A DNA stretch of 64,000 bases, from NCBI RefSeq assembly GCF_037201975.1, contig NZ_CP147520.1:682001-746000 (forward strand), written 5' to 3'. The notes beneath the pieces are model-generated. The model ran no database searches. It was not told the DNA's origin and was given only the letters and a program-made list of their open reading frames with translations. Positions 1 to 64,000 of the stretch are shown piece after piece. The DNA comes from Streptomyces sp. TG1A-60. GTDB taxonomy: Bacteria; Actinomycetota; Actinomycetes; Streptomycetales; Streptomycetaceae. The translations under genes and the position numbers were made by a program. Each line of letters opens with the position of its first letter. Positions within the stretch are counted from its first letter, which is position 1.

Positions 1-375
1 CGCTCGACCCGCTACCCGTGGGGCGACGCCGACCCGACGCCCGAGCACGCCAACCTCGGCCAGCGCCATCTGCGCCCGGCACCGGCCGGCAGCTATCCGG
101 CGGGTGAATCGCCGCTGGGTGTAAGGCAGTTGATCGGCGATGTGTGGGAGTGGACGGCGAGCGACTTCCTGCCGTACCCCGGGTTCACGGCGTTCCCGTA
201 CAAGGAGTACTCGGAGGTGTTCTTCGGCCCCGAGTACAAGGTGCTGCGCGGTGGTTCGTTCGCCGTGGACCCGGTGGCGTGCCGGGGGACGTTCCGCAAC
301 TGGGACTACCCGATCCGGCGCCAGATCTTCAGCGGGTTCCGCACGGCACACGACGCCTCCCCGGAGGGTCTCTGA
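1..375 (+). CDS. egtB: Ergothioneine biosynthesis protein EgtB, C-terminal part (5' end outside window)
   Basis: EgtB is the non-haem iron sulfoxide synthase that joins hercynine to gamma-glutamylcysteine (or cysteine) in ergothioneine synthesis. Only the last 124 codons are here, open from the first base. The visible part is the end of the formylglycine-generating-enzyme (FGE/sulfatase-modifying) fold: IGDVWEWTASDF, YKVLRGGSFAVDP and a final arginine-rich RNWDYPIRRQIFSGFRTAHD stretch, all typical of EgtB. The TGA stop overlaps the ATG of egtC (373-377), so the genes are translationally coupled. The catalytic iron-binding DinB-like half and the probable egtA lie upstream of the window. Family call is secure from the motif and from the egtC-egtD context. 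Confidence 0.93.
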   Translation, partial: RSTRYPWGDADPTPEHANLGQRHLRPAPAGSYPAGESPLGVRQLIGDVWEWTASDFLPYPGFTAFPYKEYSEVFFGPEYKVLRGGSFAVDPVACRGTFRNWDYPIRRQIFSGFRTAHDASPEGL

Positions 376-1184
376 TGTGCCGTCATCTCGCCTTCCTCGG
401 GCCCCAGTCGCCGCTGGGCAGGGTTCTCGTGGACCCGCCGCACAGTCTGTTCCGGCAGTCGTGGGCGCCCCGGCGGCAGCGATACGGGACGGTCAACGCC
501 GATGGTTTCGGAGTCGGTTGGTACGCCGAGGGGGACCCGGTGCCGGGCCGTTACCGGCGGGCGGGGCCGATCTGGGGCGACCAGACCTTCGCGGACCTCG
601 CCCGGGTCGTGCGCACCGGTGCGCTGCTGGCGGCCGTACGGGACGCGACGGTGGCGGGCGCGGACGACGAGGCCGCGGCGGCGCCGTTCACGGCCGGGGC
701 GTGGCTGTTCAGCCACAACGGGGCGGTCGCCGGGTGGCCCCGGTCCCTGGCACCGCTCGCCGCCGAACTGCCGGCCGTCGAGGTTCTGTCGATGGAGGCC
801 CGCAACGACTCCGCGCTCGTGTGGGCCCTGGTCCTGAACCGGCTGCGCGCCGGTGACGAGGAGGGCCAGGCGCTGGCCGACACGGCCTTGGAGGTCGCCC
901 GGGCGGCCCCCGGCTCCCGGCTGAACCTGCTCCTCACCAACGGCGAGACCATCGCCGCGACGGCCTGGGGCGACACGCTCTGGTATCGCGCCGAGCCCGG
1001 CCGGAGCACGGTCGTCGCGTCCGAGCCGTACGACGACGATCCGCACTGGGTGGAGGTGCCGGACCGCACGCTGCTCGCGGCGAGCCGCACGGACGTGCTG
1101 CTCACACCGCTGAAAGAGCCGGAGGAGTCCACCCGCCCGACCGACGACATGGCATCCGTACCCCCGAAGGAGCCCCCCGCGTGA
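375..1184 (+). CDS. egtC: Gamma-glutamyl-hercynylcysteine sulfoxide hydrolase EgtC (class II glutamine amidotransferase)
   Basis: 269 residues beginning MCRHLAFLGP. After removal of Met1, Cys2 becomes the N-terminal nucleophile of an Ntn-type class II glutaminase, which in this pathway removes glutamate from gamma-glutamyl-hercynylcysteine sulfoxide. Further family marks are NADGFGVGWY (near residue 43), LFSHNGAV and LEVLSMEARNDSALV-like segments. The ATG at 375 is chosen because it gives the catalytic Cys2 and overlaps the egtB stop; longer upstream starts in this frame would destroy the mechanism. The end overlaps egtD by four bases (GTGA). Cytoplasmic enzyme, same operon as egtB and egtD. 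Confidence 0.93.
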   Translation: MCRHLAFLGPQSPLGRVLVDPPHSLFRQSWAPRRQRYGTVNADGFGVGWYAEGDPVPGRYRRAGPIWGDQTFADLARVVRTGALLAAVRDATVAGADDEAAAAPFTAGAWLFSHNGAVAGWPRSLAPLAAELPAVEVLSMEARNDSALVWALVLNRLRAGDEEGQALADTALEVARAAPGSRLNLLLTNGETIAATAWGDTLWYRAEPGRSTVVASEPYDDDPHWVEVPDRTLLAASRTDVLLTPLKEPEESTRPTDDMASVPPKEPPA

Positions 1185-2143
1185 GCCCGTTCCGCCTCAC
1201 CCGCACCCTGCCCGAGGACGCCACGGACGCGGCCCTGCGCGCCGACGTCCTGCACGGTCTGACCCACTCCCCCAAGACGCTGCCGCCGAAGTGGTTCTAC
1301 GACGCCCGCGGCAGTGAGCTGTTCGAGCGGATCACGGAGCTGCCCGAGTACTACCCGACCCGGGCCGAGCGCGAGATCCTCGTCGGCAGGGCGGGCGAGA
1401 TCGCCGCGGCGAGCGGTGCGCGCACCCTGGTCGAGCTGGGTTCCGGATCCTCCGACAAGACCCGGCATCTACTGGACGCGATGCCCGGCCTGCACACCTA
1501 TGTGCCGGTCGACGTCAGTGAGAGCGCGCTGCGGCAGGCGGGTGAGGCGCTGAGCGCCGAGCGGCCGGGGCTGCACGTGCACGCCCTGATCGCCGACTTC
1601 ACCGCGCGGCTCGAACTGCCCAGGGCTCCGGGGCCGCGCCTGGTGGCGTTCCTCGGCGGCACGATCGGCAACCTGGTGCCTGTGGAGCGCGCCTCGTTCC
1701 TGTCCGCCGTCCGTGCCCTGCTGGCGCCCGGTGACGCGCTGCTGCTGGGCACGGATCTGGTCAAGGACGACGGGGTGCTGGTCGCGGCGTACGACGACGC
1801 GGCCGGGGTCACTGCCGAGTTCAACAAGAACGTGCTGAACGTGGTCGACCGTGAGCTGGGCGCGGACTTCGACCCCGACGCCTTCGACCATGTCGCCCTC
1901 TGGGACGCCGACCGCGAGTGGATCGAGATGCGGCTGCGCGCGCGCACGGCCCAGAGCGTGAAGATTCCCGCGCTCGGTCTCGCCGTGGACTTCGCTGCCG
2001 GTGAGGAGCTGCGTACGGAGGTCTCGGCGAAGTTCCGGCGAGACGGCGTACGGTCCGAACTGGCCGCTTCCGGACTGGAGCTGACGCATTGGTGGACGGA
2101 CCGGGAGGCGCGCTTCGCGTTGTCGCTGAGCGTTGCGGGATGA
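1181..2143 (+). CDS. egtD: L-histidine N(alpha)-methyltransferase EgtD
   Basis: 320 residues, GTG start inside the egtC stop (GTGA, 1181-1184). EgtD trimethylates histidine to hercynine with SAM, the first step of ergothioneine synthesis. The family signature GSELFERITELPEYYPTR appears near residue 45, followed by the SAM-binding segment VELGSGSSDKT (around 87) and FLGGTIGNL (around 157), then FNKNVLNVV and a C-terminal SAKFRRDGV/WWTD region as in DUF2260/EgtD proteins. Length matches the family. The gene ends the visible egt operon; the following dodecin gene has its own ribosome-binding site and a gap of about 105 bases. Confidence 0.95.
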   Translation: MSPFRLTRTLPEDATDAALRADVLHGLTHSPKTLPPKWFYDARGSELFERITELPEYYPTRAEREILVGRAGEIAAASGARTLVELGSGSSDKTRHLLDAMPGLHTYVPVDVSESALRQAGEALSAERPGLHVHALIADFTARLELPRAPGPRLVAFLGGTIGNLVPVERASFLSAVRALLAPGDALLLGTDLVKDDGVLVAAYDDAAGVTAEFNKNVLNVVDRELGADFDPDAFDHVALWDADREWIEMRLRARTAQSVKIPALGLAVDFAAGEELRTEVSAKFRRDGVRSELAASGLELTHWWTDREARFALSLSVAG

Positions 2144-2248
2144 GGGCGCCGCCGGGTGTACATCTCGCGCCGCGGCGGACTCTGGGGCACCGTGGAGTGA
2201 CGTGTGGCGCTCCGGCCACGGTGGAGTACGCGACAAGGAGAACTCCGT

Positions 2249-2464
2249 ATGTCCGACCACGTTTACCGGGTCACCGAGATCGTCGGCAGTTCGGGCGAGA
2301 GTGTCGACCATGCCATTCACAACGGCGTCGCCCGTGCCGCCCAGACGCTGCGCAACCTGGACTGGTTCGAGGTGACGCAGGTCCGGGGGCACATCGAGGA
2401 GGGGCGGATCGCGCACTACCAGGTCGGCCTGAAGGTCGGCTTCCGACTGGAGGACAGCGACTGA
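2249..2464 (+). CDS. Dodecin family protein
   Basis: 71 residues, MSDHVYRVTEIVGSS... . Dodecins form hollow dodecamers that store or buffer flavins (FMN/FAD or lumichrome in actinobacteria). The whole protein fits the family: beta-alpha-beta-beta, with the conserved LDWFEVTQVRG segment carrying the flavin-stacking Trp and the AHYQVGLKVGFRLE strand at the end. The ATG at 2249 follows AAGGAG (2235-2240) at good spacing and gives the usual family length; an upstream in-frame start would add about 15 atypical residues. Free-standing gene after egtD, possibly cotranscribed. Confidence 0.9.
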   Translation: MSDHVYRVTEIVGSSGESVDHAIHNGVARAAQTLRNLDWFEVTQVRGHIEEGRIAHYQVGLKVGFRLEDSD

Positions 2465-2506
2465 CCGACCGGCTTCGCCGGGCCCTCGGCCCCGAGCGGC
2501 GGGCGC

Positions 2507-3065
2507 TCAGGCCCGCCCTTCCCGCTCCTGCGCCACCTTCAGCGGGGCGGACATGGCGGCCCAGCCCGCCCGTACGACGGTGAAGCCCACCCGCTCCGCG
2601 TCCTCGCAGACCAGCTCGTCGTCGTCCACGAGGACGCGGTCTCGCGGGTCCGGGCCGGCCGGCGGAGGGTCTTGAGCTTGGTGCGGCGGGCAGGCCTGCG
2701 GTCCCCTCTTCCCCCACCCGTCCGCCCGGCTCCTCCCCCACCCGTCCGCCCGGCTCCTCCCCCACCCGTCCGCCCGGCGTCTCGGCGCATCCAGATCCGG
2801 CCCTCGGGCAGTCCGTGGGCGGCGAGCCAGTCGACGGTGTCGAGGCGGCAGCGCTCGGGGCGCCCGGCCAGATACACGACGTCGCGCTCCTCGGCGCTCT
2901 CCCGCACCAGCGCGACGCCCTCGGCAAGCGGCTGGTCCTGCGGGGCGGCGGCGAAGAACCCGTCCCAGTCGCGCGGCTTCCACTCCAGGAACCGCGCCGG
3001 TGCGCGGTGTCGGCAAGGGTGTTGTCCAGGTCGAACACGGCGAGGGGCCGGGCGTTGTCAGTCAC
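2507..3065 (-). pseudogene. HAD-family phosphatase (polynucleotide-kinase-3'-phosphatase-like) with two frameshifts and an internal repeat
   Basis: The gene starts GTG (3065) with RPLAVFDLDNTLADTAHR, the DxD motif I of the HAD superfamily. It then continues in a second frame (RFLEWKPRDWDGFFAAA ... RDVVYLAGRPERCRLDTVDW ... LPEGRIWMRRDA) and ends in a third (DRVLVDDDELVCEDAERVGF ... QEREGRA). Both breaks, near 2998 and near 2649, are repaired by adding one base. Between IWMRRDA and RRPARRTKLKTL the gene also carries an in-frame array of three 24-bp repeats (2707-2778), absent from what I know of these proteins. Either a decaying gene or two sequencing deletions in an otherwise good gene. Confidence 0.75.
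2707..2778. repeat. Three tandem 24-bp repeats inside the HAD phosphatase gene
   Basis: Copies at 2707-2730, 2731-2754 and 2755-2778. Copies 2 and 3 are identical and copy 1 differs by one base (TCTT instead of TCCT at its start). The unit is 24 bp, so each copy adds eight codons; on the minus strand it encodes Gly/Arg/Thr-rich residues (GGGGAGRT-type). It is strongly purine/pyrimidine biased. Minisatellite-like expansion by slippage is the simplest reading. Confidence 0.9.
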
Positions 3066-3138
3066 GGGCCCAGCCTGGGCAGACAGTGACTCGTGTCGTC
3101 CGCCGTCGCTTCACACAACGAGCACAGAGCCCGCCCGC

Positions 3139-3163
3139 AGCTTTAAGTTTCAAACGTTAAGCT
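3139..3163. promoter_or_regulatory. Candidate MarR-type operator (imperfect inverted repeat)
   Basis: The AT-rich segment AGCTTTAAGTTTC / AAACGTTAAGCT stands out from the GC-rich background, 37 bases upstream of the flavoprotein start. The arms TTAAGTTT and AAACGTTAA are near-symmetric around a central C, the layout of many MarR-family sites. No MarR gene is adjacent, so the regulator, if any, is elsewhere. Pattern seen in sequence; function inferred. Confidence 0.4.
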
Positions 3164-3199
3164 CGTCCTCTCTCCCCCACCCAGCACAGGAGAATCGGC

Positions 3200-4300
3200 G
3201 TGCTTGACGGCGAAGTGATCGTGATCGGCGGCGGATACGGGGGCATCCGCCTCGCCAGGCAGCTGGACGAGGTCGCACGGGTCACCCTCGTGGACCGCAA
3301 GGAGGTCTTCTTCCACCGCATCGCCTCACTACGGGCCGGCGTGCACGAGGACTGGACCATGACGCCCTTCATCCCGTACGACCGGCTACTGCGCAACGGC
3401 CGTGTGGTGGTGGGCAAGGTGATCGACATCGACACCGGCGAGCGGCAGGTGAAGCTGAGCACGGGCGAGCGGCTGCCGTACGACGTGGTGGTGATCGCGA
3501 CCGGAGCGGACTACCCGGAGCCGGCCCGTTTCCTGGGCACGACGACCGAGGAGGCGGCCAAGACGTTCGCCGCACACCAGGAGAGTGTGGCCTCGGCCGG
3601 GCATGTGCTGATCGTCGGTGGCGGTCCGGGCGGCGTGGAGCTCGCCGCGGAGATCCGGCTGGCCCGGCCGGACGCGCGGGTCACACTGGCGCACGCCGGG
3701 CCGGTGCTCCTCAACTCCACCGGCAGCAAGTGGGCCGGGCGGCGGGCGCTGACCTGGCTGGAGTCCCATGGCGTGCAGGTGCGGCTGGACTCGTTCGTCT
3801 CTCCCGGGCCCGACTACGGCACGTATCGCGACGGTCGCGGTCACCTCATCGAGGCCGACCTCTCCTTCCGGGCCACCGGCACCACCCCGAACACGCTCTG
3901 GCTGCGGCTGGCCGGACACGGGGCGTGGCTGAACTCCGCCGGGCACGTCAAGGTCGACCGGACGCTGCGGGTCGACGGGCGGCTCGACGTGTTCGCGGTC
4001 GGGGACGTCAACGACGTCAGCGAGCTGAAGATCTCGCCCGTCGCGATCGCCCAGGCGGACATCGCCGCCCACAACATCCGTTCCTATCTGGGGAGTTCGG
4101 GCAAGCACCGCAAGGAGCCGCGCCTGTACCGATCGGTCCAGAGGACCCCGTTGATCGTGCCCTTCGGGTCGGCCGACGGACTCACCCTCGTCCCCGTGCC
4201 GGGCGGCGAGAGCGCCGTCCTCGGCGGGCGCACCTCCACCCTCGCGAAGGCCAGGACACTGATGACCCCGTACATACGGAAGCAGCTGGGCTACTCCTGA
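3200..4300 (+). CDS. NDH-2/FSP1-like FAD-dependent pyridine nucleotide-disulfide oxidoreductase
   Basis: 366 residues with two dinucleotide folds. An FAD site VIVIGGGYGGIRLAR lies at residues 6-20, the ATG motif VVVIATGADYPEP near 97, an NAD(P)H site LIVGGGPGGVELAAEI near 136, and the second FAD signature DVFAVGDVND near 269. No redox-active CxxC pair is visible, which with the overall layout places it with the type II NADH dehydrogenase/AIFM2 (FSP1)-like group that reduces quinones, rather than with thioredoxin-type reductases. GTG start at 3200 follows AGGAG (3188-3192). The C-terminus (STLAKARTLMTPYIRKQLGYS) is amphipathic and could touch the membrane. Electron acceptor not determinable. 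It is convergent with the GntR gene. Confidence 0.82.
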   Translation: MLDGEVIVIGGGYGGIRLARQLDEVARVTLVDRKEVFFHRIASLRAGVHEDWTMTPFIPYDRLLRNGRVVVGKVIDIDTGERQVKLSTGERLPYDVVVIATGADYPEPARFLGTTTEEAAKTFAAHQESVASAGHVLIVGGGPGGVELAAEIRLARPDARVTLAHAGPVLLNSTGSKWAGRRALTWLESHGVQVRLDSFVSPGPDYGTYRDGRGHLIEADLSFRATGTTPNTLWLRLAGHGAWLNSAGHVKVDRTLRVDGRLDVFAVGDVNDVSELKISPVAIAQADIAAHNIRSYLGSSGKHRKEPRLYRSVQRTPLIVPFGSADGLTLVPVPGGESAVLGGRTSTLAKARTLMTPYIRKQLGYS

Positions 4301-4305
4301 GGGAC

Positions 4306-4347
4306 GGGCGGCCCCGCCGACCCCGGGCAGCGGGGCCGGGGCCGCCC
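4306..4347 (+). terminator. Rho-independent-type hairpin after the flavoprotein gene
   Basis: GGGCGGCCCCG (4306-4316) pairs with CGGGGCC-GG-GGCCGCCC (ending 4347) with a 2-base bulge, five bases past the stop. There is no T-run, as is usual in Streptomyces. The rest of 4348-4588 shows no convincing gene. Confidence 0.6.
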
Positions 4348-4588
4348 GCGCCCACCGCCGGGGCAGGTCTGCCGGTCCGAGGCCAGCCGGTCCGCGCCGG
4401 ACCCTCGGCCCAGCCCATCGGCCCGGATGCTGGTCGACGACGTTCCGGCACAGTAGGATCGCGCATCGATCAACAGGTTTCCTGATGATTACCTTCCTCA
4501 ACGAAGCGCGCTCCCGGTGAGGGCGGGCGCGCGGCCCTCAGGCCGGACCGGCCTGTCCGCCCGCCTCGGAGCGTGGGGCGCCGCGCGG

Positions 4589-5239
4589 CTATTCGCGCAG
4601 CGCGGCGATCACGCTCATGAGATGGGCGCGGACGGCCTCTTCGGCCGCCCTCGGGTCCCTCGCCGTGATCGTCTCGATCACGGCGAGGTGTTCGCTCAGG
4701 GAGTGCTGGGGCCGTCCCGGCCGCAGCGCGAGCTGGAAACGGTGGCGCACCAGCTGGGCGTTGAGCCGCTCCAGCAGCTCCACCGCCACCCGCTGACCGG
4801 AGAACTCCCGGATGCGGGCGTGGAGTCGCTGGTTGAGCTCGGAGTACGTCACCGGCTCGCCGTCTGCCACGGCCTTGGTCATCGCCGTGCCGATGTCGGC
4901 CAGCTCGGCCAGCTGGTCGTCGGTGGCCAGGGTCGCCGCCTTCGCCGCGCACAGCCCTTCCAGTGCCATGCGGCACTCGCTGATGGCGACCGCTTCCTCC
5001 ACGGTCACCACCCGCACCCGCGAACCCCGGTTGCGGATCCGCTCGACCAGTCCCTCGGCCTCCAGATCGATCAGTGCCGCGCGGATGCTGGCCCGTGTCA
5101 CACCGAACTGCTCGGCGAGCTCGTTCTCCACCAGCCGCTGCGCCGGTGCCATCTCGCCGTGCAGGATCGCCTGGCGCAGCTTCGCCAGCGCGAGCTGTTT
5201 GGCCTGCTCTCCGGTGCCCGGACGGGCTTCCTCCTGCAT
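4589..5239 (-). CDS. GntR-family transcriptional regulator, FadR/FCD subgroup
   Basis: 216 residues. The N-terminal winged helix (about 10-78) contains LRQAILHGEMAPAQRLVENELAEQFGVTRASIRAAL and EGLVERIRNRGSRV, standard GntR DNA-binding features. The C-terminal all-helical FCD ligand domain (about 85-205) keeps the metal-associated Asp/His pattern, including NQRLHARI and LSEHLAVIETI with DPRAAEEAVRAHL. Regulators of this group usually respond to a small carboxylate. ATG at 5239 chosen for start context and family length. The gene is convergent with the flavoprotein gene and not obviously linked to a catabolic operon, so its target is unknown; the EamA exporter at 5480-6406 is the nearest same-strand gene. 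Confidence 0.87.
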   Translation of the reverse strand: MQEEARPGTGEQAKQLALAKLRQAILHGEMAPAQRLVENELAEQFGVTRASIRAALIDLEAEGLVERIRNRGSRVRVVTVEEAVAISECRMALEGLCAAKAATLATDDQLAELADIGTAMTKAVADGEPVTYSELNQRLHARIREFSGQRVAVELLERLNAQLVRHRFQLALRPGRPQHSLSEHLAVIETITARDPRAAEEAVRAHLMSVIAALRE

Positions 5240-5424
5240 CGTGCCCTCCCTGAGTGAGTGCCTGTCGAACGTAGACCCAGGCCGACAGGATCATCAACGA
5301 TTCCGTTCTCATGGAGTTGGCGCGTTCTGCGGAGACCGGGGCTCGGATGCCCGGAGCGCTCGAAGCGGTGGGCGGTCGGCACGACGGGGCGGCAGCGCGG
5401 AATCGAGCCGACCGGCAGGTCACG

Positions 5425-5479
5425 CAGGCCGCCCCTTCGTGGCGGCCTGCGCCGGCCGGGCGCCGGCGCCCGGCCGGCG
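5425..5479 (-). terminator. Tandem hairpins directly after the EamA transporter gene
   Basis: Two perfect structures sit side by side. CAGGCCGCC / GGCGGCCTG (5425-5449) has a 7-base loop, and a 30-bp perfect palindrome (5450-5479, arms CGCCGGCCGGGCGCC) abuts the transporter stop codon at 5480. They probably end the minus-strand transcript; the palindrome would also act on the opposite strand. The remaining bases up to the GntR start at 5239 hold no clear gene. Confidence 0.7.
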
Positions 5480-6406
5480 TCACCTCCGTGGCACAAGGAT
5501 GCTCAGCGCGTTCGCCACGACCACCGCGCCGATGGCGGCCCACTCGGCCCACCCCAGGCCCTGCCCGAGCATGATCCAGCCGGCCAGGGCGGCCAGGACG
5601 GGGTTGACGCTCATGAAGAGCCCGAAGACCTGGGCGGGGACGCGGCGCAGGGTGAACACGTCCGCGAGGTACGGCACGGCCGAGGCGAGGACCCCGGCGG
5701 CGATCGCGTAGCCGACGGCCCCGGCGGTGGGCGGCTGCCGCACGACCACGAACACGCCGACGGGCAGGAAGGCCAGGGCGGCGAGCCCGGCGGCTGCCGC
5801 GGAGCCCTGTGCGCCGGGGATACGCCGACCGACGGTGCGGTTGAGGAGGATGTACGACGCCCAGCAGACGGCGGCGAGGAGGCCGAGCCCCATGCCGAGG
5901 TAGTCGGCGGAGGGCTGCGGACGCATCAGGGTGACCACGCCCAGCGCGGCGATCAGCGCGCAGCACACGTCCACCCGGCGGCGCGAGCCGGCCAGCGCGA
6001 TGGCGAGGGGGCCGAGGAACTCCAGGGTCACCGCGAGCCCCAGACCGATGCGGTCGATGGCGGTGTACAGCGACAGATTCATAGCCCCGAACACCAGCGC
6101 CAGCAGCACCACCGGCCACCACTGCCGCGCGGTGAAGGACCGCAGCCTGGGCCTGCCGACTGCGAGGAGGACGATCGCGGCGACGTACTGACGTATCGCG
6201 ACGACCCCGGCGGGCCCGAGCACCGGGAAGGCCAGCGAGCCCAGCGCGGCCCCGACCTGGTTGGACACTCCGCAACCGACCATCGTGAGAACACCGGCCA
6301 GCCGTGCCCCGCCCGGCTCGGGGACCGGAGCGACGGGGCCCTCACCGGAAGAGCCATGAGCGGGGGCGGTGGCGGAGGCGGAGGCGGAGGCGGTGGCGGT
6401 GTCCAT
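5480..6406 (-). CDS. EamA-family (DMT superfamily) transporter, RhtA-like exporter
   Basis: 308 residues with about ten hydrophobic helices forming two EamA repeats. The first runs from VLTMVGCGVSNQVGAALGS to about residue 165; the second begins around YLGMGLGLLAAVCWASYILLNRTVGR. The group exports amino acids and other small metabolites (RhtA, threonine/homoserine). Start at ATG 6406 (MDTATAS...) is preferred. The N-terminal TATASASASATAPA is encoded by a GGCGGA/GGCGGT hexamer run and probably stays disordered in the cytoplasm. It is divergent from the LysR gene at 6476, which is therefore its likely regulator. Substrate unknown. Confidence 0.85.
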   Translation of the reverse strand: MDTATASASASATAPAHGSSGEGPVAPVPEPGGARLAGVLTMVGCGVSNQVGAALGSLAFPVLGPAGVVAIRQYVAAIVLLAVGRPRLRSFTARQWWPVVLLALVFGAMNLSLYTAIDRIGLGLAVTLEFLGPLAIALAGSRRRVDVCCALIAALGVVTLMRPQPSADYLGMGLGLLAAVCWASYILLNRTVGRRIPGAQGSAAAAGLAALAFLPVGVFVVVRQPPTAGAVGYAIAAGVLASAVPYLADVFTLRRVPAQVFGLFMSVNPVLAALAGWIMLGQGLGWAEWAAIGAVVVANALSILVPRR

Positions 6407-6475
6407 GGGCCGATCGTGCGTCCGGGACGGCTGTTGCGCAAAATGCATCCGGGTCTCGATCTATACGCTGAGGTC

Positions 6476-7354
6476 ATGGATGACACGGACCAGGCCCTCG
6501 GCAGTGTGGAGCTGCGGCAGCTGCGCTGTCTCGTCGCGATCGTCGAGGAGGGGACCTTCACCGACGCGGCCATGGCGCTCGGTGTCTCCCAGGCGGCGGT
6601 CTCCCGCACCCTGGCCTCGCTCGAAGGCACCCTGGGTGTACGGCTGTTGCGGCGGACCTCCCGCGCGGTGACGCCGACGCCGACCGGGCTGCGCGTGGTG
6701 TCGCACGCGCGACGGGTGCTCGGTGAGGTGGCGGAGCTGGTCCGGGAGGCCACGTCTGGCCATGCCCGGCTGCGGATCGGCTACGCCTGGTCGGCGCTGG
6801 GCCGGCACACGCTGACGTTCCAGCGCCGCTGGGGAACCTCGCACCCGGCGACGGATCTGCAGTTCGTGCGGGCCAACTCCGCGACGGCCGGGCTGGCGGA
6901 GGGCTCCTGCGACGTCGCCGTGGTCCGCCGGCCGGTGGACGAGCGCCGGTTCGACTCGGCCATCGTGGGGCTGGAGCGGCGACTGTGCGCGATGGCGACC
7001 GATGATCCACTGGCCCGGCGCCGCTCGGTCCGGCTCGCCGACCTGAGCGGGCGCACCCTGCTGGTCGACCGGCGGACCGGCACGACCACCACGGATCTGT
7101 GGCCGCCCGGCGACCGCCCCGCGACCGAGGCGACGCACGACGTCGACGAGTGGCTCACCACGATCGCGACGGGCCGGGCCGTCGGCGTGACCGCGGAGTC
7201 CACCGCCAACCAGTACCGGCGGCCCGGCGTCGTCTACCGCCCGGTGCGCGACGCCGAGCCGATCGCCGTACGGCTCGCCTGGTGGCGGGATGATCCTCAT
7301 CCCGCCACCACGGCCGCCATCGAACTGCTGACGGCGCTCTACCGCTCCGGCTGA
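6476..7354 (+). CDS. LysR-family transcriptional regulator
   Basis: 292 residues. The helix-turn-helix (about 14-73) reads VELRQLRCLVAIVEEGTFTDAAMALGVSQAAVSRTLASLEG...LLRRTSRAV, typical of LysR proteins. The effector domain (about 95-290) is the periplasmic-binding-like fold but somewhat divergent. ATG at 6476 fits the family start (residues MDDTDQALGSVELRQL). The 69-bp gap to the divergent EamA exporter gene should hold both promoters and the LysR site, so control of export is the natural guess. Effector unknown. Confidence 0.88.
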   Translation: MDDTDQALGSVELRQLRCLVAIVEEGTFTDAAMALGVSQAAVSRTLASLEGTLGVRLLRRTSRAVTPTPTGLRVVSHARRVLGEVAELVREATSGHARLRIGYAWSALGRHTLTFQRRWGTSHPATDLQFVRANSATAGLAEGSCDVAVVRRPVDERRFDSAIVGLERRLCAMATDDPLARRRSVRLADLSGRTLLVDRRTGTTTTDLWPPGDRPATEATHDVDEWLTTIATGRAVGVTAESTANQYRRPGVVYRPVRDAEPIAVRLAWWRDDPHPATTAAIELLTALYRSG

Positions 7355-7388
7355 GCCTGGGTCTTCGGCGTCAACCGCAGTGCGGTGC

Positions 7389-7412
7389 CCTCCCCGTTGG
7401 CCGACGGGGAGG
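7389..7412. terminator. Hairpin between the convergent LysR and histidine kinase genes
   Basis: CCTCCCCGT (7389-7397), 6-base loop, ACGGGGAGG (7404-7412): a perfect 9-bp stem 34 bases past the LysR stop. It can serve both strands. The remaining bases up to 7574 show no supported gene, only a small TGACGTCA palindrome near 7468. Confidence 0.6.
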
Positions 7413-7574
7413 AGGGGGCCGTCCGGGGCGGCGTCCAAGCCCGCGAAACGGCGGACCATGCCGGGCATGACGTCATCGGACAACGCCGGTTCGGTGCGGG
7501 GGACGACGCCCGGCGGGCGGCCCGAGGGTCAGGTACTCCGCCTCGACGCGCCACTCCCCCGTGGTGAGGGAGAC

Positions 7575-9020
7575 CTAGACTCCGCCTGCGGTCAGCGGCA
7601 GCCGGACCGTGAACGTCGTCGCACCCGGCTCGCTGGTCAGGTCGATGGTGCCGCCGTGGGCGCGGACCAGGGAGTGGGCGACCGCGAGCCCCAGGCCGCT
7701 GCCGCCCCGGTCGCGGCTGCGGGCCTTGTCGACGCGGTAGAAGCGGTCGAAGACGCGTTCCTGGTCGTCCGCCGGGATACCGGGCCCGGAGTCGGTGATC
7801 CGCGCCTCGGCGGTGCCGGACTCGACGGACACCGCCAGGGAGACCTTCGTACCGGGCGGGGTGTGCACGGCGGCGTTGGTGAGGAGGTTGTCGAGGACCT
7901 GGCGGACGCGCAGGGGGTCGAGACGCAGCCGTACGGGGTCGGAGCCGGTCGCCACCGTCAGCGGATGGTCGGGGTGACCGGCCCGGAAGCCGTCCGCCGC
8001 CTGACAAGCCAGCTCCACCAGGTCGGCGTCCTCCAGCCGCAGCGGTGTCTCCACGTCGCCGGCGTCGAGGCGGGCGAGCATCAGCAGGTCGTCGAGGAGG
8101 ACGCCCATACGGGCGGCCTCGGCGCGCAGCCGGGCGAGGTGCTTGTCGCGTTCCTCGGGGCTGTGGGCGGCGGCGTACTGGAAGAGGTCGGCGTAGCCGC
8201 GTACCGACATCAGGGGCGTGCGCAGTTCGTGGGAGGCGTCGGCGACGAAGCGGCGCAGGCGCTGCTCGGCCTCGGTGCGGACGGCGAGCGCGTCGTCGAT
8301 GTGCTCCAGCATGGTGTTGAAGGCGGTGCGCAGTTCCTCGACCTCGGGGCCGCCGTCGCGGTTGTCGTGGCGCACCGACAGCCGCGCGGAGTCCGTCAGG
8401 TCGTGCGAGGTGATGCCGCGCGCGGTGTGCGCCATGTCGCCCAGCGGCTTCAGACCGCGCCGCAGCATCGCCCGGCCGAACACCACGAGCGCGAGCAGGG
8501 CGAGGGCGAAGGTGACGACCTGGACCGTGATCAGGCGGCCCACGGTGTCCTCGATGTCGTCCATGGGCGCGGCGCTGACCAGGACCACCCCGGGCTCGAC
8601 CTCGCAGGCCCGCAGCCGGTACCGACCCTCGCCCTTGAGGTGCTCGGTGCGCAGGACCTCCGTGTCCTGCGCGGCCCGGGCGCGGGCCACGAGGGTGAAG
8701 TCGTCGATGTCCTCGGGTATGTCGGCCGCGTCCTCGGGCTTGCGGAGTACGGGGGTGCCGCTCGACACGTCGTACACGGCGTAGTACCAGCGGTAGTACT
8801 TCTTGCCCTGGAGGGTGCCGTAGTGCGCGATGCTCTTGGACTGGGCGATCTGGGCCATCTTCAGCTGCTCGTTGAGCTGTGCCGACAGGTAGTCGCGCAT
8901 GGACATGGTCAGCGCGCTGCCGACGACGGCGAACACCACGAGCGCCAGGGCGCCGAGGCCGAGGGCCAGCCGGGTGCCGAGGCGCATACCGCGGTAGCTC
9001 TGCCTCAGTCGCACGACCAC
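7575..9020 (-). CDS. Two-component sensor histidine kinase (HAMP, HisKA, HATPase)
   Basis: 481 residues. Transmembrane helix 1 (about 17-39) and helix 2 (about 164-183) enclose an extracytoplasmic sensor region of some 125 residues. A HAMP linker follows to about 250, then the HisKA box FVADASHELRTPLMSVRGYADLF with phosphoacceptor His264, and a HATPase_c domain with LDNLLTNAAVHTPPG (N box), DSGPGIPADDQERVFDRFYR (G1/F) and GGSGLGLAV (G2). Translation starts inside the end of the response-regulator gene (overlap 9005-9020), so the pair is coupled. The divergent neighbour is a membrane flavocytochrome, hinting at a redox or metal signal, but no ligand can be read from the sequence. Confidence 0.92.
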   Translation of the reverse strand: MVVRLRQSYRGMRLGTRLALGLGALALVVFAVVGSALTMSMRDYLSAQLNEQLKMAQIAQSKSIAHYGTLQGKKYYRWYYAVYDVSSGTPVLRKPEDAADIPEDIDDFTLVARARAAQDTEVLRTEHLKGEGRYRLRACEVEPGVVLVSAAPMDDIEDTVGRLITVQVVTFALALLALVVFGRAMLRRGLKPLGDMAHTARGITSHDLTDSARLSVRHDNRDGGPEVEELRTAFNTMLEHIDDALAVRTEAEQRLRRFVADASHELRTPLMSVRGYADLFQYAAAHSPEERDKHLARLRAEAARMGVLLDDLLMLARLDAGDVETPLRLEDADLVELACQAADGFRAGHPDHPLTVATGSDPVRLRLDPLRVRQVLDNLLTNAAVHTPPGTKVSLAVSVESGTAEARITDSGPGIPADDQERVFDRFYRVDKARSRDRGGSGLGLAVAHSLVRAHGGTIDLTSEPGATTFTVRLPLTAGGV

Positions 9021-9706
9021 TCGGTGGCCTGCCGCAGCACATAGCCGAAGCCGCGCACGGTGTGGATGAGGGGTTCGCCGGTGTCGTCGAGCTTGCGGCG
9101 CAGCCGGCTGACGACCAGTTCGACGACGTTGGACCGGCCGCCGAAGCCGTACTCCCAGACGTGGTCGAGGATCTGCGCCTTGGTGAGGACGGTCGGGGAC
9201 TTGCGCATCAGGTAGCGCAGGACCTCGTACTCGGTGGGCGTGAGCGTGAGCTGTCTGTCGCCGCGGCGGACCTCTCGGGTGTCCTCGTCCATCGTCAGGT
9301 CCGCCACCCGGAGCACGGACCGCTGGAAGGCCGGCCCGGCACTGCGGCGCAGCACGGTGCGCAGCCGGGCCATCAGCTCCTCCACGGCGAAGGGCTTGAC
9401 GAGGTAGTCGTCGCCGCCCCGGGTGAGGCCGGCCACCCGGTCGGCAACGCCGTCACGGGCGGTCAGGAACACCACGGGCACCATCGTGCCGGACCGGCGC
9501 AGCCGGTCGAGCACGCCGAAGCCGTCCACGCCTGGCAGCATCAGGTCCAGGACCACGATGTCGGGACGGAACTCGGCCGCCTGCCTCAGCGCCTCCTCAC
9601 CGGAGTGTGCCGTGACCGCGTCCCAGCCCTCGTAGCGGGCGACGGTCGCCACGAGGTCCGCGATGGGCGGATCGTCGTCCACCACGAGAAGTCGCACTTT
9701 TTCCAC
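9005..9706 (-). CDS. OmpR/PhoB-family response regulator
   Basis: 233 residues from the GTG at 9706 (VEKVRLLVVDDD...). The receiver domain (1-120) has the acidic pair DDD, phosphorylatable Asp54 in DIVVLDLMLPG, the Thr in FLTARD and the Lys in YLVKPFA. The winged-helix output domain (about 135-230) includes LTLTPTEYEVLRYLM and RGFGYVLRQ. A longer start at GTG 9751 would add 15 residues of poor family fit; neither start has a clear Shine-Dalgarno sequence. Operon with the kinase downstream. The shared control region 9707-9854 faces the ferric-reductase-like gene, its probable target. Confidence 0.88.
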   Translation of the reverse strand: MEKVRLLVVDDDPPIADLVATVARYEGWDAVTAHSGEEALRQAAEFRPDIVVLDLMLPGVDGFGVLDRLRRSGTMVPVVFLTARDGVADRVAGLTRGGDDYLVKPFAVEELMARLRTVLRRSAGPAFQRSVLRVADLTMDEDTREVRRGDRQLTLTPTEYEVLRYLMRKSPTVLTKAQILDHVWEYGFGGRSNVVELVVSRLRRKLDDTGEPLIHTVRGFGYVLRQATEWSCD

Positions 9707-9854
9707 GTGCTCATACTGCGCCACCGATCGCTTCGCGCCATAACCGCTCACAGCTTGGTAACCGATCGATAAGAACTTGAAAGTTGTCCGACAGGAAAAC
9801 GACAGCTGTCACCGGACAAGCTCGTGTCCCGGACCCGATCAAGGAGCTCTCCAC

Positions 9855-11198
9855 GTGACCACTGTCCAACAGTCCCCCGCGGCGGTCAGCCGCTCGGGAG
9901 CGCGCCCCAAAGTGGTCGCCCGCACCGGTCTGTACACGGTGCTGGCGGCGAACGTGGCGGCGGTGGCCTACTTCTTCGTCCAGGCCGGCTTCGCCTCCAA
10001 CGCCCTCATCGTGCTGGGCCGGCTGACCGGCCTGTACGGAGCGCTCCTCATGGCCTTCCAGCTGCTGCTGGTGGCCCGGCTGCCGTGGCTCGACCGTCGC
10101 ATCGGGATGGACCGGCTGACCAGTTGGCACCGCTGGACCGGTTTCTCGGTGCTCTGGCTGCTGCTGGCGCACGTCGTGTTCATCAGCTTCGGCTACGCGC
10201 GGTTCTCGGACATGGATCCGGTCAGTCAGCTGGTCGACCTCGCCGAGACCGTCGAGGGCGTGCTGCGCGCGATCGCCGCGCTGGGGATCATCATCGTGAT
10301 CGGCGTGGTCTCGGCCCGCTTCGCCCGGCGCAGGCTCGCCTACGAGACCTGGCACTTCATCCACCTGTACACCTACGTCGCGGTGGTGCTGGCCTTCACC
10401 CACCAGGTCGCGGCCGGCACGTCGTTCGCCTCCTCGAAGACCGCGACGGTGTACTGGTACGTGCTGTGGGGCGTGGCCCTGGCCTCGGTGTTCGGGGGCC
10501 GACTGGCCCTTCCGCTGTGGCGGAACTGGCGCCACCGGCTGCGGGTCACGGCCGTCGTCCCCGAGGCGGACAACGTCGTGTCGATCTACATGACCGGCCG
10601 GGACCTGGACCGGATGCCCGCGCGGGCCGGCCAGTTCTTCCTGTGGCGCTTCCTGACCCGGGACCGCTGGTGGCAGGCCAACCCGTTCTCGCTGTCGGCC
10701 GCGCCCGACGGCAAGCAGCTGCGGCTGACCGCGAAGGCGGCCGGCGAGGGCTCCGCCGCCCTGCGGCACGTGAAGGTCGGCACCCGCGTCTTCGCCGAGG
10801 GACCCTACGGCGCCTTCACCGCGATGCACCGCACCCGGCCCGGGTCCGTGCTCATCGCCGGCGGCGTCGGCGTCACCCCCGTCCGGGCGCTGCTGGAGGA
10901 CATCCAGGGACACGCGGTGGTCATCTACCGGGTGGCCACGAACCAGGACGCCGTGCTCTACGACGAGCTCCAGCGGCTCGCCTTCGACAAGGGCGCCGAA
11001 CTGCACCTGGTGACCGGCCCGGTCAGCCCGGACAGGCTGGCGCCGCGCGAGCTGCTGCGGATGGTGCCGGACATCACCGACCGGGACGTCTTCCTGTGCG
11101 GGCCGCCGCCGATGATGAACGCGGTCCTGGTCAGCCTGCGCGAGCTGGACGTGCCCAAGCCGCAGATCCACTTCGAACGCTTCAGCCTGGCTGGATGA
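9855..11198 (+). CDS. Ferric-reductase-like transmembrane flavocytochrome (ferredoxin-NADP reductase type)
   Basis: 447 residues. The N-terminal half has about six membrane helices of the ferric reductase/NOX heme-binding type, with conserved histidines in SWHRWTGFSV, LLLAHVVFI, ETWHFIHLYTY and FTHQVA. The C-terminal half is a ferredoxin-reductase fold: FAD site WQANPFSLSAAP, NAD(P) site SVLIAGGVGVTPVRALLED and terminal DVFLCGPPPMMNAV. It should move electrons from NAD(P)H through FAD and two b-hemes across the membrane. GTG at 9855 follows AAGGAG (9841-9846). In related Streptomyces loci an FMN-binding protein and ApbE follow; here that partner is destroyed (see 11218). Confidence 0.88.
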   Translation: MTTVQQSPAAVSRSGARPKVVARTGLYTVLAANVAAVAYFFVQAGFASNALIVLGRLTGLYGALLMAFQLLLVARLPWLDRRIGMDRLTSWHRWTGFSVLWLLLAHVVFISFGYARFSDMDPVSQLVDLAETVEGVLRAIAALGIIIVIGVVSARFARRRLAYETWHFIHLYTYVAVVLAFTHQVAAGTSFASSKTATVYWYVLWGVALASVFGGRLALPLWRNWRHRLRVTAVVPEADNVVSIYMTGRDLDRMPARAGQFFLWRFLTRDRWWQANPFSLSAAPDGKQLRLTAKAAGEGSAALRHVKVGTRVFAEGPYGAFTAMHRTRPGSVLIAGGVGVTPVRALLEDIQGHAVVIYRVATNQDAVLYDELQRLAFDKGAELHLVTGPVSPDRLAPRELLRMVPDITDRDVFLCGPPPMMNAVLVSLRELDVPKPQIHFERFSLAG

Positions 11199-11217
11199 GG
11201 GACACGAGGACAGCACT

Positions 11218-11268
11218 GTGAAACGAGCCATACCCGCCCTGGTCCTCAGCGCCGCGTGCCGCGGGTAA
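11218..11268 (+). pseudogene. Remnant: first codons of an FMN-binding-domain protein gene
   Basis: GTG at 11218, 19 bases after the flavocytochrome stop, opens VKRAIPALVLSAA and then runs into CRG and a TAA at 11266. The peptide looks like the signal sequence of the FMN-binding (ApbE-substrate) protein that usually follows this flavocytochrome in Streptomyces. The match to the family breaks after about 13 codons, where sequence of another gene begins. Identification rests on position and the short signal-peptide-like start, so it is a family inference, not a proof. Confidence 0.5.
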
Positions 11269-11440
11269 CGGCGTACGCGGTCGTCGCCGGACTGCCGCCC
11301 GCCACCGGCCTCTGGGCGATGCTCCCGCCCTCGCCCCGTACCCCGTCCTCGGTTCCTCCCGCGTGCTGTCGATCGGTCCGGAGCAGACGGCCGCCCTGAT
11401 GACGGCGGCGGTGATCGGCCCGCTCGCGTCAGGGGTCCCG
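11256..11440 (+). pseudogene. Remnant of a SulP-family anion transporter
   Basis: From about 11256 the sequence reads VPRVTAYAVVAGLPPATGLWAMLPP, the strongly conserved first membrane segment of SulP transporters (compare IPQAMAYAxIAGLPPVxGLYA). After a 1-base shift near 11330 it continues LAPYPVLGSSRVLSIGPEQ and TAALMTAAVIGPLASG, the next SulP motif. It then stops matching near 11440 and the GNAT gene begins at 11555. About 60 codons of a protein of more than 480 survive. With the truncated FMN-binding gene this is a deletion scar. The rest of 11441-11554 holds nothing recognisable. Confidence 0.8.
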
Positions 11441-11554
11441 GCGGTAGGCCACACCGGCCGGCCGTGCCGACCCCGGTGCCACGGCCGGCGAATCCCGCTC
11501 CGCCGCCCGGAAATCCCGTTGCGGTCCGTGCCGTCGTCACCCGACAGTGGCCCC

Positions 11555-12532
11555 ATGACGAGCACGCACCCCACCCCGCTGCCGCCCGGCCTGACCGTAC
11601 GCCCAGCCACACTCGACGACGCGGAGGCGGTGTGCGCGCTGCTCAACGAGATCGATCTGCTGGAGATCGGCCGCGCCGAGACCGAACTGAGCGAGGTGCG
11701 GGCCGACCTGAAGCATCCCGAGGCGGACCTGGAGTGTGACTCCTGGCTGGTGTTCGACGGGCACCGGCTGGTGGCGTACGGGCTGCTGTGGGACGAGTCC
11801 GGCGGCGAGCGCATCGACATGGACCACTACACGCTGCCCGACCGGCCCCTGGGCGCGCTGCACCTGTTCGACCTGATGGAGGCGCGAGCGGCGGAGCGGG
11901 CGGCGGCCAACGGGGCGGACCGGGCCGCGGTGCACATGCACCTCAACATCGCGCCGACCATGGACCTGGACGCGCTGCGCGGGCGCGGCTGGCGCGCGGT
12001 CCGCCGTTACAACGTCATGGCCCGCCCCCTGTCCGCCGAGCCGCTGCCCACTCCCCCGCCCGGCGTCACCCTGCGCCCCTGTGTCGCCGAGCCGGACCGC
12101 CGGCAGGCCCACGCCCTGCTCCAGACGACCTTCACCGACCACTTCGACTTCCAGCCGCGCACGTACGAGCAGTGGCTGGACGACATCGACGCCGAGCACG
12201 TCGACTGGTCGCTGCTGTGGATCGCGCACGTCGACGGTCTCGGTGACGCGGCGGTACTGCGGTCCCGCAACGACCGCGCCGGCATGGCCTGGATCGCCAA
12301 CATCGGCGTACTGCGCGAGGCCCGTGGCCGAGGCCTCGGGAGTCTGCTGCTGCGTCACGCCTTCGGTCACTACGCGGCGATGGGCCGCGACCGCATCGGC
12401 CTCGGCGTGGACACCGACAACACCAGCGGCGCCCTCGCGCTCTACGAACGGCACGGCATGAAGCTCGACTTCGCGGTGGACACGTGGGAGCTGACACGCT
12501 CCGTGGGCGAGGCGGGCACGGCGGGCGAGTAG
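11555..12532 (+). CDS. GNAT-family N-acetyltransferase with two GNAT domains
   Basis: 325 residues. Two GCN5-related acetyltransferase modules are arranged in tandem: about 10-165 (LTVRPATLDDAEAVCALLNE ..., degenerate acetyl-CoA site) and about 170-315 (VTLRPCVAEPDRRQAHALLQ ...). The second has a clear acetyl-CoA loop VLREARGRGLGSLLLRHAF and the closing GVDTDNTSGALALYERHGM. Double-GNAT layout resembles mycothiol synthase MshD, but the sequence does not contain MshD hallmarks that I can recognise and such proteins are common in Streptomyces. ATG 11555 gives a normal GNAT start. Substrate unknown. Confidence 0.85.
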   Translation: MTSTHPTPLPPGLTVRPATLDDAEAVCALLNEIDLLEIGRAETELSEVRADLKHPEADLECDSWLVFDGHRLVAYGLLWDESGGERIDMDHYTLPDRPLGALHLFDLMEARAAERAAANGADRAAVHMHLNIAPTMDLDALRGRGWRAVRRYNVMARPLSAEPLPTPPPGVTLRPCVAEPDRRQAHALLQTTFTDHFDFQPRTYEQWLDDIDAEHVDWSLLWIAHVDGLGDAAVLRSRNDRAGMAWIANIGVLREARGRGLGSLLLRHAFGHYAAMGRDRIGLGVDTDNTSGALALYERHGMKLDFAVDTWELTRSVGEAGTAGE

Positions 12533-12571
12533 CGGAACTCCGGTTTCCGGAAAGAACGGACGTCGCGCGTT

Positions 12572-12630
12572 CGACCCGTCGGACATTGTTCGAAACCTCT
12601 TGACGCCCCACCACACGTCGATTGACACTC
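12572..12630 (+). promoter_or_regulatory. Candidate promoter region of the GH43 gene
   Basis: The gap 12533-12768 is relatively AT-richer and holds two -35-like TTGAC boxes (12600-12604 and 12622-12626, the second TTGACA) downstream of an ATTGTTCGAAAC stretch that could be a sugar-regulator site. No convincing -10 is seen, so this is only a suggestion. Confidence 0.25.
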
Positions 12631-12768
12631 TCGCAACACGACGTCACACGGCCGAAACGACGGGGCGCCCAGGGCGAGGGGCCCCGCCCCCTCCGGCGCG
12701 CGCCCCCCTTGGCTTCCGCTCCACCGCCCACCCCTTCATCAGCCGTGCTCTCAGCAGGGATACTCGAC

Positions 12769-15700
12769 ATGACGTACATCGCACGTCTGCGCGGCGGCGC
12801 GAGACGCTGGGCGGGTCCGCTCGCCGGACTGACCGCCGCGTCGCTGCTCCTGGGCCTCGCCGGGCCCGCCGCGCCCGCCTTCGCCGCCGGCGACGCGAAC
12901 CTCACCGACGGCCTGGCCCTCTGGTACAAACTCGACGCCGCCTCCGGCACCACGGTCGCCGACGCCTCGGGCAACGGCCGCGACGGCACGGTCAACGGTA
13001 CCGCCGGCTGGTCGGGCGCCGACGGCCGGGGACTCGCCTTCAACGGCTCCGACACCTACATCAAGGTGCCGGACAACGTCATGAAGGGCATGAACTCGAT
13101 CAGCGTGTCGATGGACGTGCTGGTCGACTCCACCCAGGCCACCCCGTACTTCATCTACGGCTTCGGCAACACCAGCGGCGGCAACGGCAACGGGTATCTC
13201 TTCACCACCGGCAACTCCTACCGGACCTCCGTCGCGACGGGCAACTGGTCGACCGAGCAGACCACCAGGCCCTCGGACTCCCACAACCTGACCCGCGGGG
13301 TGTGGAAGCAGATCACGTACACCCAGACGGGCAACACCGGTGTGCTGTACGAGGACGGGGTGGAGGTCGGCCGCAACACGTCGGTCACCACCGCCCCGGG
13401 CGCGATCGGCTCCGGTACGACGACCGCCAACTACATAGGCAGGTCGGTCTACTCCGGCGACAAGCTCTTCAAGGGCAGCATCCGTGACTTCCGGGTGTAC
13501 GACCGGGCACTCGCCGGTGCCGAGGTCGAGGAGCTGTCACTCCCCGTGGCCGAGCAGGGCGTCGCCGACGACAAGGCGGCCCTCGGCCTGGGCGACACCA
13601 GCAAGGTGACCGCCGATCTGGACCTGCCGAAGACCGGCACGGCCGGCGGTTCCTCCATCAGCTGGAAGAGCGACAACGCCGACGTGGTCTCGGACTCCGG
13701 CGCGGTGACCCGCCCCGCCGCCGGTGAGCCGGACGGCCACGCGACGCTGACGGCGACCCTGAAGAAGGGCACCGTCAGCGACACCAAGACCTTCGAGGTC
13801 ACGGTCCTGCCCGCGCTGGGCGACGCGTCCGCCGCCGAACAGGCCGCCGAGGCGCTGACCGTGCACAACCTCGACGACGTCCGCGGCAACCTCACGCTCC
13901 CCACCGAGGGCGTCCTGGGCACGAAGGTCGCCTGGTCGTCGGCGAAGCCGGACGTCGTCTCGGCCCAGGGCGTGGTGCACCGTCCCGCACACGGCGACGG
14001 CGCCACCACGGTCGAGCTGACCGCGACCGTCACCAAGGGCGACGCGAAGGCCACCCGCGACCTCACGGCCAAGGTGCCCGAACTGCCCGCGAAGCAGGCC
14101 TACAAGGGCTACATGTTCAGCTACTTCACCGGCGAGGGCACCTCCAACGGCGAGCAGGTGTACGCGGCCCTCAGCAAGGGCAACGACCCTTTGAAGTGGC
14201 GGGAGTTGAACGACGGCAAGCCCGTCCTGACCTCCACGCTCGGTGAGAAGGGTCTGCGCGACCCGTTCATCATCCGCTCCCCGGAGGGCGACAAGTTCTA
14301 CCAGATCGCCACCGACCTCAGGATCTACGGCAACGGCGACTGGGACGCCTCCCAGCGCACCGGCAGCAAGTCGATCATGGTCTGGGAGTCCACCGACCTG
14401 GTGAACTGGACGAACCAGCGCCTGGTGAAGGTCTCCCCCGACGCGGCAGGCAACACCTGGGCCCCGGAGGCCTACTACGACGAGCAGCTCGGCGCGTACG
14501 TCGTCTTCTGGGCGTCGAAGCTGTACGACAACGAGGCCCACTCCGGCAACACGTACAACCGAATGATGTACGCGACCACCCGCGACTTCCACACCTTCAG
14601 CGAGCCCAAGATCTGGGTCGACCGCGGCTACTCGGTCATCGACTCCACGGTCATCCAGCACGACGGCACGTACTTCCGGCTCTCCAAGGACGAGCGGAAC
14701 AACACCTCCTCCACGCCCAACAGCAAGTTCATCTTCGAGGAGAAGAGCGACTCCCTGCGGAACCTCTCCTGGGACGCCGTCGCCGAGGGCATCGGCAAGG
14801 GCGAGATGAGCGCCGCCGAGGGCCCGCTGGTGTTCAAGTCGAACACCGAGGAGAAGTGGTACGCGTTCCTCGACGAGTTCGGCGGGCGCGGCTACATCCC
14901 CTTCGAGACGACGGACCTGGCCTCCGGCCAGTGGACCCCGTCCAGCGACTACGACCTCCCGGCCAAGCCCCGGCACGGCACCGTGCTCCCGGTCACCCAG
15001 GCCGAGTACGACCGGCTGCTGAAGACCTACCAGCCGGACCAGATCGTCGCGAGCGTCGAGGACGTCAGGGTCGAGACGCGCATCGGTGACGTCCCCGTCC
15101 TGCCGGCCACCGTCATCGCGGAGTTCGCCGACGGCGCCCGGCGGCCCGTCGCCGTCACCTGGGCGGACGTCCCGGAGTCGGAGTACGCTCAGGCCGGCAC
15201 CTTCACGGTCGAGGGCAGCCTGCCGGGCGACGCGGCGATGGAGGTCCGCGCCGAGGTCACGGTCTCCGCGCAGGGCCCGGACGTCCCGGCCGGCCTGCTT
15301 GTGCACTACGGATTCGACGAGACCGGCGGTAACATCGCCCGTGACTCCAGTGGCCGCGGCTATCACGGCACCTACGTCCGTACGCCCGGCTTCGGGACCG
15401 GTGTGGACGGCGGCTCGTTCAAGATGTCCGGCGGTGCCGGTACCTCGACGACCTCGCCGTACGTCAAGATCCCGAACGGTGTGCTGAAGAACGCGGACAG
15501 CGTCACCGTCTCCACGTACGCGAAGTGGAAGGGCGGCGACAACTGGCAGTGGCTGTTCGGTCTCGGCCCGGACAGCGACAAGTACCTCTTCGCCAGCCCG
15601 TCGAACGGTTCCTCGTCGCTCTACTCGGCCATCACCACGGCGAGTTGGGGCGCGGAGAAGAAGCTGTCGAGCGGTTCGAAGCTCGCTGTCGGCAAGTGGC

Positions 15701-17994
15701 AGCACGTCACCGTCACCATCGACTCGGGGTCCGGCACCGCGGTCCTCTACGTGGACGGCATCGAGGTGGCCCGCGCCACCGACGTCAACGTCAAGCCGTC
15801 CGAGCTGTACGACGCGGGCAAGGACCACAGCGGCTACATCGGCCGGTCCATGTACGCGCCCGACCCGTACTTCGGCGGTGAGGTCGACGACTTCCGGATC
15901 TACGACCGGGCCCTGACGGCCGCCGAGGTCCTGGAGCTCAGCGGCAACACCACGGGCATCACGAAGGTCACCCACCAGGACCTCAAGACCGACGCGATCA
16001 TCGACGACGCCGGCAGCCGGATGACGCTGCCGATGCGGGAGGGCACGGATCTCACCGCGCTGGCACCGGAGTTCGCCCTCGCCCACGGCGCGGCGATCAG
16101 CCCCGCCTCCGGCAGCGTGCAGGACTTCAGCGAGCCGGTGGAGTACGAGGTCACCGGTTCGGACGGGAAGAAGCGCACCTGGACGGTGTCGGCCCGGGAG
16201 ATGAAGAGCCCGGTCCTGCCCGGCCTCAACGCCGACCCGAACGTCGTCCGCTTCGGCGACACCTTCTACATCTACCCCACCACCGACGGCTTCCCGGGCT
16301 GGAGCGGCACGCAGTTCAAGGCGTACTCCTCCAAGGACCTGGTCCACTGGAAGGACCACGGCGTCATCCTCGACCTCGGACCGGACGTCTCCTGGGCCGA
16401 CAGCAGGGCCTGGGCCCCGGCGATGGGCGAGAAGAACGGGAAGTACTACTTCTACTACTCCGCCGACACCAACATCGGCGTCGCGGTCTCCGACTCGCCC
16501 ACCGGCCCGTTCAAGGACCCCCTGGGCAAGCCGCTGGTCGCCCGTGGCGCCTACACCGGCCAGATGATCGACCCGGCGGTCTTCACCGACGACGACGGGC
16601 AGTCGTACCTCTACTGGGGCAACGGCAGGGCGTACGTCGTCCCGCTCAACGACGACATGGTCTCCTTCGACGCGTCCAAGGTCACCGACATCACCCCCGG
16701 CGGCTACAACGAGGGCACCTTCGTCATCAAGCGCAAGGGCACCTACTACTTCATGTGGTCGGAGAACGACACCCGGGACGAGAACTACCGGGTCGCCTAC
16801 GCCACCGGCTCCTCGCCCACCGGTCCCTGGACCAAGCGGGGCGTGATCCTGGAGAAGGACCTCTCGCTCGGCGTCAAGGGCCCCGGCCACCACTCCGTGG
16901 TCCACGTCCCGAACACCGACGACTGGTACATCGCCTACCACCGCTTCGCCATCCCGGGCGGTGACGGCACCCACCGCGAAACGACCGTAGACAAGCTGGA
17001 GTTCGACGCCGACGGCCTGATGAAGAAGGTCGTCCCCACCCTGGAGAGCATCGAACCGGTCACCATCGCCCGGGCCGGCGCCGACGCCGAGGGCAAGGAA
17101 GGCGCCAGGATCCGGCTGAACGGCACGGTCTCGGGCGCGGGCACCGCCATGTGGACGGCCGGGAGGGGCGCGCCCTGCTCCTTCGCGGACGCGAGGTCGG
17201 CGAAGACCACCGTCACCTGCGCCGACAACGGCACCTACGAGATGATCCTGACCGGCGGCCTGAGCAGCGACTCGGCCACCGTGACCGTCACCAACGCGGC
17301 CCCGAAGATCACGTCCACGACGGGCCCGAAGTCGCCGGTGGCGGCGGGCAAGAACACGACGGTCACGGCCAGGTTCACCGACCCGGGCGCCGGTGACAAG
17401 CACACCTGCAAGGTCGACTGGAAGGACGGCACAAAGCCCACGGCCGGCAAGGTCACGGCCTCCGGCTGCAAGGCCGCGCACGGTTACCGCAAGGCCGGCA
17501 TCCACCGCCCGGTGATCACCGTCACCGACGACGACGGTGCCTCGGTCGGCACCAGGCTCCCCGAGCTGATCGTCTACGACCGGGCGGCCGGTTCCGCGTC
17601 CGGTGCGGGCAGGTTCGCCTCCCCCGCCGGAGCCTTCCCGGCGGGACCCGAGCTGACGGGCAAGGCGGCCTTCTCCTTCGGCGCCAAGTACACCAAGAAG
17701 GCCACCGTCCCCACGGGCAAGGCGGTCTTCTCCTTCGCCAAGGGCAAGGGCAAGGGCAAGAGCAAGCTGAAGTTCCGTTCCACCGGCTCCGACTGGCTCG
17801 TGGTGACCGGCTCCAAGGCCGTCTACCAGGGCTCCGGCAAGGTCGACGGCAAGAACGGCTACACCTTCCGCATCACCGCCACCGACCGCCCGGACACCTT
17901 CAAGATCAAGATCTGGAAGAAGTCCACCGGCAAGGTCGTCTACGCCAACACCACAGCGGCCAAGACGACCGGCGTCACCGTCGGCCGCAGGTGA
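12769..17994 (+). CDS. Secreted multidomain glycoside hydrolase with two GH43 modules (arabinan/arabinoxylan-active type)
   Basis: 1741 residues from ATG 12769; the signal peptide (about 1-41) ends APAFAAGD. Domains in order, approximate: LamG/ConA-like 48-258; atrophied Ig-like 264-345 and 346-440; GH43-like propeller 444-755 (GLRDPFIIRSPEG, NTWAPEAYYDEQLG, GPLVFKSNTEEKWY); Ig-like 757-836; second LamG 841-1058; Ig-like/DUF5018-type 1064-1144; second GH43 1146-1434 (LNADPNVVRFGDTFYIYPTT with catalytic-base Asp, SRAWAPAMGEKNGKYYFYYS, NEGTFVIKRKGTYYFMWS with general-acid Glu, GPGHHSVV); Ig- and PKD-like 1436-1604; C-terminal Streptomyces post-PKD domain to 1741, including a KGKGKGKSK run. It probably removes arabinose or xylose from plant polysaccharides outside the cell. 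Exact linkage cannot be read. Confidence 0.9.
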   Translation: MTYIARLRGGARRWAGPLAGLTAASLLLGLAGPAAPAFAAGDANLTDGLALWYKLDAASGTTVADASGNGRDGTVNGTAGWSGADGRGLAFNGSDTYIKVPDNVMKGMNSISVSMDVLVDSTQATPYFIYGFGNTSGGNGNGYLFTTGNSYRTSVATGNWSTEQTTRPSDSHNLTRGVWKQITYTQTGNTGVLYEDGVEVGRNTSVTTAPGAIGSGTTTANYIGRSVYSGDKLFKGSIRDFRVYDRALAGAEVEELSLPVAEQGVADDKAALGLGDTSKVTADLDLPKTGTAGGSSISWKSDNADVVSDSGAVTRPAAGEPDGHATLTATLKKGTVSDTKTFEVTVLPALGDASAAEQAAEALTVHNLDDVRGNLTLPTEGVLGTKVAWSSAKPDVVSAQGVVHRPAHGDGATTVELTATVTKGDAKATRDLTAKVPELPAKQAYKGYMFSYFTGEGTSNGEQVYAALSKGNDPLKWRELNDGKPVLTSTLGEKGLRDPFIIRSPEGDKFYQIATDLRIYGNGDWDASQRTGSKSIMVWESTDLVNWTNQRLVKVSPDAAGNTWAPEAYYDEQLGAYVVFWASKLYDNEAHSGNTYNRMMYATTRDFHTFSEPKIWVDRGYSVIDSTVIQHDGTYFRLSKDERNNTSSTPNSKFIFEEKSDSLRNLSWDAVAEGIGKGEMSAAEGPLVFKSNTEEKWYAFLDEFGGRGYIPFETTDLASGQWTPSSDYDLPAKPRHGTVLPVTQAEYDRLLKTYQPDQIVASVEDVRVETRIGDVPVLPATVIAEFADGARRPVAVTWADVPESEYAQAGTFTVEGSLPGDAAMEVRAEVTVSAQGPDVPAGLLVHYGFDETGGNIARDSSGRGYHGTYVRTPGFGTGVDGGSFKMSGGAGTSTTSPYVKIPNGVLKNADSVTVSTYAKWKGGDNWQWLFGLGPDSDKYLFASPSNGSSSLYSAITTASWGAEKKLSSGSKLAVGKWQHVTVTIDSGSGTAVLYVDGIEVARATDVNVKPSELYDAGKDHSGYIGRSMYAPDPYFGGEVDDFRIYDRALTAAEVLELSGNTTGITKVTHQDLKTDAIIDDAGSRMTLPMREGTDLTALAPEFALAHGAAISPASGSVQDFSEPVEYEVTGSDGKKRTWTVSAREMKSPVLPGLNADPNVVRFGDTFYIYPTTDGFPGWSGTQFKAYSSKDLVHWKDHGVILDLGPDVSWADSRAWAPAMGEKNGKYYFYYSADTNIGVAVSDSPTGPFKDPLGKPLVARGAYTGQMIDPAVFTDDDGQSYLYWGNGRAYVVPLNDDMVSFDASKVTDITPGGYNEGTFVIKRKGTYYFMWSENDTRDENYRVAYATGSSPTGPWTKRGVILEKDLSLGVKGPGHHSVVHVPNTDDWYIAYHRFAIPGGDGTHRETTVDKLEFDADGLMKKVVPTLESIEPVTIARAGADAEGKEGARIRLNGTVSGAGTAMWTAGRGAPCSFADARSAKTTVTCADNGTYEMILTGGLSSDSATVTVTNAAPKITSTTGPKSPVAAGKNTTVTARFTDPGAGDKHTCKVDWKDGTKPTAGKVTASGCKAAHGYRKAGIHRPVITVTDDDGASVGTRLPELIVYDRAAGSASGAGRFASPAGAFPAGPELTGKAAFSFGAKYTKKATVPTGKAVFSFAKGKGKGKSKLKFRSTGSDWLVVTGSKAVYQGSGKVDGKNGYTFRITATDRPDTFKIKIWKKSTGKVVYANTTAAKTTGVTVGRR

Positions 17995-18021
17995 CGGCCG
18001 GCCACTAGCGACACCCCTTCC

Positions 18022-18060
18022 GCCGAGCCGCGCCCGGATCCGCTCCGGGCGCGGCTCGGC
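18022..18060 (+). terminator. Strong hairpin after the GH43 gene
   Basis: GCCGAGCCGCGCCCGGA (18022-18038), 5-base loop, and its perfect complement (18044-18060): a 17-bp stem 28 bases past the stop. The following stretch to 18294 contains no gene I can support. Confidence 0.8.
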
Positions 18061-18294
18061 GCGTTGCACACCAAGACGGTGGCCCGGCCGCGGCCGGTGC
18101 GCCCGCCGGGGAACGGTGGCCGGCACCTGGCCGGTGCGCGGCCCCCGGGCCACGCGCGGGTTTCGTCGGTGTCGGGCACCAGCAGCCGCACGCCGTCGGC
18201 GAGGGGTATCCAGAACGGGGCCGGGGATGAGCACCACTCCCGGCCCCGCCCGTCCGCACGATTCGGCGAACGTTCACGATGTGACCACCGCCCA

Positions 18295-18360
18295 CTGCGG
18301 CGCGCCCCGAAGGGGCGCGGGGAACCGCGCGACCAGCCACAACAAAACCGCGGCCCGAAG
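18295..18360. repeat. Dispersed Streptomyces intergenic repeat (GGGGCGCGGGGAAC type)
   Basis: GCGCCCCGAAGGGGCGC is a short perfect hairpin, followed at once by GGGGAACCGCGCGACCAGCC and ACAAC. This combination is a repeat I know from intergenic sites of many Streptomyces genomes (usually CGCGGGGAACTGCGCGA-CCAGCCACAAC). It lies 20 bases from the sdhB stop and may serve as terminator or 3' processing element for the minus-strand sdh transcript. One copy seen in this window. Recognition is from memory. Confidence 0.6.
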
Positions 18361-18380
18361 ATGACAGGCCCTCTACGGCG

Positions 18381-19126
18381 CTACCGCTTCCCCGCCTTCC
18401 GAGCAGCCCGCAGCCATTCCTTGTTCATGCCCGTAATGGACACCAACGGGATCCCCTTCGGGCAAGCGGTGGCGCACTCCCCCGCCAGCGTGCACCCCCC
18501 GAAGCCCTCCTCGTCCATCTGCTCCACCATGTCCAGTACCCGGCTCTCCCGCTCGGGCGCCCCCTGCGGCAGCACGTTCAGATGATTGACCTTGGCCGAC
18601 GCGAACAACATCGCCGCCCCGTTCGGACACGCGGCCACACACGCCCCGCACCCGATACATTCCGCGTGCTCGAACGCGAAGTCCGCGTCCGCCTTCGGCA
18701 CAGCCGTGGCATGCGCCTCCGGAGCGGCCCCCGTCGGCGCCGTGATGTACCCGCCGGCCTGGATGATCCGGTCGAACGCGGACCGGTCCACCACCAGGTC
18801 CTTGATCACCGGAAACGCCGAGGCCCGCCACGGCTCCACATCGATCGTGTCGCCGTCCGAGAAGGACCGCATGTGCAACTGGCAGGTCGTCGTCCGCTCC
18901 GGCCCGTGCGCCTCCCCGTTGATGACCAGCGAACACGCCCCGCAGATCCCCTCCCGGCAGTCGTGGTCGAAGGCCACCGGGTCCTCACCGCGCAGGAGCA
19001 GTTCCTCGTTGAGCGTGTCGAGCATCTCCAGGAAGGACATGTCGGGCGAGATGCCGTCCACCTCGTACGTGGACATGGCGCCGTCGGCGTCGGCGGCCCG
19101 CTGCCGCCATACGCGCAGGGTGAGCT

Positions 19127-19130
<4 letters not shown>
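18381..19130 (-). CDS. sdhB: Succinate dehydrogenase/fumarate reductase iron-sulfur subunit
   Basis: 249 residues carrying all three clusters of SdhB: [2Fe-2S] with CREGICGAC and a later CQLH; [4Fe-4S] with [12 protein letters not shown]; [3Fe-4S] region with [12 protein letters not shown]. It passes electrons from the flavoprotein to the membrane quinone site. ATG 19130 overlaps the sdhA stop (ATGA), so translation is coupled. It is the last gene of a sdhC-sdhA-sdhB transcript on the minus strand. The layout, with a single cytochrome b subunit, is the class found as a second Sdh enzyme in actinobacteria. Confidence 0.95.
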
Positions 19131-21085
<1,955 letters not shown>

Positions 21086-21087
21086 GG

Positions 21088-21795
21088 TCAGCTCACCACT
21101 CCGGTCATGACGGCGACGGGTACGGAGACGAAGCCCACGGTCAGCACCAGCGCGAGGACGTTCGCGGTGGTCTTCAGTGCGCGGTCGCGGGTGCGGCTGC
21201 CGGTGCCGAGGGTCTGCGCGGCGCTCCAGAAGCCGTGCCGGATGTGCAGGCCGAGCGCGAGCGTCGCCACGATGTAGATGACGTTGCCGTACCAGGTGGA
21301 GAAGGTGTCGATCACGTTCTGGTACGGGTGTCCGGCCTCGAAACCGTTCGGGTGAACGGTGCCGGTCGTCAGATCGAGGATGTGCCAGACGATGAACAGG
21401 CCGAGGATGATGCCGCCCCACCGCATGGTGCGGGTCGCGTAGCCCGCCCGGCGCCTCTTGTGTACATAGGCCGTCGGCCGGGCCCTGATGTCGCGGCGGC
21501 TCAGCTGGTAGGCGGCCGTGGCGTGGGCGGCAACCGCGGCCACGAGGACCACGCGGGCGATCCACAGGCCCCATTCGTGGTGCAGGAAGGGCTCGCCGAG
21601 GGTGCGCAGCCAGTGCGCGTAGCCGTTGAACTCGTCCGAGCCGAAAAAAATCTTGAGGTTGCCCAGCATGTGGACGACCAGGTACGCCAGCATGACCAGA
21701 CCGCTGACGGCCATCACCGTCTTCTTGCCGACGGAGCTGTCCCACACCGTACGAGCCATGGACGGTTCTCGGTCCGTCCGCGTTGCCAGAGCCAT
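21088..21795 (-). CDS. sdhC: Succinate dehydrogenase cytochrome b subunit (b558 family)
   Basis: 235 residues from ATG 21795, five hydrophobic helices: [86 protein letters not shown], and [20 protein letters not shown]. Histidines in helices 1, 2, 3 and 4 are the expected ligands of two b-hemes in the diheme type B quinone:fumarate/succinate oxidoreductases. An alternative ATG at 21759 (MARTVWDSS) would also suit. The stop is two bases before the sdhA start. First gene of the sdh operon, divergent from LysR. Confidence 0.93.
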
Positions 21796-21852
21796 GCGGA
21801 TGACGCTAGATCCGCGACACCCCATCGGTCCAAGACATGAAACAGCTCGATT

Positions 21853-21871
21853 CGATAGCCGGGAACTATCG
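21853..21871. promoter_or_regulatory. Candidate LysR operator in the sdhC/lysR divergent gap
   Basis: CGATAG - N7 - CTATCG (21853-21871) is a perfect dyad with the classic LysR T-N11-A spacing, 17 bases before the LysR start codon and 58 bases before sdhC. A partial third half-site TATCG follows at 21876. It fits autoregulation plus control of the sdh operon. Confidence 0.6.
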
Positions 21872-21887
21872 TCCGTATCGTGGATGC

Positions 21888-22772
21888 ATGCAGTTCCAGC
21901 AGCTCCAGTACTTCGTGGCGGTCGCCGAGACCCGGCATTTCACCCGGGCCGCCGAGCTGGTCCATGTCGCCCAGCCGTCGCTGTCGCAGCAGATCAAGTC
22001 GCTGGAGCGGGAGTTGGGGGCGGATCTCTTCCTGCGGGCCCGCGGCAACATCACGCTGACCGACGCCGGCGAGGCGCTGCTGCCGCTGGCCCGCCGCATC
22101 CTCGCCGACACCGACACCGCCCGGCACGAGGTGCAGGAGCTGGTGCAGCTGCGCCGGGGCCGGGTGCGGCTCGGCGCGACCCCGAGCCTGTGCACCGGCC
22201 TGCTCCCGGACGTGCTGCGCGCCTTCCACGACCGCTATCCGGGCGTCCAGCTGCTGATCGAGGAGGGCGGCTCCCACGACCTCGTCCGCCAGCTGGCGCG
22301 CGGCGCCCTCGACCTGGCCCTGGTCGTTCTCCCCCTCCCCACGCCCTCCCCCGCGCTGACCACGGTGGAGCTGCTGCGCGAGGACCTGGTGGTCGTCTCC
22401 TCACCGGACGCGCCGAGCCCGGGCAACGGCCGCCGTACCGTCCGCGTCCCCGATCTGGAGGGCGAGCGCCTGGTCATGTTCCGCCACGGCTACGACCTGC
22501 GCGAGCTCACCGTCGCCGCGTGCCGCTCCGCCGGGTTCGAGCCGGACTTCGCGGTGGAGGGCGGCGAGATGGACGCGGTGCTGGGCTTCGTACGGGCCGG
22601 CCTGGGCGTCGCGGTCGTCCCGCGCATGGTCGCCACCCGCTCCGGCCGGGGCCTGCGCGTCACCCCTCTCGCCCGCCCCGGGCTGCACCGCGTCATCGCC
22701 CTGGCCCACCGCAGCGACGTGGCCCCGCCGCGCGCTGCCCGGGAGTTGCAACGGATGCTGCTGGAGCGGTGA
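21888..22772 (+). CDS. LysR-family transcriptional regulator, probable regulator of the sdh operon
   Basis: 294 residues from ATG 21888. HTH region: MQFQQLQYFVAVAETRHFTR / AAELVHVAQPSLSQQIKSLE / RELGADLF. The effector domain has RLGATPSLCTGLLPDVLRAF and VLGFVRAGLGVAVVPRMV, typical of LysR proteins of the CynR/CbbR-like group. A longer in-frame start at 21837 would read through the operator and is not used. Divergent from sdhCAB across 92 bases with a dyad operator, so control of succinate dehydrogenase is the likely job. The inducer cannot be read from the sequence. Confidence 0.9.
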   Translation: MQFQQLQYFVAVAETRHFTRAAELVHVAQPSLSQQIKSLERELGADLFLRARGNITLTDAGEALLPLARRILADTDTARHEVQELVQLRRGRVRLGATPSLCTGLLPDVLRAFHDRYPGVQLLIEEGGSHDLVRQLARGALDLALVVLPLPTPSPALTTVELLREDLVVVSSPDAPSPGNGRRTVRVPDLEGERLVMFRHGYDLRELTVAACRSAGFEPDFAVEGGEMDAVLGFVRAGLGVAVVPRMVATRSGRGLRVTPLARPGLHRVIALAHRSDVAPPRAARELQRMLLER

Positions 22773-22860
22773 ACCCCCTGAGCGGATGCCGCCGGAACGG
22801 CGCGTCCCCGCTGCGGAGGCCGCCGGAGCGGTGGCTCGCGTGAGGCTTCTCGAAGGCCGG

Positions 22861-25005
22861 TCAGCCCGTCGCGTCCACCAGCGCCAGTTCGTGCAGCCGC
22901 TCGGGCGGACCCGGCCGGGCGTAGTACCAGCCCTGGGCCGTGTCGCAGCCCAGTATCCGCAGCTGCTCGGCCTGGGCGCCGGTCTCGACACCCTCGACGG
23001 TGACCGCGAGGTCGAGGCTGTGGGCGAGAGAGACGATCCCCTCGACGATCTTCAGGTCGACGGGGTCGGCCGGGAACTGCTGCATGCCCTGGGTGAAGGT
23101 CCGGTCCAACTTCAGGACGCGGACCGGCAGTCGGCGCAGATTGGCGAGGTTGGAGTAGCCGGTGCCGAAGTCGTCGAGGGCGATGTCGACGCCCATCTCG
23201 GAGAGCCGGCGCAGGGGTTTGAGCAGATCATCGTCGGCGCCGATCAGGGCGGACTCGGTGACCTCCAGGCAGAGGGCGTCGGGCTCCAGGCCCGCGCGCT
23301 CCAGGATGTCGACGGTGTCCTGGACCAGTCCGGGATGGGTCAGCTGGCACGGGGACAGGTTGACGTTGACGCGCAGCGGGCCGGTGGCCGCCGTGCCGCC
23401 GTGCCGTTCCCGCCACGCACTGGCCTGACGCACCGACTGTTCCAGGACCCAGCGGCCGAGCGGCACGATCAGTCCGGTGCGTTCGGCGAGCGGGATGAAA
23501 CGGTCGGGGCCGAGGACGCCGTGCTGCGGGTGCAGCCAGCGGACCAGGGCTTCGGCGCCGCGTACGGTGCCGTCGCCGAGGTGGACCAGCGGCTGGTACT
23601 CGATGAAGAACTCGCCCCGGTCGAGGGCGGCGGGCAGGGCGGTGGTGAGCCCGTGCCGGGTGATGGCTCGGGCGTCGGCCTCCGCGTCCGCGACCTCGTA
23701 GCGGTTGCCGCCCGCCGACTTGGCGCGGTACATCGTGATGTCGGCGCTGCGCAGCACCTCCGCCGGGCCGCGCTCGCCGGCAGGCCCCTCGACGATGCCG
23801 ATGCTGCCCCGCACCAGCAGTTCGCAGCCTTCGATCCGGACCGGGGTGACCAGCGCGTTCATGATGCGGTCGGCTAGTTCGTCGACCTCGCGTTCGGTGT
23901 CGGTGCCGGTGGTCAGCGCCACGAACTCGTCGCCGCCGAGCCGGGCGACCATCTCGCCGGGCGCGGTGGCGCAGGACTGGAGCCGGTCGGCGACCTCGAC
24001 GAGCAGCCGGTCGCCCGCCGCGTGCCCGAGGCTGTCGTTGATGGTCTTGAAGCCGTCGAGGTCGAGGTAGCACAGGCCGAAGCGCTGGCCGTCGCCCGCC
24101 GCGAGGGCCTTCTCCAGGCGCTCGAAGAACAGCGTGCGGTTGGGCAGTCCGGTGAGCGCGTCGTGCGTGGCCTCGTAGCGGAGGCGGAGGTTGAGCAGGC
24201 GGCGCTCGGTGGTGTCCTCCATGAGCGCCAGCTGGTACTGGGGCCGGCCGTCCGCGTCCCGCAGCAGGGACACCGTCAGGTTGGTCCACAGGACCGTTCC
24301 GTCAGGCCGGGCGAACGCCTTCTCGGTGTGGTAGTGCTCGCGCTCGCCGCGGACCAGTTCGTCGTACAGGCGCCAGACCTGAGGGGCGTCGTCGGGGTGC
24401 GTCCACTCGGTGACGTCGCGGCCACGCATCGCCTGCTCGGTGACGCCGAACATACGCAGCAGAGCGCCGTTGAACTGCAGGATGTTACCTTCGAGGTCGG
24501 CGATGCCGATGCCTATGGCGGCGCCCTCGAACACCGCGCGGAAGCGTGCCTCGGTGGCGTGCAGCGCCCGGGCGACCGCGCCTTGGGCCTCCAGCGCCGC
24601 GCGGGCGATCGCCTCCTGCTCGGCCAGCGTCCGCTGCCGCAGGGCCTCGGCGTACCCGGCGGCCATCGCGGACTGCAGCCGCGCGGCGCGGGCCCGCAGA
24701 TCCTCCCGGGGGCCGTCGCCGCCGCAGTAGAGCACCAGATAGGCCTCGACGCAGTCCAGGGTCTGGCTGAGCGCCTCGGGTTCGGTGCAGTGCGCCTCGA
24801 CGAGGGCGGCGCCCACGGCCCTGCACTCCCCGGCGTCGTACACCCTGGCTCGCAGCGCCTCGCTGAGCCTGCGGGCCAGCGGCAGGAGTCGTTCCTCGAA
24901 CTCGGGCCGGGTCAGCGACGTGGAGGTGACGGGGAAGACCGCGCGGCTCCAGATCGTCGCGAACCGGCGGAGTCTGTCCTCCGGCCCGTCCGGCTCCGCC
25001 CTCAC
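22861..25005 (-). CDS. rmdA: PAS-GGDEF-EAL cyclic-di-GMP turnover protein, RmdA-like
   Basis: 714 residues, cytosolic (no membrane segment). An N-terminal helical region (1-150) precedes PAS at about 150-270 (ATEARFRAVFEGAAIGIGIAD), GGDEF at 275-440 with intact motif GGDEF at 357-361, and EAL at 450-705 with intact EAL at 485-487 and DDFGTGYSN. The inhibitory I-site, RxxD in active cyclases, is AxxE here (348-351), so product inhibition is probably lost. GTG 25005 overlaps the methyltransferase stop (GTGA). In S. coelicolor, from memory, RmdA (SCO0928) has this build and neighbours and acts as a phosphodiesterase controlling development; the symbol is assigned by that comparison. Confidence 0.85.
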   Translation of the reverse strand: MRAEPDGPEDRLRRFATIWSRAVFPVTSTSLTRPEFEERLLPLARRLSEALRARVYDAGECRAVGAALVEAHCTEPEALSQTLDCVEAYLVLYCGGDGPREDLRARAARLQSAMAAGYAEALRQRTLAEQEAIARAALEAQGAVARALHATEARFRAVFEGAAIGIGIADLEGNILQFNGALLRMFGVTEQAMRGRDVTEWTHPDDAPQVWRLYDELVRGEREHYHTEKAFARPDGTVLWTNLTVSLLRDADGRPQYQLALMEDTTERRLLNLRLRYEATHDALTGLPNRTLFFERLEKALAAGDGQRFGLCYLDLDGFKTINDSLGHAAGDRLLVEVADRLQSCATAPGEMVARLGGDEFVALTTGTDTEREVDELADRIMNALVTPVRIEGCELLVRGSIGIVEGPAGERGPAEVLRSADITMYRAKSAGGNRYEVADAEADARAITRHGLTTALPAALDRGEFFIEYQPLVHLGDGTVRGAEALVRWLHPQHGVLGPDRFIPLAERTGLIVPLGRWVLEQSVRQASAWRERHGGTAATGPLRVNVNLSPCQLTHPGLVQDTVDILERAGLEPDALCLEVTESALIGADDDLLKPLRRLSEMGVDIALDDFGTGYSNLANLRRLPVRVLKLDRTFTQGMQQFPADPVDLKIVEGIVSLAHSLDLAVTVEGVETGAQAEQLRILGCDTAQGWYYARPGPPERLHELALVDATG

Positions 25006-25814
25006 GCCTTGGTCCCCACGCCGGCGAACCCCGAGAAGGCGTACGGATCCTCGTCCTCGGGAGCGGTGTCGGGCCGCCACGTCGCCATCGGCACCAGTCC
25101 GGGTTCCAGCATGTCGTACCCCTCGAAGAACCGCGCGATCTCGTCGCGAGAGCGCATGATCAGCGGATTGCGAATGTCCTTGTACACGTCCACCGCGCCC
25201 TCCGCCCGCTCCTGCTCAAGCGGAATTCCCTCGTAGGAGGCGTGCGAGACGACGAGTACGCTGCCGGGCGCGAGCGCGTCACGCAGCTCGGCCACCGCTC
25301 CGTACGGGTCGTCCGTGTCCTCCACGAAATGCAGTATGGCAACCAGGAGCAGGGCGACCGGTCGGTTCAGGTCGATCAGTCGCTCAACACGGGGGCTTGC
25401 GAGGATCTCCCGGGGCTTGCGGAGGTCGGCCGCGACCACGTCCGCGTCGTCGTTGCCCTCCAGAACGGCCTGACTGTGTGCTACGGCGACCGGGTCGTGG
25501 TCGACGTAGACGACCCGAGCGCCGGGGCTGGCCTCCTGAGCGATCTCGTGCACGTTTCCGAAGGTGGGGATCCCGGATCCGATGTCCAGGAACTGGGTGA
25601 TGCCCGCGCCTGCGGCATGGCGCACGGCGCGGCGCATGAAGGCACGGTTGGCCTGCATGACCTTGGGCAGGCCCGGCATGAACTCCATGGCCCTGCGGGC
25701 CGCTTCCCGGTCGACCTCGAAGTTGTGCGAACCGCCCAGGTAGTAGTCGTACATGCGGGCCACGGACGGCATCGAGATGTCGATGCTCCTGGGAGCCCAG
25801 GCGGGACGCTCCAT
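25002..25814 (-). CDS. SAM-dependent methyltransferase of the DUF574 family
   Basis: 270 residues. It starts MERPAWAPRSIDISMPSVAR then MYDYYLGGSHNFEVD, the YYLGGxxNF signature of the large actinobacterial DUF574 family. SAM site: ITQFLDIGSGIPTFGNVHE, acidic strand VVYVDHDPVAVAHS, and DLRKPREIL. Substrates of DUF574 proteins are unknown; they are highly multiplied in Streptomyces, often near regulators. Here the stop overlaps the start of the c-di-GMP gene, so the two are cotranslated, which links it to signalling rather than metabolism. ATG 25814 selected as the family start. Confidence 0.88.
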   Translation of the reverse strand: MERPAWAPRSIDISMPSVARMYDYYLGGSHNFEVDREAARRAMEFMPGLPKVMQANRAFMRRAVRHAAGAGITQFLDIGSGIPTFGNVHEIAQEASPGARVVYVDHDPVAVAHSQAVLEGNDDADVVAADLRKPREILASPRVERLIDLNRPVALLLVAILHFVEDTDDPYGAVAELRDALAPGSVLVVSHASYEGIPLEQERAEGAVDVYKDIRNPLIMRSRDEIARFFEGYDMLEPGLVPMATWRPDTAPEDEDPYAFSGFAGVGTKA

Positions 25815-26051
25815 CAGTGTTCTCCAACGCGTCGGGGGTGGCGTAGGCGATCCGGTGTTCGAGCTGAGGCTACTGATGGTCCGCCAAAGGAGCGAGCAAA
25901 AACGGAAATTGACCGTCCGTTCAACGCCACTGCCGACGGCACATGCCCAACCGCCGCCCCGACCGTGCCTGTTCGTCCCCGTACATTTTCCAGGGCCACA
26001 CAGCACCGCGCCCGGACAGGCCTGCTCGGCCGTGCCCGGGCGTACCAAGCG

Positions 26052-26086
26052 GTCCGCCCCCTCCGCGCGGTGCGGAGGGGGCGGAC
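26052..26086. terminator. Hairpin after the lipoprotein gene
   Basis: GTCCGCCCCCTCCGC (26052-26066), 5-base loop, GCGGAGGGGGCGGAC (26072-26086): a perfect 15-bp stem, 18 bases past the lipoprotein stop. It separates that gene from the methyltransferase/c-di-GMP operon. No gene seen elsewhere in 25815-26103. Confidence 0.85.
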
Positions 26087-26103
26087 CCTGGGAAAGGTGA
26101 TCC

Positions 26104-27096
26104 TTACTTCGGCGCGCCGATCGCCTCTCCGTCACCGTTGATGGCGAACCACGTGCCGCCCACACCCTGGCCGTTGGTGTCACCGGGGGCCTTGTCCCCG
26201 GCGAAGGTGTAGAGCGGGATACAGTCGATGGTCTGCTGCTTGATGCCGTCGGGGCGGTCGAAGACGACATAGCCCCGGTTGGGGGTGGATCCCTGCAGGT
26301 TGATCCCCTTGGTGTCCTTCTCGTCGACCGGGGCGACCACGGGCCACTTGTCGAGGCAGGCTCCGGTGCACTCGGTCTTCATCGGCCACTGGTTGTCCTT
26401 GAGGAACCGGTAGACCGTCATGCCGTTCTTGTCGACGACGACCTCGCCGAGCTTGGCGTCGTTGCGGGTGGTCAGGCCGGCCTGTTCGGCCACCTCGCCG
26501 CCGGCGTCGCCCGCAGCGGAGTCGCCGCCCTTGGTGGAGGCCTTCTTGCCGTCGGGGGCCGAGGCGAACCAGGTGCCCTTGAGGCCCTGGCCATTGATGT
26601 CACCGGCCTTGGTGTCCTTGGCGTAGTAGTACAGCGGCCAGCCGCCGACCGTGAGCTGCTTGGTGCCGTCGGGGCGGGTGACCTCGCCGAGCAGGGCCTT
26701 GTCGACACCCTCGGCGGCGGTGGCGCCCGAGGCGGGCACCGGCGGCCAGGTGGTGGCGCACTCGCCCTCGCAGGTCGTCTTCGGGGGCTCGGCGGTGTCC
26801 TTGTCGAAGCGGTACAGGGTACGGCCGGCACTGTCGGTGAGGACCTTGCCGTACTCGTCGCTGTTCCACACGGTCAGCTGGCCCGCGGAGGCGGCCGTGG
26901 TCGACTGGGCCTGGTCCTGCGCACTGGAGCCGGCCGCGCCGACGCCGGCGATGGTGCCGGCACCGAGCGTCGGGCTGGAAGCGGCCCCCACGTTCTGCGC
27001 GGACGAGGAGCCCTGTTCCTGACCGCACGCCGTCGTCAGCGCCAGCACAGCCGCAGCTGAGGCTACGAGTGAGGCGCTCCGCCAGGAGGTCTTCAT
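26104..27096 (-). CDS. SCO0930-type lipoprotein with four PF03640-like repeats
   Basis: 330 residues. Signal peptide MKTSWRSASLVASAAAVLAL followed by lipobox TTAC, with Cys24 as the lipidated residue. A Ser/Ala/Gly-rich spacer leads to four copies of the 'secreted repeat of unknown function': GKVLTDSAGRTLYRFDKDT ... CEGECATTWPPV; KQLTVGGWPLYYYAKDT ... GTWFAS; GEVVVDKNGMTVYRFLKDN ... CTGACLDKWPVV; IKQQTIDCIPLYTFAGDK ... GTWFAI. The paired cysteines in CEGEC and CTGAC suggest disulfides or metal/heme contact. Anchored on the outer face of the membrane. The function of the family is not established. Confidence 0.88.
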   Translation of the reverse strand: MKTSWRSASLVASAAAVLALTTACGQEQGSSSAQNVGAASSPTLGAGTIAGVGAAGSSAQDQAQSTTAASAGQLTVWNSDEYGKVLTDSAGRTLYRFDKDTAEPPKTTCEGECATTWPPVPASGATAAEGVDKALLGEVTRPDGTKQLTVGGWPLYYYAKDTKAGDINGQGLKGTWFASAPDGKKASTKGGDSAAGDAGGEVAEQAGLTTRNDAKLGEVVVDKNGMTVYRFLKDNQWPMKTECTGACLDKWPVVAPVDEKDTKGINLQGSTPNRGYVVFDRPDGIKQQTIDCIPLYTFAGDKAPGDTNGQGVGGTWFAINGDGEAIGAPK

Positions 27097-27356
27097 TCCA
27101 ACTCCCCGTGATCCGGTGGATGTTGCGGCGCCGACTGCGCCGCTTGCTGTCCCTAGGTACGCGTGGGAGTGGCTGAAGTGTTCAAACGCGGCACGAATTT
27201 CTTTCCGAAGCCGTTGACGCGGTTCGCGGCGCGGCCCCCCGGAGGTATCGGAAAAGGGTCAGCATCCCGCACCGGCGCTCAAACCTTCGGGGGCCGTTTT
27301 TCGCTCCTTTGGGGCAATCCGTCCATGCTCTGGCGTACGCGGGCGCGCGAGCACGG

Positions 27357-28001
27357 ATGATCTCCGACGTGCAAGGACCCCAGCGGACCCGATCCGCTCT
27401 CGCCCTGCGACTGTCGGCCCTGCTCGCACTGACCTGGCTCCTCACCGGTGCGCCGAGCGGCACGGCGGTCGCCGACGCCTGCGCGTACGCCTCTCTGGGC
27501 CCGGACAGCGGCGTCGCGGTCACCGTGGCGGTCGGGGGCACCGCCTCCTGCGAGCCGGTTCCGGCGACCACACCGTCGCCGTCCCCCACGCCCCCGCCGA
27601 CGCCCTGCCCACCGGAGCCGACACCCACCCCGACTCCTCCACCGCGGCCGAAGCCGCCGTCGTCCGCACCCGCCCCGGTTCCCGAGCCCACTCCCCCGCC
27701 CGTGCCGACGCCCACCCCTCCCGAGAGGCCCGCGCCACCACCGCCGCCTCCACCTCCGCCACCGCCACCGCCCGTCGCGGAGGCGTTCCGGCCCGCGCCC
27801 AGCCCGACTCCCCCGCCCGAACCGAGGCCGAAGCGCACGCCGAGCGCGCCTCCCGAGGTCTCGCCGACCCCGGTGAGCTATCCGCCGTACCGGGCGCCGG
27901 CCCGCTCGCAGGCCAAGCGCTCCGGTCCGTCCCTCGTCTCGCTCGCCCTGCTTGTCACCGTGCCCGCGGTGCTCGCCGCCGCCGCCCTGCGTCCGCGCTG
28001 A
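27357..28001 (+). CDS. Proline-rich secreted/membrane-tethered protein
   Basis: 214 residues from ATG 27357. An N-terminal export segment LRLSALLALTWLLTGAPSG is followed by a short globular part with two cysteines (ACAYASLGPDSG ... ASCEP). About 115 residues of Pro/Thr/Glu repeats follow (PTPTPPPRP, and PPPPPPPPPPP near residue 150). The C-terminal helix PSLVSLALLVTVPAVLAAAA ends LRPR. This suggests a wall-spanning stalk held by a C-terminal membrane anchor; there is no LPxTG or LAxTG motif. Followed after 19 bases by the DUF4239 gene, probably one transcript; divergent from the lipoprotein gene. No function recognised. Confidence 0.7.
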   Translation: MISDVQGPQRTRSALALRLSALLALTWLLTGAPSGTAVADACAYASLGPDSGVAVTVAVGGTASCEPVPATTPSPSPTPPPTPCPPEPTPTPTPPPRPKPPSSAPAPVPEPTPPPVPTPTPPERPAPPPPPPPPPPPPPVAEAFRPAPSPTPPPEPRPKRTPSAPPEVSPTPVSYPPYRAPARSQAKRSGPSLVSLALLVTVPAVLAAAALRPR

Positions 28002-28020
28002 CCCCTTCTGGAGGAACCTC

Positions 28021-28785
28021 TTGTCGGAATGGCTTGTTCTCACCCTCGCGATGGGGGCGGCCTGTGTCGTCGTCCTCATCGTGGCCGTAGTACGGCATCA
28101 CGCCGCACCCGCGGACGAGGACCCGTCCGAGACCCCGGACGTCATCGAGTACATCACCATGATGATCGGCGTGGTGTACGCCATCGTCCTGGGCCTGGCC
28201 ATCGCCGGTGTCTGGGAGGCCCGCAGCGCCGCCCAGGACCAGGTGCAGACGGAGGCGCAGGCCCTGCACGAGATCAGTGAACGGGTGCGGGTGTACCCCG
28301 ACGACGTGCGTGACCGTATCCGCGCCGACATCGACGCGTATGTCGAGCACGTCGTGTCCACCGAGTGGAAGGTCATGGCCGAGCAGGGCGAGGTCACCGA
28401 GCGCGGCTCCGAGCTGCTGGACACCGTCCGCCGGGACGTCACCGACTACGAGCCGCGCAGCGACTTCGAGGCGCAGGCCTACCAGCCGCTGCTCGACCAG
28501 GTGGCCACGGCCGACGCCGCGCGCGGCAACCGCGCCGACTCCACCGGCGAGACCATGCCCGGAGTGGTGTGGTTCGGCCTGATCACCGGTGCCGTGGTGA
28601 CGGTCGGCATGGTGTTCGCCCTGCAGATCCGGCGTACGGCGCGTGAGCTGATCCTCGCCGGGCTGTTCTCCGCCCTCATCGCCTTCCTGCTCTTCCTCGT
28701 CTGGGACTTCGACGCCCCCTACAGCCGGGGCCTGTCGGCCACGGCGGAGCCGTTCCTGGCCCTGTTCCCGAACGCGGGCGGGTGA
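28021..28785 (+). CDS. DUF4239/bestrophin-like membrane protein
   Basis: 254 residues, TTG start at 28021 preceded by GGAGG (28010-28014). Four membrane helices: about 4-24, 42-64, 181-204 and 211-231. Helices 2 and 3 are separated by a charged helical domain (residues 65-175) containing VQTEAQALHEISERVRVYPD. This is the standard DUF4239 arrangement, sometimes called bestrophin-like, with no proven transport function. It lies 19 bases after the proline-rich gene, so probably translated from the same message. Confidence 0.82.
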   Translation: MSEWLVLTLAMGAACVVVLIVAVVRHHAAPADEDPSETPDVIEYITMMIGVVYAIVLGLAIAGVWEARSAAQDQVQTEAQALHEISERVRVYPDDVRDRIRADIDAYVEHVVSTEWKVMAEQGEVTERGSELLDTVRRDVTDYEPRSDFEAQAYQPLLDQVATADAARGNRADSTGETMPGVVWFGLITGAVVTVGMVFALQIRRTARELILAGLFSALIAFLLFLVWDFDAPYSRGLSATAEPFLALFPNAGG

Positions 28786-29007
28786 CGGACCCGCAAGCCG
28801 GGTCGGGGCCGGGGGCGGGTGCCACACCGGGCCCGTCCCCCGGACGGGCGCATGTCCGCCCCTGTGCGGAGCACACGCTTGCCCCATTCGCGCGACTGCG
28901 ATCGCGCCACCGGGCGCACCTTCCTAGCGTTTCGGTCATCGAGGGGTGTTTCAGGCGCAGGCGGAACAAGTCCGCAGCAAGCTCCTCGGGGACCCGGAGG
29001 CTCAATC

Positions 29008-29514
29008 ATGCGCGCGATACGCGTCGCTTCGGCCGCTCTGCTGGGCATGACCGCCCTCTCCTTCACCGCTCCCGCCGCGCACGCGGCACGGGCCGGCGAC
29101 ATCACGTCGTTCGGCTTCAGCGTCCTACCCTCCACGATCGCCGCCGGCGGACAGGTGACGCTGCGCGTCGACGGCTGCCACAACAGGACGACCGTCTCCT
29201 CGGGCGTCTTCGACACCGTCACCATCCCCAAGGGCCGGTCCTCGGCCACGGCCACCGTCGACTGGGACGCCAAGCCCGGAGCGGTGTACGAGGTGACGTT
29301 CCAGTGCGGCAACGAGAGCGGCCGGACGGACCTCACCATCGCCACCGGCCGTCCCACCGCTCACCCCACGCGGGGCTCCCACACCGGGGCAGGCGGCACC
29401 GTCGCGGGCTTCGACCTGCGGGAGATCGGCCTCGGTACCGCGCTCGTCGCGGGTTCGCTGGGCGCGGCATGGCACTGGTCGCGGCGCCGCGCCGAGGACG
29501 GCACCCACACCTGA
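29008..29514 (+). CDS. Small secreted, C-terminally membrane-anchored protein
   Basis: 168 residues from ATG 29008 with GGAGG just upstream. Signal peptide MRAIRVASAALLGMTALSF... ending AAHAARA; then one beta-rich domain (about 35-115, FSVLPSTIAAGGQVTLRVDG ... YEVTFQCGNESGRTDLTI) with two cysteines, a linker, and a C-terminal helix LGTALVAGSLGAAWHW followed by SRRRAEDG. The build (signal, Ig-like domain, linker, helix, positive tail) is that of a wall-facing anchored protein, but a sortase motif is not visible. It is similar in plan to the convergent gene at 29618-30109. Confidence 0.75.
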   Translation: MRAIRVASAALLGMTALSFTAPAAHAARAGDITSFGFSVLPSTIAAGGQVTLRVDGCHNRTTVSSGVFDTVTIPKGRSSATATVDWDAKPGAVYEVTFQCGNESGRTDLTIATGRPTAHPTRGSHTGAGGTVAGFDLREIGLGTALVAGSLGAAWHWSRRRAEDGTHT

Positions 29515-29536
29515 CCGCTGATCCCACCGCACCGCC

Positions 29537-29585
29537 CACAGCCCTTCGCCCCGGACCCTCTCGGGTACCGGGGCGAAGGGCTGTG
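29537..29585. terminator. Bidirectional hairpin between two convergent secreted-protein genes
   Basis: CACAGCCCTTCGCCCCGG (29537-29554) and its perfect complement (29568-29585) form an 18-bp stem with a 13-base loop, lying midway in the 103-bp gap. Confidence 0.9.
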
Positions 29586-29617
29586 CTGCGTACGATCCGT
29601 GCTCCGAAGGGGCGGCC

Positions 29618-30109
29618 TCAGGTCCTGTTCTCGGAGCGGCGGCGCATCCAGAAGACGCCACCGCCGACGGCCGCCGCACTCACCAGTGCGCCGCCGATCG
29701 CGATGTCGGTGGGTGTGGCCCCGCTGGAGCTGCTGCCGCCGAGGCCGCCGCGGACGCCGCCGACGACGGTGAAGACACCGTTGAACGTCTTGCGCTTGCC
29801 CTCGCAATGGGTGGTGACGCTGTACGAGCCGGGGCTGGCGTCGGAGTTGACCCGCACCGTGGCCGTGGCGGTGTTGCCGCCCATGGACTTGAGGTTGGTG
29901 GTGGGGAAGGCGTTCGAGCTGATCCTGCTGCCGCGCATCGTGCACGCGTCACCGCCGCTGACGGTGAGCACGAGCTGCCCGCCCCGGGCGATGACACTGG
30001 GGGCGGCCGTGACCGAGTTCGGTTGGTCCCAGGCGGCGGCCGTCGGCGCGGCGAGGCCGACCAGGGCGACCGCGGCGGCCGAGGCCGCCAGGGCACGAGT
30101 AGTACGCAT
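29618..30109 (-). CDS. Small secreted, C-terminally membrane-anchored protein
   Basis: 163 residues from ATG 30109. Signal peptide MRTTRALAASAAAVALVGLA... ending TAAAWDQ; beta-rich domain (about 30-115, SVIARGGQLVLTVSGGDACT ... GSYSVTTHCEGKRKTFNGVFTV) with two cysteines; Gly/Ser linker GGLGGSSSSGATP; C-terminal helix IAIGGALVSAAAVGGGVFWM and RRRSENRT. The domain plan matches the protein at 29008, including a 'xxGGQLVLTV/xxGGQVTLRV' strand and a cysteine pair, so the two are probably related by duplication. No LPxTG-like motif. Divergent from the sortase gene. Confidence 0.75.
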   Translation of the reverse strand: MRTTRALAASAAAVALVGLAAPTAAAWDQPNSVTAAPSVIARGGQLVLTVSGGDACTMRGSRISSNAFPTTNLKSMGGNTATATVRVNSDASPGSYSVTTHCEGKRKTFNGVFTVVGGVRGGLGGSSSSGATPTDIAIGGALVSAAAVGGGVFWMRRRSENRT

Positions 30110-30243
30110 GTGATCCTCCGCGGAAGACGCCCCGGGACCCGTCCCCGGTCGATCGGCGAGAAAGCGCCTCCCAGAAAGACCCTCAGACGCCCCGCACAGG
30201 GCCGCATTTCGGCGATGGTCCGTCCTGGTGAGCGAACATGCCG

Positions 30244-30273
30244 GGATATCTCCGCGTGATCGGATATCGCCGC
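30244..30273. repeat. Pair of 12-bp direct repeats in the divergent gap before the sortase gene
   Basis: GGATATCTCCGC (30244-30255) and GGATATCGCCGC (30262-30273) differ by one base and start 18 bases apart. They stand out as AT-containing words in GC-rich DNA and lie between a minus-strand gene start (30109) and the sortase start (30442). Possible regulator site. Confidence 0.4.
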
Positions 30274-30441
30274 AGGTCATGGACCGTCAGAAATTTCCTG
30301 TGGGCGGCGACTCGGATGGCGCAGAACTCCCCCGCGCCGCCACCCGTTCGCACCTGCCCCGTCGCCGTCGCCGTGCGGCACGCTTAGCGTTTCCGTATGC
30401 GCGACGGACGCGGCGACGGCCGTGTCGAGAGGGGATGGCGA

Positions 30442-31113
30442 ATGTCTTCGTCCGAACCGGCCGAGGCCGAAGAGGAGGAGCGGCGGAAGAAGCGCGCTCC
30501 CTGGGGCGTGATAGCGCTGGTTCTGCTGACCGGCCTCGCTCTCATCCGGAATGGCTCGGGGGAGTTCGACGTGGGGCCGCCGCAACCCGCGTCGGCGGCT
30601 GCCGCCGACAGTCGCAGCACCCCCCACGGCACCTTCACCAACGTGCCCGACCCGCTGCCGTACGCCATGGTCGACCGCGTGCGGATCCCGTCGATCCAGG
30701 TCGACGCACCCGCCATGCCCGTCGGGCTGGACTCGGAGGGCTGGGTGGACGCGCCGCCGGCCCAGGATGCGAACCTCGCGGGCTGGTTCACCGGCGCGGT
30801 CTCCCCCGGTGAGAAGGGCACCGCCGTCGTCGTCGGCCATGTCGACAACGACCAGGGGCCCGCGGTCTTCTACGGACTCGGCGCGCTCAAGAAGGGCAGC
30901 CGGGTCGAGATCCAGCGCGCGGACCAGAAGACCGCCGTGTTCGAGATCTACGGCATCGAGGTCTTCGAGAAGAACAACTTCCCGGGCGACCGGGTCTACG
31001 GGAACAGCGGGATTCCCGAATTGCGGGTCATCACCTGCGGGGGCGGTTTCTCCAAACAGAACGGCTACGACGGGAACGTCGTCGTGTTCGCCCGCCTGGT
31101 CGAGGTTCGCTGA
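30442..31113 (+). CDS. Class F-like sortase
   Basis: 223 residues from ATG 30442 (GAGAGGGG upstream). An acidic/basic cytoplasmic tail precedes one membrane helix (about 20-37, WGVIALVLLTGLALI). The sortase beta-barrel (about 75-222) has the catalytic His in VVVGHVDNDQGPAVFY, the catalytic Cys in LRVITCGGGF and an Arg in VVVFARLVEVR. The absence of a TLxTC-type class A/B context and the GHVD/ITCGG motifs suit actinobacterial class F sortases. It should link or trim surface proteins outside the membrane. The two neighbouring secreted proteins lack an obvious LPxTG, so the substrates are unknown. Confidence 0.85.
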   Translation: MSSSEPAEAEEEERRKKRAPWGVIALVLLTGLALIRNGSGEFDVGPPQPASAAAADSRSTPHGTFTNVPDPLPYAMVDRVRIPSIQVDAPAMPVGLDSEGWVDAPPAQDANLAGWFTGAVSPGEKGTAVVVGHVDNDQGPAVFYGLGALKKGSRVEIQRADQKTAVFEIYGIEVFEKNNFPGDRVYGNSGIPELRVITCGGGFSKQNGYDGNVVVFARLVEVR

Positions 31114-31164
31114 ACGTTCCCCGGCCGGGCGGGCGAAAGCCCACGGGAATCCCGCGGGATCCCG

Positions 31165-32022
31165 TTAGGTATATTTCCGCTGCGGCACGGTGATGCGGTA
31201 TCCGGACTCCAGCAGATCGGGCAGATAGTCGCGCAGGGCCCGTACGCTCTGCGAGCGGTCGCCGCCCGCGTCGTGGGAGAGCACGATCACACCGGGGCCC
31301 GCGCCGTTCTCCACGCGCTCGGCGATGGTGCGCGCGCCGGGGGTGCGCCAGTCCAGCGTGTCCACGGTCCAGGCCAGCGGTTCCATGCCGAGTTCCGCGC
31401 CGAGCTGGAACGCGGTGCGGTTCCAGGCGCCGTACGGGGCGCGGAACCACAGCGGCGGTTCGCCGTAGGCCTTGTCGATGATCTCGCAGGTGCGGGCCAT
31501 CTCCGAGTGGATTCTGGACCGCGAGAGAGTGGTGAGCAGCGGATGGGACCAGGTGTGGTTGCCGACCACATGACCGTCGTCGGCCATCTCCCGCAGCAGG
31601 TCCTGGTGCTGGACCGCCATCTCGCCGCAGACGAAGAACATGGCCCGGACGTCGTGGTCGCGGAGGATGCGCAGGATGTCCGGGGTGTAGCGGGGATCGG
31701 GGCCGTCGTCGAAGGTCAGCACCATGCTCCGGCCGCGCCCGTCCACCCGCAGGAACGGCTTGCGCCGGACGGCGGCTCGGACGAGGGTGCGGCGCCGGGC
31801 GGGCGGGCCGTGCCCGGCGATGGGTTGCAGACGGTATGCGGAGGGCTTGAGCGCCCGAAGGGTCCCTGGGCCCGCGGCCGGGGTGGTGGCGCGGGCCGGT
31901 GCCGTGCCGGGGCCCCCGTCACCGATGAGCAGAGCGGCGGTGCCCGTGGTGCCGGCCGCGCCCAACATGGCGGCGCCGCCGATCAGCAGGCGGCGTCTCG
32001 TGAACATCTGGTCCGTCGTCAT
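31165..32022 (-). CDS. Tat-exported polysaccharide deacetylase (NodB homology domain)
   Basis: 285 residues from ATG 32022. The twin-arginine signal MFTRRRLLIGGAAMLGAAG is followed by an Ala/Pro-rich linker and a NodB domain (about 95-280). Motifs: SMVLTFDDGPDPRYTP (catalytic Asp and metal Asp), HVVGNHTWSHPLL (HxxxH metal site), WFRAPYGAWN, and WTVDTLDWRTPG. It probably removes acetyl groups from peptidoglycan or another wall glycan (carbohydrate esterase family 4). The Tat signal implies folding before export. Convergent with the sortase gene, 51 bases apart. Specific substrate not readable. Confidence 0.9.
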   Translation of the reverse strand: MTTDQMFTRRRLLIGGAAMLGAAGTTGTAALLIGDGGPGTAPARATTPAAGPGTLRALKPSAYRLQPIAGHGPPARRRTLVRAAVRRKPFLRVDGRGRSMVLTFDDGPDPRYTPDILRILRDHDVRAMFFVCGEMAVQHQDLLREMADDGHVVGNHTWSHPLLTTLSRSRIHSEMARTCEIIDKAYGEPPLWFRAPYGAWNRTAFQLGAELGMEPLAWTVDTLDWRTPGARTIAERVENGAGPGVIVLSHDAGGDRSQSVRALRDYLPDLLESGYRITVPQRKYT

Positions 32023-32205
32023 GACTCATCAGTCGACCAAGATACGGACGGCGCACCACTGCGACACCAGTGCGGCGGAACGGAAACACCCGATGGGAGT
32101 AGTTTCCGCGCCCCCTGCGGATGCCCGGCGCACACCGGGGCCAGGAGGCTCGGACAGCCTCGCGACCGCGACCGATCAGCGAGCACCCCGGTTCGAGCGG
32201 GGCAC

Positions 32206-32366
32206 CGACGGACCGAGGTCGTCCTCGTCGCACTGGACGGCTCCGACACCTCACCGCGCGCTGTGGCCCGAGCGGTCGGCCTCACCGGCCGTCGGCACGC
32301 GCTGCTCGCCCTCGTGTACGCGCAGCCGACGCCGGCGGCCGGTGCGGCGCTCGGGGACTGGCCAGG
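32206..32366 (+). pseudogene. Universal stress protein (UspA) N-terminal remnant
   Basis: The frame reads EVVLVALDGSDTSPRAVARA / VGLTGRRHALLALVYAQPTP / AAGAALG. VALDGSDTSxRAVxxA is the nucleotide-binding first strand/helix of Usp domains, followed by the second strand ALLALVYAQP. Only about 50 of some 150 residues remain. No start codon context fits, and the match ends abruptly where a fragment in the other orientation begins. Confidence 0.65.
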
Positions 32367-32515
32367 GTGCCCTGGTTGCCGCGCGGGTCCAGGGCGCCCG
32401 CGTGGTCGTACATGGTTCCCGCGACCTGGTCGCCCGTCCCATGGACGACCCAGTTCCCGCCGGCCTTCTCGTAGGCCTGCGGGACGTGCGGCGGACGACA
32501 CTCGAGGCCGGTGCG
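32355..32515 (-). pseudogene. Unidentified coding fragment joined to the Usp remnant
   Basis: On the minus strand the segment reads ECRPPHVPQAYEKAGGNWVV / HGTGDQVAGTMYDHAGALDP / RGNQGTLASP. The composition (Tyr, Trp, Asn, Asp, well-placed Gly) is that of real protein, not an antisense shadow. I do not recognise the family. No start codon and no flanking continuation were found. Confidence 0.4.
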
Positions 32516-32649
32516 GGGGTCCGGCGGGAGCCGGGCCCCGAAGCGTCGGCATACCGTTCGTCGCACCGTTCGCCGACAGGTTCGACCGTCCGCCGCACAC
32601 CCGTGACCGGCCCCTGTCCACGCGCGGCTCCCCGCGTTCCCATACGGCC

Positions 32650-33195
32650 ATGACGGCCGGAACCACGATCACCAACGGGACGACCGCCGAACACGAGCTG
32701 GCCGAGCTCCAGCGCGAACACGGCCGCCCCCTCTTCGCCCTGCTGCTGCGGCTCTCCGACGGGGACCGCCATCGCGCCGAGGACCTGGTGCAGGAGACCC
32801 TCGTGCGCGCCTGGCAACACCCCGAGGCGCTGCGCGCCGACGACTTCGACTCCGTACGCCCCTGGCTGCTCACCGTCGGGCGGCGGCTCGCCATAGACGC
32901 GCGGCGGGCCCGGCAGGCGCGTCCCGCCGAGGTGGGGGACGCGGTGCTGGAGAACTCCCGCGTGATGGCCGATCACGCCGAACGGTCGGTCGCCTCCCTC
33001 GATGTGCGCGAGGCTGTGAAGACACTCACTCCCGAACATCGCGAAGTACTGGTGCAGGTGTACTTCCAGGGGGCGAGTGTGGCGGAAGCCGCCGAAGCCC
33101 TCGGAATCCCGCCCGGTACGGTGAAGTCCCGCGCGTACTACGCGCTGCGCGCCCTGCGCCGGGTGCTTCCGGGTTATGCGGCCGACCTGCGGTGA
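32650..33195 (+). CDS. ECF-family RNA polymerase sigma factor
   Basis: 181 residues from ATG 32650. Sigma region 2 (about 20-90): RPLFALLLRLSDGDRHRAED / LVQETLVRAWQHPE and VRPWLLTVGRRLAIDARRAR. Region 4 (about 115-175): LTPEHREVLVQVYFQGASVAEAA with the helix-turn-helix EALGIPPGTVKSRAYYALRAL. The build is that of SigK/SigL-like ECF factors (an ECF39-type impression). The likely anti-sigma factor is at 34055, two genes downstream. Promoter specificity cannot be read here. Confidence 0.92.
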   Translation: MTAGTTITNGTTAEHELAELQREHGRPLFALLLRLSDGDRHRAEDLVQETLVRAWQHPEALRADDFDSVRPWLLTVGRRLAIDARRARQARPAEVGDAVLENSRVMADHAERSVASLDVREAVKTLTPEHREVLVQVYFQGASVAEAAEALGIPPGTVKSRAYYALRALRRVLPGYAADLR

Positions 33196-33331
33196 AACCC
33201 ATGGCCGAGTCAAGCCTCCGTAAAGCGCCTTGCTGAGGACCGTGGTTGAGGACTCAGCTGTCTTCATCCGTGTTCGAAACCGGGGGACCGGGGTCGGGCG
33301 ACGCGCACGCACCGGAGGAAGGCAGGAAGGG

Positions 33332-33847
33332 ATGCTGCACAGAGGTCAAGAGAGCACGGACGGCGCCGGCGGCGGCGAACTGTCCGTCCCCATGGCATGG
33401 TTCTACGCCGAGTACATCGCGGAGGAGCTGCTGCGGACGGGCGACCTGATGCCGCCGACGTCCTTCGAGTTCCGGGCGGGGCGGGACGCCCTGGCGCTGA
33501 CCGTCTTCCTCTCGGACGCGTGCGGTGAGCTCTCCGGCATCCGGGTCGTCACCCAGCTGGAGACGTGGCTGTCACTGACGGCCTACGACCAGCCGTGGCA
33601 GGACTGGGTGTGCGAGCGCATGACGCATCTGACCGCCGAGGCGCTGGAGGCGGGCGGCCCGTCACCGGACCTGGAGCTGGCCGCTGCGGCCTGGTGCTGG
33701 CTGGAGGAGACGGAGCTGCTGGCACCGGATCTGGACGCGGTGCCGGGCGGGGGCGCGGTCCTCGGTGAGGACGACGGGCCAAAGGTTTGGACTCCGGCCT
33801 GGCGGCTCGGTCTGCCGCTCGGTCACCTGGCGATCCATCTGTTCTAG
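33332..33847 (+). CDS. Hypothetical protein between sigma and anti-sigma genes
   Basis: 171 residues from ATG 33332, which follows AGGAAGGG. Mostly acidic, with predicted helices and strands (MAWFYAEYIAEELLRTGDLM / PPTSFEFRAG, DALALTVFLSDACGELSGIRVVTQLETWL, ELAAAAWCWLEETELLAPDL). No signal peptide, membrane segment or known motif. GC3 bias supports coding. Its position between an ECF sigma factor and its presumed anti-sigma gene suggests a linked role, but I recognise no family. Confidence 0.65.
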   Translation: MLHRGQESTDGAGGGELSVPMAWFYAEYIAEELLRTGDLMPPTSFEFRAGRDALALTVFLSDACGELSGIRVVTQLETWLSLTAYDQPWQDWVCERMTHLTAEALEAGGPSPDLELAAAAWCWLEETELLAPDLDAVPGGGAVLGEDDGPKVWTPAWRLGLPLGHLAIHLF

Positions 33848-34054
33848 TTCCGGCGGTCCTGGGGCCGGCCCCGGGTGATCCCCCTGTTCCGGCCTGGGCG
33901 ATCCGGGGTTCTCCCTCTCCGACCAATCCGCGGGCGCGCCGGCTCCGAATCTTTTGGTTGGCATTGGTCGCGGGGCTTGAGTGATTCGCCGGTCTGGTCC
34001 GTACCGGTGGGGGCAGGAAGCAACCCCCACCGCACACCGGCCCGAGGAATTGCC

Positions 34055-34714
34055 ATGTGGTCCCAGGATCGTCATCACGACGTCGGCGCGTACTCGCTGG
34101 GCGTGCTGGACGAAGTGGAGTCCTTCCACTTCGAGGACCATGTCCGCGGCTGCCCCCAGTGCGCGGTACAGGTCACCGAGTTCCGTCCAGCGGCCCGGCA
34201 GCTGATGCTGTACCGCAACGCGACACCGCGCGCCGTGCACCCCTTCGCGGCACCCGGTCCCCGGCTGCTGGGACGGCTGCTCGACGAGGTGGGCGCCCGG
34301 CACCGGGCGCGCCACAGGCGCTGGCTGTTCGCGGTGGCCGCGGCCGTGGTCATCGCCGTGGGCGGCCCCGCCGTGGCCGTTCTCGCAGGTCCGGGCAAGG
34401 CACCGGACACAGTCGCCGCCACCGACGCCAAGACGGGGGTGTGGGCCGAGGTCAGGGCCGAGGACCGCAGCTGGGGCAGTGACATCGAGCTGAAGGTCAA
34501 GGAGGCGAACGGCGCGCACGCCTGCCGGCTCGTCGTGATCGGCAAGGACGGCTCCGAGGAGACGGCCGCCAACTGGAAGTCCCCCGACGACGCCGGCAAA
34601 GCCTCCGAGATGATGGGGGGCACCGCCATGCAGCGCGAGGACATCAGCCACTTCGAGGTACGCAGCCAGGAAGGCGAACTCCTGGTGACTCTGAAGGCCC
34701 CGGCCTGGCGCTGA
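34055..34714 (+). CDS. Zinc-finger anti-sigma factor (membrane)
   Basis: 219 residues from ATG 34055. The N-terminal cytoplasmic part has the ZAS zinc motif: HHDVGAYSLGVLDEVESFHF and then EDHVRGCPQCAVQVTEF (H-x3-C-x2-C). It is followed by one membrane helix RWLFAVAAAVVIAVGGPAVAVLAG (about 88-111) and an extracytoplasmic domain of about 105 residues (TGVWAEVRAEDRSWGSDIEL ... CRLVVIGKDGSEETAANW). This is the classical build for holding an ECF sigma factor at the membrane; the sigma factor at 32650 is the natural partner. Confidence 0.87.
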   Translation: MWSQDRHHDVGAYSLGVLDEVESFHFEDHVRGCPQCAVQVTEFRPAARQLMLYRNATPRAVHPFAAPGPRLLGRLLDEVGARHRARHRRWLFAVAAAVVIAVGGPAVAVLAGPGKAPDTVAATDAKTGVWAEVRAEDRSWGSDIELKVKEANGAHACRLVVIGKDGSEETAANWKSPDDAGKASEMMGGTAMQREDISHFEVRSQEGELLVTLKAPAWR

Positions 34715-34801
34715 ATCGGTCCGCCGGATCGGTCCGTACCTCCAATGGTTGCGGATCATGACCGGGCCCCGTTCCGAAGGTCCCGATCCGTGCCGGGCGC
34801 T

Positions 34802-35671
34802 CTACTTGAGCAGCCGTGACAGACGCCGGTCGGCGAGGGGCTTGCCGCCCGTCTGGCAGGTCGGGCAGTACTGCAGCGAGGAGTCACCGAAGGAGACCTC
34901 GCGGACGGTGTCACCGCACACCGGGCAGGGCTCTCCGGTCCGGCCGTGGACACGCAGCCCGCTCTTCTTCTCCGCCTTCAGGAGCCCGGCGGCCAGCCCC
35001 CGGGAGCGTTCGACGGCCTCGGTCAGCGTGGTGCGCAGCGCCTCGTGAAGATGCCTGATCTCCTCCGGCTTCAGCGACGACGCCAGTTTGAAGGGCGACA
35101 TCCTCGCGGCGTGCAGGATCTCGTCGCTGTACGCGTTCCCGATCCCCGCGATCAGGCTCTGGTCGCGCAGCGCGCCCTTGATCTGCCGCCGCTCGCCCGC
35201 GAGCAGCCCGGCGAAGCGGGTCACGTCGAAGTCGTCGGCGAGGGGATCCGGGCCGAGCCGGGCGACGCCCGGCACCCGCGCCAAGTCCCGTACGACGTAC
35301 ACGGCCAGCCGCTTCTGCGTCCCGGCCTCGGTGAGGTCGAAGCCCTCGCCGGTCTCCAGGGCCACCCGCAGCGCCAGCGGGCTCTTGCCGCCCGGCCGGG
35401 GCGGACCGTCCGGCAGCCGGTCCTTCCAGTGCAGCCAGCCGGCACGGGCCAGATGCGTCACGAGGTGCAGGCCGCTGCCGTCCGCCTCGATGTCCAGGAA
35501 CTTCCCGTACCGTCGTACGCCCGTGACCTCCCGCCCCTCGAACGCGCTGACCGGCGGGTCGTACGTCTTCAGCACACTGATCGCCACGGGCAGCACACGC
35601 ACGACTTCGTGGCCGACGAGATTGCCGACCAGGAAGTCCCGCAGCGCCTCCACTTCGGGCAATTCCGGCAT
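34802..35671 (-). CDS. Fpg/Nei-family DNA glycosylase
   Basis: 289 residues starting MPELPEVEALRDFL. Pro2 (the Schiff-base nucleophile) and Glu3 are the invariant catalytic residues of formamidopyrimidine-DNA glycosylase/endonuclease VIII. Also present: the beta-hairpin lysine in RRYGKFLDIEA, the helix-two-turn-helix QIKGALRDQSLIAGIGNAYS / DEILHAARMSP, and a C-terminal zinc finger CPVCGDTV ... YCPTCQTGG. It excises oxidised bases and nicks at the resulting abasic site. The start at 35671 is fixed by Pro2; longer starts would abolish activity. Whether it is closer to Fpg or to Nei cannot be settled by eye. Confidence 0.92.
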   Translation of the reverse strand: MPELPEVEALRDFLVGNLVGHEVVRVLPVAISVLKTYDPPVSAFEGREVTGVRRYGKFLDIEADGSGLHLVTHLARAGWLHWKDRLPDGPPRPGGKSPLALRVALETGEGFDLTEAGTQKRLAVYVVRDLARVPGVARLGPDPLADDFDVTRFAGLLAGERRQIKGALRDQSLIAGIGNAYSDEILHAARMSPFKLASSLKPEEIRHLHEALRTTLTEAVERSRGLAAGLLKAEKKSGLRVHGRTGEPCPVCGDTVREVSFGDSSLQYCPTCQTGGKPLADRRLSRLLK

Positions 35672-35715
35672 ACATCCAGAGTGCCACGAGGCGAGGGGGC
35701 CGGTGCGGCCGCGCC

Positions 35716-37794
35716 TCACGACAGCGCGAACTCACACCACACACACTTGCCGCCGCCCCGGGCCTCCACTCCCCACACGTCCGTCAGCCGGTCGACGAGG
35801 AGCAGCCCTCGCCCCGAAACGCCCGCCTCCCCCGCCTCCCGGCGGCGCGGCAGCGCGCTGGAGGAGTCCTCGACCTCGACCCGCAGCCGCCGACCGGGCC
35901 CGGTGAGAGCCCTGAGCGTCACGATGGCGGCGCCCTCCGTGTGCATGAGTGCGTTGGTGATCAGTTCGTCGGCGACGAGCTCGATCTCGTCGGCCCGGTC
36001 ACGGGCGCCCCAGGTGCGCACCGCCTCGCCGATCATGTGCCGCGCCTCGGTGAGCGCCTCCGGGTCGCCGGGCCCGACGTGCTGCTGGAGGCGCCCGCCT
36101 GGCTGCTCGGCGCTACGACTGCGGCGGCGCAGCAGGAGAAGGGCCACGTCGTCGTCGCCGCCGCGTTCCTCGGCCACGTCGATGAGCCGGTCGGCGAGGT
36201 CGTCGACGTCGTCTGGTCCGGTGGCGATCAGGGCCTTCAGGGTGCGCATGCCGTCGTCGAGGTCGGCGCCCGGCTCTTCGATGAGGCCGTCGGTGCACAT
36301 CAGCAGAGTCTGCCCGGGGTCCAGCTCGACTGCGGTCACCGGGTACTCCAGGCCGCCGAACTCGGCGGACAGTCCGAGCGGCAGGCCACCGTCCACGGTG
36401 ACCCGGTGGCAGGTGCCGTCGGTGTGCCGGATCAGGGGGTCGATGTGCCCGGCCCGGACCACCTGGACCACTCCGGTGGACAGGTCGGCCTCCGCGTACA
36501 GGCAGGTCGCGAAGCGGTCAGTGTCGAGTTCGTGGAGGAAGGCGGAGGCGCGGGCCATCACGGTGGCCGGGGTGTGCCCCTCGGTGGCGTAGGCCTTCAG
36601 GACGATCCGGAGCTGGCCCATGACGGCCGCCGCGTGCGTGTCGTGGCCCTGGACGTCCCCGATGACCGCGCCGACCCGTCCGCCGGGCAGGGGGATGAGA
36701 TCGTACCAGTCGCCGCCGATGTCCCGGCCGAGCGAGCCCCCGAAGGAGGCGGCGCGGTAGCGGACGGCGACGTCGGCGCCCGGGACGCTGGGGATGGAGC
36801 GGGGCAGCATGGCCTGCTGGAGGCCCTCGGCGAGGTCCTTCTCCTGCTCGTAGAACATGGCCCGCTGCAGGCTCTGGGCGATGCTGCTGCCGAGCGCGAC
36901 GAGGACGTCGCGCTCCTCCCGGGTGAAGCCGCGCCGGTCGCTGTAGAGCAGCCCCATCGCGCCGATGGGGCGGGCCTGGACGATCAGCGGCAGATAGGCC
37001 GCCGAGGTGATCTTCAGGTCGGTGATGTGCGGCCACAGCAGCGGATAGGCCTCGGCGAACTCCTCAGGCGACTCGATGAAGCGCGGGACGAGATGCCGTA
37101 CCACCTCGTTCATCGGGTACTTCACGTCGAGGCGGGTGATCCGGGTGCCGGGCACATAGCTGTCCTCGGGTCCGGCGGCGACCATCCGCACGCGCCCGGC
37201 CTCCACCAGGCCCATGACCAGGCTCGTCGCGCCGAGGTGGGTGAGGCCGTCGGTGTCCTCCAGGACGTCGATGACGTCCTGGACGGTCCGGGCGTGGGCC
37301 AGGGCGGCCGTGATGACCTGGACGACGTTGGTCTGCCGTCGGCGGGCCTCGTCGTGGGCGGCCCGCTCGGTGCGGGAGCGGATCTCGCTCAGTTCGCGGG
37401 TGGCGTCACGGACGATGCCGATGACGCGGTACGGGCGGCCCGTCTCGTCGCGGCGGATGTAGCCCTGGGCGTGGGTCCAGCGCAGGGTGCCGTCGCGCAG
37501 CCGGATGCGGAAGTAGGCGCCGTAGTTCTCGCTGCCGTTCTTGAGGGCCTGCGAGACCAGGGTGTCGAGTCTGCGGCCCTCCATCGGGGGCACCCGCGGG
37601 GAAAGGCTCTCCGGCTTGCCGTCGTACTCGTCCGGGCGCACGTCGAAGATCTCGTGGGCCGTGGCGTCCATGTGCAAGGCACCGGCGTCCAGGTCCCAGT
37701 CGAAGGTGCCCATGCGGTTGAGCGCCAGGACGGGGTCCGGGTGGGCGAGCCAGTCGTCCGGGACTGCCGAGTCGCTCGCTCCCCGATCAGCCAT
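35716..37794 (-). CDS. PAS-GAF-PP2C (SpoIIE/RsbU-type) phosphatase with HATPase (anti-sigma kinase) domain
   Basis: 692 residues from ATG 37794. PAS about 20-135 (LNRMGTFDWDLDAGALHMDA); GAF about 155-315; PP2C-type phosphatase about 335-555 with metal-binding GRDIGGDWYDLIPLP and IGDVQGHDTHAAAVM, LLMCTDGLIEEPG and GGDDDVALLLLRR; a C-terminal RsbW-like HATPase about 570-690 (DEIELVADELITNALMHTEG, GRGLLLVDRLTDVWG). This fusion of phosphatase and anti-sigma-factor kinase modules is common in Streptomyces and should act on anti-anti-sigma proteins in response to a small-molecule or redox signal. Both catalytic centres look intact. No partner gene nearby. Confidence 0.9.
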   Translation of the reverse strand: MADRGASDSAVPDDWLAHPDPVLALNRMGTFDWDLDAGALHMDATAHEIFDVRPDEYDGKPESLSPRVPPMEGRRLDTLVSQALKNGSENYGAYFRIRLRDGTLRWTHAQGYIRRDETGRPYRVIGIVRDATRELSEIRSRTERAAHDEARRRQTNVVQVITAALAHARTVQDVIDVLEDTDGLTHLGATSLVMGLVEAGRVRMVAAGPEDSYVPGTRITRLDVKYPMNEVVRHLVPRFIESPEEFAEAYPLLWPHITDLKITSAAYLPLIVQARPIGAMGLLYSDRRGFTREERDVLVALGSSIAQSLQRAMFYEQEKDLAEGLQQAMLPRSIPSVPGADVAVRYRAASFGGSLGRDIGGDWYDLIPLPGGRVGAVIGDVQGHDTHAAAVMGQLRIVLKAYATEGHTPATVMARASAFLHELDTDRFATCLYAEADLSTGVVQVVRAGHIDPLIRHTDGTCHRVTVDGGLPLGLSAEFGGLEYPVTAVELDPGQTLLMCTDGLIEEPGADLDDGMRTLKALIATGPDDVDDLADRLIDVAEERGGDDDVALLLLRRRSRSAEQPGGRLQQHVGPGDPEALTEARHMIGEAVRTWGARDRADEIELVADELITNALMHTEGAAIVTLRALTGPGRRLRVEVEDSSSALPRRREAGEAGVSGRGLLLVDRLTDVWGVEARGGGKCVWCEFALS

Positions 37795-37858
37795 GGGGCT
37801 ACTTTGCCAGCAATTGCCCGAATCTTCGAGTGGAGGGACGCTCGTCGCCCCGCTCACT

Positions 37859-39295
37859 ATGGTCAGTACTGTGGAGTGGTTCACCGCGTCCGACTACGGG
37901 CTGAGCCGACTGGTCTTCCAGCGGGGCCTGGCCGCCGTCTATCTGCTCGCCTTTCTGGGGGCGGCCCTGCAGTTCCGCGCGCTGATCGGCGAGCGCGGCA
38001 TGCTTCCGGTGCCGCGGTTCGTCGAGCGGGTGCCGTTCCGGCGCGCACCGAGCGTGTTCCACCTCCACTACTCGGACCGTTTCCTCGCGACGTGGGCCTG
38101 GACGGGTTGCGCGGTGTCGGTGGCACTGGTCGCGGGACTGGACTCGCTGCTGCCCCTCTGGGGCGCCATGGTGGTGTGGCTGGTGCCGTGGGCGATGTAT
38201 CTGTCGATCGTGAACGTCGGCCAGACCTGGTACTCGTTCGGCTGGGAGTCGCTGCTCCTGGAGATCGGCTTCCTGGCCGTCTTCCTCGGCAACGACGAGG
38301 TGGCGCCGCCGGTCGTGGTGCTGTTCCTGCTGCGCTGGGTGCTGTTCCGGGTCGAGTTCGGCGCCGGAATGATCAAGATGCGCGGCGACGCGTGCTGGCG
38401 GAAACTGACCTGCCTCTACCACCACCACGAGACCCAGCCGATGCCGGGCCCGCTCAGCTGGTTCTTCCACCATCTCCCGAAGACGTTCCACCGGATGGAG
38501 GTGGCCGCCAACCACGTCACCCAACTCGTGGTCCCGTTCCTGCTGTTCGCCCCGCAGCCGGTCGCGACGGTCGCCGCCTCGCTGATGATCCTGACCCAGC
38601 TGTGGCTGGTGCTGTCGGGCAACTTCGCCTGGCTGAACTGGATCACGATCGTGCTGGCCCTGTCCGCGGTCGACTTCGGGACGACCACGCCGGACACACC
38701 TGACGCGCCCCTCTGGTACACCGTCGTCGTGCTCACCGTCGCCGCGCTGGTCCTCGGGCTCAGCTACCACCCGGCCCGCAACATGCTCTCGCGCCGCCAG
38801 GTCATGAACCGCTCCTTCGACCCGCTGCACCTGGTCAACACCTACGGGGCGTTCGGCAGCGTCAGCCGGGTGCGGTACGAGGTGGTGGTCGAGGGGACGG
38901 CGGACGACGTGCCGCGCGAGGACTCGCGGTGGCGGGAGTACGAGTTCAAGGGCAAGCCGGGTGATCCGAGGCGCTGGCCTCGCCAGTTCGCCCCGTACCA
39001 TCTGCGGCTCGACTGGCTGATGTGGTTCGCCGCGCTCTCACCCGCGTACGCCGGTTCCTGGTTCGGAGCCATGGTGGAGCGCCTGCTGGAGAACGACCGC
39101 GACACGCTCCGGCTGCTCCGCCGCTCCCCCTTTCCCGCCGACACCCCGCCCCGCTTCGTCCGCGCCCGCCTCTTCCGCTACCGCTACACGACCTGGCGCG
39201 AGCTGCGGGAGACGGGCGCGTGCTGGGAGCGGACGTACGTGCGGGAGTTCCTGCCGCCGACACGGTTGGCCACTCCATCCGCACGGGAGTCGTAG
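37859..39295 (+). CDS. Lipase maturation factor family membrane protein
   Basis: 478 residues from ATG 37859. The N-terminal two-thirds carries about seven to eight membrane helices with the LMF1 pattern: SRLVFQRGLAAVYLLAFLGA, VGQTWYSFGWESLLLEIGFL, LLRWVLFRVEFGAGMIKMRG / DACWRKLTCLYHHHETQPMP, PLSWFFHHLP. The soluble end contains RYEVVVEGTADD, DPRRWPRQFAPYHLRLDWLMWFAA and YRYRYT-like Tyr/Arg-rich segments. In animals the homologue helps fold lipases in the ER; the bacterial role is unknown. No lipase gene lies next to it. It is divergent from the phosphatase gene, 64 bases apart. Confidence 0.85.
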   Translation: MVSTVEWFTASDYGLSRLVFQRGLAAVYLLAFLGAALQFRALIGERGMLPVPRFVERVPFRRAPSVFHLHYSDRFLATWAWTGCAVSVALVAGLDSLLPLWGAMVVWLVPWAMYLSIVNVGQTWYSFGWESLLLEIGFLAVFLGNDEVAPPVVVLFLLRWVLFRVEFGAGMIKMRGDACWRKLTCLYHHHETQPMPGPLSWFFHHLPKTFHRMEVAANHVTQLVVPFLLFAPQPVATVAASLMILTQLWLVLSGNFAWLNWITIVLALSAVDFGTTTPDTPDAPLWYTVVVLTVAALVLGLSYHPARNMLSRRQVMNRSFDPLHLVNTYGAFGSVSRVRYEVVVEGTADDVPREDSRWREYEFKGKPGDPRRWPRQFAPYHLRLDWLMWFAALSPAYAGSWFGAMVERLLENDRDTLRLLRRSPFPADTPPRFVRARLFRYRYTTWRELRETGACWERTYVREFLPPTRLATPSARES

Positions 39296-39641
39296 CGGGG
39301 CGGCCGTAGCCGGGTTCCTTCACATCCGCCTCGTGACGCGGGGCCGTCCCGCAGGGCACAGCACTCCCCGTACTCGATCCTTACTCACGAGTACGCCCCT
39401 CCGTCGCGTACGACACCGGCGGGGGAACGCCCGTGACAGCAGGGGCGGTCGGACCGCTGCCGACGTGCGGGAGAAGCGGGTCACGCCGTGTGCGGAGCTG
39501 GCGGAGCATCCGACTTCGGACTCGGACTCCTGGAGGTGCGGGCAGGTTGGAGGAACTGAGCCCGTGGCGGCGGACGGCACCGATCGACCGACGGTCCGCC
39601 GAAGGCGGCTCGCCGCGTCCCCCGCCGCGGCAAAACGGCCG
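39296..39641. other. Intergenic stretch, 346 bases, no gene found
   Basis: Between two convergent genes. The only structure noticed is GTACTCG (39370-39376) and CGAGTAC (39388-39394), a 7-bp inverted repeat with an 11-base loop. Open frames on both strands have poor, Arg/Pro/Ser-rich composition and no start context. Confidence 0.6.
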
Positions 39642-40133
39642 CTAGAGCGCCTTGTACATGATGTGCAGCCCCACCCGGCCGTCCTTGGGGTGCTCGAACG
39701 CGTCCGGGACGGTGCCCAGGACGGTGAAGCCGAGGGAGGTCCAGAGCCGTACGGCGGGGTTGGTCTCGACGACGGCGTTGAACACCATCCCCCGGAAGCC
39801 CTGGGCCTCGGCCTCCGCGAGCACGTGTTTGGCAAGGGCACGGCCGATGCCGCGGCCGGTGCGGTCGGGGTCGACCATGAAGCCCGCGTTGGCGATACGG
39901 GCGGCGGGGCCGCCGTAGTTGGGGGTGAGGTAGGCGGAGCCGACGACGGCCGTGCCGTCGGGGGTCTCGTCCTCGGCTACGTACACGCGTTTGGCGGGGG
40001 CCATCCACAAGGCGCGGGCGGCCTCCTCGGAGGTGTCCGGGTCCCAGGTGTAGGTCTCGCCGCCGACGACGACACGGTGCCAGAACGGCCAGATCCCGGG
40101 CCAGTCCTCGGCGGTGGCTTCTCTGATCCGCAT
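39642..40133 (-). CDS. GNAT-family N-acetyltransferase
   Basis: 163 residues: MRIREATAEDWPGIWPFWHRVVVGGETYTW opens as in many GNAT proteins (this sentence's motif lies at residues 1-20 and 21-30). The acetyl-CoA loop is FMVDPDRTGRGIGRALAKHV near 83-102, followed by GFRGMVFNAVVETNPAVRLW and SLGFTVLGTVPDAFEHP. A single compact domain, cytoplasmic. The closing FEHPKDGRVGLHIMYKAL is frequent in a Streptomyces subgroup close to phosphinothricin-type acetyltransferases in general layout, but no substrate can be assigned. Confidence 0.9.
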   Translation of the reverse strand: MRIREATAEDWPGIWPFWHRVVVGGETYTWDPDTSEEAARALWMAPAKRVYVAEDETPDGTAVVGSAYLTPNYGGPAARIANAGFMVDPDRTGRGIGRALAKHVLAEAEAQGFRGMVFNAVVETNPAVRLWTSLGFTVLGTVPDAFEHPKDGRVGLHIMYKAL

Positions 40134-40185
40134 GGGCGTGAGTCTGGCACGCCCATGCGGACGGCGATCGCGAGGGTTCTGCCGG

Positions 40186-40359
40186 TCAGTCCACGCTGGG
40201 CAGGATGTGGGGCTCGGCGAGGTCGTCCTCGTAGCCCGCCAGTCGGATCGGAGCGGACCTGGCCCACACCTCCAGGCTGCCGAGTTCCTTCTTCGACCGG
40301 CCGCCGCGCTCCGTGTGTTCCTTGGGGCGCTGATCGCGATTCGTCTTCTCTGGTGTCAC
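40186..40359 (-). CDS. Small 57-residue protein, Streptomyces type
   Basis: GTG at 40359 is preceded by AAGGAG (40366-40371) at ideal spacing. The product has a charged N-terminal half (TPEKTNRDQRPKEHTERGGR) and an ordered second half SLEVWARSAPIRLAGYEDDL ending AEPHILPSVD. No signal or membrane segment. The two-part layout (charged leader-like start, aromatic/acidic tail) and small size are reminiscent of short conserved Streptomyces proteins; a peptide-precursor role is conceivable but no modifying enzyme is adjacent. Coding is supported by the ribosome-binding site and codon bias. Confidence 0.6.
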   Translation of the reverse strand: MTPEKTNRDQRPKEHTERGGRSKKELGSLEVWARSAPIRLAGYEDDLAEPHILPSVD

Positions 40360-40943
40360 CGCGCACTCCTTATGTGTCGGGTCCCCCTCGGGGCGTCGGC
40401 CCAGCCTGCCGCTGTGCGCCTTACGTCCGCTCGGGTGTGAGTCGATGTCAGTTCGGACGCGGTGGCGCCGGATGCCTGGATGGTGAGAGCAGGCGTGGTG
40501 ACCGGCTTGTCCCGGGACGGAACGTGGGTGTGGGTGGGACCCATATAAGGCTGTCCGTCCGGTACAGAGTAACCAAATGAGCGGGCCGCCGCTCGATGGG
40601 GCCGGCAACACGAGGTAGCTGTCGCGAGTCGTTCCGCATCGAGCACGCCCACGACAGGAGATTTACCCTTGCCTGCCCGTTTTTCCCGTCACCCGGTCGG
40701 CTCCGTACCCGAATACCGCACCGCCCGGACGACCAATCGGATCGCTGCCCTCGGCACGTAGTTCAGGTCCCGTTGGCCGCATCGCAAGCCGACCATGGTC
40801 TGCTCATGTACCACGACGGCGTTTGTCGCGGCCGGTCCGCCGACGTGGACGCCGGGGTCCCGGAGAACCGGCGCACGGTGCTGGAACGGGTGGCGGACCG
40901 GGCGGGCCGTACCCGGCCGCGTCGGCCCGGTGGGGGCGTCGGC
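40360..40943. other. Intergenic stretch, 584 bases
   Basis: Contains the promoter region of the 57-residue protein gene: on the minus strand TTACTC, an 18-base spacer and TTATAT (40549-40578 area) is a weak candidate. It also holds one possible 30-codon plus-strand gene (40669-40761). The part 40762-40943 contains no supported feature; the 3' end of the SDR gene follows. Confidence 0.5.
40669..40761 (+). CDS. Possible 30-residue peptide gene
   Basis: TTG at 40669 lies 8 bases after AGGAG (40656-40660). The frame encodes MPARFSRHPVGSVPEYRTAR and TTNRIAALGT, ending at TAG 40759-40761. Basic, no cysteines, no membrane segment. It could be a genuine short peptide, a leader peptide, or the surviving start of a lost gene. 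Evidence is only the ribosome-binding site and codon bias. Confidence 0.25.
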   Translation: MPARFSRHPVGSVPEYRTARTTNRIAALGT

Positions 40944-42446
40944 TCACCACTTGCCGGGCGCGTAGTCCTTCAGGAAGACGCCGTACAGGTCCTCGCCCTG
41001 CTCGCCGCGCACGACGGGGTCGTAGACGCGGGCCGCGCCGTCGACGAGGTCGAGCGGGGCGTGGAAGCCCTCGTCGGCGAGGCGCAGCTTGTCGAAGTGG
41101 GGGCGCTCGTCGGTGATCCAGCCGGTGTCGACCGAGGTCATGAGGATGCCGTCGGTCTGGAACATCTCCTGGGCGCTGGTCCGCGTCACCATGTTCATCG
41201 CGGCCTTGGCGGCGTTCGTGTTCGGGTGGCCCGCGCCCTTGTAACCTCGGCCGAAAACGCCTTCCATGGCCGAGACGTTCACGATGTACGCGCGTTTGCT
41301 CGCCGCCTTCCGGGCGGCATCGGCCATGACCGAGCGCACCTTGCTGATCAGGATGAACGGCGCCGTGTAGTTGCACAGCTGCGTCTCGAGGAGCTCCACC
41401 GGGGAGATCTGCTCGATCGTCTGCACCCAGGTGTTGCTGTCCACCACGTCGGGGACGAGGCCGCCCGCGTCGATGGCGGTGCCGTCGAGGTGCCGGGCGA
41501 CGCTGGCGTTGCCCGCGACCAGGGCGAGGTCGGCGACCTGCTGCGCGTCGAGACCGCTGATGCCCACAGGCAGCGCGGTCAGCCCGTCGACGGCGCCGGA
41601 GTTGAAGGCGCCGATGACGTGGTGCGCGGGAAGCTCACCGGCGGGCAGCGGGGCACTCTCGCCGTCCACGAGGGCGGCGTAGGCGGAGGGCAGGCGGCGT
41701 ACGGTCTGCGTCGCGTTGTTGATGAGGATGTCAAGGGGGCCCGCCTCGGCGACCTGGTCGGCAAGCGCCACGACCTGCGCCGGGTCGCGCAGGTCGATGC
41801 CGACGACCTCCAGGCGGTGGATCCAGTCCGCCGAGTCGTCCATGGCTTTGAAGCGGCGGATGGCGTCCTTCGGGAAGCGTGTGGTGATCGTCGTGTGCGT
41901 GCCGTCGCGCAGCAGCCGCAGGGCGATGTACATGCCGATCTTGGCGCGGCCACCGGTGAGCAGGGCGCGCTTGCCGGTGAGGTCGGCGCGGGCGTCGCGC
42001 TTGGCGCGGTTGACGCGGGCGCAGTCGGGACAGAGCTGGTGGTAGAAGTAGTCGACTTCCACGTACCGCGTCTTGCAGGTGTAGCAGGAGCGCGGGCGCT
42101 GGAGTATCCCCGCGACCTCTCCGGCCTCGGTCACGGACGACGGCAGGATGCCCTCGGTCTCGTCGTCGATCCGCTGGGCGGAGCCGGTGGCCGTGGCCTC
42201 CGTGACGGCCTTGTCGTGCGCGGTCTTGGCGGCTCGGCGCTCCTGGCGCCGGCGCTGCTTCACCGTCCGGTAGACACCGGCCGTCGCCCGGCGCACCGCG
42301 ACGGCGTCGGGGTGGTCGACCTCCAGCTTCTCCAGCTCGTCCAGCACGCTGAGACACACGGCGAGCCGGTCCGGGTCGATCCCCGGGCCGTACGACACCG
42401 CCTCGTCCTCGGCGAGGGTCGCCTGCCCGTCTTCTGTCACCGTCAT
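40944..42446 (-). CDS. Atypical SDR-family protein with N-terminal zinc-ribbon-like extension
   Basis: 500 residues. N-terminal helical part (1-115, including KQRRRQERRAAKTAHDKAV); a likely zinc ribbon with Cys121, Cys124, Cys139 and Cys142 (SCYTCKTRYVE ... LCPDCARVNR); then a Rossmann fold starting RALLTGGRAKIGMYIALRLL (164-183). SDR marks: TTITTRFPKDA, DILINNATQTVRR, and IVNVSAMEGVFGRGYKG. The expected YxxxK dyad is TNAAK (in GHPNTNAAKAAMN), so the catalytic Tyr is missing while Ser and Lys remain. It may bind NAD(P)/substrate without classic SDR catalysis, or use another acid. Stand-alone gene; function unknown. Confidence 0.85.
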   Translation of the reverse strand: MTVTEDGQATLAEDEAVSYGPGIDPDRLAVCLSVLDELEKLEVDHPDAVAVRRATAGVYRTVKQRRRQERRAAKTAHDKAVTEATATGSAQRIDDETEGILPSSVTEAGEVAGILQRPRSCYTCKTRYVEVDYFYHQLCPDCARVNRAKRDARADLTGKRALLTGGRAKIGMYIALRLLRDGTHTTITTRFPKDAIRRFKAMDDSADWIHRLEVVGIDLRDPAQVVALADQVAEAGPLDILINNATQTVRRLPSAYAALVDGESAPLPAGELPAHHVIGAFNSGAVDGLTALPVGISGLDAQQVADLALVAGNASVARHLDGTAIDAGGLVPDVVDSNTWVQTIEQISPVELLETQLCNYTAPFILISKVRSVMADAARKAASKRAYIVNVSAMEGVFGRGYKGAGHPNTNAAKAAMNMVTRTSAQEMFQTDGILMTSVDTGWITDERPHFDKLRLADEGFHAPLDLVDGAARVYDPVVRGEQGEDLYGVFLKDYAPGKW

Positions 42447-42637
42447 CGCGCTGCCGTTTCCCTGATCACCCCGGCGCTCGTTCCGCGCCCGCCGTCGAAC
42501 GCGGAATTGTACGGAGCCTCGGCCCAGGGTGCCAAAACGATGTCCGCCCTCGCCGCCCCACCCGTCCCGTCACCAGGGGCCGCACCCGTTCGGCCCCGCC
42601 ACGGGGTAGGCCCCGGACCCCGGCGCGCGCGGAGGCG

Positions 42638-43983
42638 TCACGGAGCGCACGCCGCCAGCAGTTCCTCCACCTCACAGGTCACGGCCTTGCCCAGGAGCTC
42701 CAGGTCGGGGACGGCCGCCGCGTCGGCGACGAGGCCGTAGTGGACGCTCCCCGGTACGTGGAGACGGCGACGGCGAGGGACTGCCCGTGGGCCAGCGGCG
42801 CGAGGGGATAGATCTCGGTCAGGGCGCAGCCGCCGAGCCGGAGGCCGAGGCTGGGGAGGGGCACGCTGGTGACGAGGATGTCGAACCAGAGACGGGCGGC
42901 CTGGCTCACCAGGGGCCCGCCCAGCCGGTGCCCGAGGGGCGGCACATGGTCGGCGAGGAGCGCGACCGCACCGGCGCCCCGGTGGGGACCGGCGTCCTTG
43001 TTGCGGTCCATCGCCGTACGGACCGTACGCAGCCGCCCCAGCGGATCCGGGTCGTCGACGGGCAGCTTCATCAGATACCCCGAGAGCCGGTTGCCCTGGG
43101 GGTGCGCCGTACGCGGCCGGCGCCTGGAGACGGGGATCAGGGCCCGGGGCACGATCCCTTCGCTGCCGTCCCCGCGCTCGTCCAGCCAGCGGCGCAGCGC
43201 GCCCGCGACGACGGCGATGAGGACGTCGTTGACGGTGCCGCCGACGGTCTTGCGGATGCGGTGCACGTCGTCGAGGTCGACGAGCACCCCGGTGGTACGC
43301 CGGGTACCGCTGGGCTCGCAGGTCAGCGCGGCGGCGGAGCGGGCACCGAGGGCCGCGTCCAGCGTGGTGCGGGCGACGGACGCGCCGATGTCGAGGGCGC
43401 GGCCGAGGTCGGAGAAGGCGCCCCGGACGAGTCCGGGCAGCCTGCGCACCTCGTCGACGAGACCGCGCGGCGGCTCCGCGGGGCGCGGCCGGGGCGTGGG
43501 CATGTCGGTGGGGTCCATGACTGCGGCGGCGAGCGTCAGCGCCCGCAGCCCGTCGGCCAGGGCGTGGTGGAACTTGAACAGCACGGCGAAGGAGGTGCCG
43601 TCCACCCCCGGCAGCACATGGGCTTCCCAGGGCGGCCGGCCGCGCTCCAGCGGGCACTCCATCAGCCGACCTGCCACCGCGTGGAAGTCGGCGGCCGGTG
43701 CGTGCAGCCGCACGTGGTCGAAGGGTTCGAAGTCGGCGACGGGCTCACGGGTCGCGCCGCCGAACGCCAGCGGCACCCGTACGTCCGGCAGCCATACGTC
43801 CCGGATGCGCATCCGCAGTCCGGGCACCCCGGCGGCGCGGGCTGCGAGCAGTTCGGCGGCGTGCGCTCCGGCGGTGGGAGAGTTCGCCGCGAAGACGCCC
43901 AGGGCGGCCAGGTGCATGGGGTGTGCGGCGGACTCGATGTTCCAGAACGCCAGGTCGAGTGGGGCGAGCGGGTCAGATGTCAA
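42638..43983 (-). pseudogene. Wax ester synthase/diacylglycerol O-acyltransferase (WS/DGAT) with C-terminal frameshift
   Basis: From ATG 43983 about 409 codons read correctly. The active-site motif HHALADG lies in FAVLFKFHHALADGLRALTL; also RPPWEAHVLPG, GGTVNDVLIAVVAGALRRWL, NRLSGYLMKLPVDD and VTSVPLPSLGLRLGG. At VAVSTYRG (near 42758) the frame breaks; the proper ending SVHYGLVADAAAVPDLELLG / KAVTCEVEELLAACAP follows in the next frame and stops at 42638. Adding one base after CGGGG restores it. The family makes wax esters or triacylglycerol from acyl-CoA. Probably functional if the missing G is a sequencing error in the G-run. Confidence 0.85.
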
Positions 43984-44209
43984 TGGCTTGCCTCGCGTCG
44001 ATGACGGGTGAGTCAGCAGTCAATCGCCCCTGCACAATCACGGTCAAGTACGATCACGCTACGCTCAGTTAACACCAGATTAAGTGCCGCCACATGCCGA
44101 AAGGCGGGACCCGTGGGACATCTGTGGCTACTCAGGAGCTATCACAACCCGCCCGGCCCAACGCGGCGCGACAGAGCGCACCCAGCCCCGCTCCCCCGCC
44201 CCCAGGGGC

Positions 44210-45430
44210 CTACGGCACCCGCTGGCCCTTCCCCAGGGCGATCACTCCGCCCGTGGAGACCGTGTACAGCTCGGCGTCCCGCTCCGGGTTGACTCCGATG
44301 GTGGCCCCCGGGGGCACCTGGACGTTCTTGTCGAGCACGGCGCCGCGCACGACCGCGCCCCGCCCGATGTGGACGTTGTCGTGCAGGACCGAGCCCTGCA
44401 CGACGGCACCCGGATCGACGACGACCCCGGGGGACAGGACGGACCGTGTCACCTGGCCGCGTATCAGAGAGCCCGCACTGATGATCGACTCGCCGGCGAT
44501 GCCGCCCGCGTTGAAGCGGGCCGGGGAGAGCTGGCCGGAACTGGTGTAGATGGGCCAGTCGCGGTTGAAGAGGTTGAACGCGGGGCGCTCGGCGATGAGG
44601 TCCATATGGGCGTCGTAGTACGCGTCGAGCGTGCCGACGTCCCGCCAGTAGCCCCGGTCGCGGTTGGTCTCGCCGGGCACGTGGTTGGCGCTGAAGTCGT
44701 ACAGCTGCGCCTCGCCCCGGTCGGTGAGCTGGGGCAGGATCGAGCCGCCCATGTCGTGCACGGAGCTCTCGTCCTCGGCGTCCCGCTGGAGTGCCTCCAC
44801 CAGGGCCTTGGTGGTGAAGAGGTAGTTGCCCATCGAGGCGAACACGCACTCGGGGTCGTCGGCCAGGCCGGGCGGGTCGGACGGCTTCTCCAGGAAGCGT
44901 TCGACGGTCCGGCCGTCGGAGCCGGGCGTGATCACACCGAAGGAGGAGGATTCCGTGCGCGGCACCCGTATGCCGGCCACCGTCACACCCGCGCCGCCCT
45001 CGATGTGCTGGGCCAGCATCTGGCGCGGGTCCATGCGGTAGACGTGGTCGGCGCCGAAGACCGCGATGTACTCGGGCTGTTCGTCGTGCACCAGGTTCAG
45101 GGACTGCAGGAGGGCGTCCGCGCTGCCCAGGTACCAGCGCGGGCCGAGCCGCTGCTGGGCCGGGACCGGGGTGACGTAGTTGCCGAGGAGGCTCGACATC
45201 CGCCACGTCGTGGTGATGTGCCGGTCCAGCGAGTGCGATTTGTACTGGGTCAGGACGCAGATCCGCAGGATGTCCGCGTTCACGAGATTGGAGAGGACGA
45301 AGTCCACGAGGCGGTACGTACCGCCGAAGGTCACCGCTGGTTTCGCACGGTCGGCGGTCAGAGGCATCAGCCTCTTCCCCTCGCCGCCCGCCAGTACGAT
45401 TCCCAGCACCGAAGGTCCACCGCGCCGCAT
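44210..45430 (-). CDS. glgC: Glucose-1-phosphate adenylyltransferase (ADP-glucose pyrophosphorylase)
   Basis: 406 residues from ATG 45430 ([10 protein letters not shown]). Nucleotidyltransferase domain 1-290 with [81 protein letters not shown] and [13 protein letters not shown]. The C-terminal left-handed beta-helix has hexapeptide repeats ([20 protein letters not shown]). It makes ADP-glucose for glycogen or maltose-1-phosphate. Upstream on the same strand, 45 bases away, is the GT4 glycosyltransferase gene that uses this donor. An in-frame GTG six codons earlier is possible, but GGAGAGGGG fits the ATG. Confidence 0.95.
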
Positions 45431-45475
45431 GCCGCCGCCCCTCTCCACCCGGTTGTGCCGAAGCCTGCCCTGTGA

Positions 45476-46627
45476 CTACCCCTGTTTGAGGACTTCCTCG
45501 TACAGGTGGACCGTGCGCCCGGCCACCGCGTCCCAGCCGAACTCCCGTAGCGCCCGCTCCCGTCCGGCCTCGCCCATCCGGGCGGCGGTACCGGGGTCGG
45601 CGAGGACCGTGTCGAGGGCGCGGCCGAGCCGCGCCTCGAAGTCGTCCCCGGTCGACACGAGGAGGCCCGTGGCGCCGTCCTCCACCACCTCCGGGATGCC
45701 GCCGACCCGCGACGCCACCACGGCCGTACCGCACGCCATGGCCTCCAGGTTGACGATGCCCAGGGGCTCGTACACCGACGGGCAGACGAACACGGCGGCG
45801 TGTGTGAGGAGCTGGACGACGTCCCGGCGCGGCAGCATCTGCGGGATCCAGAACAGGCCCTCGCGTACGCGGCTCAGCTCCGCGAAGAGATCGCGGAACT
45901 CCTGGTCGATCTCCGGGGTGTCGGGCGCGCCGGCGCAGAGCACGACCTGCACGGCCGGGTCGATGTCCCGTACCGCGCGCAGCAGGTGCGGAACGCCCTT
46001 CTGGCGGGTGATGCGGCCGACGAACAGGACGTACGGGCGGCCGGTGTCGAGACCGACGCGGCCGAGGACGTCCGTGCCGTGGTCCGGCCGGTAGAGGGAG
46101 GTGTCGATACCGTTGTGCACCACGTGGACCCTGGCCGGGTCCAGGGCCGGGTAGCAGCCGAGGATGTCCTCGCGCATGGCGCCGGACACGGCGATCACCG
46201 CGTCGGCGGACTCGATCGCGATGCGCTCGGCCCAACTGGACAGGGCGTAGCCTCCGCCCAGCTGCTCGGCCTTCCAGGGGCGCAGCGGCTCCAGCGAGTG
46301 GGCGGTCATCACATGCGGGATGCCGTGCAGCAGCTTGCCGAAGTGGCCGGCGAGGGCCGCGTACCAGGTGTGCGAGTGGAGCAGTTCGCGGCCTGCGAGA
46401 CCGGCGGCGATGGAGAGGTCCACGGAGAAGGTGCGCAGCGCGTCGTTGGCGCCGTCGAGCGCGGACCAGGGCCGGTGGCGTACGACGCCGCCGCCCGCTC
46501 CCTCGCCCCAGCAGTGCACGTCCAGATCGACGAGGGATCTCAACTCGTGGGCGAGGAACTCGACATGGACACCCGCGCCACCGTAGACGTCCGGCGGATA
46601 CTCCCGGGTCAGCAGGCCGACTCGCAC
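45476..46627 (-). CDS. glgA: GT4-family glycogen synthase / maltose-1-phosphate synthase (GlgA/GlgM, actinobacterial type)
   Basis: 383 residues from GTG 46627. N-terminal Rossmann lobe starts RVGLLTREYPPDVYGGAGVH, with LLHSHTWYAALAGHF and MTAHSLEPLRPWKAEQLGGG. The C-terminal lobe holds the donor site LFVGRITRQKGVPHLLRAV and VCPSVYEPLGIVNLEAMACG (E-x7-E). This short, GT4-type enzyme is the corynebacterial/mycobacterial group; the mycobacterial member (GlgM) makes maltose-1-phosphate from ADP-glucose and glucose-1-phosphate for the GlgE pathway. Its pairing with glgC, 45 bases downstream, fits. Which of the two reactions dominates here cannot be seen. Confidence 0.92.
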   Translation of the reverse strand: MRVGLLTREYPPDVYGGAGVHVEFLAHELRSLVDLDVHCWGEGAGGGVVRHRPWSALDGANDALRTFSVDLSIAAGLAGRELLHSHTWYAALAGHFGKLLHGIPHVMTAHSLEPLRPWKAEQLGGGYALSSWAERIAIESADAVIAVSGAMREDILGCYPALDPARVHVVHNGIDTSLYRPDHGTDVLGRVGLDTGRPYVLFVGRITRQKGVPHLLRAVRDIDPAVQVVLCAGAPDTPEIDQEFRDLFAELSRVREGLFWIPQMLPRRDVVQLLTHAAVFVCPSVYEPLGIVNLEAMACGTAVVASRVGGIPEVVEDGATGLLVSTGDDFEARLGRALDTVLADPGTAARMGEAGRERALREFGWDAVAGRTVHLYEEVLKQG

Positions 46628-46721
46628 CCGGAACCCCCTGTCTCAGCGGCTGGTTCCCACATGGTCACTCAGAAGGGGCGGTTGGGGAAGACCGCGATGC
46701 GGCGCGGTGCCGCGCCGGAGG

Positions 46722-47441
46722 TCAGGTGCGGCCGGGCGGCCGGTCGAAGCAGCAGTCGCCGCACAGTCCGCCGCCGGGCAGCCGGTAGTAGAGGCAGCAG
46801 CTGCGGCGCCGGCACGTCACCTCGTCGAGCGTGCCGGCCAGGTCGGGGTGCGCGAACAGTCCGGTGGCGAGGGAGCGAGCCCGATTCCCCACCTCCGCAC
46901 GGCCGTTGGCGAGGGCCCACCGGTCGATCTGACGCACGGCGCCCATGAGCGCGGACGCCGCGTTCCCCCACAGCAGGCGTGCGGAGACGGGCAGTTGGGC
47001 GCGTAGCGCAGCCGCCAGCGGCACCAGATGGGCGTCCCGTACGACCTCGCCGATCCGCTCGGCGGGCAGGCCGCGCACCTCGGTCAGCCACAGCTCGTCC
47101 GGGGCGCTCGCGTCGGCGTCCCAGCGCATGAGGCGCGGATCGAGGTCGGGCACGCGGTCGTACAGCGCGGCGGCACCGAGGGCCACCGACCACAGACGCG
47201 CGGCGAACCCGAGGTGGGCGATGGAGGCGGCCACACGCGGTTCCGGGGCCCGTACGCTCCGCGCGACCTTCTGGACACGGAAAATTACGGGATTCTCATA
47301 AACCTCCCTGTCCGTCTGGGCATCCCGTGCCGCGTAGGCCTCAGCGAGGGTGGGCAGCGGGCGGTGCGGCGGCTCTCCCGTGCGTAGTACGAAGAAGCCG
47401 CCGAGGGCGGAGAGGGCGGTGAGGCCGGGGTCGCGATCCAC
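46722..47441 (-). CDS. FhuF-like (2Fe-2S)-binding protein
   Basis: 239 residues from GTG 47441. The C-terminal cysteine motif TCRRRSCCLYYRLP / GGGLCGDCCF (residues about 208-232) is the C-C-x10-C-x2-C arrangement of ferric iron reductase FhuF proteins, which bind an unusual 2Fe-2S cluster. The remainder is helical (FAARLWSVALGAAALYDRVP, LWLTEVRGLPAERIGEVV, LLWGNAASALMGAVRQIDRW). FhuF releases iron from siderophores in the cytoplasm. Siderophore genes are not next to it, so its donor complex is unknown. Coding is clear from composition and the motif. Confidence 0.85.
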   Translation of the reverse strand: MDRDPGLTALSALGGFFVLRTGEPPHRPLPTLAEAYAARDAQTDREVYENPVIFRVQKVARSVRAPEPRVAASIAHLGFAARLWSVALGAAALYDRVPDLDPRLMRWDADASAPDELWLTEVRGLPAERIGEVVRDAHLVPLAAALRAQLPVSARLLWGNAASALMGAVRQIDRWALANGRAEVGNRARSLATGLFAHPDLAGTLDEVTCRRRSCCLYYRLPGGGLCGDCCFDRPPGRT

Positions 47442-47670
47442 GAGGACGAGTAGTACCAGGGCCCGCAGGCGCGCTCACCCGCCAGGCCTGCACTCCGTGT
47501 CGCCGGTCCTGAGTATGACGGCGGGCCCGTCGTACTCCATCGGCAGTAGGACGCATTGAGTGCTCAGGTACGACGACGCGAACCAGTTCGCGCGGCATTG
47601 TGGTGACCATGAGAGCCAACCGTTCGCCGCGCCGGGCCGGTAGAGCCCGCACTTCGCCGAGGAGCCGCAC

Positions 47671-48789
47671 ATGAGCGCCCTCGCGTTGTCCGTGTTGCTG
47701 TCGTTCGTCTCCGCCGTCGCGTACGCGGGCGGGGCGATCGTGCAGGAGCGTGTCGCGGTGTCCTCGCCCGGTCAGTCCTACGCGCCGCTGCGCCGGCCGG
47801 GCTGGTGGGCCGCCGTCGGGCTGAACGGCCTCGGTGGGCTGCTGCACGTGGTGGCCCTGGCCTACGGCCCGCTGAGCCTGGTGCAGCCGCTGGGCGCGCT
47901 GACCATCGTCTTCGCCCTGCCCATGGCGGCGCTCTTCGTGGGCCGCAAGGCGGGGGCGACGGCCTGGCGGGGCGCGATCATGGCGACGGTGGGCCTCGTG
48001 GGTTTGCTCTCGCTGGTCGGCTCGGCCGAGGTGCAGTCCCTGGACACCGCGCAGCGGGTGATGGTGGCCGTGGCCAGCGGTGGCGCGGTGGCCGCGCTGA
48101 CGGTGGCGGGCCGCGCCGCGCACCGGCACCCGGCGGTGCGCAGCATCCTGCTGGCGGTCGCCTCCGGTGTCGCGTTCGGCATGTCCTCGGTGTTCACGAA
48201 GACGGTCGCGGTGGACTGGACGGACGGCATCGCGATCTCCGACCTGCCGACCCTCGCGCTCATAGGGGTCTTCGCGACGGCCGGTCTGCTGCTGTCCCAG
48301 GCGGCCTACCGGAGCGGTGGCCTCGCGGCCCCGCTCGCCACGCTGACCGTGGTGAACCCGGTGGTGGCGGCCGCGGTCGGCATCACGATGTTCGGCGAGA
48401 CGTTCCGCTACGGCACGACCGGCACCCTTCTCGCCCTGGGCTGCGGGGTCGTCTCGGCGGGCGGTCTGATCCTGCTGACCACCGAGCGTCTCGGCGACGG
48501 GGTGCGGGCGGAGCGGGCCGACGACGTCACGGTCACGGCCGCCGACCGGGAGGCCCGCGCGGTGGCGGAACTGCTCGCGGGGCTGCCCCGGCAGTCCGCC
48601 GGGGTCCCGGCCGCCGCCGACGCGATCGACCTGGACCAGCCCGTGGTCGTACCGGCCCCGTTCCTGCGCAGGAGCACGGCGTATGGGGACGACGGTCCGC
48701 CCGGCCGGTTGCTGCCGCAGCCGTTCCACGGCGAGCTGTACGTGCCGCGGCCCCTCCTCGACCGGCATCGCGACCGCGTCAGGTCCTGA
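47671..48789 (+). CDS. DMT-superfamily membrane transporter
   Basis: 372 residues from ATG 47671 with GAGGAG just upstream. About nine to ten membrane helices: ALSVLLSFVSAVAYAGGAIV, GLLHVVALAYGPLSLVQPLG, LTIVFALPMAALFVGR, IMATVGLVGLLSLVG, RVMVAVASGGAVAALTVAG, SILLAVASGVAFGMSSVFTK, LALIGVFATAGLLLSQAAY, PLATLTVVNPVVAAAVGITM and LLALGCGVVSAGGLILLTT. A cytoplasmic tail of about 90 residues follows. The LSLVQPLGAL motif is common in the NIPA/EamA-like group of actinobacteria. Substrate unknown. The 229-base gap to the divergent FhuF-like gene holds no gene I could support. Confidence 0.85.
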   Translation: MSALALSVLLSFVSAVAYAGGAIVQERVAVSSPGQSYAPLRRPGWWAAVGLNGLGGLLHVVALAYGPLSLVQPLGALTIVFALPMAALFVGRKAGATAWRGAIMATVGLVGLLSLVGSAEVQSLDTAQRVMVAVASGGAVAALTVAGRAAHRHPAVRSILLAVASGVAFGMSSVFTKTVAVDWTDGIAISDLPTLALIGVFATAGLLLSQAAYRSGGLAAPLATLTVVNPVVAAAVGITMFGETFRYGTTGTLLALGCGVVSAGGLILLTTERLGDGVRAERADDVTVTAADREARAVAELLAGLPRQSAGVPAAADAIDLDQPVVVPAPFLRRSTAYGDDGPPGRLLPQPFHGELYVPRPLLDRHRDRVRS

Positions 48790-48817
48790 GCGGGAGGCCG
48801 CAATCCGGCCTCCCGCT
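48789..48817. terminator. Bidirectional hairpin between the DMT transporter and rpf genes
   Basis: AGCGGGAGGCCG (48789-48800), 5-base loop, CGGCCTCCCGCT (48806-48817). It begins at the transporter stop codon and ends 6 bases before the rpf stop, serving both convergent genes. Confidence 0.9.
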
Positions 48818-48822
48818 CCGTG

Positions 48823-51782
<2,960 letters not shown>

Positions 51783-51860
51783 GGGCCCCGAGGAAGCGGG
51801 GGCGCGCTGCCGGTCGGCGACCGCGGGTCGCGTGTGGCCGGCCGAGCACCCCTGGCATGC

Positions 51861-51900
51861 GATGCGGCCCGGCGTGGAGTACTCCGCGCCGGGCCGCATC
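51861..51900. terminator. 40-bp near-perfect palindrome between gnd and the proline-rich gene
   Basis: GATGCGGCCCGGCG (51861-51874) pairs with its exact complement (51887-51900), and the centre GGAGTACTCC is itself a palindrome, so almost the whole 40 bases is symmetric. It is 79 bases after gnd and 17 before the opposing gene's stop: a shared terminator. Confidence 0.85.
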
Positions 51901-51916
51901 TCGTCCTGCCTTTGCC

Positions 51917-52120
51917 TTACGACAGCGGACCCGGTTTCGGTTCGCCGGGGACCGGGTCCGGGCCCGGGGGCTTGGGGACCGGATCCGGTTCCGGGGTGGG
52001 GCGGGGGTCGGGAGTGGGGACGGGGTCCGGGAAGGGGGGCGCCGGAGCGGGGTCCGGGCGGTCGGGGCTCGGGCCCGGGGTGGGGCCGGGCGGTACGGGG
52101 TCCGGGGTGGGGTGCGTCAT
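51917..52120 (-). CDS. Short proline-rich protein (DPVP/PGP repeats)
   Basis: 67 residues from ATG 52120, preceded by TGGAGGA at good spacing. The product is about 45% Pro with Asp, Glu, Gly and Lys: THPTPDPVPPGPTPGPSPDR ... PEPDPVPKPPGPDPVPGEPK. No signal peptide or membrane helix, so presumably a disordered cytoplasmic peptide. The opposite strand is G-rich with repeated GGGTCCGGG words. It could also be non-coding low-complexity DNA; the ribosome-binding site and terminator placement favour a gene. Confidence 0.5.
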   Translation of the reverse strand: MTHPTPDPVPPGPTPGPSPDRPDPAPAPPFPDPVPTPDPRPTPEPDPVPKPPGPDPVPGEPKPGPLS

Positions 52121-52240
52121 CGCGTCCTCCAGCCAGTGGGTACGTCGGCCATGGACTTGTGCCACGGGTACCCGTCGCCCGCACGGGCAGTCACCCGGTC
52201 GGCGGAGCTGCCACGGCCGTGCCGGAGTCGGGCAAGCCTC

Positions 52241-52585
52241 TCAGAACCCCTCGGGGTGGGCGACGAGCCGGCCCTTCGCGGCACGCATCAGTTCCGAATC
52301 CGCGGCCGGGGCCTCCTCGGGGTGGCGTTCGGCCCACTTCACGACGTACGGGCACAGGGGCGCCACGGCGGCACCCTCACGGGTCGCGATGCCGTACAAC
52401 TCCCGGACCAAGGAGCCCGCGACACCCTCTCCCTCGTACGCGGACCCGACGATCGTGTGGACCGGGACCAGCGCGGGCCGCGGGGTTTCGAGGACGAAGT
52501 ACTGGATGTGACCGGCGAGTTCGTCCCCGGTGAAGGCCTCAAGTCGGTCGGCCGCCCGGTCGTCGCGGATCTGTACGTCGCTCAT
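52241..52585 (-). CDS. Small GNAT-like N-acetyltransferase (YjdJ/Acetyltransf_CG type)
   Basis: 114 residues from ATG 52585 (MSDVQIRDDRAADRLEAFTG). Compact family of about 95-110 residues: ELAGHIQYFVLETPRPALVP, VHTIVGSAYEGEGVAGSLVR (acetyl-CoA loop) and PLCPYVVKWAERHPEE, the last ending in the HPE motif typical of these proteins. Substrate unknown. It follows panD on the same strand after 46 bases, so they may share a transcript. Confidence 0.88.
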   Translation of the reverse strand: MSDVQIRDDRAADRLEAFTGDELAGHIQYFVLETPRPALVPVHTIVGSAYEGEGVAGSLVRELYGIATREGAAVAPLCPYVVKWAERHPEEAPAADSELMRAAKGRLVAHPEGF

Positions 52586-52631
52586 GGCACTCCTCGCGTG
52601 GGGTCGGGACGCCGGGCTGTCTCGCGTGACC

Positions 52632-53051
52632 TCAGCCGGTGACGGCCTGCGGGCTGCGCCGCTGGTCAGAACCCGGCACCGGCTCGGAGGCGTCCGCTCC
52701 CAGGGCCACGATCCGGTTGTCGCGGTCCACATGCACGACCCTGGGTTCCAGGGTCCGGGCCTCGGCGTCGGAGACCTGAGCGTAACTGATGATGATCACC
52801 AGGTCTCCGGGGTGGACGAGATGGGCCGCCGCACCGTTGATCCCGACGACCCCCGAACCGCGCTCACCCTCGATGACGTACGTCTCCAGGCGGGCGCCGT
52901 TGGTGATGTCGACGATGTGCACCAGCTCGCCGGGCAGCAGATCGGCGGCGTCGAGCAGGTCGGCGTCGATGGTCACGGACCCGACATAGTGCAGGTCGGC
53001 CTGGGTGACCGTGGCACGGTGGATCTTGGACTTGAACATCGTACGAAACAC
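52632..53051 (-). CDS. panD: Aspartate 1-decarboxylase PanD
   Basis: 139 residues: [20 protein letters not shown] / [20 protein letters not shown]. The proenzyme cuts itself between Gly24 and Ser25 (HYVG|SVTID) to form the pyruvoyl cofactor; Lys9 and Tyr22 of the active site are present, as are [19 protein letters not shown] and [20 protein letters not shown]. It converts aspartate to beta-alanine for pantothenate and coenzyme A. A C-terminal extension of about 20 residues is normal in actinobacteria. The 199-base gap to the biosynthetic cluster has no clear gene. Confidence 0.96.
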
Positions 53052-53250
53052 GGAAACTCCCGGTATGTCTGCTCCCTGCCCGCTATTCGCAGGTCAAGGG
53101 CGGTCTCCGGAGAGTACAACGATTCGCACGGGGCGCAAGCGCCAGTACTCCAGCACTGCCGGCCGCACCATGAACTGCCAGTTCGGCGTCTTCGCCACCT
53201 GCGCCGGCTCCGCAGGCGGCGTTCTGGTGGATCTGCCGCGCTGCCCCTCA

Positions 53251-54963
53251 TCAGCCTCGCGAGCGCCCTGTGGTCAGTCCCGAGCCGGGGCGCCGAGTCG
53301 CTCGGGACATCAGGGTGCGGTAGCAGACCTTGCCGGTGGGGCCGAGGGGCATCTCGTCCACCACCAGGAGATGTTCGGGGTGTTTCCGGCGGGCCAGGCC
53401 ACGGTCCCCCAGGTGGGTCGTGAGGTCGGACAGCGTGGGAAGGGGTGTGCCCGGGGTCGGGCGGACGCAGGCGCACAGTCGTTCCCCCAGGTCCGGGTCG
53501 GGCACCGGGACGCAGACCGCCTCGGCCACCGCCGGATGGGTGCCGAGTTCGCGTTCGACCTCGGCAAGGCTGATGTTGAGACCGCCGCGCACGGCGATGC
53601 GTTTGAGCCGGCCCAGGACGTGCAGCCTTCCGCGCTCGTCCAGCCGGCCGACGTCGCCCGTGCGCACCCAGCCGTCGGGGGTTCGGTAACGGGCGTCCAG
53701 TTCGGGCGCGTTGACGTAGCACAAGGGGGTCATGGGGCCCAGGGCCTCGATCTGGCCGGTCCGCCCCGTGGGCAGCGGCGTGCCGTCGGGGCCAGTGACC
53801 CGGATCCGGGCGACCTCGGGGTCCGGGGTGCCGACGCTGTCGCCCGGCGGGTGGCTTTCTCCCGCCGTGTGGCAGTTCACCCCGTCCGAGGAACCGTAGA
53901 CGGTCACCACCGGCCGGCCGAACCGTTCACGGGACGCACGGGCGATGGCCGTCGGCAGAGCGGCGCCGCTGGAGACGACGGCGTACAACGACGATGTCTC
54001 CTCGCCCGGCCACGCCGGGAGGTCGGTGATCCGGCGGAGCATGGTGGGCACCGCGAAGAGGTGGGTGGGACGATGCTCGGCGACCATCCGCAGCGCCTCC
54101 GCCGGGTCGAAGGCCGACCGCACGATCAGGGTGCCGCCGAGGGCGGCGAGGGTGACCGGTGTGCCCAGGGAACCGAAGGAGGAGGCCAGCGGGACGAGGA
54201 CGAGGTGGCGGGGCGGCAGCGTGGTGTCGGGGTGCAGGCTCCGGACGTACCGCGCACGGCCGCCGGCCAGGGCGTGATGGCTGTAGGCGACCATCTTCGG
54301 CTCGGCTTCGGAACCGGACGACACCAGGATGCGGGCGGGTCCGTACGGGTCGGCCGGCCGTGGCCGCCAGGAGCGACGGGCCGGGGTGCGCGGGGCGTGC
54401 AGCCCGTGCGTCCGTCCGGCGCCCGGGCCGGGTGCGAACACGGTACGCAGGTGAGCAAGATCCGCGACGGCCTGTGCCTGGCGGGCCGATGCGAGGACGG
54501 CGCCGCGGGCCCGCGAGCGGGCGAGCAGCTGCCGGACGTCACGGTCATCGCCGCCCGGGGGGATCGGGAGGGCCACCGAGCCGATCGCGTAGACGGCGAG
54601 TTCCGCGGCCACGGCGTCGCGCCCGTTGGGCAGCAGGAGCGCCACCACGTCCCCGGCCCCCAGGTCCGCCCGGGCGAACAGGGCGGCGATCCGGCGCACT
54701 TCGGCGTCCAGCGCCGCATAGGAGAGCACTCCGGCGTCGTCCACCAGCGCCTGGCGGCCCGGGTGTTCGCGGACCCGGGCGGTGAACAGTGCGTAGAGAT
54801 CGGTGTCCGGGCACAGGTCCGCCGTCACCCAGGCGCTTCGCTGGGCGCGGGGCACCAGGTCCGGGAAGCGCACTCCGGCGCGTGAGGTCCACACCGGCTG
54901 CCCGCCCCGGCTCGCGGGCGAGGCGGTACGGCGGCTGGTCGCGGGGGCGGCTGCGGATGTCAT
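53251..54963 (-). CDS. Adenylate-forming acyl ligase (AMP-binding, class I ANL superfamily)
   Basis: 570 residues from ATG 54963, overlapping the preceding CoA-transferase stop (ATGA). N-terminal 35 residues are Ala/Ser/Arg-rich. ANL motifs: A3-like ILVSSGSEAEPKMVAYS, A5-like VVTVYGSSDGVN, A7/A8 RTPDGWVRTGDVGRLDERGR and LKRIAVRGGLNISLAEVE, and the C-terminal catalytic Lys in PLGPTGKVCYRTL. It activates a carboxylic acid to the acyl-AMP, then CoA or a carrier protein. Specificity cannot be read. Last gene of the visible cluster; probably cooperates with the upstream CoA-transferase and the second ligase at 57820. Confidence 0.87.
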   Translation of the reverse strand: MTSAAAPATSRRTASPASRGGQPVWTSRAGVRFPDLVPRAQRSAWVTADLCPDTDLYALFTARVREHPGRQALVDDAGVLSYAALDAEVRRIAALFARADLGAGDVVALLLPNGRDAVAAELAVYAIGSVALPIPPGGDDRDVRQLLARSRARGAVLASARQAQAVADLAHLRTVFAPGPGAGRTHGLHAPRTPARRSWRPRPADPYGPARILVSSGSEAEPKMVAYSHHALAGGRARYVRSLHPDTTLPPRHLVLVPLASSFGSLGTPVTLAALGGTLIVRSAFDPAEALRMVAEHRPTHLFAVPTMLRRITDLPAWPGEETSSLYAVVSSGAALPTAIARASRERFGRPVVTVYGSSDGVNCHTAGESHPPGDSVGTPDPEVARIRVTGPDGTPLPTGRTGQIEALGPMTPLCYVNAPELDARYRTPDGWVRTGDVGRLDERGRLHVLGRLKRIAVRGGLNISLAEVERELGTHPAVAEAVCVPVPDPDLGERLCACVRPTPGTPLPTLSDLTTHLGDRGLARRKHPEHLLVVDEMPLGPTGKVCYRTLMSRATRRPGSGLTTGRSRG

Positions 54964-56780
54964 GCGAACTCCCAGGGCGCGTACGGGCGTGCGTGGCCGG
55001 TGACCGGGTCCGGTGGTGCGACGGCCGCCCGGAAGGCCGGGTCGCGGGCCAGAGCCGTCAGGTCGGTGAGTACAGGGGTCCCGGTCAGACCGGCATCGGC
55101 CAGCCGTGCCGTCCACTCCTCGGTGGTGCGGCGGGTGAAGCGGGCCGCGAGGTCCGCGGGTGCCGTGGGGCCGGCGCGGTCGAGCAGGCGGAGCACCGCC
55201 TCGGGGCGCGCCCGGGCGTCGGGGCCGAGGCACAGATGGCCGTCCGCGGTGCGCAGCGGCCGGTCCAGCGCCGTCCAGCGGACCCGGTGCGCGGGACGGG
55301 GGACGAGAGCGGCCGCGGAGACCAGGGAGGAGTCGACATGGCCGCCCCGGCCGGTCGTCTCCCGGGCCGCCAGCGCGGCCAGCACACCCTGGGCGCACAC
55401 CAGCCCGCCGAGCACGTCGGTGAGGGTCATCAGGGAGGGGGCCGGGGGCTGGTCTGCCGGCCGTACCGCCGCGGCGAGGCCGCTGTGCACCTGGGCGAGG
55501 TAGTCGGTGCCCAGGGGCGGCCGGTCGCCGAACGCGTCCCCGAAGCCGGACGCCCAGGCGTACACCAGGGCGGGGTGGCCGGGCAGCAGGTCGGACGCGT
55601 CCAGGCCGAGCCCGCCGGCTTTCCCGGGGGCCCAGTTGTGCAGGAAGACATCGGCTTCGGCGGCCAGCGCGCGGACCGTGTCCCGGCCCTGCGTAGTGGT
55701 GAGGTCGGCCTCCACCACCGGCTTGCCCGCGTTGAGAGCCGAGAACCGGGCCGAGCAGTCTCCCGCCAGCGGAGGGAGCCAGCGCATCGGGTCGCCGCCG
55801 GGCGGTTCGATCCGGACCACCTCGGCACCCAGCATCCGCAGGACGTGCCCCGCGAGCGGTCCCTGCACCCTGCGGGTGGACTCCACCATCCGCAGGCCCG
55901 TCAGCGGCACGACGGCACCGGGGACCGGGACCGCCGGGCGTGGGGCGGGCACGCCGGTGTCCGGGTGCGCCCGGGCCTTGTGGACCGGTGCCGGTCCCGG
56001 ACTGAGGCGCCAGGGGGCCGGGCGGAGGGCGGGGGCCGGGTCTGAGCCGACGGCGAGGAGGCTGACGCCGGTGTGGTGCGCGGCGGCCCGCAGCTCCGCC
56101 AGCGTGCGACGGCGGGCGGCCTGGCGCAGTTCGTCGGGCAGCGGGCAGACGGCGGTGGCGAACCGCTGCTGGAAGGGCGGCCAGCCGCGGCCGGCGAGCG
56201 CGGGGGCCACGCCGAGCCGGGCCCAGAACTCCCGCCACGCCAGGGGATCGAGGGTCTCGACCTCCACGCGGGCGTCGTCGGACGTCTCCAGGGTCGCCAG
56301 GCCGCCTGCCTGTGGCACGTCGGATCCGGCCGCCGGCGCGTGCGGCACCTCCGGCTCGGGCGCACCGGGGTTGTCGCGGGCCGTCGCGGCGGCGAGGTAC
56401 TGGCCGACCGCCAGCAGCGCTCCCTGAGCCACCGAGGTCCGGACCTCGCGCAGGTCCAGGCCGCGGGCCCGCGCGACGCGGAGAGCGGTGGCTCCCTGGG
56501 CGGCGAGCACCCCCGCCACCACCGAGGCGTAGTCGACGGCCAGCGGGAGTGGCCCGCCCGTCGCCCGGCCGTGGACGTGCATGAGACCGCAGGCGGCCTG
56601 CACGGCACGCTCGTCCGGCAGGTCCGCGCCGACCGGGCCCACCCAGTCGACGGTGTGCCGCACCGTGTCCCGGTCGGCGCCGGTCTTCTCCGGCGGGCCC
56701 TGCGCGGCGTGCCGCAGCAGCCGGCCGGCGATCGTGGCGGCGACGGCCGGCCGGGCCGCGGCCCGCAGGCGTGGTGTCAC
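54960..56780 (-). CDS. Two-part CaiB/BaiF-type (family III) CoA-transferase
   Basis: 606 residues, about 200 longer than usual, GTG 56780 within the methyltransferase stop (GTGA). The C-terminal 330 residues are a complete family III fold: LTGLRMVESTRRVQGPLAGH, LRMLGAEVVRIEPPGGDPMR, FSALNAGKPVVEADL, LVYAWASGFGDAFGDRPPLG, and TDYLAQVHSGLAA with catalytic Asp426. The N-terminal 250 residues have a related but reduced look (LPLAVDYASVVAGVLAAQGA resembles the family's LxDxxxGxxAAxGxLAAL helix) without a visible catalytic Asp. It may transfer CoA between carboxylates of the pathway. The architecture implies a fused pseudo-dimer. Substrate unknown. Confidence 0.85.
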   Translation of the reverse strand: MTPRLRAAARPAVAATIAGRLLRHAAQGPPEKTGADRDTVRHTVDWVGPVGADLPDERAVQAACGLMHVHGRATGGPLPLAVDYASVVAGVLAAQGATALRVARARGLDLREVRTSVAQGALLAVGQYLAAATARDNPGAPEPEVPHAPAAGSDVPQAGGLATLETSDDARVEVETLDPLAWREFWARLGVAPALAGRGWPPFQQRFATAVCPLPDELRQAARRRTLAELRAAAHHTGVSLLAVGSDPAPALRPAPWRLSPGPAPVHKARAHPDTGVPAPRPAVPVPGAVVPLTGLRMVESTRRVQGPLAGHVLRMLGAEVVRIEPPGGDPMRWLPPLAGDCSARFSALNAGKPVVEADLTTTQGRDTVRALAAEADVFLHNWAPGKAGGLGLDASDLLPGHPALVYAWASGFGDAFGDRPPLGTDYLAQVHSGLAAAVRPADQPPAPSLMTLTDVLGGLVCAQGVLAALAARETTGRGGHVDSSLVSAAALVPRPAHRVRWTALDRPLRTADGHLCLGPDARARPEAVLRLLDRAGPTAPADLAARFTRRTTEEWTARLADAGLTGTPVLTDLTALARDPAFRAAVAPPDPVTGHARPYAPWEFA

Positions 56781-57598
56781 GGTCGCTCCCGGCCGGGCCG
56801 GCGGCCCTGCACCGAGTACAGGACGCTGGAGGCGGCGCGGAAGGACGGATCCTGCATCAGCCGTCCCACCCGGTCCAGGTCCTCCTGGGTCATGCCCTGT
56901 TCCGTCAGCCGGTCCCGGAGGTTGCGGGTGTGGTTCAGCTGGAGTCCGAGGCCGGGGTCCTGGGCGTGCCGTACGCCGATGTGGAGGTGGACGTCGATGG
57001 CGGTCAGTCCCGCCGCCCGCAGGGCAGCCGGCGCCTTCCGTCCCCAGTGCGGGTCGCCGCCCGCGGCGCTCAGCGCGGCCGTCTTGGCCCGCAGGAACCG
57101 GACGTACAGCGCTTCGGCCTCCGTGTCCGGGGTCAGCAGCGGCGGCTCGTAGGAGGCGTCGATCTCGTCGATCTGCAGCAGGCCGCCGGGTTTGAGAGCG
57201 CGCACCAGCTTGTGCAGGACGGCGTCGCGGGTGGGCAGGTGCTGCAGGACCAGGCGGGCCACCACCAGGTCGTAGGCCGCCTCCGGAAGCGGGTCGCGGG
57301 CCACGTCGAGGGCGGCGACTGCCAGGCCCGGGCCGGGTGCCAGGTCGCGCGGGTCGAGGTCGGTGGCGAACACCGAGCCGCCCGGTGCCACCCGGCCCGC
57401 CAGCCAGCGCGCGATGCTGCCGCCGCCGGCGCCGACCTCCAGGCAGTGCCAGCCCGGGCCGACACCGGTGGCGGCCAGGCGGGGCAGGGTCACCGGGTCG
57501 TAGGCGGCGGCCAGGCACCGGTGCTGGTCGCGGCTGTGCGCGGTGCCGTTGCCGAAGACCGCGTGGGTGCCCTCCCGGGCGGGAGCGGGCTGGGACAC
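56777..57598 (-). CDS. Class I SAM-dependent methyltransferase
   Basis: 273 residues from GTG 57598 with GAGAGGAG upstream. SAM motif I CLEVGAGGGSIARWLAGRVA (about 53-72), acidic strand VFATDLDPRD, motif II DLVVARLVLQHLPTRDAVLH and motif III LKPGGLLQIDEIDAS. This is the methyltransf_25/11 fold common in natural-product clusters. The family acts on N, O or C; none can be assigned. It starts a tightly overlapping trio with the CoA-transferase and the acyl ligase. An oddity is the region just before it, which repeats the same ribosome-binding site and start (see 57490). Confidence 0.9.
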   Translation of the reverse strand: MSQPAPAREGTHAVFGNGTAHSRDQHRCLAAAYDPVTLPRLAATGVGPGWHCLEVGAGGGSIARWLAGRVAPGGSVFATDLDPRDLAPGPGLAVAALDVARDPLPEAAYDLVVARLVLQHLPTRDAVLHKLVRALKPGGLLQIDEIDASYEPPLLTPDTEAEALYVRFLRAKTAALSAAGGDPHWGRKAPAALRAAGLTAIDVHLHIGVRHAQDPGLGLQLNHTRNLRDRLTEQGMTQEDLDRVGRLMQDPSFRAASSVLYSVQGRRPGRERP

Positions 57599-57753
57599 GG
57601 TGTGGCTCCTCTCGTCAGAACGCGGGCCCGGACAGGCCCGGCGTCGTCATGTGCGGCCCGGACAGGCCCGGCGGCCGACGCCGACGGGCTCGATGCCGCC
57701 GCCATGCACACGGCGGGGGTGCGCGCACCCGGGCGGAAGGCCGGCCGTGCCAC
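57490..57753 (-). CDS. Possible small protein gene overlapping the methyltransferase start
   Basis: GTG 57753 follows GAGAGGAGTCTCACC, almost a copy of the methyltransferase's own start region (GAGAGGAGCCACACC-GTG). The frame would give 87 residues (ARPAFRPGARTPAVCMAAAS ... AGPVRAAHDDAGPVRARVLT) and would overlap the methyltransferase gene by 109 bases, which argues against full-length translation. GC3 in the non-overlapping part is high. It may be a leader or an abandoned gene start. Low confidence. Confidence 0.25.
   Translation of the reverse strand: MARPAFRPGARTPAVCMAAASSPSASAAGPVRAAHDDAGPVRARVLTRGATPCPSPLPPGRAPTRSSATAPRTAATSTGAWPPPTTR
57625..57672. repeat. 18-bp direct repeat, 30 bp apart
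   Basis: GGCCCGGACAGGCCCGGC occurs at 57625-57642 and again at 57655-57672, start to start 30 bases (a multiple of three). It lies in the 221-base gap between the second acyl-ligase gene and the methyltransferase gene. Confidence 0.8.
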
Positions 57754-57775
57754 GGTGAGACTCCTCTCACCGTGG
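57750..57775 (-). promoter_or_regulatory. Hairpin that would bury a ribosome-binding site and GTG start
   Basis: CCACGGTGAGA (57750-57760), loop of 4, and its perfect complement (57765-57775). In the minus-strand RNA the loop is GGAG, part of the Shine-Dalgarno sequence, and the 3' arm holds the GTG at 57753. It is 45 bases after the acyl-ligase stop, so it may equally be a terminator or processing hairpin. Confidence 0.5.
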
Positions 57776-57819
57776 AGAGGCCCGGGCAGCCGTTGCCCGC
57801 CGTCGGACGGCGGGCCCGG

Positions 57820-59403
57820 TCACGTCCATCGGCCGGGTCCCGCGGGTGCGCTGCCGGTGAGCTGCCGTGCCAGGGCCGCTCGGCGGACCTTGCCGGTGCC
57901 GGTGCGGGGCACCTCGTCCCAGGTGAGGACGGCCGGGTCGCGCAGCGTCGGCAGTCCGTGCGTGGCCTGTTTCCAGGCGTCCGGGTCCAGTCGGCCGTCG
58001 GCGGTGACCACCACGGGCAGCGGATCGCCGTCCGGAGCGCCGAGGACCACGCATTCCAGGGCCTGCGGCAGCCGCTGCTCCAGTACGTCCTCGGTCCGCA
58101 GGCAGCTCATACCGGGCAGGGTGTCGGCGGCGCGGTCCAGGATGCTGACGCTGCCGTCACGGTGGTGGACGCCCATGTCGCCCGTGGACCACCAGTCGCC
58201 GACGCGTTTGGCGTCCCAGCGGTCCTGTTCGCCGACGTAGCCCAGGGCGATGGCGGGGGTGCGGACGAGGAGCAGGCCGGGACGGCCGCGCGGCACCGGG
58301 CGCAGCGTGTCCGGGTCCACCGCGCGCAGCCGGGTCCGGCCCGGCACGGGACGGCCGAGCCGGCGCGCCGTGGTCGCCGCGTCCGGTGCGAGCGCGGAGC
58401 GTCGCGTGTGGAAGCGGAAGGTCAGCGGTCCGGTCTCGGTCTGGCCCCAGCCCTGCATCCACAGCGGGCGGGCATGGCGGCTGGCGGTCAGGTACGCGCG
58501 CAGGGCGGGCGGGTGCACGGCGTCGTAGGTGCTGATGTACAGGCGGACTTGCCGGAAGGGGTTGTCCAGCCGGGTGGTGAGCGGCCTCAGCCGGATGTAG
58601 GAGGCGGGCAGGGCCTCGACGACGGTGGGCGGGTGGGCCCGCAGCAGCGGGTCGGCGGCCTCGGCGTCGTCGCCGGTGAGGATCACGATCCCGGCGGGCG
58701 CGAGCGACACCACCACGGCCGTCCAGCAGAAGGTGCGTCCGTGTCCGTACGCGCTGGCGTTGGCCAGGACGTCGTCCGGGCGGATGCCGATGCCCGGGTA
58801 GCGCACCGCTTCGAAGCGGGCCAGCTTGTGCACGAGTGTCCGCGTGGAGTGGACCACCAGCTTGGGAACGCCGGTCGTCCCCGAGGTGTGATGGATGACC
58901 AGGGGTTCGTCGTCGTGGCGCCGCACCGGTACGCGGGGGCGGGACGCGTCCAGCGCGGCCAGGTGGGCCGCACCGGGCGCGGCGGAGTCCACGGTGACGA
59001 GGATCCGGGCCGGTTCACCGGCGGCGGCGTCCCGGCAGCGGGCCAGCACCGTGGAGGTCGTGACCAGCGCGGCAGGCCGCAGCCGCTCCAGCAGGGTGAC
59101 GAGGTCCGCGGTGCCGAGCCGGGAGGACAGCAGCGCGGGTACGGCGCCGAGGCGGGCCGCGGCACAGGCGAGCAGGTCGTAGTCCCAGTGGTTGTCCTTC
59201 ACGATCGCCACGCGGTTCCCGGGCCTGACCCCGGCGTCGGCGAGGCGGGCCGCGGTGGCGCGGACCAGGCCGGCGAGTTCGGTGACGGTCCACCGGGTGC
59301 CGGCCCGCGGGGCGATGTCGAAGGGTCGGTCCAGGTGGACCACGGTCCGGGCGCCGCCTGCCGCCGCCTCGTCGAACAGGGTGCCCATGTCATGCGGTCG
59401 CAC
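57820..59403 (-). CDS. Adenylate-forming acyl ligase (benzoate-CoA-ligase/AMP-binding type)
   Basis: 527 residues from GTG 59403; GGAGGAG lies just upstream, and the start overlaps the flavin oxidase stop by 14 bases. ATG 59388 is an alternative. Motifs: LVIHHTSGTTGVPKLVVHS (A3), WMQGWGQTETGPLTF (A5), VGDWWSTGDMGVHHRDGSVS (A7), SILDRAADTLPGM, and VPRTGTGKVRRAAL with the catalytic Lys. Good canonical motifs imply an active enzyme that activates an aryl or alkyl acid. It is clearly different from the ligase at 53251, so two acids, or an acid and a later intermediate, are probably activated in the pathway. Confidence 0.88.
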   Translation of the reverse strand: MRPHDMGTLFDEAAAGGARTVVHLDRPFDIAPRAGTRWTVTELAGLVRATAARLADAGVRPGNRVAIVKDNHWDYDLLACAAARLGAVPALLSSRLGTADLVTLLERLRPAALVTTSTVLARCRDAAAGEPARILVTVDSAAPGAAHLAALDASRPRVPVRRHDDEPLVIHHTSGTTGVPKLVVHSTRTLVHKLARFEAVRYPGIGIRPDDVLANASAYGHGRTFCWTAVVVSLAPAGIVILTGDDAEAADPLLRAHPPTVVEALPASYIRLRPLTTRLDNPFRQVRLYISTYDAVHPPALRAYLTASRHARPLWMQGWGQTETGPLTFRFHTRRSALAPDAATTARRLGRPVPGRTRLRAVDPDTLRPVPRGRPGLLLVRTPAIALGYVGEQDRWDAKRVGDWWSTGDMGVHHRDGSVSILDRAADTLPGMSCLRTEDVLEQRLPQALECVVLGAPDGDPLPVVVTADGRLDPDAWKQATHGLPTLRDPAVLTWDEVPRTGTGKVRRAALARQLTGSAPAGPGRWT

Positions 59404-60760
59404 GGATCTCCTCCGCTCGGTCGTGGCCGGCCGGAGTGTTCCGTCCGAGCCTGCTCAGGACGCGGGACGCGGCCAGCGCGCCCGCCCGGACGGCGCCCTC
59501 GGAGGCGGGCCGCAGCATGAGCCAGTCACCGGCGTACTCCACCGCGCGCGCCGGCCGGGACAGGAAGCCGGCGCGTTCCCGCAGGGCCTGGGGTGTGACT
59601 TCCGGCAGGCCGTGGCGGAAGGAGTGCACGAGACGGTGGCGGCAGGCGCCGCCGATGCCCGGGACATAGCGTTCCGCCGCGCGGACGAGGAGGTCGGCGG
59701 CCTCGTCGGGAAAGGCGTCCAACAGCTCGGGGACCCGGTGCGGACCGGCCACGAGGGTGACCAGGCCCCGGCCGGCGGGGGCCCGGCCGGGGTCCTTGGC
59801 GTGGTCGACGACGACGCCGGAGAGCACGTCCTCCTCGGCGGCCGGGGTGAGCAGGATGTGCACCGGGCGCCGGGCGGCAGGGGCGAGGGGGCGCTCCAGC
59901 AGGCAGCTGACCTTCATCATGGGCGTGAAGGTGCAGGCGGTGAGGAACGGCTGCTCGTCGGCGGGGGCGTCCGGGCGGAGCGCCGCCGCGACGGGTGCCG
60001 GTACGGCGAGCACGGCGGCCCGCGCGGTGACCTGCCCGTCGTCGAACCGCAGTACGGCGTGCCCGCCCGCGTCGGTGACCTCGCGTACGGCGCGGCCGGT
60101 GACGACCTCGGTGCCGACGGCGAGCCGGCGGGCCAGGAAGTCCATGCCGTCGCGGTAGGTGCGCCAGGTGGCGGGGGGACCGGCCTCCAGCAACAGGCTC
60201 ACCATCGGGGCGGCCGTGGACCTGGCGGTGTCCCAGCCGAAGAAGCAGCCGGCGACCGGCTGGAAGAGATAGTCGTGCAGGTCGCGGTGGTAGCGGGCGG
60301 CCACCTCGCGCACGGTGGCGGCGCCCAGCGGACTGTGCTCGGGACGGTCGCCGTCGAATCCGGCGCTGCGGCGGCCGGTCCAGGCGGAGAAGGCGGCCAG
60401 GTCGAGCCGAGCCCGGGCGGACAGGCCCGCTCCGGTGACCACGGCCGTGCCCTCGCCGACGCCCAGGTGGGCACGCCCGCCGCGCCAGACGGCCACCGCG
60501 CCGCCGACCCGGGGCACGTCCGCGGGAGTGACGCGCAGCCGGCGCAGCAGCTCCCAGGTCGCGCGGTAACCGCGGGGCGCAACCTGCTCGGCGCCCGTGT
60601 CCACCGTCCAGCCCTCCTGGCGGACGCTGCGCATCCGGCCGCCGACCTGCGGCAGTTGCTCGTACACCCGCACGGCCAGCCCGGCGCTGCGCAGTTCGTG
60701 GGCGGCGGTCAGGCCGGCGATGCCCGCGCCGACGACGGCGACGTCGAGATCGGGCTTCAT
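59390..60760 (-). CDS. HemY/amine-oxidase-like FAD-dependent oxidoreductase
   Basis: 456 residues from ATG 60760, overlapping the UbiA stop (ATGA). N-terminal FAD site DVAVVGAGIAGLTAAHELRS (residues 5-24) with VYEQLPQVGGRMRSVRQEGW as in protoporphyrinogen oxidases, monoamine oxidases and phytoene desaturases. A middle substrate domain follows (LHDYLFQPVAGCFFGWDTAR), then the C-terminal FAD loop RAVEYAGDWLMLRPASEGAV / RAGALAASRVLSRL. In a gene cluster such enzymes desaturate or oxidise C-C or C-N bonds. Placed between a prenyltransferase and an acyl ligase, it may act on a prenylated intermediate, but this is inference. Confidence 0.85.
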   Translation of the reverse strand: MKPDLDVAVVGAGIAGLTAAHELRSAGLAVRVYEQLPQVGGRMRSVRQEGWTVDTGAEQVAPRGYRATWELLRRLRVTPADVPRVGGAVAVWRGGRAHLGVGEGTAVVTGAGLSARARLDLAAFSAWTGRRSAGFDGDRPEHSPLGAATVREVAARYHRDLHDYLFQPVAGCFFGWDTARSTAAPMVSLLLEAGPPATWRTYRDGMDFLARRLAVGTEVVTGRAVREVTDAGGHAVLRFDDGQVTARAAVLAVPAPVAAALRPDAPADEQPFLTACTFTPMMKVSCLLERPLAPAARRPVHILLTPAAEEDVLSGVVVDHAKDPGRAPAGRGLVTLVAGPHRVPELLDAFPDEAADLLVRAAERYVPGIGGACRHRLVHSFRHGLPEVTPQALRERAGFLSRPARAVEYAGDWLMLRPASEGAVRAGALAASRVLSRLGRNTPAGHDRAEEIRATA

Positions 60761-61731
60761 CCGGCGGCTCCCGTTCCGACGACGACGTTGGCCACGATCA
60801 TCAGCAGCACGCTCAGCCGGTGCACCGCGAAGCCCGTCCGGCGGGCGGTCATGATGTCGCCGCGGACGAACCCGGTCAGGTACTGACGGGCCCGCAGCGC
60901 GGTCGCCGGCAGCATCAGCAGCACGAACCACCAGGGGGCCGCCCCGGTGGCCGAGGCGACCGCGCCGATGAGGAACTCGGCGACCGACAGGGCTCCGATG
61001 AAGACGGCGTTGCCCCGTTCCGAGACCAGGGCGGCCACGGTCGGACGGCCCACGGCCCGGTCGCCGGCCACGTCGTTGGTGTTGGAGTAGACGCCGAACA
61101 TCAGCGGCCCGAACCCGAACAGCACCGCCTGCACCATCAGGAAACCGGAGAAGCCACCCGTCACCAGGCCGTACGGAACGATCACCAGCACGGCACCGAG
61201 GGCGACGAGGAACACCTCCTGGAAACCGTGGTAACTGATCTTCAGGCCGTACGAGTACTGCAGCGACACCGCGAACAGCGTGCCCGCCGCCAGCAGCGCC
61301 CACAGCGGGTGGTGCGGCGCGAGCGCGGCGGCGCCCGCCCACAGCAGCGCCCCGGCGCCCGCCGAGACCCATGCGAAGCGCAGCGCCTGGGGCACCGTCA
61401 GCGCCCCGGCGACCAGGGGTTTGCGTGCCTTGTTGCGCAGCGGGTTGTCGGGGCCGTAGTTGGCGAGGTCGCTGCCGTCCCGGAACCCGGTGACGTCGTC
61501 CAGGGCGACCATCGCCATGAGGACCGCGACTTCGCCGGCCAGGAACACCGCCAGTACCAGTGCCTGCCGGGTGGTGAAGGCGCCGGCCGGGAACAGCGCG
61601 GCGGTCAGGGCGAGGAAGATGCCGAGGTAGTAGTCGTACACGTCCAGCTTGCCGAGCCGCGCGTAGGTGCGCAGTCGGCTGTGGCCGTGGGCGGTGGCGG
61701 CGGGACGGCCGGCCGCGATGCTGTCCGTCAT
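60757..61731 (-). CDS. UbiA-family prenyltransferase (integral membrane)
   Basis: 324 residues from ATG 61731, preceded by GAGGT. About eight to nine membrane helices. The two Asp-rich, Mg-diphosphate-binding motifs are MVALDDVTGFRDGSD (Asp78, Asp79, Asp85, Asp88) and VYSNTNDVAGDRAVGRP (Asp220, Asp224), plus RNKARKPLVAGALT after motif 1, as in aromatic prenyltransferases of the UbiA superfamily. It should couple a prenyl diphosphate to an acceptor (an arene, or another nucleophile) at the membrane. Motif 1 is DDxxxxxD rather than the common NDxxDxxxD. No terpene-precursor gene is in view. Confidence 0.87.
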   Translation of the reverse strand: MTDSIAAGRPAATAHGHSRLRTYARLGKLDVYDYYLGIFLALTAALFPAGAFTTRQALVLAVFLAGEVAVLMAMVALDDVTGFRDGSDLANYGPDNPLRNKARKPLVAGALTVPQALRFAWVSAGAGALLWAGAAALAPHHPLWALLAAGTLFAVSLQYSYGLKISYHGFQEVFLVALGAVLVIVPYGLVTGGFSGFLMVQAVLFGFGPLMFGVYSNTNDVAGDRAVGRPTVAALVSERGNAVFIGALSVAEFLIGAVASATGAAPWWFVLLMLPATALRARQYLTGFVRGDIMTARRTGFAVHRLSVLLMIVANVVVGTGAAG

Positions 61732-61813
61732 GGGTGACCTCATGGGGGGTGTCTGCGTCCGAAGGGGGTGCCGCTCGCCCGGGCAGCGCGGTGTCCGAAC
61801 GGGCGGTCGCGCG

Positions 61814-62955
61814 TCAGCGGTGCTCGGTGGCGAAGGCGCTCACTAGATCGGCGACGTGCTGGACCTGAGCGTCGGTCAGCATGTGGTGCACCGGCAGGGC
61901 GAGATGGCGGCGGGCGGCCTGTTCGGCGCGCGGCCAGCGGGCGCCGGGCGGCGCGTAGGGAGCGAAGGCACGGTGGGCGGGCAGGGGGCGCGGATAGTAG
62001 ACGTGCGTGGCCACCCCCCACTCGGCCAGGTGGGCGCCGAGAGCCTCCCGGTCCTCGGCGAGGACCGTGTACACGTAGAAGCACCGGCCGTCCCGGCCGG
62101 ACGGTGGCGGGAGCACGCCATGGTCGGCCAGCGGCGTGAAGCGCTCGGTGTAGTACGCGGCGATCTCCGCCCGCCGCGCCAGCCGCGCCGGGAAACCGGA
62201 GTAGCGGTGCGTCTGGAAGGCGGCCTGGATCTCGTCGAAGCGGCTGTTGAGCCCGACGGCGTGGTGGACGAACCGCCGCCCGGTGTACTGGCCGTGGTTG
62301 CGCAGCATCCGCACCTTCTCGCCCAGTGCCGGGTCCCTGGTGACGACCACGCCGCCCTCGCCGGGCATGCCGCAGGTCTTGACCTGCACGAAGGAGTAGA
62401 GCCCAGCCTCGCCCCACAGCCCGGCCGGGACGCCCCGCAGCACGCCGCCCTGGGCGACCGCCGAGTCCTCCAGCAGGCGCAGTCCGTGCCGCCGGGCCAG
62501 TTCGGCGAAGCGTGGCATGTCGGCCATGACGGAGAACATGTGGGCCGGCATCACCGCCTTGGTCCGCTCGGTGACCAGCCGCTCCGCCTCCTCCGGGTCC
62601 ATGGTCATGGTGTCCGGCCGGATGTCGGCGAAGACCGGTGCGGCCCCGACGCCGACCACCGAGGCGGCCAGGGGCGCGCAGCCGAACGCGGGCACGATCA
62701 CCTCGTCGCCGGGACCGATGTCCATGGCCCGCAGCACCAGCGAGAGCGCCGAGGTGCCGCTGGAGCAGGCGACCACGTCGGCGGCCCCCAGGTCCTCGCG
62801 GAGCAGATCCTCGAAGGCGGCGGTGCGCCTGCCCAGGATGAAACGCTGCTCCGGGTCGAGGGCCACCTCGCGAACCAGCCCGATCAGTGCGGGGCGGTCG
62901 GCTTCGAAGAGGGCGGGAGGGAAGAACGGGACGGCGGGGGGAGCGATGCGGTCAT
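61814..62955 (-). CDS. DegT/DnrJ/EryC1-family PLP aminotransferase (first of two), probable frameshift near the start
   Basis: From GTG 62866 the frame gives 350 residues (LDPEQRFILGRRTAAFEDLL ...). The family N-terminus lies upstream in the same frame: IAPPAVPFFPPALFEADRPA then LIGLVREV. The natural ATG at 62955 overlaps the DegT2 stop but is one base out of frame; one more G in the six-G run at 62936-62941 would restore it. PLP motifs: CSSGTSALSLVLRAM, LRLLEDSAVAQGG, and SFVQVKTCGMPGEGG with the Schiff-base Lys, later NSRFDEIQAAFQ. Transaminates a keto sugar or keto-cyclitol/keto-acid type substrate; not assignable. Confidence 0.8.
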
Positions 62956-64000
62956 GCGGTCGTCCTCGTTCCGGCGAGGAAGGAGCGGATGGTGTCGCAG
63001 ACGCGGTCCAGGTCGCCGGATCCGAGATCGGGGTGGAACGGCAGGGCCACGGCGTGCCGGGCCGCCGCCTCGGCGTGGGGGAACTCGCCCGGCCGGTGGC
63101 CCAGGTGGGCGAAGGCGGGCTGGTGGGGCAACGGCACCGGGTAGTAGACCTCGGTGCCGATGCCGTGCCGCTCGAGGTGGGTGACGAGGGCGTCCCGGTG
63201 CTCGGTCTCGATCAGGTAGACGTAGTACACGTCGCGGTCGTCCGGCTTCCCGGCGGTGGTCCGCGGCAGGCGGGCGATCCCCGGCGCGTCCTCCAGGCGG
63301 GCGGTGTAGGCGTCCGCCAGTTCGGCCCGGCGTGCGATGTGCTCCTCCAGGAGGGACAGCTTGGCGAGCAGGACGGCCGCCTGGATGTCGTCCATCTTGC
63401 TGTTCGCGCCCGGCAACGCGCTCTCGGTGGAGATGGCCGGGAAGTCGTTCAGCGTGCGGCCCGTCCTGCCGTGGTGGCGCAGGGCCGCGACGGTGGCCGC
63501 CACCTCCGGGTCGTCGGTGAGCACGGCTCCCGCGTCGCCGAGCGCGCCGAGCGTCTTGGAGGGGAAGAAGGACAGGACGCCGCCGGCCCCGTGCAGGCCC
63601 GCGTGCACGCCGTGCCGGCGCATGCCGATCGCCTCGGCGCTGTCCTCGACGACCGTCAGGCCGTGCCGCCGGGCGACGGCGGTGACGACCGCCATGTCGG
63701 CCATCGTGTGGAACAGATGCACCGGCATCACGAACCGGCTCCGCGGTGTGACGGCCGCCTCCAGCGCCGCGGGGTCCATCGCGTACGTCTCCGGGTCGAT
63801 GTCGACGAACTGTGGTACCCCGCCTGCCAGTACGACGGCCGAGGCTGTGGCGAAGAACGAGTACGCCGGCACCAGGACACCGTCGCCGGGACGGACTCCG
63901 CAGGCGCGCAGCAGCAGCACGAGCGCATCGGTACCGCTGTTGACGCCCATCACGTGCCGGGCGCCGGTGTAGTCCGCGAGCGCCGCCTCGAGCTGCCCGA
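62952..64000 (-). CDS. DegT/DnrJ/EryC1-family PLP aminotransferase (second, 5' end outside window)
   Basis: The frame is open to the end of the window (start beyond 64000); 349 codons are visible. Standard motifs: HVMGVNSGTDALVLLLRACG, PGDGVLVPAYSFFATASAVV, LTVVEDSAEAIGMRR, SFFPSKTLGALGDAGAVLTD with the Schiff-base Lys, and NSKMDDIQAAVLLAKLSLLE. C-terminal YVYLIETEHRDALVTHLERH and GIGTEVYYPVPLPHQPAFAH are typical. It is closer to the classical sugar-aminotransferase consensus than its downstream neighbour. The pair is coupled (ATGA), suggesting two separate transaminations in one pathway. Confidence 0.9.
   Translation of the reverse strand, partial: GQLEAALADYTGARHVMGVNSGTDALVLLLRACGVRPGDGVLVPAYSFFATASAVVLAGGVPQFVDIDPETYAMDPAALEAAVTPRSRFVMPVHLFHTMADMAVVTAVARRHGLTVVEDSAEAIGMRRHGVHAGLHGAGGVLSFFPSKTLGALGDAGAVLTDDPEVAATVAALRHHGRTGRTLNDFPAISTESALPGANSKMDDIQAAVLLAKLSLLEEHIARRAELADAYTARLEDAPGIARLPRTTAGKPDDRDVYYVYLIETEHRDALVTHLERHGIGTEVYYPVPLPHQPAFAHLGHRPGEFPHAEAAARHAVALPFHPDLGSGDLDRVCDTIRSFLAGTRTTA

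Follow-up and report, generated by a model that had tools for sequence, protein, structure and literature searches.

A widespread sixteen-gene actinobacterial gene set that may make a prenylated, nitrogen-rich small molecule with a sugar-derived head group

A run of eight minus-strand genes at the end of the window, a 64,000-nucleotide stretch of the Streptomyces sp. TG1A-60 genome (NZ_CP147520.1, G000:C1, positions 682001-746000 of a single 7.83-Mb contig), seems to be one half of a sixteen-gene pathway whose other half, concerned with sugar chemistry, lies beyond the window edge. We propose, at about even odds (0.5), that the sixteen genes make a prenylated, nitrogen-rich small molecule with a head group derived from a nucleotide amino-sugar. 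The proposal is built on gene content, catalytic residues, linkage, co-occurrence and the predicted fold of the prenyltransferase, from which we infer every substrate and the order of the steps. Genes past the edge were called by codon-position GC and are numbered in continuation of the window (genome position = number + 682000). Proteins were scanned with Pfam and NCBIfam, the latter results referring to the matches listed (up to 25 per protein); among these, in the sixteen proteins, only a generic subfamily model for the nucleotide-sugar dehydrogenase UGDH passed its cut-off.

The sequence-only reading had described eight same-strand genes of named families, and gene calls together with Pfam and NCBIfam matches bear this out. 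AMP_A (53251..54963, start ATG 54963, 570 aa) is an ANL acyl/aryl ligase with AMP-binding and C-terminal domains (175 bits for Pfam AMP-binding and 48 bits for AMP-binding_C, in a scan that used the shorter start at 54873), and its core residues are kept in 54/54, 54/54 and 53/53 covered loci. The adjacent CAT3 (54960..56780) has two fused domains and matches PF02515 (CoA_transf_3; 215.5 bits) in two stretches, each half containing an Asp (57/57 and 58/58 covered loci) that we take to be the catalytic site of family III CoA-transferases; judged by these features, CAT3 is a member of that family, either transferase or racemase. They are followed by the SAM methyltransferase MT (56777..57598; Methyltransf_11, 51.8 bits), in which one site varies between Glu (58 of 76 loci) and Asp (18 loci), and by AMP_B (57820..59403; AMP-binding 174.6 bits), a second, divergent ANL ligase with core residues kept in 77/77, 77/77 and 76/76 covered loci. 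FAD (59390..60760; PF01593, 122.6 bits) is an Amino_oxidase/HemY-like flavoenzyme whose best NCBIfam match among those listed, HpnE, scores 76.9 bits, under the cut-off. UbiA (60757..61731; PF01040) is a MenA/UBIAD1-like intramembrane prenyltransferase. The run closes with two DegT/DnrJ/EryC1/StrS aminotransferases, DegT1 (61814..62955, body ORF starting at 62866; PF01041, 297 bits) and DegT2 (62952..64000 and past the window edge; PF01041, 356 bits on the stretch crossing the edge), both with intact PLP lysines in 74/74 covered loci. A PanD (aspartate decarboxylase) gene and a GNAT gene lie directly downstream on the same strand (52241-53051).

Stop-to-start overlaps of the ATGA/GTGA type had been read at 54960, 56777, 60757 and 62952, and the first three are overlaps. 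At 54960 (CAT3/AMP_A) the ATGA is seen in the sequence and gives the in-frame ATG of AMP_A at 54963, and the called coordinates give 4-base overlaps for MT/CAT3 (56777) and UbiA/FAD (60757). The ATGA at 62952 exists, but in this assembly its ATG and the DegT1 body stand in different frames; between 62915 and 62955 DegT1 is one base short in a C run compared with 11/11 relatives, which places its N-terminal part in another frame and is either a genuine frameshift or an error of the assembly. At the other junctions, AMP_B and FAD overlap by 14 bp, and gaps of 221 bp (MT-AMP_B) and 82 bp (UbiA-DegT1) occur.

The run had also been described as cut only by the window edge. DegT2 does cross it, but is the last gene of the run, which ends about 180 bases beyond at a divergent six-gene operon; the DegT2 start is probably a TTG at extended position 64178, 178 bases outside the window. 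The divergent operon encodes the Gfo/Idh protein Gfo1 (64402-65478), the TIM-barrel protein TIM (65480-66385), M20 (66382-67674), Ldh2 (67737-68864), a second Gfo/Idh protein, Gfo2 (68861-69811), and DUF6917 (69808-70254). Beyond it, on the minus strand, are EFh, an EF-hand protein of 177 aa (70482-71015; L006:6482-7015), and UGDH (71187-72446). The absence of visible polyketide synthase and peptide synthetase genes holds as well for the eight added genes, none of the sixteen having a PKS or NRPS domain in the Pfam scans. Beyond the cluster (L006:11174-14350) lie a McrC-like gene and a frame of 533 aa, the C-terminal half of which is an SDR enzyme.

The joint recurrence of the sixteen genes in several genera goes beyond chance. 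We scanned genome contigs with 21 UbiA proteins, kept the best 80 of 136 relatives and searched the resulting loci, each covering up to 10 kb either side of UbiA, by tblastn with 20 proteins of the window region. Matches per 80 loci, in which some missing genes reflect truncated loci or genes beyond 10 kb, were 80 for UbiA, 79 for FAD, 76 for MT, 75 for DegT1, 74 for DegT2, 71 for Gfo1, 70 each for M20 and TIM, 63 for Ldh2, 54 each for EFh and Gfo2, and 53 each for DUF6917 and UGDH. A conserved, co-localised set is thus found across genera, and a lack of conservation, named beforehand as what would speak against the cluster, is excluded. The suggestion that an acid is activated twice fared worse: CAT3 matched in 59/80 and AMP_A in 57/80 loci versus 78/80 for AMP_B, some of the loci being truncated. 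The flanking GNAT, PanD, 6PGD and 73244 genes had no selected match within 10 kb around UbiA in the 80 loci, although in the window's own genome gene 73244 itself lies over 10 kb away from UbiA. In 36 loci plus the window, where all sixteen genes are present, the pairwise distances of the other fifteen proteins follow those of UbiA (r 0.77-0.94, 0/999 permutations each), a correlation inflated by related species. The hosts, going by their record titles, are Streptomyces, Kitasatospora, Saccharopolyspora, Amycolatopsis, Saccharothrix, Lentzea, Actinophytocola and Actinokineospora, plus one short contig under the label Candidatus Melainabacteria. The latter (L078; 3 kb) carries consecutive genes resembling UGDH, UbiA, FAD and AMP_B and is possibly a misbinned actinobacterial contig. 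The locus of Streptomyces sp. SW4 (L079) matches several cluster genes in many short fragments, a pattern that frameshifts or poor sequence would give.

We divide the genes into two modules: S, comprising UGDH, DegT1/2, Gfo1/2, TIM, M20, Ldh2 and DUF6917, and P, comprising UbiA, FAD, AMP_B and MT; CAT3 and AMP_A form a frequent third block, often found with P. A search of 392 Streptomyces genomes, among them the one that contains the window, matched UbiA in 58 and DUF6917 in 52, and 41 genomes have both. Strong UbiA matches (E ≤ 1e-77) occur in 43 genomes, of which 39 carry DUF6917 and four do not (Fisher p 7e-38, kinship ignored). DUF6917 lies ≤20 kb from UbiA in 36/40 matches of the 39 genomes, and the remaining matches (G003, G012, G047, G243) lie elsewhere in the same assembly as UbiA. 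DUF6917 is also present in 25/25 genomes chosen for a variant or incomplete-looking UbiA locus. This co-occurrence, found even where the two are unlinked, argues that S and P belong to one pathway, which is the most likely reading. Three Kitasatospora genomes have the S genes in a reordered neighbourhood, and the 20-kb stretches of these three S loci gave no match to UGDH.

The gene for the EF-hand protein is similarly tied to the cluster. EFh is 55% identical over 177 residues to a sequence that we take to be calerythrin of Saccharopolyspora erythraea. Calerythrin is a calcium-binding protein whose function is not established; the EF-hand homology runs over the full length, and EFh differs in being tied to a gene cluster. 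Among 22 Saccharopolyspora genomes, 14 have an EFh match, and all 12 strong homologues (E ≤ 2e-52) have other cluster genes in their 20-kb stretches. Eleven of these loci contain 9-12 of the sixteen genes, EFh counted, and the twelfth contains only UGDH and EFh, the match lying 2.7 kb from a contig end. In Streptomyces, an EFh homologue (E up to 1e-25) is found in 33/392 genomes, and 28 of these 33 have a strong UbiA (p 6e-27); at this threshold 31/40 matches lie ≤15 kb from DUF6917. Of the matches at E <1e-44, 23/23 are in strong-UbiA genomes and 21/23 lie ≤15 kb from DUF6917. Some Streptomyces clusters have two EFh copies. A calerythrin-like EF-hand protein would, in our proposal, accompany the pathway.

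With a PF01040 match and the corresponding predicted structure, UbiA is modelled to have the fold of the UbiA prenyltransferase superfamily. Its second Asp motif (D220/D224) is kept in 80/80 loci. The first consists of D78, D79, D85 and D88, with Gly82 in 80/80 loci and Asp85 conserved; residue 82 is at a position that we assume to be Asp in MenA, so catalysis could differ. A candidate assignment of UbiA as a MenA (DHNA prenyltransferase) orthologue was rejected at 25.4 bits versus the NCBIfam equivalog cut-off of 277. The menaquinone tail is made by MenE, MenA and UbiE, and the cluster likewise has an ANL ligase, a MenA/UBIAD1-like prenyltransferase and a methyltransferase close together; however, all three proteins score far under the menaquinone family cut-offs, the sixteen-gene set has no isochorismate-type genes, and the first Asp motif of UbiA is altered. 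The predicted UbiA fold and the two PLP-intact aminotransferases make it reasonable to see the product, as the earlier description suggested, as prenylated and amine-containing. The aryl or alkyl acid of that description is less well placed, because a nucleotide-sugar dehydrogenase, two Gfo/Idh proteins, TIM, M20 and Ldh2 favour a sugar-derived head group over an imported aryl acid.

UGDH has three UDPG_MGDP_dh domains and a catalytic Cys kept in 42/42 covered loci, and it scores 218 bits against the UDP-ManNAc type PRK11064 (cut-off 459) and 151 bits against the UDP-Glc type AglM. Of the M20 sites that we presume to be metal ligands and the catalytic Glu, six are kept in 70/70 and one in 67/67 covered loci. 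The best PDB matches of Gfo2, in which Gln replaces Lys in 1/54 loci, are sugar 1-dehydrogenases (L-arabinose 1-dehydrogenases), not the WbpB-type 3-dehydrogenase, and WbpE is among the best PDB matches of both DegT1 and DegT2. In our model, UGDH would oxidise a UDP-HexNAc to the uronic acid, the Gfo/Idh enzymes would turn ring hydroxyls into ketones, and these would be aminated by the two DegT enzymes. M20 would take off the N-acyl group, and TIM, Ldh2 and DUF6917 may rearrange, reduce or cyclise the released sugar acid, giving a nitrogenous carboxylic acid usable by a prenyltransferase. UbiA would attach the prenyl chain, after which FAD may oxidise and MT methylate the product. AMP_B would activate a carboxylate, either to the CoA ester or for an amide bond, and AMP_A and CAT3, where present, might provide and transfer a second acyl-CoA. 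By Pfam, none of the sixteen genes encodes an N-acyltransferase or a glycosyltransferase, and none would obviously close or aromatise a ring.

WbpA, WbpB and WbpE form the route to UDP-2,3-diamino uronic acids, and the cluster has all three families (UDP-HexNAc dehydrogenase-type, Gfo/Idh and DegT). S could therefore make an activated sugar such as a UDP-diamino-uronic acid, added by a glycosyltransferase encoded elsewhere to a separate prenylated aglycone. The UGDH and DegT similarities and the distance that can separate S from P within one genome are consistent with this, yet a plain UDP-sugar needs no M20, TIM or Ldh2, and no glycosyltransferase is found in the sixteen genes or, apart from a TrpD-type phosphoribosyltransferase, in 50 chosen sister-locus proteins. 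The cluster further differs from WbpA/WbpB/WbpE in its second DegT and Gfo/Idh proteins, its DUF6917 and its association with prenylation or trp genes; the partners of S elsewhere are trp enzymes and an ATP-grasp ligase. We consider this alternative unlikely, if realistic. The uronic-acid type of UGDH and the lack of a transporter among the sixteen conserved genes would also suit an envelope lipid, in which UbiA acts like decaprenyl-phosphate phosphoribose synthase to give a polyprenyl-linked amino-uronic acid; we give this very low odds.

The nearest described precedents are the Ebo operon (eboA-F) and BE-40644, which start from a sugar-phosphate cyclase and join an isoprenoid to a carbohydrate-derived ring, for Ebo as a proposal (PMC5133447). 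They share with our cluster a UbiA-superfamily prenyltransferase next to sugar-type enzymes, which in Ebo take the form of a xylose-isomerase-like TIM barrel (PMC5133447). By analogy, Gfo/Idh and TIM might act on inositol or another cyclitol, DegT aminate it and UbiA prenylate it. Gfo2 (69 bits versus inositol 2-dehydrogenase) and TIM (31 bits versus IolE) lean this way but score far under the family cut-offs of 355 and 290. Moreover, the sixteen genes contain no match to a sugar-phosphate cyclase (EboD/EEVS) and, unlike these systems, include a nucleotide-sugar dehydrogenase along with two DegT, M20 and Ldh2, making an isoprenoid-cyclitol pathway quite improbable.

Sister clusters that carry S fit a recurring role for it as maker of an amine/carboxylate building block. 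Loci whose UbiA is 42-47% identical combine S genes with DXS and GcpE (L121), DXS (L127) or a polyprenyl synthetase (L119, whose UbiA lies in L133); of 115 loci, some overlapping, 5 have DXS, 5 GcpE, 6 a polyprenyl synthase and 8 MMPL. S is found without an Ldh2 match beside MFS or MatE transporters (L144, L150) and with an ATP-grasp L-amino-acid-ligase-like gene plus an MFS gene (L147). DUF6917 is alone of the set in L145/L146, with PALP, TPP, ATP-grasp and DUF1015 genes, and L120 has a weak DUF6917 only (32%).

In four loci without a strong UbiA (L116, L143, L148, L149), a TrpC-B-A set precedes the S genes, in the order DegT, DegT, TIM, M20, Ldh2, Gfo2, DUF6917 and a stand-alone B3/4-domain gene, the domain being PheRS-editing-like. 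TrpD is also present in L116, L143 and L149, and the L148 stretch begins at TrpC; UGDH lies upstream in L116, a position beyond the stretches covered for L143, L148 and L149. A second TrpB (57% identity) elsewhere in all four genomes indicates that the trp set beside S is a dedicated copy. S might use a UDP-amino-uronic acid to make a nitrogen heteroaromatic acid (for example hydroxy/amino-picolinic or pyrrole), a non-shikimate, non-polyketide aromatic that UbiA would take as a 4-hydroxybenzoate-like acceptor and the duplicate TrpD-C-B-A as an anthranilate analogue, leading to an aza-tryptophan-like amino acid with the B3/4 domain as self-protection. L143, alone of the four, has TrpD-C-B-A but lacks both TrpE and TrpG over its 20 kb. 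However, TrpE and TrpG follow in the other three loci, and the L143 genome has a TrpE relative (54%) on another contig; S need not feed the trp enzymes, and the TrpE relative in that genome slightly lowers the odds of this reading, which we regard as improbable. If true, one cassette would feed two aromatic chemistries, and the pathway would be the missing context of calerythrin.

A literature search of titles and abstract openings, outside subscription papers, found no description of the cluster or its product. Prenylated hybrid metabolite clusters are a known type, of which this one has an unusual sugar-derived half. The set represents a widespread orphan pathway without PKS or NRPS, common to many soil actinobacteria, of a kind that core-enzyme rules may miss. 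DUF6917, an unstudied domain, gains a role as marker of the pathway, and calerythrin-type EF-hand proteins are placed in a definite gene cluster. S itself would be a reusable sugar-derived building-block module, deployed with prenylation, tryptophan-type or peptide-ligase genes.
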